The notes under the pieces are model-generated. The model saw nothing but the letters and a program-made list of their open reading frames with translations. It made no database searches and was not told where the DNA came from. From contig JAJRYZ010000222.1 in NCBI GenBank assembly GCA_024275515.1, positions 1-44,527 of the forward strand: DNA of 44,527 nt, in the 5' to 3' direction. Origin of the DNA: Spirochaetota bacterium (GTDB lineage: Bacteria; Spirochaetota; Spirochaetia; ARS1246). Positions 1 through 44,527 of the stretch are shown here, piece after piece; position 1 is the stretch's first letter, and every line of letters begins with the position of its first letter. Made by a program: the position numbers and the translations under genes.

Positions 1-1
1 C

Positions 2-280
2 GAACAGATACTCCTCGCCATGCGAAACGCCGGGTATGTCCGTAGCCGTAAGGGTCCGAAGGGTTGGTATGAGCTCGCGAAGCCGCCCGAATCAATCAGT
101 GTTGCCGAGATAATTCGGCTGATGGACGGCGCACTCGCTCCGGTCGAGTCGGTTAGCAAGTACTACTACGAGGCGACGCCGCTCGAACAAAGTCCCCGGT
201 TGATCGGGCTGCTACGCTCAATTCGCGATCACGTTGCCGACATACTCGAGTCGACGAGCTTCGCCGATCTGGCCGAGTAG
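2..280 (+). CDS. Rrf2-family transcriptional regulator, C-terminal fragment (5' truncated by window start)
   Basis: Frame is open from the window edge; ...EQILLAMRNAGYVRSRKGPKGWYELAKPPESISVAEIIRLMDGALAPV is typical of the Rrf2 winged helix and dimerisation region. Confidence 0.85.
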   Translation, partial: EQILLAMRNAGYVRSRKGPKGWYELAKPPESISVAEIIRLMDGALAPVESVSKYYYEATPLEQSPRLIGLLRSIRDHVADILESTSFADLAE

Positions 281-302
281 GCGTCCGCCTGCGCATCGTG
301 AG

Positions 303-336
303 CGATTCTCGATATGGCAGACCGTATCGAGAATCG
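303..336. repeat. Palindromic element E1 (stem-loop)
   Basis: CGATTCTCGATATGG-CAGA-CCGTATCGAGAATCG: 15-bp stem with one G-T wobble and a 4-nt loop. Confidence 0.7.
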
Positions 337-491
337 GCCGCCGCGCAAATAAGACGTTCTCGCGGCGATTCGCCGATCCCGACCGGCAATATCGCGAAGA
401 ATGCCGAAGTGAACGAGGGTTTCAGTCTCACAACGAAAGTTTTTGTCGCATCGCGCAGCCGGAGTTGTCGTCGGCGTCGGCAAGGAAGATG

Positions 492-520
492 TTGAAAAAT
501 GGTTTCTGCGGTATTATATT
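492..520 (+). promoter_or_regulatory. Putative sigma-70 promoter for the 557 gene
   Basis: TTGAAA (492-497), 17-nt spacer, TATATT (515-520), about 37 bp upstream of the ATG. Confidence 0.55.
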
Positions 521-556
521 CTATTTATCCCATAGACATTAGCGGTCAAGAAGTAT

Positions 557-940
557 ATGAAGAGCCTCGGATACCGTATCTTTGGCGCGCCCCGGAACAA
601 CGACGACTATATCGCCTTCTCGCGGAAACACGCGCCGGAAGTGGTTGCCGTCACACCGGTCACGAGAGAGATCGTTCGCGAAACCTGTACGGTGACGGTT
701 TATTCCGCCGTGTTCGTCTGGAACATTGACGGCGACCGCAGGGTCGTCGAGGAGGTTTTCGGATGGTCGCGCCCCGATTACGACGAAGAACAGCTAGGAA
801 AGAGACGCGATGAGGCGGAAATGCGGTTCGCCGGTCGGCTGCGCGGTCTGCGCGAAAATGGAATCCGGGTAAATGCGCCCGGCTCGCTCTTCGCGTCGTC
901 TTCCGACGCGAAAGTGCACGGCGCCGCCGTCCCGGTATAA
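557..940 (+). CDS. Hypothetical protein
   Basis: 127-aa ORF, ATG preceded by aagaag, with a promoter-like sequence upstream; no family recognised. Confidence 0.55.
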   Translation: MKSLGYRIFGAPRNNDDYIAFSRKHAPEVVAVTPVTREIVRETCTVTVYSAVFVWNIDGDRRVVEEVFGWSRPDYDEEQLGKRRDEAEMRFAGRLRGLRENGIRVNAPGSLFASSSDAKVHGAAVPV

Positions 941-950
941 ACCAAACCGG

Positions 951-987
951 GCAATTCTCGATTTGAAAAATCGAATCGGGAAATTGC
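951..987. repeat. Palindromic element E2 (imperfect stem-loop)
   Basis: GCAATTCTCGATT / AATCGGGAAATTGC: 13 pairs including one wobble and one bulged A; arm resembles E1 and E5. Confidence 0.55.
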
Positions 988-1004
988 TCCTGCCGGATTG
1001 ACAT

Positions 1005-1484
1005 TTGCCTCCCGGCGAGCTTCTTCGTACCATGTCCGTAGCTATGAAATCGGCGACATTGGGCGGCACTTCGAAATCCGGCTTGCCGGATTCCGAAGTG
1101 CTCGTACTCTTTCAGAAATTCACCATATGGTCGCTCGATGCATCGGCCGCTTCGACTCCCGCCTCCGGTGATGAGGACATCGTTCGCTACGACTCCGACG
1201 TCCGAGAAAAAGTCGAAGAAGAGCTCAAAGAGCCCGACATGTGGGACGTGGTCCTTCATAACGACGACTACACGACCAAGGCGTTCGTCGTCGAAGTGCT
1301 CAGGACGGTGTTCCACAAGTCGGGTATCGAGGCCACGAAGCTGATGCTTCAGGTTCACAGGCACGGTCGCGGCGTGGTCGGCACCTACACTTACGATATC
1401 GCACACACCAAAGTCACCCGCGTCCACGACATGGCGAAGAAACGTGAGTTCCCGCTCCGCTGTTCGGTCGAAAAGAGTACTTAG
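1005..1484 (+). CDS. clpS: ATP-dependent Clp protease adaptor ClpS (start codon uncertain; core begins near 1200)
   Basis: MWDVVLHNDDYTTKAFVVEVLRTVFHKSGIEATKLMLQVHRHGRGVVGTYTYDIAHTKVTRV is the ClpS core; the N-terminal part contains palindrome E3. Confidence 0.85.
   Translation: MPPGELLRTMSVAMKSATLGGTSKSGLPDSEVLVLFQKFTIWSLDASAASTPASGDEDIVRYDSDVREKVEEELKEPDMWDVVLHNDDYTTKAFVVEVLRTVFHKSGIEATKLMLQVHRHGRGVVGTYTYDIAHTKVTRVHDMAKKREFPLRCSVEKST
1066..1101. repeat. Palindromic element E3
   Basis: GCACTTCGAAATCCGG-CTTG-CCGGATTCCGAAGTGC: 16-bp stem with one mismatch and a 4-nt loop. Confidence 0.8.
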
Positions 1485-1586
1485 TGACCCGAATCCTGTG
1501 GAAAACCCCACCGGTAGCGTGGTCCCGTGGTCGAGAGGGCCACCTGCAGCGGCAAAAGTCGTGAATCCACAGGATTCGGAACACTA
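1482..1586. repeat. Foldback/MITE-like element with about 21-bp terminal inverted repeats
   Basis: TAGTGACCCGAATCCTGTGGA (1482-1502) versus the reverse complement of TCCACAGGATTCGGAACACTA (1566-1586): 19/21 identical. Starts within the clpS stop codon. Confidence 0.6.
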
Positions 1587-1671
1587 GAAAAAGAGCAACT
1601 GACCGGCGGCGCCGGTCGCGACGGTTTGTCCCGACGGTTCTGCGGCGATACTATTCTCTTTTAAGAGGAAA

Positions 1672-2781
1672 TTGGCAGTCATGATCATTTCTACCTACGC
1701 CTATCCACGCGCGGCGCTTATCGGCAACCCGTCCGACGGTTACCACGGGAAAACGATCGCGTTCCTGTTCGACGATTATCGGGTGGAGGTGACGCTCTAC
1801 GAATCGCCCGAGCTCGAGATTCTCGCCGCCGAACGCGATCATTCGCGCTTCGCCTCGCTCCGCGATCTGGTCAACGACGTCGGAAGTTTCGGCTATTACG
1901 GCGGCATCCGGCTGATCAAAGCCACGCTCAAAAAGTTCTATGAATACTGCGCCCATCGCGGGATCGAGCTCGACGAACGCAACTTCACTATTCGGTATCA
2001 TACGACGATCCCCATACGACTCGGCATGGCCGGCTCGAGCGCGATTATCGCCGCCACGACGAAAGCGCTGTTCCGATTCTTCGGTGTTTCCATGCCGAAA
2101 GAGCTGCTGCCCGAGTTCCTGCTCTCGGTCGAGACCGACGAGCTCGCGATATCGGCGGGTCTGCAGGACCGCGTGGCGCAGGCGTACGGAGGCTTGGTGT
2201 TTATGGACTTCGCCCGTGAGCATTTCGACCGACAAGGCTACGGCGTCTACGAGAAGCTCGATCCGCGACTGCTGCAGAACGTCTACGTCGCCTATCGAAC
2301 CACGCTCGCGGAGGGGAGCGAGGTGCTCCATAACGACATGCGCGGCCGATACGACGCCGGAGATCCCGATATTCACCACGCCGTCGACCGATGGGCCGAT
2401 TTGACCGTCGAGTATCGAAGAGTTTTGGACGAGGCCGCCGCTGAGCACGGCGTCCTCGAAAACAGCCGGAGCGACGGCCGCAGAGTCGAGGCGTACGGCG
2501 CTACGCTCCACGCGCGCTTGAGTCCGCTTATCAACGAAAACTACGACCTTCGCCGCGCCCATCTCCCGGTGAGCGACGCGAACCACGAAATGGTTCTTGC
2601 CGCGCGGAGAATCGGGGCAAGCGCCAAGTTTACCGGGTCCGGCGGCGCCGTCGTCGGCACTTATGCCGACTCTCGGATGCTGCAGGCGCTTCGCGCCGAT
2701 CTCGGAGCGCGCGGGATCCAGGTGATCGTTCCGAGCATCGTCGACGACGGGTTCGGCGAACTCGACGAGTTCGGCGGGTAG
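1672..2781 (+). CDS. GHMP kinase, glucuronokinase-like
   Basis: YAYPRAALIGNPSDGYHGKTIAF and IPIRLGMAGSSAIIAATTKALF (GHMP ATP-binding loop), C-terminal FTGSGGAVVG; the N-terminal motif resembles plant glucuronokinase. TTG start at 1672 with SD aagagga, or ATG at 1681. Confidence 0.8.
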   Translation: MAVMIISTYAYPRAALIGNPSDGYHGKTIAFLFDDYRVEVTLYESPELEILAAERDHSRFASLRDLVNDVGSFGYYGGIRLIKATLKKFYEYCAHRGIELDERNFTIRYHTTIPIRLGMAGSSAIIAATTKALFRFFGVSMPKELLPEFLLSVETDELAISAGLQDRVAQAYGGLVFMDFAREHFDRQGYGVYEKLDPRLLQNVYVAYRTTLAEGSEVLHNDMRGRYDAGDPDIHHAVDRWADLTVEYRRVLDEAAAEHGVLENSRSDGRRVEAYGATLHARLSPLINENYDLRRAHLPVSDANHEMVLAARRIGASAKFTGSGGAVVGTYADSRMLQALRADLGARGIQVIVPSIVDDGFGELDEFGG

Positions 2782-2787
2782 CGCTTC

Positions 2788-3663
2788 ATGGGCGAACAGT
2801 CGGTACGGAAGGCGGTCGTCCCCGCCGCCGGGCTCGGGACCAGGTTTCTTCCGGTCGCCAAAGCGGTGCCCAAAGAGCTGCTTCCGATTCTGGGGCGTCC
2901 CGTCGTCGATTTCGTCGTCGCCGAAGCGATCGAGGCCGGCTGCACCGACGTCTGCATCGTCCTCGGTCCCGGAAAGGAGGCGATTCGGCGCTACTTCGAC
3001 GTTGCGCCCGAGCTCGAAGCAAGGCTCCGGGCGGCCGGAAGAACGAGCGAGCTCGAAGCAACCCGGCGTCCCGGGCGCGGGGCGTCGATCCGTTACGCCT
3101 ATCAATCCGAACCTCTCGGGCTCGGGCACGCCCTTGTCTGCGCAAAGGACTTCGTCGGTTCCGATCCGTTTTTGTTTCTCCTCGGCGACACGATTCTCCG
3201 TCCCGCTTTCGCGCCGTCGCTCGTAGCCGCCTTTTCGGAGTTGCGTACGTCGCTCGTAGCCGCCGAGCGCGTCGATCGGGATCGCGTTTCACGCTACGGA
3301 ATCTGCAGCCCGGATGAATCTTCCCGCACGGGCCGCCGCCCGTTCCGCCTCGCAGGGCTCGTCGAAAAACCTCATCCGGCCGAGGCGCCTTCCGATTACG
3401 CAATCGCGGCGCGCTATCTCTTTACCGATAGGATTTGGCGGCATCTCGATGAGGTATCGGTCGGAAAGGGCGGCGAGATCCAGCTGACCGACGCGATGGA
3501 CATGCTCGCCCGCGACTCGAGTGCCTCGGGCGGAATCTATGCGTATCCTATCGGCGGAAAGCGCTACGATCTGGGCAACCCGATCGATTTTCTCGCAGCC
3601 GAGATCGAGTTCGCGCACGCCGGACTTACGGCGGAGGAGCTTCGAAGGACGGGGCTCGCCTGA
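2788..3663 (+). CDS. galU: UTP--glucose-1-phosphate uridylyltransferase family protein
   Basis: VRKAVVPAAGLGTRFLPVAKAVPKELLPILGRPVVDFVVAEAIEAG is the GalU signature; GEIQLTDAMDML. Confidence 0.9.
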   Translation: MGEQSVRKAVVPAAGLGTRFLPVAKAVPKELLPILGRPVVDFVVAEAIEAGCTDVCIVLGPGKEAIRRYFDVAPELEARLRAAGRTSELEATRRPGRGASIRYAYQSEPLGLGHALVCAKDFVGSDPFLFLLGDTILRPAFAPSLVAAFSELRTSLVAAERVDRDRVSRYGICSPDESSRTGRRPFRLAGLVEKPHPAEAPSDYAIAARYLFTDRIWRHLDEVSVGKGGEIQLTDAMDMLARDSSASGGIYAYPIGGKRYDLGNPIDFLAAEIEFAHAGLTAEELRRTGLA

Positions 3664-3740
3664 ACGCCGATCTCGGCGCTCGGGACCTCGCTTCGCCGTC
3701 AAGAATCCGCCGGATCTGGACGGATCGGGACGACGGTAGT

Positions 3741-4901
3741 ATGTTTGGTGCAGCGATGCGCCCGCTCCTTGACCACCTCGAAGCCCTTCCTTATCCCACC
3801 TTGCTTTATTCGACCTCTTCCCTTGACATCTACTTCGGCAAGCCCGAATCGTCGACTCTCTACGTGTATACCGAAGGAGATCTGATAGAGTTGGTAAAGG
3901 TGTTCAGCAACCTGGAATATCCCGGGACGAGCTTCGCGGACGCGATGCTCACCGCCGAGGAAGGCACGGTGATGTTCAAAACCGTCGAGGACATCGCCAA
4001 GCCGCCTCAGCTTCCGTTCGCCCCGTCGAACCTCTACTACGCTCCGAAGGGAAAAAAATACGTCGACCCTTACGGAGTCTATCCGGAGGTAAGGAACAGA
4101 CGGCTCGTCTTTGCCGAAAGCGACTCGTCGGACGGAATGATCGTTCGCGACTGGCGCATGTTCGCCGACACCGCGGTCTTGCTTTCTCGTTACGATTTCG
4201 ACGTCGACGAGGTGAGCGAGGAACTCGTCGACACCGCCGCCCACGCCGACCTCGAAAGAGTGTTGCAGCCCGACGGTCCGGAGTCTCAGAGGCGTCTTCT
4301 CGTCGAGCTTTTCGAGAGTCGCAATCCCAAGGCGGGCTTGAGGTTTCTGCGCCGGGTCGGGTATATCGACGTTCACTGGAACGATCTTTCGGCCATGTAC
4401 AACGTTTCGCACACGAAGGATCATCATCCGGAAGGAAACGTCTGGGAACACACGCTTGAAACATTCCGTTATCGAAAAGACACGAACCTGGCGCTGTCGC
4501 TCGGGCTCCTGTTCCACGACGCGGGAAAACCGTACGCGTTACCCAACGAAGGTCGCCTGTTCGATCGGCACTCGCAAATCGGCGCGCAGATCGCGTCGCG
4601 GTTTCTCAGGCGCCTCGGGTTTTCCGAACGACTTGTCGGAAACGTGCTTTTTCTCGTGCGCGAACATATGCTGCCGGGGTTTCTCCATCGACTGCCCACC
4701 TATCGTACCGAGCGGGTGATGGGATCGGAGTTGTTTCCGCTTCTTCTCGAGCTTTATCGGTGCGACCTCTCTTCGACCTACCGCGGCCCGAGCGGGTATT
4801 ACCGGGCCTGCAAAGTGTATCGGTCGTACTTGAAAAATGTGCGGAATCCGTTTAGAACATCCGACGGTAAGAAAATTCTCCGCCGATATGTAGAGCGATA
4901 A
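3741..4901 (+). CDS. HD-domain protein related to the C-terminal half of tRNA nucleotidyltransferase/poly(A) polymerase
   Basis: HPEGNVWEHTLE, LLFHDAGKP, RHSQIGAQIASRFLRRLGF (HD motifs); N-terminal NTase signature not recognisable. Confidence 0.7.
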   Translation: MFGAAMRPLLDHLEALPYPTLLYSTSSLDIYFGKPESSTLYVYTEGDLIELVKVFSNLEYPGTSFADAMLTAEEGTVMFKTVEDIAKPPQLPFAPSNLYYAPKGKKYVDPYGVYPEVRNRRLVFAESDSSDGMIVRDWRMFADTAVLLSRYDFDVDEVSEELVDTAAHADLERVLQPDGPESQRRLLVELFESRNPKAGLRFLRRVGYIDVHWNDLSAMYNVSHTKDHHPEGNVWEHTLETFRYRKDTNLALSLGLLFHDAGKPYALPNEGRLFDRHSQIGAQIASRFLRRLGFSERLVGNVLFLVREHMLPGFLHRLPTYRTERVMGSELFPLLLELYRCDLSSTYRGPSGYYRACKVYRSYLKNVRNPFRTSDGKKILRRYVER

Positions 4902-4942
4902 TAGCGGCGCGGACAGAAGAAGGACGAACGGGACACGGTATC

Positions 4943-5863
4943 GTGCCTTACATCCGAACACAAGCGATCAAGCGCGCCTCCTACATCGCGATCGGTGGAA
5001 ACACTTTGCTGGCGTTTCTCAAGGTAGTCGTGGGGCTTATCGCGGGGAGCCTCGCGGTCGTCAGCGACGGCATCGACACCAGCACCGATATTATCACCTC
5101 GATCATCACGCTCCTCGCGGCTCAGCTCATGAGCAAACCTCCCGACAAGGAACACCCGTACGGTCACCGAAGGATCGAAGTTCTCGCGACCAAGCTCGTC
5201 TCGTTCGTCATCTTCTTCGTCGGCGCCCAGCTCGCGCTCTCCACGCTGCGATCGCTCATCGCCGCCGAGCAGCCCGAAGTTCCCGCTCCCGCGGCAATCT
5301 ACGTCACCGTAGCGTCGATCGCGGGCAAAGTTTTTCTGGCATATATTCTTTTCCGCTTCGGCAGGCGACACGAAAGTCCGATGATCATCGCGAACGCCAG
5401 AAACATGGTGAGCGATATCTACATATCCGCAACCGTTCTTACCGGGCTCGTCTTTACAGACCTTTTCGATCTCGCCGTCATCGATACGGTGCTCGCGCTC
5501 GCGGTAAGCGTGTGGGTCATGAAAACGGCGATAGGTGTCTTTCTCGACTCGAGTATCGAGGTTATGGAGGGAGTTCGTGATCACTCGGTGTACGAGCGAA
5601 TCTTTCAGGCGGTCGCCTCGGTTGCCGGCGCGTCAAACGCTCACCGGACGCGAATTCGGCAGATCAGCAACCTCTACGTCGTCGATATGGACGTTGAAGT
5701 GGACCCTTCGATTACGGTGGAAGAGGGGCACAGAATCGCCATGACCGTCGAACAGACGATCCGCGACCAGGTACGGAACATCTACGACATCATTGTTCAC
5801 ATCGAGCCTCACGGGAACGACGAATCTGACGAGAGATACGGACGGTCCGAGGCGGAGGGGTAA
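4943..5863 (+). CDS. Cation diffusion facilitator (CDF) family transporter
   Basis: ALLAFLKVVVGLIAGSLAVVSDGIDTSTDIITS and KEHPYGHRRIEVLATK are CDF motifs. Confidence 0.92.
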   Translation: MPYIRTQAIKRASYIAIGGNTLLAFLKVVVGLIAGSLAVVSDGIDTSTDIITSIITLLAAQLMSKPPDKEHPYGHRRIEVLATKLVSFVIFFVGAQLALSTLRSLIAAEQPEVPAPAAIYVTVASIAGKVFLAYILFRFGRRHESPMIIANARNMVSDIYISATVLTGLVFTDLFDLAVIDTVLALAVSVWVMKTAIGVFLDSSIEVMEGVRDHSVYERIFQAVASVAGASNAHRTRIRQISNLYVVDMDVEVDPSITVEEGHRIAMTVEQTIRDQVRNIYDIIVHIEPHGNDESDERYGRSEAEG

Positions 5864-5889
5864 ACGTCACGTGGCGCCCGCGCGCGCTC

Positions 5890-7278
5890 CTACCCCCACC
5901 GATCGAGCAAAAACTCGCGGAGCGCCGCCGTTCGTGCGTCGATTCTCGTAGCCGATTTCGATCGCTTCATCGCTTCGGCGAGGCGTCCGGGAAGCTCGGG
6001 TCGCTCTCCGACCGCCTCTTCGATCACTTCTCCGAACTTGGCCGGATGCGCCGTCGCGAGGCACACCACCCGGCGCGCGTCCGACCGACCGCTCCCGCCG
6101 GCCTCCGATCGTCGTTTTTCCTGTTCAGGACGACGCCGCTCCGGATGCTCGCCTCCCCCGGCCGCCGATCCGCGCTTCCGTTCAAGAAACCGCCGGGCGG
6201 CGCGCACTCCCACCGCGGTGTGCGGGCAGATGAATCGTCGCGTGGTCTCCCAGGTGAAGCGAATCTCCTCCATCGTTTCTTCGTCGCCGACGACGGCGCC
6301 CGAAATCGTCCGCGCCATCCGGTCGTGGTCGCCCGAGAATATCGCGAGCAGGCGCTCGAAGTTGCTCGGGTTTCCCACGTCCATCGCGTTGGAGTAGGTG
6401 CGCAGCGATGAGCGCGGAGCGAAGACCGCCGATTCGAGATACTTCGGGACGACGTCGTTTATGTTCGTCGCGGCGATAAAACCCGCGCACTCCATGCCCC
6501 ACCGCCGGGCCATTACTCCCGCGGTCAGGTTGCCGAAGTTACCGCTTGGAACGCAGAAGGTGACAGGACCGCCGGCGGCGACGCCGGCATAGACGTAGTA
6601 GAACGCCTGTGGAAGCAGTCGACCGATGTTGATCGAGTTCGCCGAAGTGAGCGGTAACCGCCTTCGAAGCTCCGGGTCGAGGAACGCCTCTTTGGCCATT
6701 CGCTGGCAGTCGTCGAACGCGCCGTCGACCTCGAGCGCGTGGACGTTGTCGCCCACCGTGGTCAGCTGTTGTTCCTGCAACGGGCTGACTCGCCCGGACG
6801 GATAGAGGATGACCACCTCGATCGCGTCACGTCGATGAAACGCCTGCGCCACCGCGCTTCCCGTGTCCCCCGACGTTGCGGTAAGGATGATCGTTCGTCG
6901 TCCCGACCTGGCGAGAAAGCGCTCCATCGCCGAGGCGAGAAATGACGCGCCGAAATCCTTGAAGGCGCACGAGGGACCGTGAAAGAGCTCGAGAAGATCG
7001 ATCTCGCCGTCGAGACGAGCAAGCGCCGGAGCGAAGCGATAGGCGGCTTCGCATACCTCGCGAGCGCCGCCGGCGCCGAGTTCGTCGCCGAGGAGTGCGG
7101 CGGTAAGCTCCGAGGCCACCGATACGAACGACGTTTCCGGCCTGAATCGCGAGATGATCGCGCTCAAGTCCGGCGGGGAATCGATCTTGTAGAGCCCGCC
7201 GTCGGGAGCGAGCCCCGAGAGAATTGCTTCTTCGAAAGACGCCGATATCGATTCGTCTCTCGTGCTTGTAAGACGCAT
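5890..7278 (-). CDS. thrC: Threonine synthase
   Basis: MRLTSTRDESISASFEEAILSGLAPDGGLY, GPSCAFKDFGASFLA, LTATSGDTGSAVA, VPSGNFGNLTAG. Confidence 0.95.
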   Translation of the reverse strand: MRLTSTRDESISASFEEAILSGLAPDGGLYKIDSPPDLSAIISRFRPETSFVSVASELTAALLGDELGAGGAREVCEAAYRFAPALARLDGEIDLLELFHGPSCAFKDFGASFLASAMERFLARSGRRTIILTATSGDTGSAVAQAFHRRDAIEVVILYPSGRVSPLQEQQLTTVGDNVHALEVDGAFDDCQRMAKEAFLDPELRRRLPLTSANSINIGRLLPQAFYYVYAGVAAGGPVTFCVPSGNFGNLTAGVMARRWGMECAGFIAATNINDVVPKYLESAVFAPRSSLRTYSNAMDVGNPSNFERLLAIFSGDHDRMARTISGAVVGDEETMEEIRFTWETTRRFICPHTAVGVRAARRFLERKRGSAAGGGEHPERRRPEQEKRRSEAGGSGRSDARRVVCLATAHPAKFGEVIEEAVGERPELPGRLAEAMKRSKSATRIDARTAALREFLLDRWG

Positions 7279-7280
7279 GA

Positions 7281-8660
7281 CTATTCCAGAAACGCCCGGT
7301 GAACGGTCCTGAGCGCGCGTTCGCGGTCGGTTCGACGAATGACGAACGAAATGTTTCGCTCCGACGACCCTTGCGCGATCGCAAGTACGTTGACGCCCTC
7401 GGCGCCGAGCGAGCTGAACAGCCTTCCCGACATTCCCGGTTTTCCCCGCATGTTCTCTCCGATGACCGCGATGATCTCGAGGTCCGGAATCATATCGATG
7501 TTTTGAATCGTGTTGGTTTCGATCTCCCGGGTGAGTTGTGTCTTCAACGCCTCCACCGCCCTTCCGGCTTCGGCGCTTCTGCATACCACGCAGATGCTGT
7601 GCTCCGACGACGCCTGAGAGATCATGATGATGTTGATCTCCGCCCTTGCCAGCGCCTGAAAGACGCTCGACGCGACGCCGGGTAGCCCCAGCATTCCGCC
7701 TCCTTCGACGTTGATCAACGACACATCTTCTATCGACGCGATCCCGGTGATCATCCTTGTGTGCGGAGCGACCGTCGCGGCGATTCGTGTTCCCGGCGCG
7801 GCTGGATTCAAGGTGTTGCGGATCACGATCGGTATGTTCCGTCCGACCGCCGGTATCATCGTCGACGGATGCAACACTTCCGCTCCGAAGTACGACATTT
7901 CCATCGCCTCTTCGTAGCTTATCTCGGGGATAACGAACGCCGCCGGTACCGTTCTCGGGTCCGCGCTCAGGACGCCGTCCACGTCGGTCCATATCTCGAT
8001 TCTGTCGGCGTCGAGAGCGGCGCCGATGATCGATGCGGTATAGTCCGACCCGTTCCTCCCGAGCGTCGTCGTCGCTCCGTCGGGCGAGCCCGCGATAAAA
8101 CCGGGGATCACCGGTACCGAATCGTCACGACCGATCCGCGCACGGATTCGCGTGTAGCTTTGCTCGAGATCGACCGTCGCGTTCCCGAACCGCGTGTCGG
8201 TTACGATCATTTCGCGCGGATCATAATAAGTCGCTTCGGTTCCACGACGCGCGAGCGCCCGCGCGATAAGCGTGCAGCTCATCCGTTCGCCGAAGCTCAT
8301 TACCAGATCCATGCTTCGCCGAGAACATTCCTTGATCAGCTGAATCCCCTGCAGAACATTTGAAAGCGCTTCGATCAGCCCGGTAAGCTCGGCGGTGTAG
8401 GCATCGGCTTCCGCGGAGTCGAGAAGCATCTGCGCCGTGCGCTCGTGCCGCGCTCGCATTCCGCCGACCGACCGTTTCCACTGGACCGAACCCGTTTCGG
8501 CGTGCTCGGCGTACGCGATCAAATCGTCGGTAACGCCCTTCATCGCCGAGCACACCACTACCAGCCGTTCGTCCTGCGCGGCTTCCCCGACGACACCGCA
8601 TACGGCTTCGATCCGTTCGGCGTCACGCACCGAGCTCCCGCCGAACTTCATGACTTTCAC
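7281..8660 (-). CDS. lysC: Aspartate kinase
   Basis: VKVMKFGGSSVRDAERIEAV, TTLGRNGSDYTASIIGAALDADRIEIWTDVDGVLSADPR, C-terminal ACT domains. The ORF stays open to 8954; start taken as GTG at 8660 (ATG at 8651 also possible). Confidence 0.93.
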   Translation of the reverse strand: MKVMKFGGSSVRDAERIEAVCGVVGEAAQDERLVVVCSAMKGVTDDLIAYAEHAETGSVQWKRSVGGMRARHERTAQMLLDSAEADAYTAELTGLIEALSNVLQGIQLIKECSRRSMDLVMSFGERMSCTLIARALARRGTEATYYDPREMIVTDTRFGNATVDLEQSYTRIRARIGRDDSVPVIPGFIAGSPDGATTTLGRNGSDYTASIIGAALDADRIEIWTDVDGVLSADPRTVPAAFVIPEISYEEAMEMSYFGAEVLHPSTMIPAVGRNIPIVIRNTLNPAAPGTRIAATVAPHTRMITGIASIEDVSLINVEGGGMLGLPGVASSVFQALARAEINIIMISQASSEHSICVVCRSAEAGRAVEALKTQLTREIETNTIQNIDMIPDLEIIAVIGENMRGKPGMSGRLFSSLGAEGVNVLAIAQGSSERNISFVIRRTDRERALRTVHRAFLE

Positions 8661-8748
8661 CGACTGTTCTCCATACGTGTGCAGAGTTATACCGAATTTC
8701 GCCGCGACGCACAAACCCGCCGCCCGCGCGTCCGCCGTTTCGCTGCAG

Positions 8749-8786
8749 GGCAGTTCGAAATCCGGCTTGCCGGATTTCGAACTGCC
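8749..8786. repeat. Palindromic element E4 (perfect)
   Basis: GGCAGTTCGAAATCCGG-CTTG-CCGGATTTCGAACTGCC: perfect 17-bp stem with CTTG loop. Confidence 0.88.
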
Positions 8787-8858
8787 GCCCAAAGTCACCG
8801 AAAGTACACCGTTTTCGTGGATGTAGCCGAATCTGAAGCGTTTGAGTAAGATATGCTC

Positions 8859-9007
8859 AGTGTCCGGAAGCTTGCTAGCTGATGAGGAGCCAAAACACGG
8901 TGCAGTCGACATTTGGATAGAGTGTTGTTTGAAAGGCATCGACGCAGGCGGCAAGTTAAGATTCTGCGGTGTTTTAGCGGTTATTGGCTAGCAAGCTTCC
9001 GGCCACT
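8859..9007. repeat. MITE-like element, 149 bp, with 21-bp terminal inverted repeats
   Basis: AGTGTCCGGAAGCTTGCTAGC (8859-8879) versus the reverse complement of GCTAGCAAGCTTCCGGCCACT (8987-9007): 20/21 identical; inner AAAACAC/GTGTTTT also complementary. Confidence 0.72.
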
Positions 9008-9024
9008 ATAGGTAGGAAAACCAC

Positions 9025-11580
9025 GTGGCCAGAGCGCCGATTCCAATCGTAGCGCTCCTCTTTCTCATCTCGCTCGTATCGTGCCTCAGTAACGACCGCG
9101 CGGACCGGCCGCTCGCGCAGGCCGATCCGCCTTCCGAAGTTCCGGTTTCACCGACCGCAGCACTGCCTGCCGATGTCGCCGCCGAAAAGGTGTCCGTCGG
9201 CGGAGAGGCGCAGGCCGAAGCGACCGCCGAGACCGAGGCCGAAGACCTGCAAGCGGGCGCCGCGTCACGAACGGCCGTGCGCTCGGCGGCAGGCTCGACT
9301 TCCACCGAAAGCGAAGCGGGAAACGAGGCGAAAGCGGCGGTCGAGACTCCGGCCGCCGCCGCTTTCGCTTCACCCGGCAACGTCGTTTCCTCATCCGACG
9401 GACTCTCGGACATCGACGTTACCGACGCCCTGCCGCCCGCCGTCGCCCGCGAGACCACCGCCACCGCCGGGGCGACCGAGCCCACCCAGCCCACCGCCAC
9501 CCCCGAGTCCGACCATACCGCCACAGCGACCAGGCCCACCGCCACCACCGAGTCCGACCACACCGCCGCAGCGACCACGCCGGCCGCGACCGCCGGGGCG
9601 GCCAGGCCCACCGCGACCGCCGGGGCGACCGAGCCCACCCAGCCCACCGCCACCCCCGAGTCCGACCACACCGCCACAGCGGCCATGCCCGCCGCCACAC
9701 CCGAGAGCGACCACACCGCCGTGCCCGAGTCCGCCGACACCGCCGCAGCGACCACGCCCGTCGAATCCGCCGGGAGCGCCGTTCGGCCGCCTGAGCCGGA
9801 CGACGCATCCGAATCGCCCCGCGAGCCGGAGGAGGAAGACGCTCGCGCAAGAACCGCGGCGACCGGGCCCGTCGATCCCGGCGGGATAGCCGAGCCCGGC
9901 GAGGTCACCGCCGCGGCTGCCGCCGCGGCGTCGAGGGAACCCGCCTCTCCGCCAAGCTCCCGCGGGCCGGCTTCATCCGATGCCTCCGGTGTCGAGTTAC
10001 GTCTTTCTGAAACGACGCCGGGAACGGAGGCGGCCGCCGGCTCGAAGTCCGCGCGGACGGATGAGCAAACGGTGTACGATGCATCGGAACTCGCTCCGAC
10101 GCCGAACGGCGATTCTCCCGACGGCGAAGAGAGCCGCGAAGCGGCGTCCGGCGAGGAAACGGCCGACGCGCCGGTAGACGAGTCGGCGACCGGCGCGAAG
10201 GCGAACGAAGAGGTAAGCACCGCGGCGGGAAGTGACGCGGTGCCGGAACCTGACGGATGGGCGCACGGGGACAGCGGCGGAGAGGCGAGCGGCGAAACGG
10301 GCGGAAAAGCGGACGAAACGGCGGACAAACCGGCCGGCGAGGAGACCGGTGAACCGTCGCGTCTCGCCGCGGCGACGGAGACGCAGACGGAGTCGGCAAA
10401 AAAAACGTCCGAGAGTTCGACCACCGAGCCCGCGCCGGCGGAGCCGACGGGGTCGACGGCCGAGCCGGGTCCGGCAGAGTCGACGGCCGAAAGGGCCGCG
10501 GCGGAACCTGCGCCGGAGCCGGCGGGCGGAAGGCCCGAACCTCTTTCGGTCGTCGAGATCGCGCGACGTCTCCGGCAAATGATGCCGGCCGGGATTTCGT
10601 TGATAGGACAGGGAAACGCGCCGCTTGCGATCTACCACGATTTCGACTCCGACGGATACGATGAGGTGTTTGTCCCGGCGGTCGAACGCGCGACCGACTC
10701 CGGTTTGATCGACGCCCGCGAGATAACCAATCAGACGCGACTCTACTCGCCGGAGACCGACGTGTTCGTCTTCCGTCTCTACGCTTTTTTCCAGCGCTGT
10801 GCCGATCTCGTCCTCTGGAGCGACGAACTGCTCGGCGCCTATCGGGTTCTCGAATCGTTCGAACTTGTCCGCATCGTCGCGGGGCGTCCCGACCCGGTGG
10901 CGGTGGTCGTAACCTTTATGACGTTGCAGGGCAGTGCGAGCGAGTGGGTCGTCTTTTCCGAATCGGCCATTTCTCGTCTTTCGCTTCGCAAGCGGATCGG
11001 CAGCCGGCCCGCCGTAGGCGACATAGACGGCGACGGAGTCATCGATATCGTGCTTTCGAACGAAAGCTTCGAGCCGGGAATCGGCTACGAAACCTACCTA
11101 TCGTGGCTCAAATGGACCGGAACAAGCTTCGAGCTGCACGACTCGGCAAATGTGGTCCGGTCGCTGCGGGAGTTTCTCGATGACGCGATCGAGGAGATCG
11201 AGCAGGGCCGTCTCGCTTCGTTTCTGCTCCGCGTCGGGTCCGATCCGGAGGACACGCCTACCGACGCGTCCGACACCGCGCTTCGCGACGAGGTATTCGG
11301 CGCCGTGTTTCATTTGGCCCCGTCACCCGCACATTTCACAAACCGCCCTCTTCCCCCCGACGCTCGAATCACGCGGATCGTCTATTCGCAGATCTTCGAA
11401 AACCCCTTTACCGGTATCGATTCGGACGGACGGTCCGTTTCGCGCGACGACTTTTTTCCGTTAACCGTCCGCGTCGAGACCGACGCGGGATCGGTCCATC
11501 TCTACACGGCGCGGGTGTTCATGGCGTCGAACCCGTTCCGTTCTCGTCGGTTTTTCTTCGGCCGGTACGGTCGGAGATGA
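9025..11580 (+). CDS. Putative lipoprotein with long Ala/Thr/Pro/Glu-rich repetitive region and C-terminal DxDxDG-loop (VCBS/FG-GAP-like) domain
   Basis: GTG start; lipobox LISLVSC; repeats TAGATEPTQPTATPESDHTATA; C-terminal DFDSDGYDE and DIDGDGVID. Confidence 0.75.
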   Translation: MARAPIPIVALLFLISLVSCLSNDRADRPLAQADPPSEVPVSPTAALPADVAAEKVSVGGEAQAEATAETEAEDLQAGAASRTAVRSAAGSTSTESEAGNEAKAAVETPAAAAFASPGNVVSSSDGLSDIDVTDALPPAVARETTATAGATEPTQPTATPESDHTATATRPTATTESDHTAAATTPAATAGAARPTATAGATEPTQPTATPESDHTATAAMPAATPESDHTAVPESADTAAATTPVESAGSAVRPPEPDDASESPREPEEEDARARTAATGPVDPGGIAEPGEVTAAAAAAASREPASPPSSRGPASSDASGVELRLSETTPGTEAAAGSKSARTDEQTVYDASELAPTPNGDSPDGEESREAASGEETADAPVDESATGAKANEEVSTAAGSDAVPEPDGWAHGDSGGEASGETGGKADETADKPAGEETGEPSRLAAATETQTESAKKTSESSTTEPAPAEPTGSTAEPGPAESTAERAAAEPAPEPAGGRPEPLSVVEIARRLRQMMPAGISLIGQGNAPLAIYHDFDSDGYDEVFVPAVERATDSGLIDAREITNQTRLYSPETDVFVFRLYAFFQRCADLVLWSDELLGAYRVLESFELVRIVAGRPDPVAVVVTFMTLQGSASEWVVFSESAISRLSLRKRIGSRPAVGDIDGDGVIDIVLSNESFEPGIGYETYLSWLKWTGTSFELHDSANVVRSLREFLDDAIEEIEQGRLASFLLRVGSDPEDTPTDASDTALRDEVFGAVFHLAPSPAHFTNRPLPPDARITRIVYSQIFENPFTGIDSDGRSVSRDDFFPLTVRVETDAGSVHLYTARVFMASNPFRSRRFFFGRYGRR
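9464..9683. repeat. Internal duplication, 153-bp offset, within lipoprotein gene
   Basis: CCGCCGGGGCGACCGAGCCCACCCAGCCCACCGCCACCCCCGAGTCCGACCA(T/C)ACCGCCACAGCG occurs near 9464 and again 153 bp (51 codons) later. Confidence 0.75.
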
Positions 11581-12379
11581 TTTGCCGGTAGGCGTTCTGG
11601 ATCCGGATAAACGCCTCTTCGGTCTGTCGACGGCGCTCTTCGTCGAGCTCGCCACCGGAGTCCGGATGAAACTGCGTCGCGAGCCGACGATAGACTCGTT
11701 TGATTTCGTCGATTTGCGCCGATCGCCGCACTCCCAGAATTCGGTACGCCTCATCGTCGGTAGGAACACCGGCTTCGCGCATCACGTTGAACCGTTCGGG
11801 CGAGACGCCGAGCGCGACCGATATGCTCCGAATAAGCTCATCCTGTGCCCGGTCGATCCTCTCCGATTCTCCCGCAGCCACGCGGTAGAGCAGCAGCACG
11901 ACCGCCTCGCGTTCTTCTTCACCGTTCGTTACCGCGACTAACTTTCCGCAAATCGAAGCCACCGCCGGAGCTCCGACCTGGAATAGTCGGGCGACGAAGT
12001 GGTCCACCGCCTGACGCTCGGGAGGCGACAGCTCGAAGGCGCAGGCGATTCTTTCCTTGAGCAACTCGCGCTCGAATCGACGGACCGAACCGTGCGTTCG
12101 CTTCATGAGCACCGCTCCCGTAAGAGCGGTGACCGACGCAAGCCATACCGAACGGTCGTCTATTCCCGTGCGGTCGCTCGTGCGGAAAAACCGATCGATT
12201 CTCTTCCAGCCCGACATTCTTGCCCGAAGCTCATCGACAAGATATCCGATAAGCCCTCCGAGGATGAGCCCGAACACGCCGAGCCCCGCAACGAGCCCGA
12301 CGACGCAGCCGGTAATCAATCCGGCGTGCCGGCGGAAGAGAGGGAAGGCGAGGGGGATGAGCTTGGGCAGGTTACGCAT
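11519..12379 (-). CDS. DjlA-like co-chaperone: N-terminal TM segment, TerB-like region, C-terminal J domain
   Basis: AYRILGVRRSAQIDEIKRVYRRLATQFHPDSGGE (J domain with HPD); glycine-rich TM near the N terminus. Confidence 0.75.
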   Translation of the reverse strand: MRNLPKLIPLAFPLFRRHAGLITGCVVGLVAGLGVFGLILGGLIGYLVDELRARMSGWKRIDRFFRTSDRTGIDDRSVWLASVTALTGAVLMKRTHGSVRRFERELLKERIACAFELSPPERQAVDHFVARLFQVGAPAVASICGKLVAVTNGEEEREAVVLLLYRVAAGESERIDRAQDELIRSISVALGVSPERFNVMREAGVPTDDEAYRILGVRRSAQIDEIKRVYRRLATQFHPDSGGELDEERRRQTEEAFIRIQNAYRQIISDRTGRRKTDENGTGSTP

Positions 12380-14225
12380 GTGTCGAACGAGATTCGGCGC
12401 TCGCCATGTAGAGTATCGCGAGGACCACAACGACGAGTTGCGACGCGATTACGAGGAGCAACGACAGATCGAATCCGACGCTCAGCGCGAACCACGAAGT
12501 GAGAATCCGGACCGCGTAGGAGTAGATTTCGACGAGACCGTACACGACTACCGGAAGCGCCGGAAGCAGGAGGAGGCCGAACGGCGTGGGTCTTCCTCTG
12601 CGCGGGCGTAGCCGCATCGCGAGCCCGGCCGCAAGAAGCGAAAGCACGAAGTACGAAAAAGGCGCCGTTATTCGTTCGAGAGCTTCGGCGCGCGCGGCGG
12701 TCGGGTCGTAGCCGTACCGGGGAAACAGCTCGATCATTTCGAGCAGCTCAAAAAAACCGGCCTTGACGATCATGTCGCTTTCCACCCGAAGCCGAACGAG
12801 GTCCTCGGCCCGGGCGCTAAGCGTCAAGACCGCGCCCGGCCCGCCCGACGCGTCGGTTTTATGGGAGGTGTCGGCGGCGTTGGAGGTGTCGGCGGCGTTG
12901 GAGGCGCCCGAGACGTCGCGGGCGTCGGAGGCGACGGATCCGCCCGGGTTCGACCGGGTTTCCGGCCCTCCGGCCACATACACAGGGCCCGTCGATATCG
13001 AGGCGTCTCTGCGGTCGATGCCGTGGAGAATGAGCACATTGCCGATCAACTGCGCAAGAGGCGCCCGGTAGTGATACCGCAGCCGACCGTCGGGACCCAC
13101 GGCGATTACTTCCACCCGCTCGACGAACGTGTCGGCGCCGAAAACCACAAGCTTTCCGAGCGTCACGAGCTCGAACCCGTCGGTCCCGTCGACGGAATTG
13201 AGAAAAGCGATATCACGGTTCCCCGGCATGGGAAGGATCTGAGAGGCTTCGTCGATAAAAAACGACATTTCCGCGACCTTCGTGGTGGCTTCGTCGAAAT
13301 ACCGGCGCGCTTCCACGTCCTCCGGATAGCGTTCGGTGAGCCGTTCGAAGATGTAGTAGCCTTCGACCACGCGCTTCGGGTCGGACGAACTGAGCGCTTC
13401 GATTCCCCGCCTTTTCATCGCGTAGAGCTCCGCCTGGTCACGCTCTGAGTCGGTGATTTCGAGCTCTTCGATCTTCCGCGACGCGAGCGCCGAGAGTCGG
13501 TCCGCTCGTCGCCACTCCTCGCCCAGCTGCGCCGCCGACTCCTTCGCGAGCCGCGCATAATAGTACGCGGAAAACGCGTCCTCGCGCTCGAGATAGCTTT
13601 CCGCGAGCGCGATAAGTTGCGCCGGCGACTGCACCGGCGGCCGGCCCCGTAGTGTCGGCTCCTCCTCCGCCGGCCCGCCGTTGCGGACCTCGTCGGCAAG
13701 GCGGGTGGTGACCGATCCGAAAAGCGCCGCGGCCGCCGCGTTGCCCGGGTCGACCGTCCGGTAGTATTCGAGAAGCGCGCGGCTTTCGCGATATCGACCC
13801 GCCTCGAAGGCCTGCCGGGCCCGATCGAAAAAGGCGCGGGCGACCATTGTCCGATAGCGATCGTCGTCGACGCTCCGCCGGGCTTGCGGTTCGACGCCCT
13901 CGACCAGGACCGCGTAGAGCAACGTCAAAACAAGAAAGACGATCAACGTCGCGCTCACCGAGCGGGTAAAGCTCTCCTGCACGCCGCGATCGGGCGAAAA
14001 AGAGTAGGTCAACAGAATGGCGGTGCAGTGCACCGTGAGGATGACCGACATGAATCCGACGAGCGCCTGGTTCATTGTCCACGACGCGCGAAAGACCGGC
14101 AGAAAGTACTTGACCGGGAAGGTAAAAGCGCCAAAGAAAAACAGCGACAGATAGACGACGGCATAGGAACCGACCACGACGAAAAGCATCCGGCGTTGAA
14201 CGACCGCCGTGTCGCCGTTGGTCAT
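12372..14225 (-). CDS. Multi-TM membrane protein with central TPR-like/soluble domain
   Basis: MTNGDTAVVQRRMLFVVVGSYAVVYLSLFFF...; hydrophobic segments at both ends; overlaps neighbours by ATGA and 8 bp. Confidence 0.65.
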   Translation of the reverse strand: MTNGDTAVVQRRMLFVVVGSYAVVYLSLFFFGAFTFPVKYFLPVFRASWTMNQALVGFMSVILTVHCTAILLTYSFSPDRGVQESFTRSVSATLIVFLVLTLLYAVLVEGVEPQARRSVDDDRYRTMVARAFFDRARQAFEAGRYRESRALLEYYRTVDPGNAAAAALFGSVTTRLADEVRNGGPAEEEPTLRGRPPVQSPAQLIALAESYLEREDAFSAYYYARLAKESAAQLGEEWRRADRLSALASRKIEELEITDSERDQAELYAMKRRGIEALSSSDPKRVVEGYYIFERLTERYPEDVEARRYFDEATTKVAEMSFFIDEASQILPMPGNRDIAFLNSVDGTDGFELVTLGKLVVFGADTFVERVEVIAVGPDGRLRYHYRAPLAQLIGNVLILHGIDRRDASISTGPVYVAGGPETRSNPGGSVASDARDVSGASNAADTSNAADTSHKTDASGGPGAVLTLSARAEDLVRLRVESDMIVKAGFFELLEMIELFPRYGYDPTAARAEALERITAPFSYFVLSLLAAGLAMRLRPRRGRPTPFGLLLLPALPVVVYGLVEIYSYAVRILTSWFALSVGFDLSLLLVIASQLVVVVLAILYMASAESRSTHA

Positions 14226-15214
14226 CGTTTCTCCTCTCTCCGCGTAAACAGCAGATCGAGGGTGACGAAAAAACCGGCGAGAAAAAGAAAAACCAGCGAC
14301 GGAAGCTGTTCGGTCAGACCGCTCTCTCCGACTCCCGAGAACAGCGCCGTCATCAAATCGCCGGCGGACAGGTGGTAGAGGGCAAAAACGGCGCGAATCA
14401 TGAAGAGCGTCAGGATGAAGTTGACCAGTTTCCAACGGCTCAGACGCGAGAAGAGAACGCAGCTCGCCGAAAAGGCGCACACGGCCAACGCGGCGATCGC
14501 AAACTGCCGGTAGGCCGTACGCATCAGACCGGTGAGAAACGCCGTAAACGCAGCTATTTCCGAAAAAAAGCGCCTGAGAAAGCGAGACGGTTCGAACAGC
14601 GGCGTCGCCGTCGGGTTTTCGGGGCGAATGGGTATCGTGTCGGCGCCGGCGGAAACGGCATCGGCGGCCGGATCGTAGAGGCCGTTCGGGTAGTATCGCA
14701 CATCGAGAAGGCCCTCCGGCGACGAGTCGGCGGAGACCGGATCTACCGACCGGCGCTCGAGCCGGACGATCCCGAATAGCGTGCGGGGCGCCGGCGCGAC
14801 GCCGTCGACCGCTTCGCCGCCGCCGGCGTCGTCGACCGACGCGAAGAGAATCGCCCCGGAGTCCAACCGTTCGATTCTCCCTGGTTCAAGCGGGAAAGCG
14901 ATATCGGGCGCCGCGCAGTTCGGGCAGAGTCGGTCGATAAACCCGTAGCCGAAAACAAGGAGCGCCGCCGAGACGACGGAGATGAGCAGAAACGAGACCA
15001 GACCGGCCACGGCGCGTGACGGCATCAAGAAAAAACCGAGAAAAATTGATACGATGACCGCCGGCAACAGCACCGATTCCACCAGATACGGCAGCATCGA
15101 CGGAGGTCGTCCGGTTTCCCCGAGCACGCCGAGGAGGGTGAACGTGAACAGCACGGCACACACGGATGCGAACAGAAGCAGATACTTCGGAACGAGGAGC
15201 GCTGTGTCTCTCAC
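14222..15214 (-). CDS. Predicted membrane protein
   Basis: 330-aa ORF with several TM segments; ATGA overlap with the downstream gene. Confidence 0.6.
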   Translation of the reverse strand: MRDTALLVPKYLLLFASVCAVLFTFTLLGVLGETGRPPSMLPYLVESVLLPAVIVSIFLGFFLMPSRAVAGLVSFLLISVVSAALLVFGYGFIDRLCPNCAAPDIAFPLEPGRIERLDSGAILFASVDDAGGGEAVDGVAPAPRTLFGIVRLERRSVDPVSADSSPEGLLDVRYYPNGLYDPAADAVSAGADTIPIRPENPTATPLFEPSRFLRRFFSEIAAFTAFLTGLMRTAYRQFAIAALAVCAFSASCVLFSRLSRWKLVNFILTLFMIRAVFALYHLSAGDLMTALFSGVGESGLTEQLPSLVFLFLAGFFVTLDLLFTRREEKR

Positions 15215-15264
15215 GGCGGAATCCTACCACGGATCGGAGGAGGAGTGAATAATCGGGTGGTCCG

Positions 15265-15834
15265 ATGGTAGTAGATCCGGGAACCGATACGATGGAAGCA
15301 CGGCTTATCGTTGCCGCCCAATCCGGGGATGCTGCCGCTTTCGAGCAGCTCGTCAGGCGGTACAGCCGCCGCGTTTTTCGCCTTGCCTATTCGTTTCTGC
15401 ATAACAGCGACGATGCCGCGGACGTCGTCCAGGAGGTGTTTCTCCGGGCGTTCCGCAATCTTGCCCGGTTCGACGTGCAGAGGAGTTTCTACCCGTGGCT
15501 CCACCGAATTACCAGGAACCTGTGCCTCAACCGACGCGAGTTGAAGGCGAACCGTGAAGCGACGCTTCCGACGGAGGATTTGCTTCCGGCCGCGGGGCGC
15601 GATCCGCTTGCGCTCACGCTCGAGCGCGAGGAAATCGAAACGCTCCGTCGCGCGCTTTGCTCCCTCCCGGAGATGCATCGGGAAATTCTGATGCTCAAAC
15701 ATTTCCAGGAGTGCAGCTACGCCGAAATGGCTGAGATTCTCGATATTCCCATCGGAACGGTCATGTCGCGACTCTACAACGCACGACGGAAACTGCGGGA
15801 TCTGCTTACGGAGACGGAGGTCGAACGACGATGA
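15265..15834 (+). CDS. ECF-type RNA polymerase sigma factor
   Basis: FEQLVRRYSRRVFRLAYSFLHNSDDAADVVQEVFLRAFRNLARFD, YPWLHRITRNLCLNR, YAEMAEILDIPIGTVMSRLYNARRKLR. ATG at 15265 or 15292. Confidence 0.93.
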   Translation: MVVDPGTDTMEARLIVAAQSGDAAAFEQLVRRYSRRVFRLAYSFLHNSDDAADVVQEVFLRAFRNLARFDVQRSFYPWLHRITRNLCLNRRELKANREATLPTEDLLPAAGRDPLALTLEREEIETLRRALCSLPEMHREILMLKHFQECSYAEMAEILDIPIGTVMSRLYNARRKLRDLLTETEVERR

Positions 15835-16259
15835 AATGCGATGAAGCCAAGCTCAAAGTGCAGGCGCTCGTCGACAACGAGCTGTCGGAGAATGAAATCG
15901 CCGAGGTCATCTCGCACGTCCAAAGCTGCTATCGGTGCCGGGACGACTATGTCGAACTACTCAAACTTCAGCGTAGAATGCAGGGGTTGCTTTCTCATGA
16001 CCCTGAATGGTTCGAAAAGCTCAACCGAAAAATCGGACGCAGGCTCGCTTCGTCGGTCGGGCAGATGCTGTTCATCGGCTCGTATGTCGCGTTGATCGGG
16101 TACGCCTTCTATTCGCTGTTCGCCGGGCGGGAGATAAGTCTCTTTCTAAAATTCGCCGTCGGGGGTATTCTTGTCGGTGTATTTACGTTGGTCGGCGTGA
16201 CCGTTGCGGACCGCGTGCGAGAGAGCAAAGACGACAGGTACAAAGGAGTCATGAAATGA
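15831..16259 (+). CDS. Anti-sigma factor with N-terminal zinc-finger (ZAS-like) domain and TM segments
   Basis: MKCDEAKLKVQALVDNELSENEIAEVISHVQSCYRCRDDY (HxxxCxxC); two TM segments; ATGA overlap with the sigma gene. Confidence 0.85.
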   Translation: MKCDEAKLKVQALVDNELSENEIAEVISHVQSCYRCRDDYVELLKLQRRMQGLLSHDPEWFEKLNRKIGRRLASSVGQMLFIGSYVALIGYAFYSLFAGREISLFLKFAVGGILVGVFTLVGVTVADRVRESKDDRYKGVMK

Positions 16260-16576
16260 TTCTCTGTTCCACCGACGGTGTGCCCGGAAAGAAAATCACC
16301 AAGGTCATGGGGCTTGTCCGGGGTAACACGATCCGCGCGCGACACTTGGGCAGGGACGTTATGGCCGTGTTTAAGCATATGGCGGGCGGGGAAATCAGCG
16401 ACTACACCAAGATGATGGCCGAGACTCGCGAGCAGGCCATAGACCGGCTCGCCGAAGACGCCGAAGCGCTCGGGGCGAACGCGATCGTCGGCTTGCGGTT
16501 TACCACCACCAGCATGATGCAGGGGGCCGCCGAGTTTCTCGTCTACGGCACCGCGGTAGTGTGCGAGGACGAGTAG
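16256..16576 (+). CDS. YbjQ/UPF0145 family protein
   Basis: MILCSTDGVPGKKITKVMGLVRGNTIRARHLGRDVMA, AEALGANAIVGLRFTTTS; ATGA overlap with the anti-sigma gene. Confidence 0.85.
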   Translation: MILCSTDGVPGKKITKVMGLVRGNTIRARHLGRDVMAVFKHMAGGEISDYTKMMAETREQAIDRLAEDAEALGANAIVGLRFTTTSMMQGAAEFLVYGTAVVCEDE

Positions 16577-16602
16577 TCGTTTCGGACCATATCTTCGACA
16601 AC

Positions 16603-16611
16603 TTATCCACA
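16603..16611 (+). promoter_or_regulatory. DnaA-box-like 9-mer
   Basis: TTATCCACA, identical to the E. coli-type DnaA box consensus. Confidence 0.4.
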
Positions 16612-16837
16612 CACTTTCCACATCCTGCCGTACCGCGCATGTACGTTTTTCGGACACATCGATGCTCCGAATTACGATTTTGTATACACCTTCGGAAGTC
16701 CGGGGCGCATAAATCGTTTCCTTGTAATGATTTATGTGTTACTACTTTACACATGTCAACCTGCGTTTGTTTCCCTGCGCCGTCCTCGGACCCGCGGACG
16801 CCCACGGTACCCGTCGGCGCCGGCGTCGGGGCGCGAT

Positions 16838-16846
16838 TTATCCACA
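16838..16846 (+). promoter_or_regulatory. DnaA-box-like 9-mer
   Basis: TTATCCACA, second identical copy in the same intergenic region and orientation. Confidence 0.4.
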
Positions 16847-16859
16847 GGCAATACACAAC

Positions 16860-17522
16860 CTACTCGATCGTGTACCCGTTCCCGTAGACGCTTTTGATCA
16901 ATTCGGCGCCGAGACCGCGGGCCGCCGTATCGACTCCGGCCCGAAGCGCATGAATCTGCATGTCCACCGCACGTGAACCGCCGCCGTCGCGGCCCCACAT
17001 GGCGAAAAAGAGCAATTCTCTGCTCACCACCTCACCTCTCAGCGCGAGAAGCGCGCCGAGGAGCGCCGACTGTTTCCGGTTGATCCGAACGGTCGTCGTC
17101 CGTTTTGCTCCCGCCCCGTCGAAGCCGAAACGCAGGATGAATCCGTCATGCTCGAGGACGCCCCACGAAAAACGATACGAGTTTCTGCGTCCCACCTTGA
17201 GCGCGCGAAAATGAAGCTCCTCGGGACTCCATGGTTCCTTGATGTAGTCCGCGCAACCGTCGACGAAAGCCCTGCGCAGCGACTCCGGAGGGCCGATGCC
17301 GATAACCGGAAGCCATGTCGCGGGCCGACGGTCGGGGGAGGTGAGCAGGTGGAGGTCGTTCAATCGAAGCGCGTAACAGTCGGTCTCGGCTTCCGGGAGC
17401 GGCGCATCACTGCACCGTACGAGAAACGCGTCGGCCCGCTTCGCGTAGACGGCGAGCCTGCGCACGAGGATCGCCTCCGATGAGAGATTGGACAGAACCA
17501 CGTTTAACCGCAGCGACGCCAT
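16860..17522 (-). CDS. OmpR/PhoB-type winged-helix protein with degenerate receiver-like N-terminus
   Basis: NRKQSALLGALLALRGEVVSRELLFFAMWGRDGGGSRAVDMQIHALR...ELIKSVYGNGYTIE is the wHTH; FVDGCADYIKEPWSPEEL looks receiver-like. Confidence 0.7.
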   Translation of the reverse strand: MASLRLNVVLSNLSSEAILVRRLAVYAKRADAFLVRCSDAPLPEAETDCYALRLNDLHLLTSPDRRPATWLPVIGIGPPESLRRAFVDGCADYIKEPWSPEELHFRALKVGRRNSYRFSWGVLEHDGFILRFGFDGAGAKRTTTVRINRKQSALLGALLALRGEVVSRELLFFAMWGRDGGGSRAVDMQIHALRAGVDTAARGLGAELIKSVYGNGYTIE

Positions 17523-17596
17523 CTAATATCGAATGATATCGAAGCGGCCGATGCTCCGAGCGACCACATTTCGTATTCCCGACCGCGCAGGAGCTT

Positions 17597-18307
17597 TCAG
17601 GACTTCTTGTCGGAGTTGTCCTCTATCCGGCCTTCCGCCGCCATTTTTTTTCGAAGATCTTCGAGCAGAATATCGGCGCCGGCGTCGCCGGATTCGAGTT
17701 GGGCGAACTGCGACTCGATATCGTCCTTCTTCGACATATCTTCGATCTCGGCCATCGCATCGACTTCCGCCTCGATTTGATCGACCTTGGCCGCCATCCG
17801 GTCGAAAGCGGCGAAAGCGGAGCTGTCGGCCATGTTACCGATAGTGGCTTGGATGCGTTTCTGAGCCTCCGCGCGCTTCGCTCTGGCGATGAGCAGGTTC
17901 TTCTTTCGTTGCGCCTCTTCGATTTTCTGCTGCAATCCGCGGAGCGACTGCTTGAGCTTCTCGACCGACTCGTGCTGCGCCTGCCACTGCTCGCGGTACT
18001 GCCCGGCGAGCCCGCTGTACTCCTGTTTGCGCAGAAGAGCTTCCTTGGCGAGGTCTTCCTTTCCGGCTTTCAACGCCAGGCGCGCCTTACGTTCCCACTC
18101 GTCGGCTTGAGCGCCGTTCTGGTTCATCGCGCGCTCGAGTTTCTTCTCGTCGGCGATGGCCGAAGCGACGCTCTTTTTCGATTCGATGAGTTGTTCGTTC
18201 ATGTCGATGATCAGCTGATTGAGCATCTTTTCGGGATTCTCCGCCTTGCTGATCATATCGTTCAGATTCGACTTGACCACCCGTTTGAATCTGTCAAATA
18301 TTCCCAT
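17597..18307 (-). CDS. pspA: PspA/IM30 family protein
   Basis: MGIFDRFKRVVKSNLNDMISKAENPEKMLNQLIIDMNEQL, long coiled coil. Confidence 0.93.
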   Translation of the reverse strand: MGIFDRFKRVVKSNLNDMISKAENPEKMLNQLIIDMNEQLIESKKSVASAIADEKKLERAMNQNGAQADEWERKARLALKAGKEDLAKEALLRKQEYSGLAGQYREQWQAQHESVEKLKQSLRGLQQKIEEAQRKKNLLIARAKRAEAQKRIQATIGNMADSSAFAAFDRMAAKVDQIEAEVDAMAEIEDMSKKDDIESQFAQLESGDAGADILLEDLRKKMAAEGRIEDNSDKKS

Positions 18308-18319
18308 GCCGCTGCTCCT

Positions 18320-18709
18320 CTACTCCGTAGTCCGGTAATCAGAGAGTATGGGGTAATGCTGCGCCAGAGCAAGCCCGATGGCGTCGAGAGACGCCTGGAA
18401 CTCCTCCATGTCCATAGTCTCCGCCTCGAGCGTGTCGACAAGCAACACCTGATCGCCCTCGATCGCGTAGGCGCCGTGGATCAGGTCCGCGGCGTTGAGC
18501 TCAAGTAGCTTTCGATAGAACTCCTCGCGTTTTTTGTCCGGAACGTTCATAACGTTGACCCGGACGACGATCAACGGATCCGCCGTGATAACCGCGACCT
18601 GCTCGAGCCCCTTCTCCTCATCGTTGATAACCCAGCTGTCGTCGTCGATCTGCTCGAAGGTAATGCCGAGATTGATCAGAAAACTCTCGACCCTCGATTG
18701 TGCGTTCAT
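18320..18709 (-). CDS. YbjN/CesT-like small protein adjacent to pspA
   Basis: VESFLINLGITFEQIDDDSWVINDEEKGLEQVAVITADPLIVVRVNVM, YbjN-like pattern. Confidence 0.65.
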   Translation of the reverse strand: MNAQSRVESFLINLGITFEQIDDDSWVINDEEKGLEQVAVITADPLIVVRVNVMNVPDKKREEFYRKLLELNAADLIHGAYAIEGDQVLLVDTLEAETMDMEEFQASLDAIGLALAQHYPILSDYRTTE

Positions 18710-18831
18710 GAGACCCCCCTGATGGTATGTAGGATCAACATACTACCGAAACAGGGTGAAATCCACCCGCGCGAGGGCTACGCGCAGGCATCAGATTGGG
18801 AAAGGTGGACGTCGAGGCTCGTTTGGACCGA

Positions 18832-18855
18832 CGAGCGGCGCCCGGGCGCCGCTCG
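18832..18855. repeat. Perfect 24-bp GC-rich palindrome 3' of STAS gene
   Basis: CGAGCGGCGCCCGGGCGCCGCTCG is self-complementary; no T-tract on either side. Confidence 0.8.
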
Positions 18856-18863
18856 CGCAGGCT

Positions 18864-19415
18864 CTATCCGAGGAAAACCTGCCCGGTATTGTCGATCGCG
18901 AGAATAGTTTTGCACTCCGAACAGCGAAACCGACCCGATTTCGTGGCCTTGAGCTTTTTTGAGCAGATCGGGCACTGGAAAATCTTCGGAAAGACGTCGG
19001 ACGTTCCCGCCTCTCCCTTCTTGCTGAAAAACTCGACCGCCTCGTTCAAGCTGTCTTTGATGTTGAAAAACTGCGAGAAGCCGAGCAGTTGAAAAACTTC
19101 ATAGACCTTGGGTTGAATTTCAAGCAGTACCAGGTCGCCGCCCCGCGGTTTTACCGCCTTCAAGAACGCGGTAAACGACCCTATTCCCGTACTGGAAACA
19201 TAGTTCAGCCCGGCGGCGCTGAATATGAGCCTAATGTATCCGGAGTCGATCGCCCTGGTAACCCGTTTTTGAAAGAAATTCGAATTGTAAGTATCTATAT
19301 AACCGGTTAGATAGAGAACGAGACAGCCCTCTACGGCGTCGACTTTTTGAAGACGGATTTTTAAGCTGTCGTCCTTCTCGTCGTCAAATCCAGGTACGAT
19401 GTCGTTATTGCTCAT
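18864..19415 (-). CDS. STAS-domain (anti-anti-sigma-like) protein with C-terminal zinc ribbon
   Basis: LVLYLTGYIDTYNSNFFQKRVTRAIDSGYIRLIFSAAGLNYVSSTGIGSF (STAS); FQCPICSKKLKATKSGRFRCSECKTIL (two CxxC). Confidence 0.82.
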   Translation of the reverse strand: MSNNDIVPGFDDEKDDSLKIRLQKVDAVEGCLVLYLTGYIDTYNSNFFQKRVTRAIDSGYIRLIFSAAGLNYVSSTGIGSFTAFLKAVKPRGGDLVLLEIQPKVYEVFQLLGFSQFFNIKDSLNEAVEFFSKKGEAGTSDVFPKIFQCPICSKKLKATKSGRFRCSECKTILAIDNTGQVFLG

Positions 19416-19456
19416 GATTCCTCTTCACGGGGCCGGCCACCTCGCAAACTTGCCCC

Positions 19457-19486
19457 AATATAGGACAGCTTCCGTCGAGATGTCAA
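19457..19486 (-). promoter_or_regulatory. Putative sigma-70 promoter of the STAS gene
   Basis: Reverse strand TTGACA-18 nt-TATATT. Confidence 0.6.
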
Positions 19487-19593
19487 ATAGCCACCTGATT
19501 CTAACAGCTAAACTTAGCAAGGTCACTTCGATTTATCAAGGCGTTTATTCGATATCCGACGCCATTTGCGTGTCGACCGCTCCGCTCCCCTTG

Positions 19594-19631
19594 GGCAATT
19601 CCGAATTCGGCCGGCCACATTCGGAATTGCC
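19594..19631. repeat. Palindromic element E5
   Basis: GGCAATTCCGAAT ... ATTCGGAATTGCC: perfect 13-bp arms, 12-nt loop TCGGCCGGCCAC. Confidence 0.78.
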
Positions 19632-19683
19632 TCACGCAGTCGGCGTCCGTCGGTCAGAATCACGTACCGCCGGCGCCGTTCCG

Positions 19684-19721
19684 AGCAATTCGAAATCTGG
19701 TGTGTCAGATTTCGAATTGCT
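19684..19721. repeat. Palindromic element E6
   Basis: AGCAATTCGAAATCTG-GTGTGT-CAGATTTCGAATTGCT: perfect 16-bp arms. Confidence 0.85.
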
Positions 19722-19787
19722 GCTCCGTGCCGGCCGTGCTTGACCCGGCGATCCGATGCGCCGTAGAGTAGCACCGAGAGGTGCCCC

Positions 19788-20267
19788 ATGGTCAAGAAAC
19801 TCGCCGCCGCCGCGCTTTTTGCCAGTATCTCTTCGTTGATTGTCGGTCAGTCCATCGAAGATTTTAACGACGTTGTCGATTTTTCCGTATCGATTCGCGA
19901 GCTTTCGCTCGCCGCTGCGGCGGGCGACGTGGAGGCGCTTCCGACAAAACTTGTCGTGATCGACGGGACCGTCGCGTCGCGGCTGGTGGTGGACGCGAAT
20001 CCGGATACCTACATCGGACAGTTGGAGCTCGTGGGGGGCGAGTGGCTCGGTGTCGAAGACGTGGTGACCTACCGGTGTTTTCTGTTGTTGGAAGGGTCGC
20101 GCTTTGCCAACACGATACCCGCGCGGCGAAGTCGGACGAAACACCCCGACGAAATCGAGCTTAACTCGCGCATTCTCGTCGTCGGTCGGCTTCTCGGCCT
20201 TTTCGATATGGAGGACGGGACAACCGTCCCCGTGCTCGAAGTATATCATATCCGTCGGATAGACTAG
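19788..20267 (+). CDS. Hypothetical secreted protein
   Basis: Signal-peptide-like N-terminus MVKKLAAAALFASISSLIVGQ; 159 aa. Confidence 0.65.
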   Translation: MVKKLAAAALFASISSLIVGQSIEDFNDVVDFSVSIRELSLAAAAGDVEALPTKLVVIDGTVASRLVVDANPDTYIGQLELVGGEWLGVEDVVTYRCFLLLEGSRFANTIPARRSRTKHPDEIELNSRILVVGRLLGLFDMEDGTTVPVLEVYHIRRID

Positions 20268-21442
20268 AAACGGGGCGAGTGACCGCCGGCCGGCGTCGTG
20301 ATACGGCCCCTGCCGGGAGGAAGCGTGAGCGCGTCGAGCTGCACCGCGCCGACATCGATGCGCCTTCCGTCGGACAGCACCGCCGCCCGTTGAATCGTGT
20401 TGTACAGCTCTCTTACGTTGCCGGGCCAGCGGTGGTCGACAAGTCGCTCCAAAGCGCGCGACGTGATGGTGTATCCCTCCTTTTCGAGTATCTGCTCGAT
20501 CAGCAGCGGAATATCTTCCCGACGTTCTCTGAGCGGCGGAATGTGAATGCGCAGCGTACTGACGCGGAAGTAGAGATCGACCCGAAACTCGCCGTTTTCC
20601 ACCGCATCGGCGACTCTCCGATTCGTCGCCGACACGATTCTCACGTCGACGTTCCGCGTCCGCCGGTCGCCGATTCGCGAGACCCGACCGTCCTCGAGTA
20701 CGCGAAGCAGCTTGGTCTGCGAGGAGGCGGGCATTTCGGCTATTTCGTCGAGAAAAAGCGTACCACCGTCGGCCTGCTCGAAGGAACCGGGCCGCGTTAC
20801 CGCGTCGGTAAAGGCGCCGCGTTCGCTTCCGAAAAGCTCGCTCTCGATTAGCGAACCGGGGATGGCGCCGCAGTTTCGCGCGAGAAAAGGGCCGTCGCTT
20901 CGCGCCGAGAGGTCGTGCAGCAACCTCGCGACAAGGTCTTTCCCCGTTCCGGTTTCGCCGGTAATCAGCACCGGCAGATCGGTCGCGGCGAACCGACCGA
21001 CGAGATCTCGAATTCGCGCCGCTTCGGACGACTCGCCGACGAAGCGGCGCACCCGCTTGTAGTGCGGCGCCGCTTCCGACGCGAATTGCAGCCGCGCGGC
21101 TTTCCTGATGGCGTCGAGGAGCGTCGAGCGATCGTATGGTTTCTCGATGAAATCGACCGCCCCGGCGAGCATCGCCTGCACCGCCAGACGTATTTCACCG
21201 AACCCCGTGAGCATGATGACCGGAGGGCTGAACGATAGACGAGTAATACGCCGCAGCACTTCTATTCCGTTCGAGTCGGGCAGATCGACGTCGAGGAGTA
21301 CCACGTCCGGTCGTCCGCTCTCGGCCATACACACACCCGCGTTACCGGTCGTCCCGGAAACGAGCGTATACCCCGCAGGAAGCGAGATTCTGAGGAGGCG
21401 ATGAGCGTTCGGATCGTCGTCTATAAAAAGGACCTTAATCAT
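20264..21442 (-). CDS. NtrC-type response regulator (REC + AAA+), lacking a recognisable C-terminal Fis-type HTH
   Basis: MIKVLFIDDDPNAH...VLLDVDLPDSNGIEVL (REC); GETGTGKDLVARLLH (Walker A), GAFTDA loop, GGTLFLDEIAEM (Walker B); ends soon after the AAA+ domain. Confidence 0.9.
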   Translation of the reverse strand: MIKVLFIDDDPNAHRLLRISLPAGYTLVSGTTGNAGVCMAESGRPDVVLLDVDLPDSNGIEVLRRITRLSFSPPVIMLTGFGEIRLAVQAMLAGAVDFIEKPYDRSTLLDAIRKAARLQFASEAAPHYKRVRRFVGESSEAARIRDLVGRFAATDLPVLITGETGTGKDLVARLLHDLSARSDGPFLARNCGAIPGSLIESELFGSERGAFTDAVTRPGSFEQADGGTLFLDEIAEMPASSQTKLLRVLEDGRVSRIGDRRTRNVDVRIVSATNRRVADAVENGEFRVDLYFRVSTLRIHIPPLRERREDIPLLIEQILEKEGYTITSRALERLVDHRWPGNVRELYNTIQRAAVLSDGRRIDVGAVQLDALTLPPGRGRITTPAGGHSPRF

Positions 21443-21451
21443 CGATGAGTG

Positions 21452-21480
21452 AGTATAGTACATACTACTTAAAAAGTCAA
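21452..21480 (-). promoter_or_regulatory. Putative sigma-70 promoter of the NtrC-type gene
   Basis: Reverse strand TTGACT-17 nt-TATACT, overlapping inverted repeat TAGTA-CA-TACTA. Confidence 0.5.
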
Positions 21481-21566
21481 ATCACTCGTTTCTGCGCATC
21501 GCGGGAGTGCGAAACACGCGTGAGTCGTTGATCGTCGGCGCGCGGCCGTGCTACCATCCGACCGCC

Positions 21567-22016
21567 ATGTTAAGCATGAAAGCGCTTATGCGGTTTCTCG
21601 ACCGGGGGTTCGTTTTTCGTGCCCTTCTGGTGGTAATGCTCTACTCGCTTATACCGTTCGGCGAATGTTTTCTGCTTGTCATGCTGACCAGATACCTCGA
21701 TCGGTATCTTCTCCTGGCCGGTGTCGCCGCCACCGCTCTGGTCGGGATTCTTGTCTCGGCGCGGCCGATTACCCGCGCGCTTGAGACTTTGCACAAAAGC
21801 ATCGACGAGGGTCGCTATCCTGCCGAACCGTTCGCGGTTCTTGCAGGAACGCTCGTCGCGGCGACGTTGTTGGTAACCCCGGGGTTCATTACCGACGCCT
21901 TCGGATTCATTCTTCTCACGCCGTTTCTCAGGCGTTTCCTCGGAAGGCTCATCACCGCGCCGATGCGCCCGAGACTTACCGAGCTTTACGAATACATCAA
22001 ACTCTACGAACGATAG
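21567..22016 (+). CDS. FxsA family membrane protein
   Basis: IPFGECFLLVMLTRYLDRYLLLAGVAATALVGILVSARPITRAL...VTPGFITDAFGFILLTPFLRRFL; ORF extends to 21507 but ATG at 21567 is preferred. Confidence 0.8.
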   Translation: MLSMKALMRFLDRGFVFRALLVVMLYSLIPFGECFLLVMLTRYLDRYLLLAGVAATALVGILVSARPITRALETLHKSIDEGRYPAEPFAVLAGTLVAATLLVTPGFITDAFGFILLTPFLRRFLGRLITAPMRPRLTELYEYIKLYER

Positions 22017-22889
22017 TCACGAACGTCGATCGGCCCCGTCGCGATGCGCGCCGCGACGACCTTTCCCACGACGCCCCTTCGTCCGCTTCGGGGGGCGCAC
22101 GCCGCGAATCGGATCGCGAAGCCTCATGCCGAGCGCGACCAACAGGATCCAAGCGTAGGGAAATAACCGGTAGATTCGCCACGGACGCGTGAGGAACTCC
22201 GGAAGAAAGTCGAGCCCTCGGCGCCACAATTCGCGCGAGGTGCGTTTGCGCTTACCGGCGAACATTTCGATGCACGGTCCATACCAGAGCGTCACACCGC
22301 GGACGAACTTTTCACGGTGGATGTAGAGCCACTTGTCGCGCCCGGCAAGACCGTTACCGGCGAGGATGAGTGAAGGCGAGGCCTTTCTGATCGCGAGGAT
22401 AACGTTTTCTTCGTCGGCGCGATCGAACTCGCCCGAACATCTGCCGACGACGTGCAGTCCCGGGAAGGAACCGCGTACGTTCGATGTCGCTCTCTGCAGC
22501 GTCTCGGGCCGCGAACCGATGATATAGACGCTACGTTCCTTCTTTTCGAGCGTCGTAAGCAGCTTGACCACGAAATCGAACGGAAGATAACGGGGCAGCC
22601 GGCGTCCGTGGAGAAACCACACGATGTGTTGCAGCGTCTTCGAAGCAGGCACGACGAGCGACGCCGATCTGACGGTCCGCGCGAAAACCGATCTGCCGCG
22701 CGCGCGAACATAGTCCCACAGCCCGAGAAGTACGATCTGTTCGACCGAATCGCTTGAAAGCAGCGATTCGATCCTCTCCTCGAACGCTTCGTCCTCGAGC
22801 ACGTCGATCGGGACCGACAGGACATTCAACCGTTCTTTTCGCTCGGTTCCGGACTTTTCGGCCACCCGTTCGTCTCCTGATTCATTCAC
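22017..22889 (-). CDS. WecG/TagA/CpsF family glycosyltransferase
   Basis: VYIIGSRPETLQRATSNVRGSFPGLHVVGRCSGEF, SLILAGNGLAGRDKWLYIHREKF, GVTLWYGPCIEMFAGKRKRTSRELWRRGLDFLPEFLTRPWRIYRLF. GTG start overlaps the rsmE stop. Confidence 0.85.
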   Translation of the reverse strand: MNESGDERVAEKSGTERKERLNVLSVPIDVLEDEAFEERIESLLSSDSVEQIVLLGLWDYVRARGRSVFARTVRSASLVVPASKTLQHIVWFLHGRRLPRYLPFDFVVKLLTTLEKKERSVYIIGSRPETLQRATSNVRGSFPGLHVVGRCSGEFDRADEENVILAIRKASPSLILAGNGLAGRDKWLYIHREKFVRGVTLWYGPCIEMFAGKRKRTSRELWRRGLDFLPEFLTRPWRIYRLFPYAWILLVALGMRLRDPIRGVRPPKRTKGRRGKGRRGAHRDGADRRS

Positions 22890-23665
22890 GGTTTTATCGC
22901 TCGTTCGATCGCTCGCTGCGTCACCTGATGCGTCACCTGAACCGCCGCAATCGCGTAGAGCGCCGCGGTTTCGCTTCGCAGGACGCGCGCGCCGAGAAAC
23001 GCCGGCGTAAAACCGTGCGCAACCAGATGTTCGATCTCCTCGTCCGCAAACCCACCTTCGGGACCGACGCAGACGGCGACCTCTTCGAACGTTCCGGACA
23101 GAGTATCGAGGAAACCGAAGGCGTCCAAGCCGTTCTGATGAAAAACAAGCGCCGGCCCCCGCGCGGACCACAAGAGCGGAACCTCATCGATGTCGATAGG
23201 CGTCGAGAGCGTCGGAGCGAAGCGATTTCCGCTCTGCTGGATCGCTTCGCGAACGATTCGGCGCCATCTGTCGAGTCTGTGAGCGACACGATCGTCCGGA
23301 ACATCGGCGACGCTGAACCGGGTGCGCATCGGGACGATCGCCTCGACTCCACACTCGGTCGCCTGCCGTATGATCCGCTCGAGCTTTCTTCCCTTGACCA
23401 AAGCCTGATAGAGAGTAATGCGCGGTCCGGATGCCTCGGCGTCCGCATCGCCGTCACATTCTCCGGCGTAGCGGATGTCGAGCGAGCACGAATCGCGCGA
23501 GATGGAGTTGATCGTACAGGTCGCCGTCGCCCCGGCGGCGTCGCAGGCGGAAAACGAGTCGCCCGGCCGCAGTCTGAGCACACGCGACAGATAGTGATGT
23601 TCGTCCCCGGTCAGCACGTATTCGGTGATCCCGTCGAGCCGAACCGGAAGTACAAGGCGGCGCAT
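22886..23665 (-). CDS. rsmE: 16S rRNA (uracil1498-N3)-methyltransferase
   Basis: HHYLSRVLRLRPGD, YQALVKGRKLERIIRQATECGVEAIVPM, VGPEGGFADEEIE, LGARVLRSETAALYAI. Confidence 0.93.
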   Translation of the reverse strand: MRRLVLPVRLDGITEYVLTGDEHHYLSRVLRLRPGDSFSACDAAGATATCTINSISRDSCSLDIRYAGECDGDADAEASGPRITLYQALVKGRKLERIIRQATECGVEAIVPMRTRFSVADVPDDRVAHRLDRWRRIVREAIQQSGNRFAPTLSTPIDIDEVPLLWSARGPALVFHQNGLDAFGFLDTLSGTFEEVAVCVGPEGGFADEEIEHLVAHGFTPAFLGARVLRSETAALYAIAAVQVTHQVTQRAIERAIKP

Positions 23666-23733
23666 TCTTTATTCCGCACGGGAAACGCCCGGTGACGGCG
23701 CCGACCGTGCTCCGGCGCCCACGAAGAAACGCG

Positions 23734-25146
23734 TCACTGTGTTTCCGCCGACAGACTCTGCCGCAGCACCTGCACCGCCTCCCGGAGCACGAGGTCGTAG
23801 TCGACGTCCACTACCGGGGGATCGTTGTTGGTTCGATTAACCTCGTTTCGAATCATTTTTCGTACCAACCTGTCCTCGAGCGTAATGCCGTCGGTCGCGA
23901 GGTCTCGAATAAACCCGGCAATCTGCTCTTCGGTTGGATGCGGGTTCTCTTCGACGAACGTCTTGATACGCCTTTCCTCGGTCAACTTGCGCAGCTCGGC
24001 CTGATCCTCTTCGCTCAGCTCGGGTTCGCTGATCGTCCGATCGGGTTCGATCCCCACTTCGTCGATATTCCGGCCCGACGGTGTGTGGTATCGGGCGGTC
24101 GTCAGCTTGAAACCGTAGTTGCCGAGGTCCCTGACCTGTTGGACCGAGGCCTTCCCGTAGGTGTTCTCGCCGATAAGGATCGCACGGCCGTTGTCGCGAA
24201 GCGCTCCGGCGAGGATCTCCGAGGCCGACGCGGAACCTTTGTTGATGAGGACGATCATCGGAATATAGGTCGGGACCAGAACGCCTTCCTCGGCCGTGTA
24301 GACTTCGTTCTCCCTGCGAACGCGTGAACGGGTCGTGACGATTACTTGGTCGGAGAGGAAAAGATCGGCGGTGTCGATGACCGAGCGGAGCAGTCCTCCG
24401 GGATTGTTGCGAACGTCGATGATCAGCGCTTTGTAGCGCGCGAGCTCCAGATCCAACAACGCGTCTTCCACGCGATTGTCGGTGAACGGCGTGAAGTTCG
24501 TGATTCGGATGTAGCCGATGTCGTCGTCGATCATCGTCGACTTGACCGTCGGAACTTCGATCACGTCGCGCACGATCTCCACGTCGAAAACGGTCGATTT
24601 TCCGCGGAGCAACGTGACCGTAACGCTGCTTCCCGGCGTTCCGCGCAACCGCCGTACGACTTCGTCGATGGTAAGCGGTTCGGTCGACTCTCCCTCGATT
24701 GCGGTAATATAGTCGCCGGCCGAGACACCGGCGCGATAGGCCGGGGTGCCTTCGATCGGTGTGACGACTTCCACGTACGAAGGCTCGGCGTCCGGGTCGT
24801 CGGCGTCCACCGTCGGTTTTGAAATAATCAGCCCGACGCCCCCGAAGTTGCCCGTGGTCGTATCGGTGAGATTCGAAAAGTCGACCTCGTCGAGATAGTA
24901 GGAGTAGGGGTCGTCGAGCGTAGCGAACATTCCTTTGAGGGCGCCTTCGAACAGGACTTTCGGGTCGATCTCCTCGACGAAGTTGTTTTCGATGTAGCGA
25001 AACACTTCCTTAAAAGTCTCCACGTACTCTTCGGATTCCTGATTCTTGGATTGGGCGAGCACCGCGGGAGCAAAGGCCATCGCGAAAACGAGTACGAGCA
25101 GGCCGATTCCCGTCCCGATCCAGATGTATCGGTCGTTACGTTTCAT
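23734..25146 (-). CDS. S41 family C-terminal processing peptidase (CtpA-like)
   Basis: PDZ segment and GYIRITNFT..., LIIDVRNNPGGLLRSVIDTADLFL, VLINKGSASASEILAGALRDNGRAILIGENTYGKASVQ. Confidence 0.94.
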   Translation of the reverse strand: MKRNDRYIWIGTGIGLLVLVFAMAFAPAVLAQSKNQESEEYVETFKEVFRYIENNFVEEIDPKVLFEGALKGMFATLDDPYSYYLDEVDFSNLTDTTTGNFGGVGLIISKPTVDADDPDAEPSYVEVVTPIEGTPAYRAGVSAGDYITAIEGESTEPLTIDEVVRRLRGTPGSSVTVTLLRGKSTVFDVEIVRDVIEVPTVKSTMIDDDIGYIRITNFTPFTDNRVEDALLDLELARYKALIIDVRNNPGGLLRSVIDTADLFLSDQVIVTTRSRVRRENEVYTAEEGVLVPTYIPMIVLINKGSASASEILAGALRDNGRAILIGENTYGKASVQQVRDLGNYGFKLTTARYHTPSGRNIDEVGIEPDRTISEPELSEEDQAELRKLTEERRIKTFVEENPHPTEEQIAGFIRDLATDGITLEDRLVRKMIRNEVNRTNNDPPVVDVDYDLVLREAVQVLRQSLSAETQ

Positions 25147-25256
25147 GGGTACCTCAGCCCCAAGGTAATCACACATGTCCCGGTTTTCCAAGCGCCGGCG
25201 CCGTCTCCGGATCATTCTTGACCCGAGTCGCTATCGCCCCGTACACTCATGTTCGC

Positions 25257-25763
25257 ATGAAGCCGAAGCCAATGCTGCTCTACGCGGGTTGCGGATGGCA
25301 GATCGTGAGATTCCTTGCGCTGACGACACTGCTCATACTCATTATTTTTCCCGAGTCGGGCCCGGCGATCATCCTTCTGACCGTCTGGCCGGCGGTGTCG
25401 CAACTCGTCCTTGCCGCGGCGTTCCTGTTTCTCGCGCTCGATTCCGTCCGCTACGGAGCCTATCGGAATTTGCTGCTGCTCGGAAAAACGATCGACGCCG
25501 TCGTCGGCGTTTTCCTGCTTCTCTACCAAACCGTGGCCCTGTTTCTCGGCGGCATCCGGCCCTTGTTCGCCGTATTGGGCGATCTTGAGTTTCCGGCCGG
25601 CGCCGCGTTGCAGCCCGCGGCGCTGCTCTACTATTCACTGGCGGCGGTCGTGCTTCTCGATCTGCTCTTCCTGCTTCTTTTGATTTCGCTGTCGCCCACG
25701 CCCGAACCGATCTCTTCCGGCAGTCTGCCCGAAATGTCCGAAGTGCGATTGGAGGAGGAGTAG
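25257..25763 (+). CDS. Predicted membrane protein
   Basis: MKPKPMLLYAGCGWQIVRFLALTTLLILIIFP..., four probable TM segments. Confidence 0.6.
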   Translation: MKPKPMLLYAGCGWQIVRFLALTTLLILIIFPESGPAIILLTVWPAVSQLVLAAAFLFLALDSVRYGAYRNLLLLGKTIDAVVGVFLLLYQTVALFLGGIRPLFAVLGDLEFPAGAALQPAALLYYSLAAVVLLDLLFLLLLISLSPTPEPISSGSLPEMSEVRLEEE

Positions 25764-25791
25764 ATGCGTCTGCTTCCCGTCGCGAGGTTCC

Positions 25792-28338
25792 ATGTCTGAT
25801 GCCGAAAAACCGACCGTACAGGCGGCCGGCGCGGCCGTTCCGGCCGAAGACGAAATCAAACCGGAGCTCGACCACGGGCGACCCGGCGCCGAACCCGCCG
25901 AGCCGGCCGAGCCGGCCGTTGAAGCCGATGCGGCCGACGGCGTCGGCGGCGCCGCGGACGGCGGCCCGGGCGAACCGGCCGAGGACGGCGCCACCGACGC
26001 GGCGGGCGAGACGGCCGGCGCGGAGTCCGACGGCGAAGCGGCCCGGGAGACGAAGGCGCCGCCCGGCGAAGTAACGGCGCCCGACGGTTCCTGGCGTGTT
26101 ACCGCGTCGCGCGACCTGGGCACCGCCTATCTGGACTTACGGCTTCCGGAGGTCGGCGAGCCGGATTCCGGGGTCGCGCCGCCTTCGGCGCGCGAGATTC
26201 TCGACGCGGCCGTTTCGCTCGGCGTCTGCGAAGCGGTGCTTTTCCCGGAAGAGACGCTCGACAGGGCGCTTAAGAACACCTACGCCTCGCGCATCCCGCT
26301 GAAGCGGTACGCGATTACCGAAGACCGCGACGCAACCTTCGAGATTACCGTGTCCGCGGACAAGCTCACCGCCGAGTTGACGATCGTCAAGGGCGGGGGG
26401 CGGGGCGCGCCGCTCGATCTGAAGGCCCTCGGCGCGGCGATAAGGTCGAGCGGTTTGAAGGGCATGGATCTCGAACGGATCAAACGCGACATTCTCTCCT
26501 TCTACCGAAGCAACGAAACACGGCTCGATCGATACGTTCTGTGCACCGGAACCGCGCCGGTTCCGGGGAAGCCGCGCGAAGTCACCTGGGACGTCGAGTT
26601 TCTCCCGGAAGAACGCGTCGCAGAGCTCAAAACACGCGCCGCCGAAGCGACCGCGGAGGCGTTCGACTCGATCGAATCGATCGCCGAGAAACCGGTCTCC
26701 GATGTCGAAGAGATGGCGGAGGTAACCGCCGATTCGATCATCGCTTCTCTTTCGCCGCAGGACCCCGGCCGTCCCGGAGTCGACGTCTACGGCAAAGCGA
26801 TCGCCGCGAAAGCGGGCGAGCTTCCGCCCTTGCGACTTCTGGAGAACGTTCGAATGACGCAAGAAGCGATCGTCGCCGAACGCGACGGGCTTCTCGACCG
26901 CTGGCGGCTCGACGAGGGTGACGGATACGCCGTCCGCGTGCGCCCGCACCGCGACGCCTCCGTCCGCGTAAACGTATCCAACGACGCGATGCTCGCCTCG
27001 GTGCGGCTCTCCGAAGGCGAAGGGACGGGACTGCGGCTGACAGGCGAGCTCGTTCGGCAGACGTTGATCGACGCGGACGTGATCAAAGGTATCGACATGG
27101 AGGCGATCGACGCGGCGATTCGCGCGGCGGCCGACCGAGGGCTGGACGACGAGGTGGTCGTCGCCCGAGGGCAGCCGCCGGTCGTACCGGGAGAGGGGCG
27201 GATCAAGTTTCACATACCGCTTGCCGGTGGGAAGGGCGTTACCATTCGTAGGGACGGGACGGCGGACTTCAAGAACCAGGATCGAATCACCACCGTCGAA
27301 GAGGGAGTGTTGATCGCGGAGATCGTCACCGACGAGACGCAGCTTCAGGATGGATGGGACGTACGGAGCACCGTTCTTCCCGCGCGGGCGGAAGGAAATC
27401 TCGAGGTGGAGATCGGTGAAAACATCCGCCGGGAAGAGGGTCCGAACGGACTGACCAAGCTCCACGCTCAAAAGAGGGGAGAGCTCGTCTACGACGGACG
27501 AAAGCTGTCGGTGTGCGAAATTCACACCATCGCCGGCGACGTCGGCCCCTCGACCGGAAACGTCAAGTTTCCCGGCTCGGTCAATATCGCCGGATCGGTC
27601 TTGAGCGGTTTCTTCGTTATGTCGAAAGGGACGGTCAAGATCGCCGGCGGCATCGACGCCGCGCTTGTAAGCGCCGATGAGTCGATCCATCTTCAGCAGG
27701 GAGTAAAAGGCGGCGGGAAAGCTCTCCTGCGCGCGAGGAACGAGATTACCGCCGCGTTCGCCGAAAACGCGACGCTAATGTCGATCGGTGACACGACGAT
27801 TCAGAACACCTGTCTCCAGTGCAACATCAAATGCAACGGAAAGTTGTCGCTGGTGACCGACAAGGGGAGACTCGTGGGGGGGAAGACCCGTGCACGAAAC
27901 GGGGTTTCGGCCGCGCAGATCGGTTCCGCAAGCGGCGTTCCCACGTACATTTCGTTCGGACAGGACTATCTGATCGGCGACAAGATCGAGCTCGAGGAGA
28001 AGGAGATAGAGAAACTCAAATCCGAGCTCATGCGCCTCGACGGTCGAATACACGCCGCCGAGCGCGACGGCGATGAGGGGGCTCTCGTCAAAGGACGTGC
28101 GCGTAAGATTCAGATCATGAAGCTCTTGGAGAAGCGCGGCGAGCGGCTCTTTTGGCTTCGAGAACGATTCGAACAGCACTTTCCGTCGAATGTCGAGGTT
28201 CGCGGAACGATCTACCCGGGCGTCGTCCTGGAGAGCCACGATCGTATTCTCGAAATAACGGTTGAAAAGAAGAACGTCAGGTTCACTTTTAACCAGGACT
28301 CGGGGCGTATCGTGGAAACCGGACGCGAGGAGAAGTAG
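25792..28338 (+). CDS. FapA/DUF342 family protein with Ala/Glu/Pro-rich N-terminal extension
   Basis: GRPGVDVYGKAIAAKAGELPP, VPGEGRIKFHIPLA, IAGDVGPSTGNVKFPGSVNIAGSVLSGFFVMSKGTVKIAGGIDAALVSADESIHLQQGVKGGGKA (beta-helix). Confidence 0.85.
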   Translation: MSDAEKPTVQAAGAAVPAEDEIKPELDHGRPGAEPAEPAEPAVEADAADGVGGAADGGPGEPAEDGATDAAGETAGAESDGEAARETKAPPGEVTAPDGSWRVTASRDLGTAYLDLRLPEVGEPDSGVAPPSAREILDAAVSLGVCEAVLFPEETLDRALKNTYASRIPLKRYAITEDRDATFEITVSADKLTAELTIVKGGGRGAPLDLKALGAAIRSSGLKGMDLERIKRDILSFYRSNETRLDRYVLCTGTAPVPGKPREVTWDVEFLPEERVAELKTRAAEATAEAFDSIESIAEKPVSDVEEMAEVTADSIIASLSPQDPGRPGVDVYGKAIAAKAGELPPLRLLENVRMTQEAIVAERDGLLDRWRLDEGDGYAVRVRPHRDASVRVNVSNDAMLASVRLSEGEGTGLRLTGELVRQTLIDADVIKGIDMEAIDAAIRAAADRGLDDEVVVARGQPPVVPGEGRIKFHIPLAGGKGVTIRRDGTADFKNQDRITTVEEGVLIAEIVTDETQLQDGWDVRSTVLPARAEGNLEVEIGENIRREEGPNGLTKLHAQKRGELVYDGRKLSVCEIHTIAGDVGPSTGNVKFPGSVNIAGSVLSGFFVMSKGTVKIAGGIDAALVSADESIHLQQGVKGGGKALLRARNEITAAFAENATLMSIGDTTIQNTCLQCNIKCNGKLSLVTDKGRLVGGKTRARNGVSAAQIGSASGVPTYISFGQDYLIGDKIELEEKEIEKLKSELMRLDGRIHAAERDGDEGALVKGRARKIQIMKLLEKRGERLFWLRERFEQHFPSNVEVRGTIYPGVVLESHDRILEITVEKKNVRFTFNQDSGRIVETGREEK

Positions 28339-28343
28339 TCCGA

Positions 28344-28991
28344 GTGCAGCCCGAAATGGAGACGATCGTCATACTCGGCACCGCCGCGGTCACGGTTCTC
28401 TGGTCGGTTCGAAGTTACTTCTTCGTAAGCGAACGACTGGCCCTTCGAGAAGAATCGCCGCTGCGGCTGGTGTCGATTATCGCTCCGAGCGCCTATTTTC
28501 TCGTGCTGCTTTTCGCCGGCTGGCAGCGGGTGGCCCCGGTACGACTCGATCTCATCGGGCTGGTCGTGCTCGACGCGATAACGCTTCTCGGGTTTGTCGT
28601 TTCGTTTATTACCGGCGCGGTCAAAAGGCCCAAGGTCCCGGGTATTGTTCTGTTGGTCTCTTACAACGTCGTTTCGATCGCTATCGTTGTGACGGTGACG
28701 GTGGCGCGAAACGACGCGGTGCTTCTCATACGGCTGACCGCGCTGTTGCGTCGCTTCAACGAGATCGGGCCGCTTTCGTTCGCGTGGGTCGGGCTCGATT
28801 CGAACAAGGAACAGCAGGACCTGGTGTCGCTTCTCAACCGTGTTCTGGTCGCCGCGTTCTCATACGTGCCGATCGCGACGCTGAGGTTTTTTACGGGTAT
28901 TCGACATCGCCGCCGCCTCGATCGGCAGATCGAACGGATCGTCGGACGACTGTCAATGATAGAGCGGCGGCTCGATCGTAGTGATTTATGA
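28344..28991 (+). CDS. Predicted membrane protein
   Basis: GTG start 6 nt after the DUF342 stop; several TM segments. Confidence 0.6.
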   Translation: MQPEMETIVILGTAAVTVLWSVRSYFFVSERLALREESPLRLVSIIAPSAYFLVLLFAGWQRVAPVRLDLIGLVVLDAITLLGFVVSFITGAVKRPKVPGIVLLVSYNVVSIAIVVTVTVARNDAVLLIRLTALLRRFNEIGPLSFAWVGLDSNKEQQDLVSLLNRVLVAAFSYVPIATLRFFTGIRHRRRLDRQIERIVGRLSMIERRLDRSDL

Positions 28992-29103
28992 ACGGCATCG
29001 TATGAATTTCCATACTTTGAGCGCATCGCTGCATAACATCTTATGTGTAATTCTGTAAATGCTTATGAATTAGCGGGTTATGCGGCGCCGAGAATGGGCG
29101 ATC

Positions 29104-29120
29104 TTGGCACGATGATTGCA
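29104..29120 (+). promoter_or_regulatory. Sigma-54 (-24/-12) promoter
   Basis: TTGGCACGATGATTGCA fits TGGCACG-N4-TTGCW exactly. Confidence 0.75.
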
Positions 29121-29133
29121 TCTCTTCGCCGAT

Positions 29134-29775
29134 ATGGGAAGGCTGTTTTCATCGATCGCCCGTGTCGGCGGTATTTCCTCAGTCGCGCTGCCGCGGGAGC
29201 TCGAGACCGAACTCTATAGGAAAAGCATACACCTTCTCATCGCCGTCGTGCCGTTTCTCGCCTCGATTCATCTTGACGCGACTTTGACGCTTCTCGCGCT
29301 GGGAACGATAGCCTACACCTATGCCGAAACTCTTCGTCTGGCCGGAACGAAGGTTTACGTCATATCCCGCGTAACGGTGGTCGCCTCGCGCCCACGCGAC
29401 GTCGGTCGTTTCGTTCTCGGTCCGGTAACGCTCGGCGTCGGCGCCATGCTCGCGCTTCTTCTCTACCCGGAACCTGCCGCCTCGATAGCGATCTTCGCGC
29501 TCGCCTTCGGCGACGGTTTTTCGAGTCTCGTCGGAAAGCTCGTCGGTCGCACGCGCATTCCGTTTACCGGCGGAAAGACCATAGCCGGAAGCGCCGCCTG
29601 TTTCGTGTCGGTCTTCGTCGCGTCCTATGCCGTGCTGGAGCACGCCCCGGCGGCATGCGTCATTGCTTTGGGGGCGACGGCGCTCGAAGCTTTTCCCACG
29701 CAGGACCTCGACAACGTTCTTCTGCCGGTCGGCACCGGGCTCATCGCGTCGGCGGCGATCGGATACTTCCTCTGA
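29134..29775 (+). CDS. Dolichol kinase/CTP-dependent DAG kinase-like (SEC59/DGK1/VTE5) membrane enzyme
   Basis: ELYRKSIHLLIAVVPF..., FALAFGDGFSSLVGKLVGRTRIPFTGGKTIAGSAACFVSVF..., EAFPTQDLDNVLLPVGTG. Tool ORF start (29116) lies inside the -12 element. Confidence 0.82.
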   Translation: MGRLFSSIARVGGISSVALPRELETELYRKSIHLLIAVVPFLASIHLDATLTLLALGTIAYTYAETLRLAGTKVYVISRVTVVASRPRDVGRFVLGPVTLGVGAMLALLLYPEPAASIAIFALAFGDGFSSLVGKLVGRTRIPFTGGKTIAGSAACFVSVFVASYAVLEHAPAACVIALGATALEAFPTQDLDNVLLPVGTGLIASAAIGYFL

Positions 29776-29840
29776 AGCTCTCCGCGTCCATCTATCCGAC
29801 GCGGTCTACCGCACGCACCGCAACAGCCCGATGGTGAGTC

Positions 29841-30644
29841 CTACGCCCAGAGGTGGACTTCGTGAATTCGCTCGCCGAATAGCGCGGCGCCGGCGACCAG
29901 CAGCACGAAAGCGACGATAATGCTCAGCCCGTCGGTCCGATAATAGAGGATTTCCCGTCCGGCCATGACCATCAGCACTCCCAGCCCGACGAGAAGGTAG
30001 TCCTTGCTCTGCGTCCGGTAGGCCGCGAGAAGAAAGCTTACGAGAGCGAAGCCGTAGAGCACGTAGGTAATGATCGAAAGCTCGTGTTCATATCCGGTCG
30101 TCATAACGAAGTGCGGTTGACGCGTCGTAATATCGACCGGAAGACCGACCGACAGCGCAAAAGCGAGCAGCAGTCCGGAAGTAAGCACAAGCTCCAGCCG
30201 CTCGTGCGACGTGCTCACCGAGAAAACCCCGCACGCGAACAGACTCAACGTACCGAGAGACTTCCCGAAGTATATGGCGCGGGTGACGAGTGTTCCGAAA
30301 TAGGGCGGAATCATCACGACGTCGAAGAGGATATGAAGCATCTTGAGCGAGTCGAACGACATCGATATGACGAAGAGAATAAAAAAGAACACCTCCGCCG
30401 AGGCGGTTCTCCGGAACGAGAAGTAGAGCACGAGGACCGTTGCGATTGAGAAGATCAGCTCGGAGAGAATCGACAGCGCGAGCGGTGCTATCGATTCCTG
30501 GCTGTCGAAACTCAACGCCCGTACCGGAGCGGACCGAAAAAGCAGTGCGAGCGCGACGAAAAACACGCCGCCGCATACGGCAATGATGCCCGCGCCGGAG
30601 AGAATGATCCGGTTTCGGACAGCTATCGTCATATACCGTCTCAA
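29841..30644 (-). CDS. Predicted multi-TM membrane protein
   Basis: 267 aa, about 7-8 hydrophobic segments. Confidence 0.65.
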   Translation of the reverse strand: MRRYMTIAVRNRIILSGAGIIAVCGGVFFVALALLFRSAPVRALSFDSQESIAPLALSILSELIFSIATVLVLYFSFRRTASAEVFFFILFVISMSFDSLKMLHILFDVVMIPPYFGTLVTRAIYFGKSLGTLSLFACGVFSVSTSHERLELVLTSGLLLAFALSVGLPVDITTRQPHFVMTTGYEHELSIITYVLYGFALVSFLLAAYRTQSKDYLLVGLGVLMVMAGREILYYRTDGLSIIVAFVLLVAGAALFGERIHEVHLWA

Positions 30645-30688
30645 GATATCATAGAAATGATCGATACTTGAATAGAGGAGCGAAAAAC

Positions 30689-31375
30689 GTGAAACGGATC
30701 GTCATAATGTGTTTGGTCTTCCTCGTATCGTTCGCGCTTTACGCCGGAGACATCGCGAGCTTCGCTAATCTCGGCTTTTCCGACGATTCCCGCTACTTTA
30801 TGTTCGGCGTCTACGGAATCGCAGACGACGGCGCCGGTCAGTACGCCGAGCTCTATCTCGTCGACGTTCCGGGAAATCGGTTCGCGTCGGGAGGATCGAA
30901 CAAGGCGGTCTACGACGAGCCCGCGATGCCGGGACAGGACGGTTTCGGTGCGTTGATAACGCTCTACCGCGATTCGATCGATCGAACAAAGCGATACCGG
31001 ATCAACCACCTGCGAAGCGGTCGTCTGTTGTACGTCCTTGTCGACGGCGACACGCCTAAGCCGGTCCTCACGTTTCGCGATTTCGAAACCGGCAGGAATT
31101 ACCGCGTCGAGCTGCTTCAATCGACCTTCGGCGCCGGGGAGTCGGTGAGCGCTTCGTTCCACATCAATCTGACCGTCACCGCCTCCGACGGGGCCGAGAC
31201 GTACCACACCGTCGGAATCCCGGACTACCGACGAGCCGGGGTCCGGTCCTACCGCATCCGCTGGATCCTCAGCTCGCCCGACGATAAATCTCTCGTCTTC
31301 GTCGTTGAAAGAGAGCAATACGCCGATGTCGGTGTAAACGTTCGGTACATGGTCGAGACCGTCCAACTCCACTGA
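30689..31375 (+). CDS. Predicted secreted protein (possibly DUF2259-like)
   Basis: Signal peptide VKRIVIMCLVFLVSFALYAGD; FANLGFSDDSRYFMFGVYGIADDGAGQYAELYLVDVPGNRF. Confidence 0.65.
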   Translation: MKRIVIMCLVFLVSFALYAGDIASFANLGFSDDSRYFMFGVYGIADDGAGQYAELYLVDVPGNRFASGGSNKAVYDEPAMPGQDGFGALITLYRDSIDRTKRYRINHLRSGRLLYVLVDGDTPKPVLTFRDFETGRNYRVELLQSTFGAGESVSASFHINLTVTASDGAETYHTVGIPDYRRAGVRSYRIRWILSSPDDKSLVFVVEREQYADVGVNVRYMVETVQLH

Positions 31376-31509
31376 CCCCCGTCCGCCTCACAGTATCGAT
31401 TCTCGCCGTTCGCGTATCGAACGAGTCGCCGTCGACCGCACGCGGCCTCTTGTCGGGCAAAGTTGCGGCGATTCGATCAGGACCGACGTCTTACGGAGCT
31501 AATTTCTTC

Positions 31510-31539
31510 TTGACACTATAATTACTCTCCACCTACAAT
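31510..31539 (+). promoter_or_regulatory. Putative sigma-70 promoter of proS
   Basis: TTGACA (31510-31515), 18-nt spacer, TACAAT (31534-31539); SD gaggtg before ATG 31563. Confidence 0.7.
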
Positions 31540-31562
31540 GTCGCGCGCATAATGAGGTGACA

Positions 31563-32990
31563 ATGGCCGAAAAAATCACTCCCCGGGACGTCGACTACTC
31601 GCAGTGGTACGTCGATATCGTGCTCCGCGCCCAGCTTGCCGACTACTCGCCGGTAAAGGGATGTATGGTTATCCGGCCGCGGGGGTACGCCGTCTGGGAG
31701 AGAATGCGCACCGTTCTTGACGCTATGTTCAAGGAAACCGGCCACCAAAACGCCTATTTTCCTCTTTTGATTCCCGAGAGCTTTATTCGCCGCGAAGCCG
31801 AGCACGTTGAAGGCTTTTCACCCGAGCTCGCCGTGGTGACCCACGCCGGCGGGGAAGACCTCGAAGAGCCCCTGGTGATTCGACCGACGTCGGAAACGAT
31901 CATCTGGAGCATGTATAAAAAGTGGATCCAGTCGTACCGCGATCTTCCGATTCTCATCAATCAGTGGGCCAACGTGCTGCGATGGGAGAAACGGACGCGA
32001 CTCTTTCTGCGCACCACCGAGTTTCTCTGGCAGGAGGGGCATACCGCGCACGAGACCGCGGAGGAAGCCCGCGACGAAACGCTGACGATTCTCGAAATCT
32101 ATCGAAAGTTCGCCGAGGAGTACCTCGCGATGCCGGTGCTGTCGGGTAAGAAAAGCGAACAAGAGAAGTTCGCCGGGGCGGTCGACACCTACGCTATCGA
32201 AGCGATGATGCAGGACAAGCGGGCGTTGCAGGCCGGGACGTCGCACTTTCTGGGTCAGAACTTCGCCAAGGCGTTCGACGTAACGTACCAGAACCGGGAC
32301 GGACGTCTCGATCTCGTGTGGGCCTCTTCCTGGGGGGTGTCGACGCGACTCATCGGAGCGATCATCATGACGCACTCCGACGACCGCGGGTTGGTTCTGC
32401 CTCCGAAGATAGCGCCGACGGCGGCGGTGATCGTGCCGATTTTCAAAAACGATACCCGTTCGAAGGTTCTGGACTATGCCGAGAAGGTCCGTCGTTCACT
32501 TTCGGAGGTGGACGCGGTAATGGACACCGACGAGCAAAACTCCCCGGGATGGCGATTCGCCGAGTGGGAAATGCGCGGCGTGCCGGTACGCGTCGAGATC
32601 GGCCCCCGCGACGTAGAGGCGGAACAGGTCGTTCTGGTGCGACGAGATACGGGGGAGAAGCTTACCGTGCCGGCCGGGGCGGCGCCGGGAAAGGTCGCCG
32701 AGCTGCTCGAAGAGATCCAACGGGCGCTATTCGACAGAGCGCGCGATTTTCGCGACGAGAATACCGTCCGGCTCGACGACTACGCGGCCTTCCGCGAGTT
32801 CTTCGCCGATGCCGGCGGCTTCGGAGTTTCGCCATGGTGTGGCGGCGAGGAATGTGAGAACACGATCAAAGACGACACCAAAGCGACCATTCGGGTGCTT
32901 GAGAACGACGCGCCGCGCGGAGAGGCGGGTAGCTGCGTCGTGTGCGGCAAGCCGGGAACCTATCGCGCCGTTTTCGCACGCGCGTACTGA
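31563..32990 (+). CDS. proS: Prolyl-tRNA synthetase, short (archaeal/eukaryal-like) type
   Basis: [81 protein letters not shown]. Confidence 0.95.
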
Positions 32991-33021
32991 ACCTTCGGCG
33001 CCCGCCGGCGCCTGCCGGTTC

Positions 33022-33091
33022 GGCGTGCGACGGGCGGCGGGCGGTGAACGGCGTGCGACGGGCGACGGGCGGTGAACGGCGGGCGGTGAAC
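33022..33091. repeat. Short tandem repeat 3' of proS (28 bp x2 plus a 14-bp partial)
   Basis: GGCGTGCGACGGGCGRCGGGCGGTGAAC twice, then GGCGGGCGGTGAAC. Confidence 0.8.
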
Positions 33092-33154
33092 GGCGGGCGA
33101 TGGATCCGGCCCCGCTGATCGATTCGGTAGCTCGTGATATACTCTTCGTGGCGC

Positions 33155-33898
33155 ATGAGTCGAATAACCGTCATTTGCATCGTCGTTCTCATCTTTGCGG
33201 CCGGGGTTGCAGGCGCGCTTGAAAGTGTCGACGCGTACAGCGGTCTGTTGTGGATCGGCAATCCCACCTTCGCTCCCGCATCATCCGACGGCGCGCCCAC
33301 CGGTGCGCCGAGCCCCATTCTAAACACGTATTCGATCGCTTTTCCTTTCAGGATGGGACGCCTTTTTCGTTTCGCGCCCGAGCTGGGGCTCTTCGGTACG
33401 CAGTACGGATTGATACCGGGGTTCTCGAAAACGGTTCCCGTCGAGCGCGAGTACGCCGACGCGATCTGGTTTCTCGGCGCGCTTGTGGACCTCGACGTCT
33501 GGCTGAATATCCCACTCAGTGCCGGAGTCGATCTCGGGTTTCAGCTTGGCGCGACCTTTCTCGGCAGGATTCCCGTCGTCGGGTGGGGCGACGGATGGAA
33601 CCGGCTCGGCGAGATGGCGGGGTACCTGTACGGACAGGCGCGCTATCTGTACCCCTCGGCCGGCATGACTTTCGACTGGCGTCCCGAGCGATACGATCGG
33701 CTCGTGGTGGTTCTCAAGGCGACGACCTATCTGCCGATATTCCACGCGTGGGACGAAGAGGAGTCGACTTTCGTCGACCAGTTGATGGTAAGCGTCTCTA
33801 TCGGCCTGCGCGTGTTGAGACCGCCGCCGGCGGAACGTTCGGCGGCCGACGCTCCGGCCCCGGACTCGACCGGAGCAGCCGCATCGACCGACGGCTGA
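33155..33898 (+). CDS. Hypothetical secreted/outer-membrane protein
   Basis: MSRITVICIVVLIFAAGVAGALESVDAYSG signal peptide; beta-rich sequence. Confidence 0.6.
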   Translation: MSRITVICIVVLIFAAGVAGALESVDAYSGLLWIGNPTFAPASSDGAPTGAPSPILNTYSIAFPFRMGRLFRFAPELGLFGTQYGLIPGFSKTVPVEREYADAIWFLGALVDLDVWLNIPLSAGVDLGFQLGATFLGRIPVVGWGDGWNRLGEMAGYLYGQARYLYPSAGMTFDWRPERYDRLVVVLKATTYLPIFHAWDEEESTFVDQLMVSVSIGLRVLRPPPAERSAADAPAPDSTGAAASTDG

Positions 33899-33902
33899 CG
33901 GG

Positions 33903-35129
33903 TCACACGTAGTCGCGCGTGTCGATTTTTTTGTGCACACCCTCGTGGCGCGCGATGAGCATCGTCGAAAGCGAGGCGGTCAGAACGTCGAGAGATACCG
34001 CGAAACTCATCATGATCGGGACGAGCGGTTTGAGGATGAGATACCCTTCCTCATAGCCGCCGGTGAAACCTTTCGAAAGCAGCGAAAGCGCCACGAACAC
34101 TCCGATTCCGGGAAACGGGCCGACCGCCGTCGAAGCGAGAAACGCGAACAGCATGATCCATATCGCCTGAGCGACGGTGATTCCGAGACTCGAGTACGAC
34201 GAGACGATCAACACGAAAGAAGCGCCGGTGACCATCGCGGTTCCCGCTTTCCCGAAAAGCGTGAACAGGGGAAACGTGACTGCGCCGATTCTGCGCGGCG
34301 TCCCGTAGTTCTCGCTGCCGTGGCGGATCATCGCGGCGAGACCGAAATATGCGTCGCCGGTCACCGCCGCCGCGAGCAGATTGCCGAGACCGGCGTAGAT
34401 CCATACGAAAGGATTCTTCCGTCCGCCGAGAAAGTAGAGCAGCACCGGATAGATGACGAAGAGAATCACAACGGTATCGATAAAAAAGATCAGGACAAGC
34501 TCGCGGTAGAGAGACAGCTCGGGAGTCGTAAGGCAGCGCAGCGTAAACGCCGCCGCAAGCGGAATGAACCCGATTCCGATGATCTCGAGAACGAAGGCGT
34601 TGATATTGTAGAACAACCTGGACAAGGACTCGAAGAGCTGTATGGCCGGCCGAGCCGCCGGCCGATCAAAGTTCAGGTTCAATCCGATTACGAGGGCGAG
34701 CATGAAAACGGGAAGCAGATAGTTGCCCGTGTCGTTAAACACCTGGAACAGATTGCGCGGAAACACCGCGAGCAGCGCCTCGCGCAGCGTCGGCGTGGAG
34801 TAGACGATCTCTTCTTCTATGACGATCGGAATGCGGCCGGGGCGAAGGAGAATCGTCGAGAGCGTTCCGATGACGGCGAGCAGAGCGCCGGCGCCGATGA
34901 GATAGAGAAGCGCCCGGCCGAGAACCGCAAGCACTCGCTTCTCCCTGCGAAGCTCGTATGCGCCGACCGCCGCCGAGAAAAGGACCAGGGGAAAGACGAC
35001 ATAGCGCCCGATGTTGAGAACGATTTCGGAGACTGCATCGAAGGCGTCGAGCGCGCGGTCTCCTTCGACCAGAAACGCGACGACGACGCCGATGATGATT
35101 CCCAGCAGGAACTTCACCCAGATCTTCAT
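33903..35129 (-). CDS. Dicarboxylate/amino acid:cation symporter (SDF/DAACS family)
   Basis: MKIWVKFLLGIIIGVVVAFLVEGD..., FGKAGTAMVTGASFVLIVSSYSSLGI. Confidence 0.85.
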   Translation of the reverse strand: MKIWVKFLLGIIIGVVVAFLVEGDRALDAFDAVSEIVLNIGRYVVFPLVLFSAAVGAYELRREKRVLAVLGRALLYLIGAGALLAVIGTLSTILLRPGRIPIVIEEEIVYSTPTLREALLAVFPRNLFQVFNDTGNYLLPVFMLALVIGLNLNFDRPAARPAIQLFESLSRLFYNINAFVLEIIGIGFIPLAAAFTLRCLTTPELSLYRELVLIFFIDTVVILFVIYPVLLYFLGGRKNPFVWIYAGLGNLLAAAVTGDAYFGLAAMIRHGSENYGTPRRIGAVTFPLFTLFGKAGTAMVTGASFVLIVSSYSSLGITVAQAIWIMLFAFLASTAVGPFPGIGVFVALSLLSKGFTGGYEEGYLILKPLVPIMMSFAVSLDVLTASLSTMLIARHEGVHKKIDTRDYV

Positions 35130-35199
35130 TCCGGACAGCCTACCGGTTTCCCCGGAGCGCGGCAAGAACGCTCGGGCGCCACACGCTTCGGGGTGTTGC

Positions 35200-35901
35200 C
35201 TATCGACCGCGAAAACCCAGCCGCCCGAGGGGTCCCCCACCGAACCGGTAGGTCTTCCCTTCTTCGTGCCGCTCGAGAGTCGAATAGATGAATGAGCTGA
35301 ATCCTTCCGGGTCGGCTTTGTACGATTCGAACGAATTGACGACGATCGGTTAGTTCCGGTAGACCGCCGACAACGATCCGGCGAGCGCGGAGAGAGCCGC
35401 CTGCATCGCCGAGGCGATCGAGGAGACCGGCCGCTCCTTCGGCGCATACCTGACGATTGATACGATTCGCGGCCTCTGACGCGCCGGCGCGCCGAGAAGC
35501 TCTTTGAGGAGAAGCGCCGGTCCTTTTATTCCCGAATCGATTTCGGCTTCGATCGCCGCCGGCGAACACGCGTGCAGCGGTTCCGTGCCTCCGTACTCCT
35601 CCTGTACGATAAGCGCCGAATCGATCCGCTCGAACTCGTTCAACGCCGTCAGTACCAGGTTGCGGCTCGAGATAAACGAGCGGGGATTCCAGGAGATTCT
35701 CAGTCGGCGCGCAGCGCCCTCTTCCTCCGGATGGTCGACGGGGGAAGAGGCCGTCGAGCGCGGCGAAGCGGCCGACCGATCCGCGGCGGCTTTCTCCGGG
35801 ACGCAGGCGCCGGCAATCACGGCGTAACCGGCGAGTACGAACCGCTCGAGCAGAGCGCAACCGAGACGACCGTCGGCCGGAGCGATAAGCACGTTGCTCA
35901 T
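35200..35901 (-). pseudogene. SDR-like protein interrupted by an in-frame TAA at 35350-35352
   Basis: Translation ...LSALAGSLSAVYRN*PIVVNSFESYKADPEGFSSFIYSTLERHEEGKTYRFGGGPLGRLGFRGR*; same frame continues 49 codons. Confidence 0.55.
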
Positions 35902-35964
35902 CAGGGCATACTACGAACCGCGACCGCGGTGGTCAACCGATACGAAATCGGCTATCGTTGGGCG

Positions 35965-37605
35965 ATGAGAATCGGGATTGGTCAGATCAATACGACGATC
36001 GGCGATTTTTCGGGAAACCGGCGTCGGATTCTCGATCTATGCGGTCGCGCCGTTGCCGACCGGGTCGATCTGGTGGTATTCCCCGAGATGAGTCTCTGCG
36101 GGTACCCGCCGAACGATCTTCTCGACCACGACGCCTTCGCCCGCGAAAGCCTTAAATCGCTTCGGCGGTTGCAGCGCGAGGCGCCGCGCGGGGTCGCGAT
36201 CGCGGTGGGATACGTCGACCGAAACCGGTCGGCCTCCGGCAAGCCGCTGCTCAACTCGGTGGCGGTCGTCCGCGACGGCGCGATCATTCACTCGCAGTCC
36301 AAGACGCTGCTTCCCACCTATGACGTATTCGACGAGGCGCGCTATTTCGAGCCGGCGTCGACGCGGACCGTGTTCGAACTCGGCGGCCGTAGAATAGGAA
36401 TCGCGGTGTGCGAGGACATCTGGTGGGAGACCGAATCCGCCCCCGGCACGCGCTATCCGCTCGATCCGGTGGGCGATCTGCTCGATGCCGGCGCCGAGCT
36501 GATTCTCGCCCCGTCGGCTTCACCCTACTTCGAGGGCAAGGTCGCGATTCGGGCGCGGCTGCTGTCGCGGATCGGCCGCTCGTCGGGCGCTCCGGTGGTA
36601 TACGTCAACATGGTCGGCGGCAACGACAGCCTTATCTTCGACGGGCAGTCGCTGGTCACCGACGCCGAGGGCAATCTGGTATATCGGGCCGCAGGATTCG
36701 AGGAGGCGTACGACGTTTTCGATACCGAGGCGCCGGCGCCGCTCGTTTCGATCGAAGTCGACCGGTACGAGGAGATTCGAAAGGCGCTGGTGCTGGGGAC
36801 TCGCGACTATCTGGCGAAGACGGGATTTTCATCGGTACATCTCGGCCTCTCCGGGGGCATCGACAGCGCGCTCGTCGCGACCCTCGCCGCCGAAGCTTTG
36901 GGGTCCGACAACGTGACGGCGTTCGGACTGCCTTCGCGCTACTCGTCGGAAGGCAGCGTAGCCGATGCGAAGCGGCTGTGTGAGAGTCTGGGAATTCGCT
37001 TTCGGCTGATGCCGATCGAGACGCCGTTCGCCGCCGTCCTCGAGACGCTCGCTCCACATTTCGACGGCGCCGAACCCGACATTACCGAAGAGAACTTGCA
37101 GGCGCGGATCCGGGGAATGTTGTTGATGGCGTATTCGAATAAGACCGGTTCGCTGGTTCTGGCCACGGGAAATAAATCCGAGCTCGCCGTCGGGTACTGC
37201 ACGCTGTACGGCGATATGTGCGGGAGCCTTGCGGTGATCGGCGACCTGTTCAAGACCGACGTTTACGGGTTGTGCCGTCACATCAACGGCGACCGCGAGA
37301 TTATCCCCGAGTCGATTCTGACCAAACCACCTTCCGCGGAGCTCCGCCCCGATCAGAAGGATGCCGACTCGCTCCCTCCCTACGAGGTGCTCGACGAGGT
37401 GCTCGAACGATATCTTCTCGCCAACCGCACCGGCGCGGAGATCGAAGCCGAAGGGTTCGATGCGACTTTGGTGCGTCGGGTGCTGACGCTGGTCGGGCGC
37501 GCCGAGTATAAGCGTCGACAGGCGCCTCCCGTGCTCAAGGTATCGCCGCGGGCATTCGGTACCGGACGACGGATGCCGATCGCCCGGCGAATCTACGAAG
37601 CGTGA
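35965..37605 (+). CDS. nadE: Glutamine-dependent NAD+ synthetase
   Basis: N-terminal nitrilase domain (VVFPEMSLCGYPPNDLL, IGIAVCEDIWWE), C-terminal HLGLSGGIDSALVATLAAEALG, LVLATGNKSELAVGYCTLYGDMCG. Confidence 0.96.
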   Translation: MRIGIGQINTTIGDFSGNRRRILDLCGRAVADRVDLVVFPEMSLCGYPPNDLLDHDAFARESLKSLRRLQREAPRGVAIAVGYVDRNRSASGKPLLNSVAVVRDGAIIHSQSKTLLPTYDVFDEARYFEPASTRTVFELGGRRIGIAVCEDIWWETESAPGTRYPLDPVGDLLDAGAELILAPSASPYFEGKVAIRARLLSRIGRSSGAPVVYVNMVGGNDSLIFDGQSLVTDAEGNLVYRAAGFEEAYDVFDTEAPAPLVSIEVDRYEEIRKALVLGTRDYLAKTGFSSVHLGLSGGIDSALVATLAAEALGSDNVTAFGLPSRYSSEGSVADAKRLCESLGIRFRLMPIETPFAAVLETLAPHFDGAEPDITEENLQARIRGMLLMAYSNKTGSLVLATGNKSELAVGYCTLYGDMCGSLAVIGDLFKTDVYGLCRHINGDREIIPESILTKPPSAELRPDQKDADSLPPYEVLDEVLERYLLANRTGAEIEAEGFDATLVRRVLTLVGRAEYKRRQAPPVLKVSPRAFGTGRRMPIARRIYEA

Positions 37606-37612
37606 GACGCCG

Positions 37613-37653
37613 AGCGATTCCGAATCCGGCTCGCCGCATCATTCGGAATCGCT
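37613..37653. repeat. Palindromic element E7
   Basis: AGCGATTCCGAAT ... ATTCGGAATCGCT: perfect 13-bp arms, 15-nt loop. Confidence 0.8.
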
Positions 37654-37696
37654 TCGAAGCGCACCGTGCGGTTGCGGCGTGAGACGCCGGCGTGCT

Positions 37697-37724
37697 ATTA
37701 TTGAATGAACGTTCATTCAATAAT
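37697..37724. promoter_or_regulatory. TetR-type operator, perfect 28-bp palindrome
   Basis: ATTATTGAATGAACGTTCATTCAATAAT is exactly self-complementary and ends 13 bp before the tetR ATG. Confidence 0.88.
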
Positions 37725-37737
37725 GAAGGATACGTCA

Positions 37738-38334
37738 ATGGCTCGACGACCCGACGGTGCGAAACGCGCGAAAATCATCGAAGCGGCGAGGACGACCTTC
37801 GGCGAGAACGGGTACCGACGCACCACGGTTAAGCAGATTGCCGCCGCCGCGGGCATCGCTCCCGGCACGCTCTATACCTACTTCGCAAACAAAGAGGATC
37901 TTTTCTCCGAAGCCGTCGGGGAAATCTGGCGTCGCTTTATTACCGGGATGCAGAGCATTTCGGTCGGCCGGGGCGCCTTCCTGGAAAAGCTCGTTGCGTT
38001 TATAGATTTCGGTTTCGACCTGATCGAAGAGATTCACCCGCTCCTGCGGGGTATGTTCTCCGAGGCGAATCGGAGAGAGCTCCTGATCGAGCGGGTGGAG
38101 GAGGTGTGCGAGTTTATCGGCGGGTTCTTCGACGACTCTCTCAGTAAGGGCGTTCTGTTTGGGTCGACGAGCAACGAAGAGCTTCGTCGTTTCAACCTTC
38201 GGATGATCGTTTCGGGAATCCTCTTCCGCGCCGCCCTGGCGCCTCCGAACGCGTTGCGCGCCGAGTTCGAATCGATAAGACGCGGGCTTGTCCTCGGGAT
38301 TAACGAACGTATGTCGGTCCGCGGGCGGTCGTAA
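37738..38334 (+). CDS. TetR/AcrR-family transcriptional regulator
   Basis: AKIIEAARTTFGENGYRRTTVKQIAAAAGIAPGTLYTYFANKEDLFSE. Confidence 0.94.
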   Translation: MARRPDGAKRAKIIEAARTTFGENGYRRTTVKQIAAAAGIAPGTLYTYFANKEDLFSEAVGEIWRRFITGMQSISVGRGAFLEKLVAFIDFGFDLIEEIHPLLRGMFSEANRRELLIERVEEVCEFIGGFFDDSLSKGVLFGSTSNEELRRFNLRMIVSGILFRAALAPPNALRAEFESIRRGLVLGINERMSVRGRS

Positions 38335-38343
38335 GGAAAGCGA

Positions 38344-39615
38344 GTGAAACGCAGGGTACTGATCGTTCCTTTGCTCGTTGCGTTCGTGCTTCTGGTCGTT
38401 GCGGGGGTGATCAGGCGACTCGATTCTCCCGAGGCCGTCGAGGAGCGCGTCGAAGGCGTCGTCGTGGTGATCGGTGCGGTCGAGCGAAGAAACATCGAAG
38501 AGATTCTCCGGTATCCGGGGACCTTAACGCCGCGGCAAACGGTAACCGTCGTTCCAAAAGTCGCCGGCCGGGTCGAGACTATTCATGTTTCCGAAGGCGA
38601 GCGCGTCGCGCCGGGTCGGTTGCTCATCTCGCTCGATTCGCAATCGATCGAGCTTCAGGCCGATCAGGCGTACTCCGCGTGGCAGGCGGCGCTCGCCCAG
38701 TACCGGAAAGCCGAACGGGGGGTCCGCGAGGGCGAGCTTGAAAACGCGAGGGCGAGCTACGCACAGGCGCGCGACGACCTCGAAGCGGCGCGGCGCGACC
38801 TCGAGCGTTCGAAGCGGCTCTACGAGGCGGGAACGATCGCCCGGGCGAAGTACGAGGAGGCCGAAGCGGCGTTTCGTTCGGCGAGCACCGCCGTGGAAAA
38901 CGCGAAGCGCTCTCTTGAAATGATGGAAGAGGGCGCGACGAGCGAAGAACTCGATTCGGCGAAGGCGAACGCCGAAGCGCTCAAGGCGCGGTACGATCTG
39001 GCAGAGCTGCAGATCGCCGAAACCCGGATTACCGCGTCCTCGTACGGAACGGTCGCGAGTATCATGGTCGACGCGGGGAACATGGTCGCGCAGGGGACGC
39101 CGCTCATCGCGATCGTCGGCGAGGACCCGATCTACGCGCAGGTGGCGATCCCCGAAAAGTACTACGGCCGGTTCGTCGACGCGAAGCGAAGGATCGCGGC
39201 AAGGGTCTACCCGACGGCGTACGGGACGGAGCGGCCCTACGCCGGCTTCGTCGAGCGCGTCTCGCCGTTGATCGATCCGCAGAGCAGGACATTTACCGTC
39301 GAGATCGCGCTCCCGAACCCGTCGGGTCGGCTCAAGCCCGGGATGTACGTCAATACCGATATCATCATCGACATACGCGAGAACGCGCTCGTCGTGCCCG
39401 AATCGGCCGTCGTGCGACGAGACGACCGCGACGTGTTGTTCGCCGTACGGGAGGGCGCCTCGGCGCACGCAACCATGATCGAGATCGATCCGGGGCTTCG
39501 AAGCGGAGGGTATGTGGAGATTCGGTCCGGACTTGTCGGGGACGAACCGATTATCGTCGAAGGAAACGCCTTCCTCGAAGACGGGCAACCGGTAAGAGTC
39601 GTTACCGTCGAATGA
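38344..39615 (+). CDS. RND efflux periplasmic adaptor (membrane fusion protein)
   Basis: TVVPKVAGRVETIHVSEGERVAPGRLLISLD, coiled coil, ITASSYGTVASIMVDAGNMVAQGTPLIAIV. Confidence 0.93.
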   Translation: MKRRVLIVPLLVAFVLLVVAGVIRRLDSPEAVEERVEGVVVVIGAVERRNIEEILRYPGTLTPRQTVTVVPKVAGRVETIHVSEGERVAPGRLLISLDSQSIELQADQAYSAWQAALAQYRKAERGVREGELENARASYAQARDDLEAARRDLERSKRLYEAGTIARAKYEEAEAAFRSASTAVENAKRSLEMMEEGATSEELDSAKANAEALKARYDLAELQIAETRITASSYGTVASIMVDAGNMVAQGTPLIAIVGEDPIYAQVAIPEKYYGRFVDAKRRIAARVYPTAYGTERPYAGFVERVSPLIDPQSRTFTVEIALPNPSGRLKPGMYVNTDIIIDIRENALVVPESAVVRRDDRDVLFAVREGASAHATMIEIDPGLRSGGYVEIRSGLVGDEPIIVEGNAFLEDGQPVRVVTVE

Positions 39616-39628
39616 AAACCGCGGAAGG

Positions 39629-42600
39629 ATGAAGATAACCAATCTTTCGATCCGTCATCCTATTACGACTCTTATGGCTTTTGCGGGTCTTTTCCTCCTG
39701 GGCGTGGTCTCGCTGAGCCGTCTGGCGCTCGATCTGTTTCCCGACGTGTCGATGCCGACGCTCGCGGTTTTTACCGCCTATCCGGGCGTCGGGCCGTACG
39801 AAGTCGAGTCGGGTGTGACCAAGCCGATCGAAGAGGCTCTGACCTCGGTCAACGGGATCGAACGGATATCATCGACTTCGGCCGAAGGCGTTTCGATGAT
39901 CGTCGCGAACTTTGCCTGGTCGAAAGATATGGACGCCGCGGTGGCGGACGTCCGCGAGGCGATAAACGCGATCGAGGACTCGCTTCCCGAGGGCGCCGAG
40001 CGTTCGGGGATCTACAAGTTCAATCCTCAACTTCTGCCGTCCTTGGTATTCAACGTCTACACCGAGACTAAAGGCATCGACGTCCGCCATCTGGCCGAGA
40101 AAAAAATCGTTCCGGCGCTTGAAAAAGTCGAAGGCGTCGGCCGCGCGGACGTTTTCGGCGGATCGATCAAGGCGGTCATGTGTCGGCTCGATCTTGACGA
40201 GATAGGCAAACGCGAGATTCCGATATCGCAGGTCCTGCGGGCGTTTCAGGGGGAGAACATCGATCTTCCCGGCGGAGCGATCACCGCAGGCGATCGATAC
40301 TTGATCGTCCGGACGATGGGAGAGTTCGATTCGATCGAGGACGTCGGCTATGTTCTCCTCGGATATCGCAACTCGGTTCCGGTTCTGCTGCGCGACGTCG
40401 CGCGGATCACTCTCGACACGGCTCGGCAGGAGGAGTTTGTCCGCGCCGGAGGGGCCGACGGCATTACCATCGCGATCCGACGGCAACCCGGGCACAACAC
40501 GGTCGTGGTCAACGACGCGGTCAAAGAGGTCCTCGAAGCGATAAGACCGACGCTCCCCGAATCGATACGCGTCGAGATTACCACCGATCAGTCGGTCTCG
40601 ATTATCCGTTCGATCGGTGGCGTGGCGAATTCCGCCTGGCAAGGCGGGTTGCTCGCGGTATTCGTCCTGCTCTTCTTTCTCCGCAACGTTCGCTCGACGC
40701 TCATCATCGCGACCGTGATTCCTGTATCGGTAGTGGCCACATTCTCGCTGATGGATTTCGGCGGACTGACGATGAATATGGTCTCCTTGATGGGAATCAC
40801 CCTCGGGGTAGGGATGTTCGTCGACAACTCGATCGTTGTTCTCGAATCGAGCTATCGTAAACAACTCGCCGGGCTCTCGCCCGCCGAGGCGGCGCGGGAG
40901 GGAACCGCCGAGGTGGGAAAGCCGATTATCGCGTCGACCTTGACGACGGTGGCGGTGTTCATTCCGATGCTTTTCGTCCAGGGCATCGCCGGGCTCATCT
41001 TCGACGATCTTTCGCTGACCGTCGCCTTCGCGCTACTCGTTTCGCTCGCCGTCGCGCTGACGCTGATTCCGCTGCTTTCCGCGAAGCTGCTCAAGCTCGA
41101 AGGAGTCCGGATCGCCCTTCCCGCTTCCGTCGACGAGGGGCATCGTGAGCTCTCGCTTGCCGACATCGATGTTCGGACGGGGAACCGGTTCCTCGACCGG
41201 ATCTCGTCGGGAATCCGCGCGTTGCTTTCGCGTATGGACGACGCCTACGAGGTGATCGTCGGCCGGGCCCTTGACCACGCGGTGCTCGTCGTGGTGAGCG
41301 CGGTGGCGTTGCTCGGGCTTAGCCTCGCTTCGATTCTGCTTCTCGGAATGGAGTTTTTGCCCGAGTCCGACGAGGGGCGATTCGAGATTTATGTCGAGAC
41401 GAGAGTCGGCAATTCCTACGAGGCGACCACGCGAAAAGTCGCCGAAATGGAGCGAATAGTCGCCGAGATCGCCGGAAGCGATCTCGTGTCGATCACCTCC
41501 GAGATCGGGCGAGGGGGAAACGCCATCGAAGCGGGGGCGGTCGGGAGCAATCTTGCCGCCGTCGGCGTCAATCTGACCGACAAGGACGATCGCGACCGTT
41601 CGGTCTGGCGAATCCTCAACGAGCTTGATCGGGCCTTTTCCGAGCGGCTCGTCGACGTGAAGTACCGGATGAGCGTCCAGAGCGTCGCGTCTCTCGCCGT
41701 CTCGGCGAGCGGCGCCGGCGAGCCGATTGTGGTAGAGCTGCGGAGCAACGACCTCGACAAACTTTACGCCTACGCGCGGCGGATCGAGTCGATCATGAGT
41801 CGCGTCGACGGGATACGAAACATCAGAGTTTCGCATACCGTTGGGAAGCCGGAGCTTCAGTTTCGAATCAAACGCAGGGAGGCGCTCTCTCTCGGGATAA
41901 GCCCGTTCGAAATAGCGACGACGGTCCGCGCCGCGTATATGGGAACGACGGTAACCAGATACGCCGCGTTCGACGAAAGCTACGACGTGGTGGTGACGCT
42001 TCGAGAGGAGGACCGGACTCCCGAACGTTTTGCGTCCCTGTTCTTTATCAACCCCGCCGGCGTGCGGATCCCGCTCGAGAACCTGGTGGAGATAGTGGAA
42101 GGCGCCGGTCCGGTGGCGATACGAAGACTCGATCGAACCCGGGTCATTTCGGTGACCGCCGCGCTGACGGGCGACCGAGCGCTCAACCGCGTCATGGCCG
42201 ATCTTCGCGCGAAGGTCGAAGCCGACGGCCCCGCGCCGGTCGGAATCGAACGGACGTACACCGGCGCGAGCGAGGAAATGGCCGCCGGCTACGGAAGCCT
42301 TCTGCTTGCGCTGTTGTTCGCCGTGGCGTTGGTGTACATGGTCATGGCGTCTCAGTTCGAGTCGCTGCTGCATCCGTTCATCGTCATGTTCTCGGTTCCC
42401 TTCGCGATCATAGGGCTCGTCGCGGCGCTTCTGATCACCAACACCACTTTCAGCTTGCTCGCTTTCGTGGGGGGGATTCTCCTGGTCGGAATCGTCGTAA
42501 ACAACGGGATCGTCCTTATCGACTATATGAATATGCTCCGTTCGCGGGGCGTTCCGGTCCGAAGGGCGATCATTCAGGGCGGAAAGACGCGGCTCAAGCC

Positions 42601-42808
42601 GATCCTAATGACTACGCTTACGACGATTCTTGCGTTGTTACCCATGTCTCTCGGTTTGGGGACCGGTTCGGAGATTCGGGCGCCGATGGGTCGGGCGGTG
42701 GTCGGAGGGCTTGCGACCTCGACGATGGTTACCCTCGTGCTTATTCCCGTCATCTATTGGATCGTCGAGACCAAGATAAAGAAACCTCAAGGAGGGATGC
42801 GAACATGA
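39629..42808 (+). CDS. RND efflux transporter, AcrB/HAE1-like
   Basis: LSIRHPITTLMAFAGLFLLGVVSLSRLALDLFPDVSMPTLAVFTAYPGVGPYEVESGVTKPIEEALTSVNGIERISS; VDNSIVVLESSYR; 1059 aa. Confidence 0.96.
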   Translation: MKITNLSIRHPITTLMAFAGLFLLGVVSLSRLALDLFPDVSMPTLAVFTAYPGVGPYEVESGVTKPIEEALTSVNGIERISSTSAEGVSMIVANFAWSKDMDAAVADVREAINAIEDSLPEGAERSGIYKFNPQLLPSLVFNVYTETKGIDVRHLAEKKIVPALEKVEGVGRADVFGGSIKAVMCRLDLDEIGKREIPISQVLRAFQGENIDLPGGAITAGDRYLIVRTMGEFDSIEDVGYVLLGYRNSVPVLLRDVARITLDTARQEEFVRAGGADGITIAIRRQPGHNTVVVNDAVKEVLEAIRPTLPESIRVEITTDQSVSIIRSIGGVANSAWQGGLLAVFVLLFFLRNVRSTLIIATVIPVSVVATFSLMDFGGLTMNMVSLMGITLGVGMFVDNSIVVLESSYRKQLAGLSPAEAAREGTAEVGKPIIASTLTTVAVFIPMLFVQGIAGLIFDDLSLTVAFALLVSLAVALTLIPLLSAKLLKLEGVRIALPASVDEGHRELSLADIDVRTGNRFLDRISSGIRALLSRMDDAYEVIVGRALDHAVLVVVSAVALLGLSLASILLLGMEFLPESDEGRFEIYVETRVGNSYEATTRKVAEMERIVAEIAGSDLVSITSEIGRGGNAIEAGAVGSNLAAVGVNLTDKDDRDRSVWRILNELDRAFSERLVDVKYRMSVQSVASLAVSASGAGEPIVVELRSNDLDKLYAYARRIESIMSRVDGIRNIRVSHTVGKPELQFRIKRREALSLGISPFEIATTVRAAYMGTTVTRYAAFDESYDVVVTLREEDRTPERFASLFFINPAGVRIPLENLVEIVEGAGPVAIRRLDRTRVISVTAALTGDRALNRVMADLRAKVEADGPAPVGIERTYTGASEEMAAGYGSLLLALLFAVALVYMVMASQFESLLHPFIVMFSVPFAIIGLVAALLITNTTFSLLAFVGGILLVGIVVNNGIVLIDYMNMLRSRGVPVRRAIIQGGKTRLKPILMTTLTTILALLPMSLGLGTGSEIRAPMGRAVVGGLATSTMVTLVLIPVIYWIVETKIKKPQGGMRT

Positions 42809-43962
42809 CACGACCGATCGGCAGACTCGGCCTCGCCGGTGCGCTGCTTGCGACGGTCATGATCGTCGTTTCATGCGGAAGGTACTTCAGCGCCGAAATC
42901 GCCGGCTACGTCAAGGACTCCGACTCCGGCGCGGGGATCGACGGCGCGATAATCCGCATCTATCTCAACGAGCCCGACTCGGCCGACGCGGCGGGGTTTA
43001 TCGTCGAGACCGCCTCGGTTACGAGCGCGGGGAATCCGGGGTACTTCAACCACGAGATCATCTGGCAGAATCTCTTCCCCGCTTTCGGAGCCGAAGGCGA
43101 TACGAACTCGGTGTGGCTCGGCATTACTCACGAAGACTATCTTCAAGCGGCGGTTCAGGTTCGCGGGATTCTGTCGGGGACGGTCAACTTTATTCCCGAC
43201 GTCTTGCTCGACCGGGCGGAGTTCTCGACGCCGCTCGTGCGCGGAGGGGTGATAGGCCCGTCGGGCGACGGGCTAAACGGCGTGCGGGTCGTGCTCGACA
43301 TCGCTTCTACCGACGAGACCGAGGATTACGTCACGGTAACGACCACCGTCGGCGGAGACGACGGGACGTACGAGTTCAGCGACGTTTCCTGGCGCGACGA
43401 CCAAGCGGCGGGCGGCGGGTCGGACACCGAAGACGCGACGGTGCTCGTCGACGACGACGAGTACGGTTCGACCCAGGAACTCTCGATCGTCTTGAGCTCC
43501 GGCCGGGAAAAGGAGATAACCGAGTATCTCGTCGTGAGCAGGAGCGACCCGACGAGCTTCGCGACGACGCTTACCGGAAGGTGCCTCAACCGCTACGGCA
43601 GCGCGCCGGACCTTCAGGAGGTGCCGGCGCAGGGAATCGAGGTGACGTGCGCCTATGTCGACGACGACGGTCCGCACACGCTTTACGATCAGACCGACCC
43701 CGACGGGAGCTACTCGTTTTTCATCCGGTGGACCGACGCCGATTACGGCGATTTTCTCGACGGAAGCGCGGACTCGACGATCCCCGCCGGGGAGGACGGG
43801 CTGATCGTCGAAATCACCTTCGCAGCTCCGTTCGCCGCGCTTTCGTTCGTCGGAGCGTCGCCGGGATCCTACGAGCTTCCGGCGGGATCGACGACCGACG
43901 ACAGGCAGGTCAAATCGTGGCTCGATCCCAACTACGCGCCCGACGCGGTGAACGTAAACTAG
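42805..43962 (+). CDS. Putative lipoprotein with repeated Ig-like/carboxypeptidase-regulatory-like segments, within RND operon
   Basis: Lipobox VMIVVSCG; AEIAGYVKDSDSGAGIDGAIIRIYLNE, GGVIGPSGDGLNGVRVVLDIAS; ATGA overlap with the RND gene. Confidence 0.75.
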   Translation: MTRPIGRLGLAGALLATVMIVVSCGRYFSAEIAGYVKDSDSGAGIDGAIIRIYLNEPDSADAAGFIVETASVTSAGNPGYFNHEIIWQNLFPAFGAEGDTNSVWLGITHEDYLQAAVQVRGILSGTVNFIPDVLLDRAEFSTPLVRGGVIGPSGDGLNGVRVVLDIASTDETEDYVTVTTTVGGDDGTYEFSDVSWRDDQAAGGGSDTEDATVLVDDDEYGSTQELSIVLSSGREKEITEYLVVSRSDPTSFATTLTGRCLNRYGSAPDLQEVPAQGIEVTCAYVDDDGPHTLYDQTDPDGSYSFFIRWTDADYGDFLDGSADSTIPAGEDGLIVEITFAAPFAALSFVGASPGSYELPAGSTTDDRQVKSWLDPNYAPDAVNVN

Positions 43963-44379
43963 GTGAGCGGGGTGAGGCGACGGTGTGCGGCGGCCCTCCT
44001 CGCTCTTGCCGCCTCGATGATGGTCCTCCCCCGGGCGACCGTTGCAGACGATTCTGCGGGGAGCGAAGCGAACACGGCCGAAGATGACGCGGTCGAGCTG
44101 ACCCTCGACGAGGCGGTGCGGCTCGCCGCCGAGCGTTCGAACGAAGTGCGAATAGGCGGGCTCAGGCTGGAGAAGGCCGCGTCGGAGCTCGCCGCCGCCA
44201 GGGCGCGTCGCGGCCCGACCGTGACCGTACAGAGCTCGGGGTCGGCGCTTTCCAATCCTCCCGAAGGTATCAACATCGCCAAAGGGGCCTTCGGCTACGC
44301 CCCGACCTACCAGTCCGCCGCGCCGGTCGCCGTCCCCGACCAGGAGTACGTTCTCGTGGCCGACGCGGAGCATACCTAG
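43963..44379 (+). pseudogene. TolC-like outer membrane efflux protein, N-terminal part only
   Basis: ELTLDEAVRLAAERSNEVRIGGLRLEKAASELAAARARRGPTVTVQSSGSALSNPPEGI...DQEYVLVADAEHT*; full-length TolC homologs are about 400-480 aa. Confidence 0.65.
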
Positions 44380-44527
44380 AGCCTGTCCCAAAACCGGCGA
44401 TTTCGGACCGGCACAAGTTTGGCGTTGAGATCGGCCGACGGAATCGTCCGGCGTCGGGTCGATTCAACCGAGGCGTCGGCGCTTTTTCTCCGTTGAGCCT
44501 GGTTTTCCATAAGCCATTACATACACC
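44380..44527. mobile_element. Possible insertion-sequence terminus (partial, runs off window)
   Basis: GAGCCTGTCCCAAAA immediately follows the premature stop of the TolC-like gene; resembles IS ends but no transposase is visible. Confidence 0.3.

Follow-up and report, generated by a model that had tools for sequence, protein, structure and literature searches.

The DNA stretch analysed here (the window, 44,527 bp of a spirochaete draft genome) contains a hairpin, E7, immediately downstream of nadE, which we interpret, with a probability of about 55%, as the diverged relic of a palindromic MITE that now forms a hairpin after this gene, the 13-bp direct repeat bracketing it being coincidental or secondary. 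Taken alone, the 13-bp repeat is of minor importance. The palindromes numbered in the initial annotation of the window belong to a MITE family of two sizes with clean 9-bp duplications, and the flush 9-bp footprint provides a criterion for telling transposed palindromes of this genome from others; E7 is judged by it below. To our knowledge, the 40-bp form of the family, consisting almost entirely of terminal repeat, is among the shortest units with such a footprint.

An arm-pattern search of the genome identified 39 palindromes, typically GCAATTCGAAATCYGGCGCGCCRGATTTCGAATTGC, and 55 when up to three mismatches were allowed. The short form of the family is 40 bp in length and reads GA-palindrome-TG. 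The long form, 151–153 bp in length and present in at least about 40 copies, begins with the same palindrome, continues with CGCCCATAGCAACCGAAAAGACGCCGTTTTCGTGG... and terminates with ATTTCGAATTGCTG; the whole 40-bp-type palindrome thus starts the 152-bp form, which thereby harbors three end-like sequences. Both forms are bounded by 9-bp direct repeats flush with their GA...TG ends. Among 53 stretches, 19 show flush duplications matching at 9/9 positions and a further 12 match at 8/9, compared with at least 8/9 in 0.2% of re-paired flanks used as control. Perfect duplications surround copies of the 40-bp form (L126, L138, L140, L141, L148, L150, L013 and L017) as well as the 152-bp form (L130, L131, L135, L139, L144, L011, L012, L015, L020, L021 and L023). 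The initial annotation was therefore right in its wider idea that palindromes of this type duplicate their target, and the flanking duplications whose absence at other copies it had named as a refutation are present there. The footprint is 9 bp, and the 10–15 bp suggested for it does not hold, the longest chance-extended repeat across the 19 perfect cases being 11 bp, i.e., at most two extra bases. In addition, ~600 kb of the genome was scanned independently for terminal-repeat pairs of any kind flanked by flush 9-mers, yielding convincing lengths of 40 bp, 151–153 bp and one of 176 bp. A 152-bp-type copy of 176 bp (L007:1499–1674) possesses a 25-bp insertion (with GGACATATGTCC) in its right terminal repeat, with the target duplication intact.

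The family shows the general features of MITEs, being non-coding and multicopy with terminal inverted repeats and target duplications, and the 40/152-bp palindromes of this genome constitute a non-autonomous MITE family. It is lineage-specific, and searches of 296 further genomes from the class and of viral contigs did not recover its palindrome. Genome-wide, 14 arm changes are paired and 20 are one-sided. Paired changes are far commoner than independent mutation would give, suggesting that something keeps the arms complementary, either hairpin-templated correction or selection. A second palindrome type, TTCTCGATATGG...CCRTATCGAGAA, is located at 303–336 of the window and at L140:540–570, and in L140 a 40-bp MITE is inserted beside it.

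At the junction in question, all features lie on the + strand. The gene nadE (35572–37605) encodes an NAD+ synthetase with an amidase domain (Pfam PF02540, NAD_synthase, and PF00795, CN_hydrolase) and ends with the stop codon TGA at 37603–37605. E7 (GAGCGATTCCGAAT-CCGGCTCGCCGCATC-ATTCGGAATCGCTT) occupies 37612–37654. Its inverted repeat is perfect (13/13), with arms at 37613–37625 and 37641–37653 separated by a 15-nt loop. The start at 37613 given in the initial annotation, directly after the first repeat copy, agrees with the perfect arm; the left end defined by the family boundaries, the GA at 37612–37613, lies one base earlier and overlaps the repeat by that base. Read as GA...TT, E7 has an alignment score of 33 against the family, which none of 1000 shuffled palindromes reaches (null maximum, 26). 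It contains the GAGCRATTCGAAAT terminal repeats within a near-perfect palindrome that define the family, with the paired double change of CGAAAT to CCGAAT, and carries three paired arm changes (positions 3, 8 and 9). The palindrome and its end dinucleotides together measure 43 bp, which fits a decayed 40-bp form, whereas a unit bounded by the repeat would measure 68 bp. A second palindrome of the CCGAAT type at 19593–19632 of the window scores 32 (null maximum of 18 among 1000 shuffled palindromes), and CCGAAT replaces the CGAAAT of the family on both arms only in these two palindromes genome-wide. A standard 40-bp element with a target duplication of 7/9 is located 50 bp from the palindrome at 19593–19632, at 19683–19722.

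The 13-bp repeat GCGTGAGACGCCG was correctly described as a perfect repeat around E7, with the first copy across the nadE stop. Both copies are exact. Copy 1 (37600–37612) covers the stop TGA and the first base of E7, copy 2 (37677–37689) is situated upstream of the putative tetR operator, and these two copies, 77 bp apart from start to start, are the sole occurrences in the 4.2-Mb draft genome searched. The partly palindromic character ascribed to the repeat (CGGCGT-GAG-ACGCCG) applies to copy 2, which is enclosed by this sequence at 37675–37689. It does not apply to copy 1, which is preceded by AA and reads AAGCGTGAGACGCCG, with a stem of 4 bp.

The background frequency of such repeats was estimated from 348 kb of the genome together with the window. 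When 43-bp segments of the window were drawn at random, 0.3% were bracketed by a repeat of 13 bp or longer within their 60-bp flanks, and at 0.037% of points the 13-mer holding the flush 9-mer was found again 38–173 bp further downstream. Counting tandem arrays, the 348-kb sample contains about two perfect direct repeats of 13 bp or longer, spaced 14–120 bp, for every 44.5 kb; the window itself contains 16 of them, most in two repetitive stretches. Overlapping direct repeats are clustered at 9489–9663 (spacings of 45 and 108 bp) and at 33021–33085 (14, 28 and 42 bp) of the window. The bracketing repeat is unusual for one chosen palindrome, and less so given that about seven palindromes were looked at in the initial annotation.

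The family rule places the left target site of E7 at the 9-mer TGAGACGCC (37603–37611), which is located entirely within the 13-bp repeat. The right site expected for a 40-bp-type element, CGAAGCGCA (37655–37663), matches it at 5/9 positions, and a match of at least 5/9 arises in ~6.5% of shuffled pairings; E7 thus lacks the flush 9-bp duplication of the family. The second, exact TGAGACGCC is found at 37680–37688, 25 bp past E7 on the right, following a tail (37655–37679) that contains no terminal inverted repeat and occurs once in the genome. The proposal that the repeat represents a duplicated target site therefore stands in part: E7 resembles a target-duplicating family and the left flush 9-mer falls within the repeat, but the right copy lies 22–25 bp beyond E7. 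It is possible, at a probability clearly below that of the relic, that E7 and the tail (37612–37679, 68 bp) entered TGAGACGCC together, as a single variant element, with the standard 9-bp duplication, in which case chance would account for the four additional identities (GCG on the left, G on the right) and the right terminal repeat would have been lost or altered. In line with such an insertion, TGAGACGCC directly abuts the left end defined by the family and has an exact second copy, the low background of flush 13-mer recurrence applies, and L007 shows a family element with 25 bp added close to the right end and the flush duplication retained. Moreover, in other family copies the flush 9-mer recurs exactly downstream only at true target-duplication positions, and the enclosure of the left flush 9-mer of E7 within the repeat counts against a relic accompanied by a coincidental repeat. 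On the other side, no right terminal repeat above background is present at the end of the 68-bp unit, where the anchored score of 7–8 is reached by ~10–25% of random sequences when one register is considered and by 37% when five are. The initially proposed unit of about 64 bp (37613–37676; 68 bp by the family boundaries) has no second copy in the genome at 64–68 bp, and no element near 68 bp is found among the lengths measured (40, 151–153 and one of 176 bp), so that this unit is not upheld. The four-base extension by chance has an estimated probability near 2% and exceeds the maximum of two seen in the 19 perfect cases, and it would be odd for the repeat to be perfect when the element next to it has diverged strongly. 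The weights given to this reading and to the relic are a matter of judgement and were not computed. It is doubtful that E7 and its tail represent a third, 68-bp size class of the mobile palindrome family, inserted across the nadE stop. On this reading, the insertion would have placed new sequence upstream of tetR, and the 68-bp class would join a family in which even the shortest unit, the 40-bp perfect hairpin, transposes alone with a 9-bp duplication.

Two further explanations carry less weight. E7 might be an ordinary hairpin of the nadE 3' end, independent of the MITE family and accompanied by the repeat by chance, which we regard as unlikely. Its position 7 nt past the nadE stop and its lack of a family target duplication would agree with this, as would the location of the sole other CCGAAT-type palindrome (19593–19632), which likewise follows an open-frame stop codon without a gap. 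However, the similarity of both CCGAAT-type hairpins to the family, loop included, exceeds that of 1000 shuffled palindromes, no U-tract follows E7, and no Pfam domain matches the open frame that ends at 19632. A structure-dependent duplication, in which a small stem-loop target (GCGT-GAG-ACGC) was duplicated over more than 9 bp, is highly improbable. Each repeat copy does form a small hairpin, weak for copy 1, and such modes have been published: the target duplications of YPAL/RU-2 can be longer than 9 bp, ranging from 3 to 26 bp at dyads (PMC2229807), and a structure-dependent target route has been modelled for IS1272-like elements (PMC5678879). In addition, an insertion sequence (IS) of this genome has GAGCAATTC at its ends in common with the MITE. 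Against this, the 9-bp duplications of the family show no such variation, and E7 would be a single case.

In the favored reading as a relic, E7 would be a copy of this spirochaete lineage's 40-bp palindromic MITE that inserted long ago and has since diverged. Intact members carry GAGCRATTCGAAAT-type ends, and their insertion duplicates 9 bp of target directly abutting each end; a DDE transposase provided in trans presumably mobilises them. The E7 copy would have inserted just past the nadE stop codon, and its own target duplication (5/9) would since have decayed beyond recognition, while the paired changes from CGAAAT to CCGAAT on both arms would have kept the stem perfectly complementary. Because the stem is still complementary, the hairpin can form in the nadE 3' end, and its region has a predicted folding energy of −27.3 kcal/mol (z −3.7). 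The hairpin may there end or protect the nadE transcript, with a possible role in 3'-end formation or in nadE mRNA stability. The features of an intrinsic terminator are incomplete at E7, where the strong hairpin is followed by TTCGAAGCG with no U-run, and the terminator scan reports none. The 13-bp repeat would be a separate feature, arising by coincidence or by a small local duplication, perhaps through slippage beside the hairpin, and would not be an intact scar left when a 64-bp element inserted.

A candidate source of the transposase is the IS at L215:1295–3147 (contig C37), which we take to be of the IS1182 type. It encodes a 528-aa DDE_Tnp_1 transposase, and its ends begin with GAGCAATTC and GGGCAATTC, like those of the MITE. 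A target duplication was not detected at this IS, and its end sequence departs from the MITE after nine bases. Judged from its ends, it is a possible lead to the MITE transposase, or possibly an insertion inside such a palindrome. The transposase search covered DDE_Tnp_1 and Transposase_mut, and no IS256-type transposase was found in this genome. No autonomous element with MITE ends was detected in ~600 kb of the genome. One look-alike, a terminal-repeat pair 1.35 kb apart (C136:19173–20541), was rejected; the largest frame between the repeats is not recognisably a transposase and may encode a uroporphyrinogen-decarboxylase-type protein.

The family shares features with several known systems. 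MITEAba12 of Acinetobacter, 113 bp long and A+T-rich, with ends GGCTTTGTTGCACAAA, a known parent IS and 9-bp target duplications (PMC6382973), is likewise non-autonomous and present in many copies, with short terminal inverted repeats, 9-bp duplications and some copies devoid of a recognisable duplication. The family described here differs from it in its sizes of 40 and 152 bp, its ends GAGCAATTCGAAAT and its short form, which is nearly all one palindrome. REP/BIME sequences, associated with REP-associated tyrosine transposases (PMC2817692), resemble it as palindromes of 20–40 bp dispersed in one genome. Fixed target duplications are not part of the definition of REPs, whereas the present family has clean 9-bp duplications and, by this criterion, is not a REP family. 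YPAL/RU-2 is similar in being a palindromic repeat of ~150–170 bp with target duplications and long inverted repeats; the YPAL duplications are variable (PMC2229807), whereas those observed here are fixed at 9 bp. For the IS1182/IS1272 group (PMC5678879), the resemblance to the MITE lies in the C37 IS, whose ends start with the letters of the MITE ends (GAGCAATTC and GGGCAATTC).

Downstream of E7, the tail and repeat copy 2 stand just upstream of a 28-bp perfect palindrome, ATTATTGAATGAACGTTCATTCAATAAT (37697–37724), which is the probable operator of the TetR-family regulator encoded at 37738–38334 (Pfam PF00440, TetR_N). The nearest NadE relatives (64%, 58% and 53% identical) have other genes after nadE, and the nadE–tetR junction is kept in none of them. 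No known RNA family was found at the junction, and the promoter scan detected no strong sigma-70 promoter there; TTGCGG-18-TATTAT (37672–37701) is a weak guess for a promoter. Within 37697–42808 of the window, the ATTATTGAATGAACGTTCATTCAATAAT palindrome and the tetR gene are followed by HlyD-type and AcrB-type genes, and this region is probably a self-regulated efflux operon.
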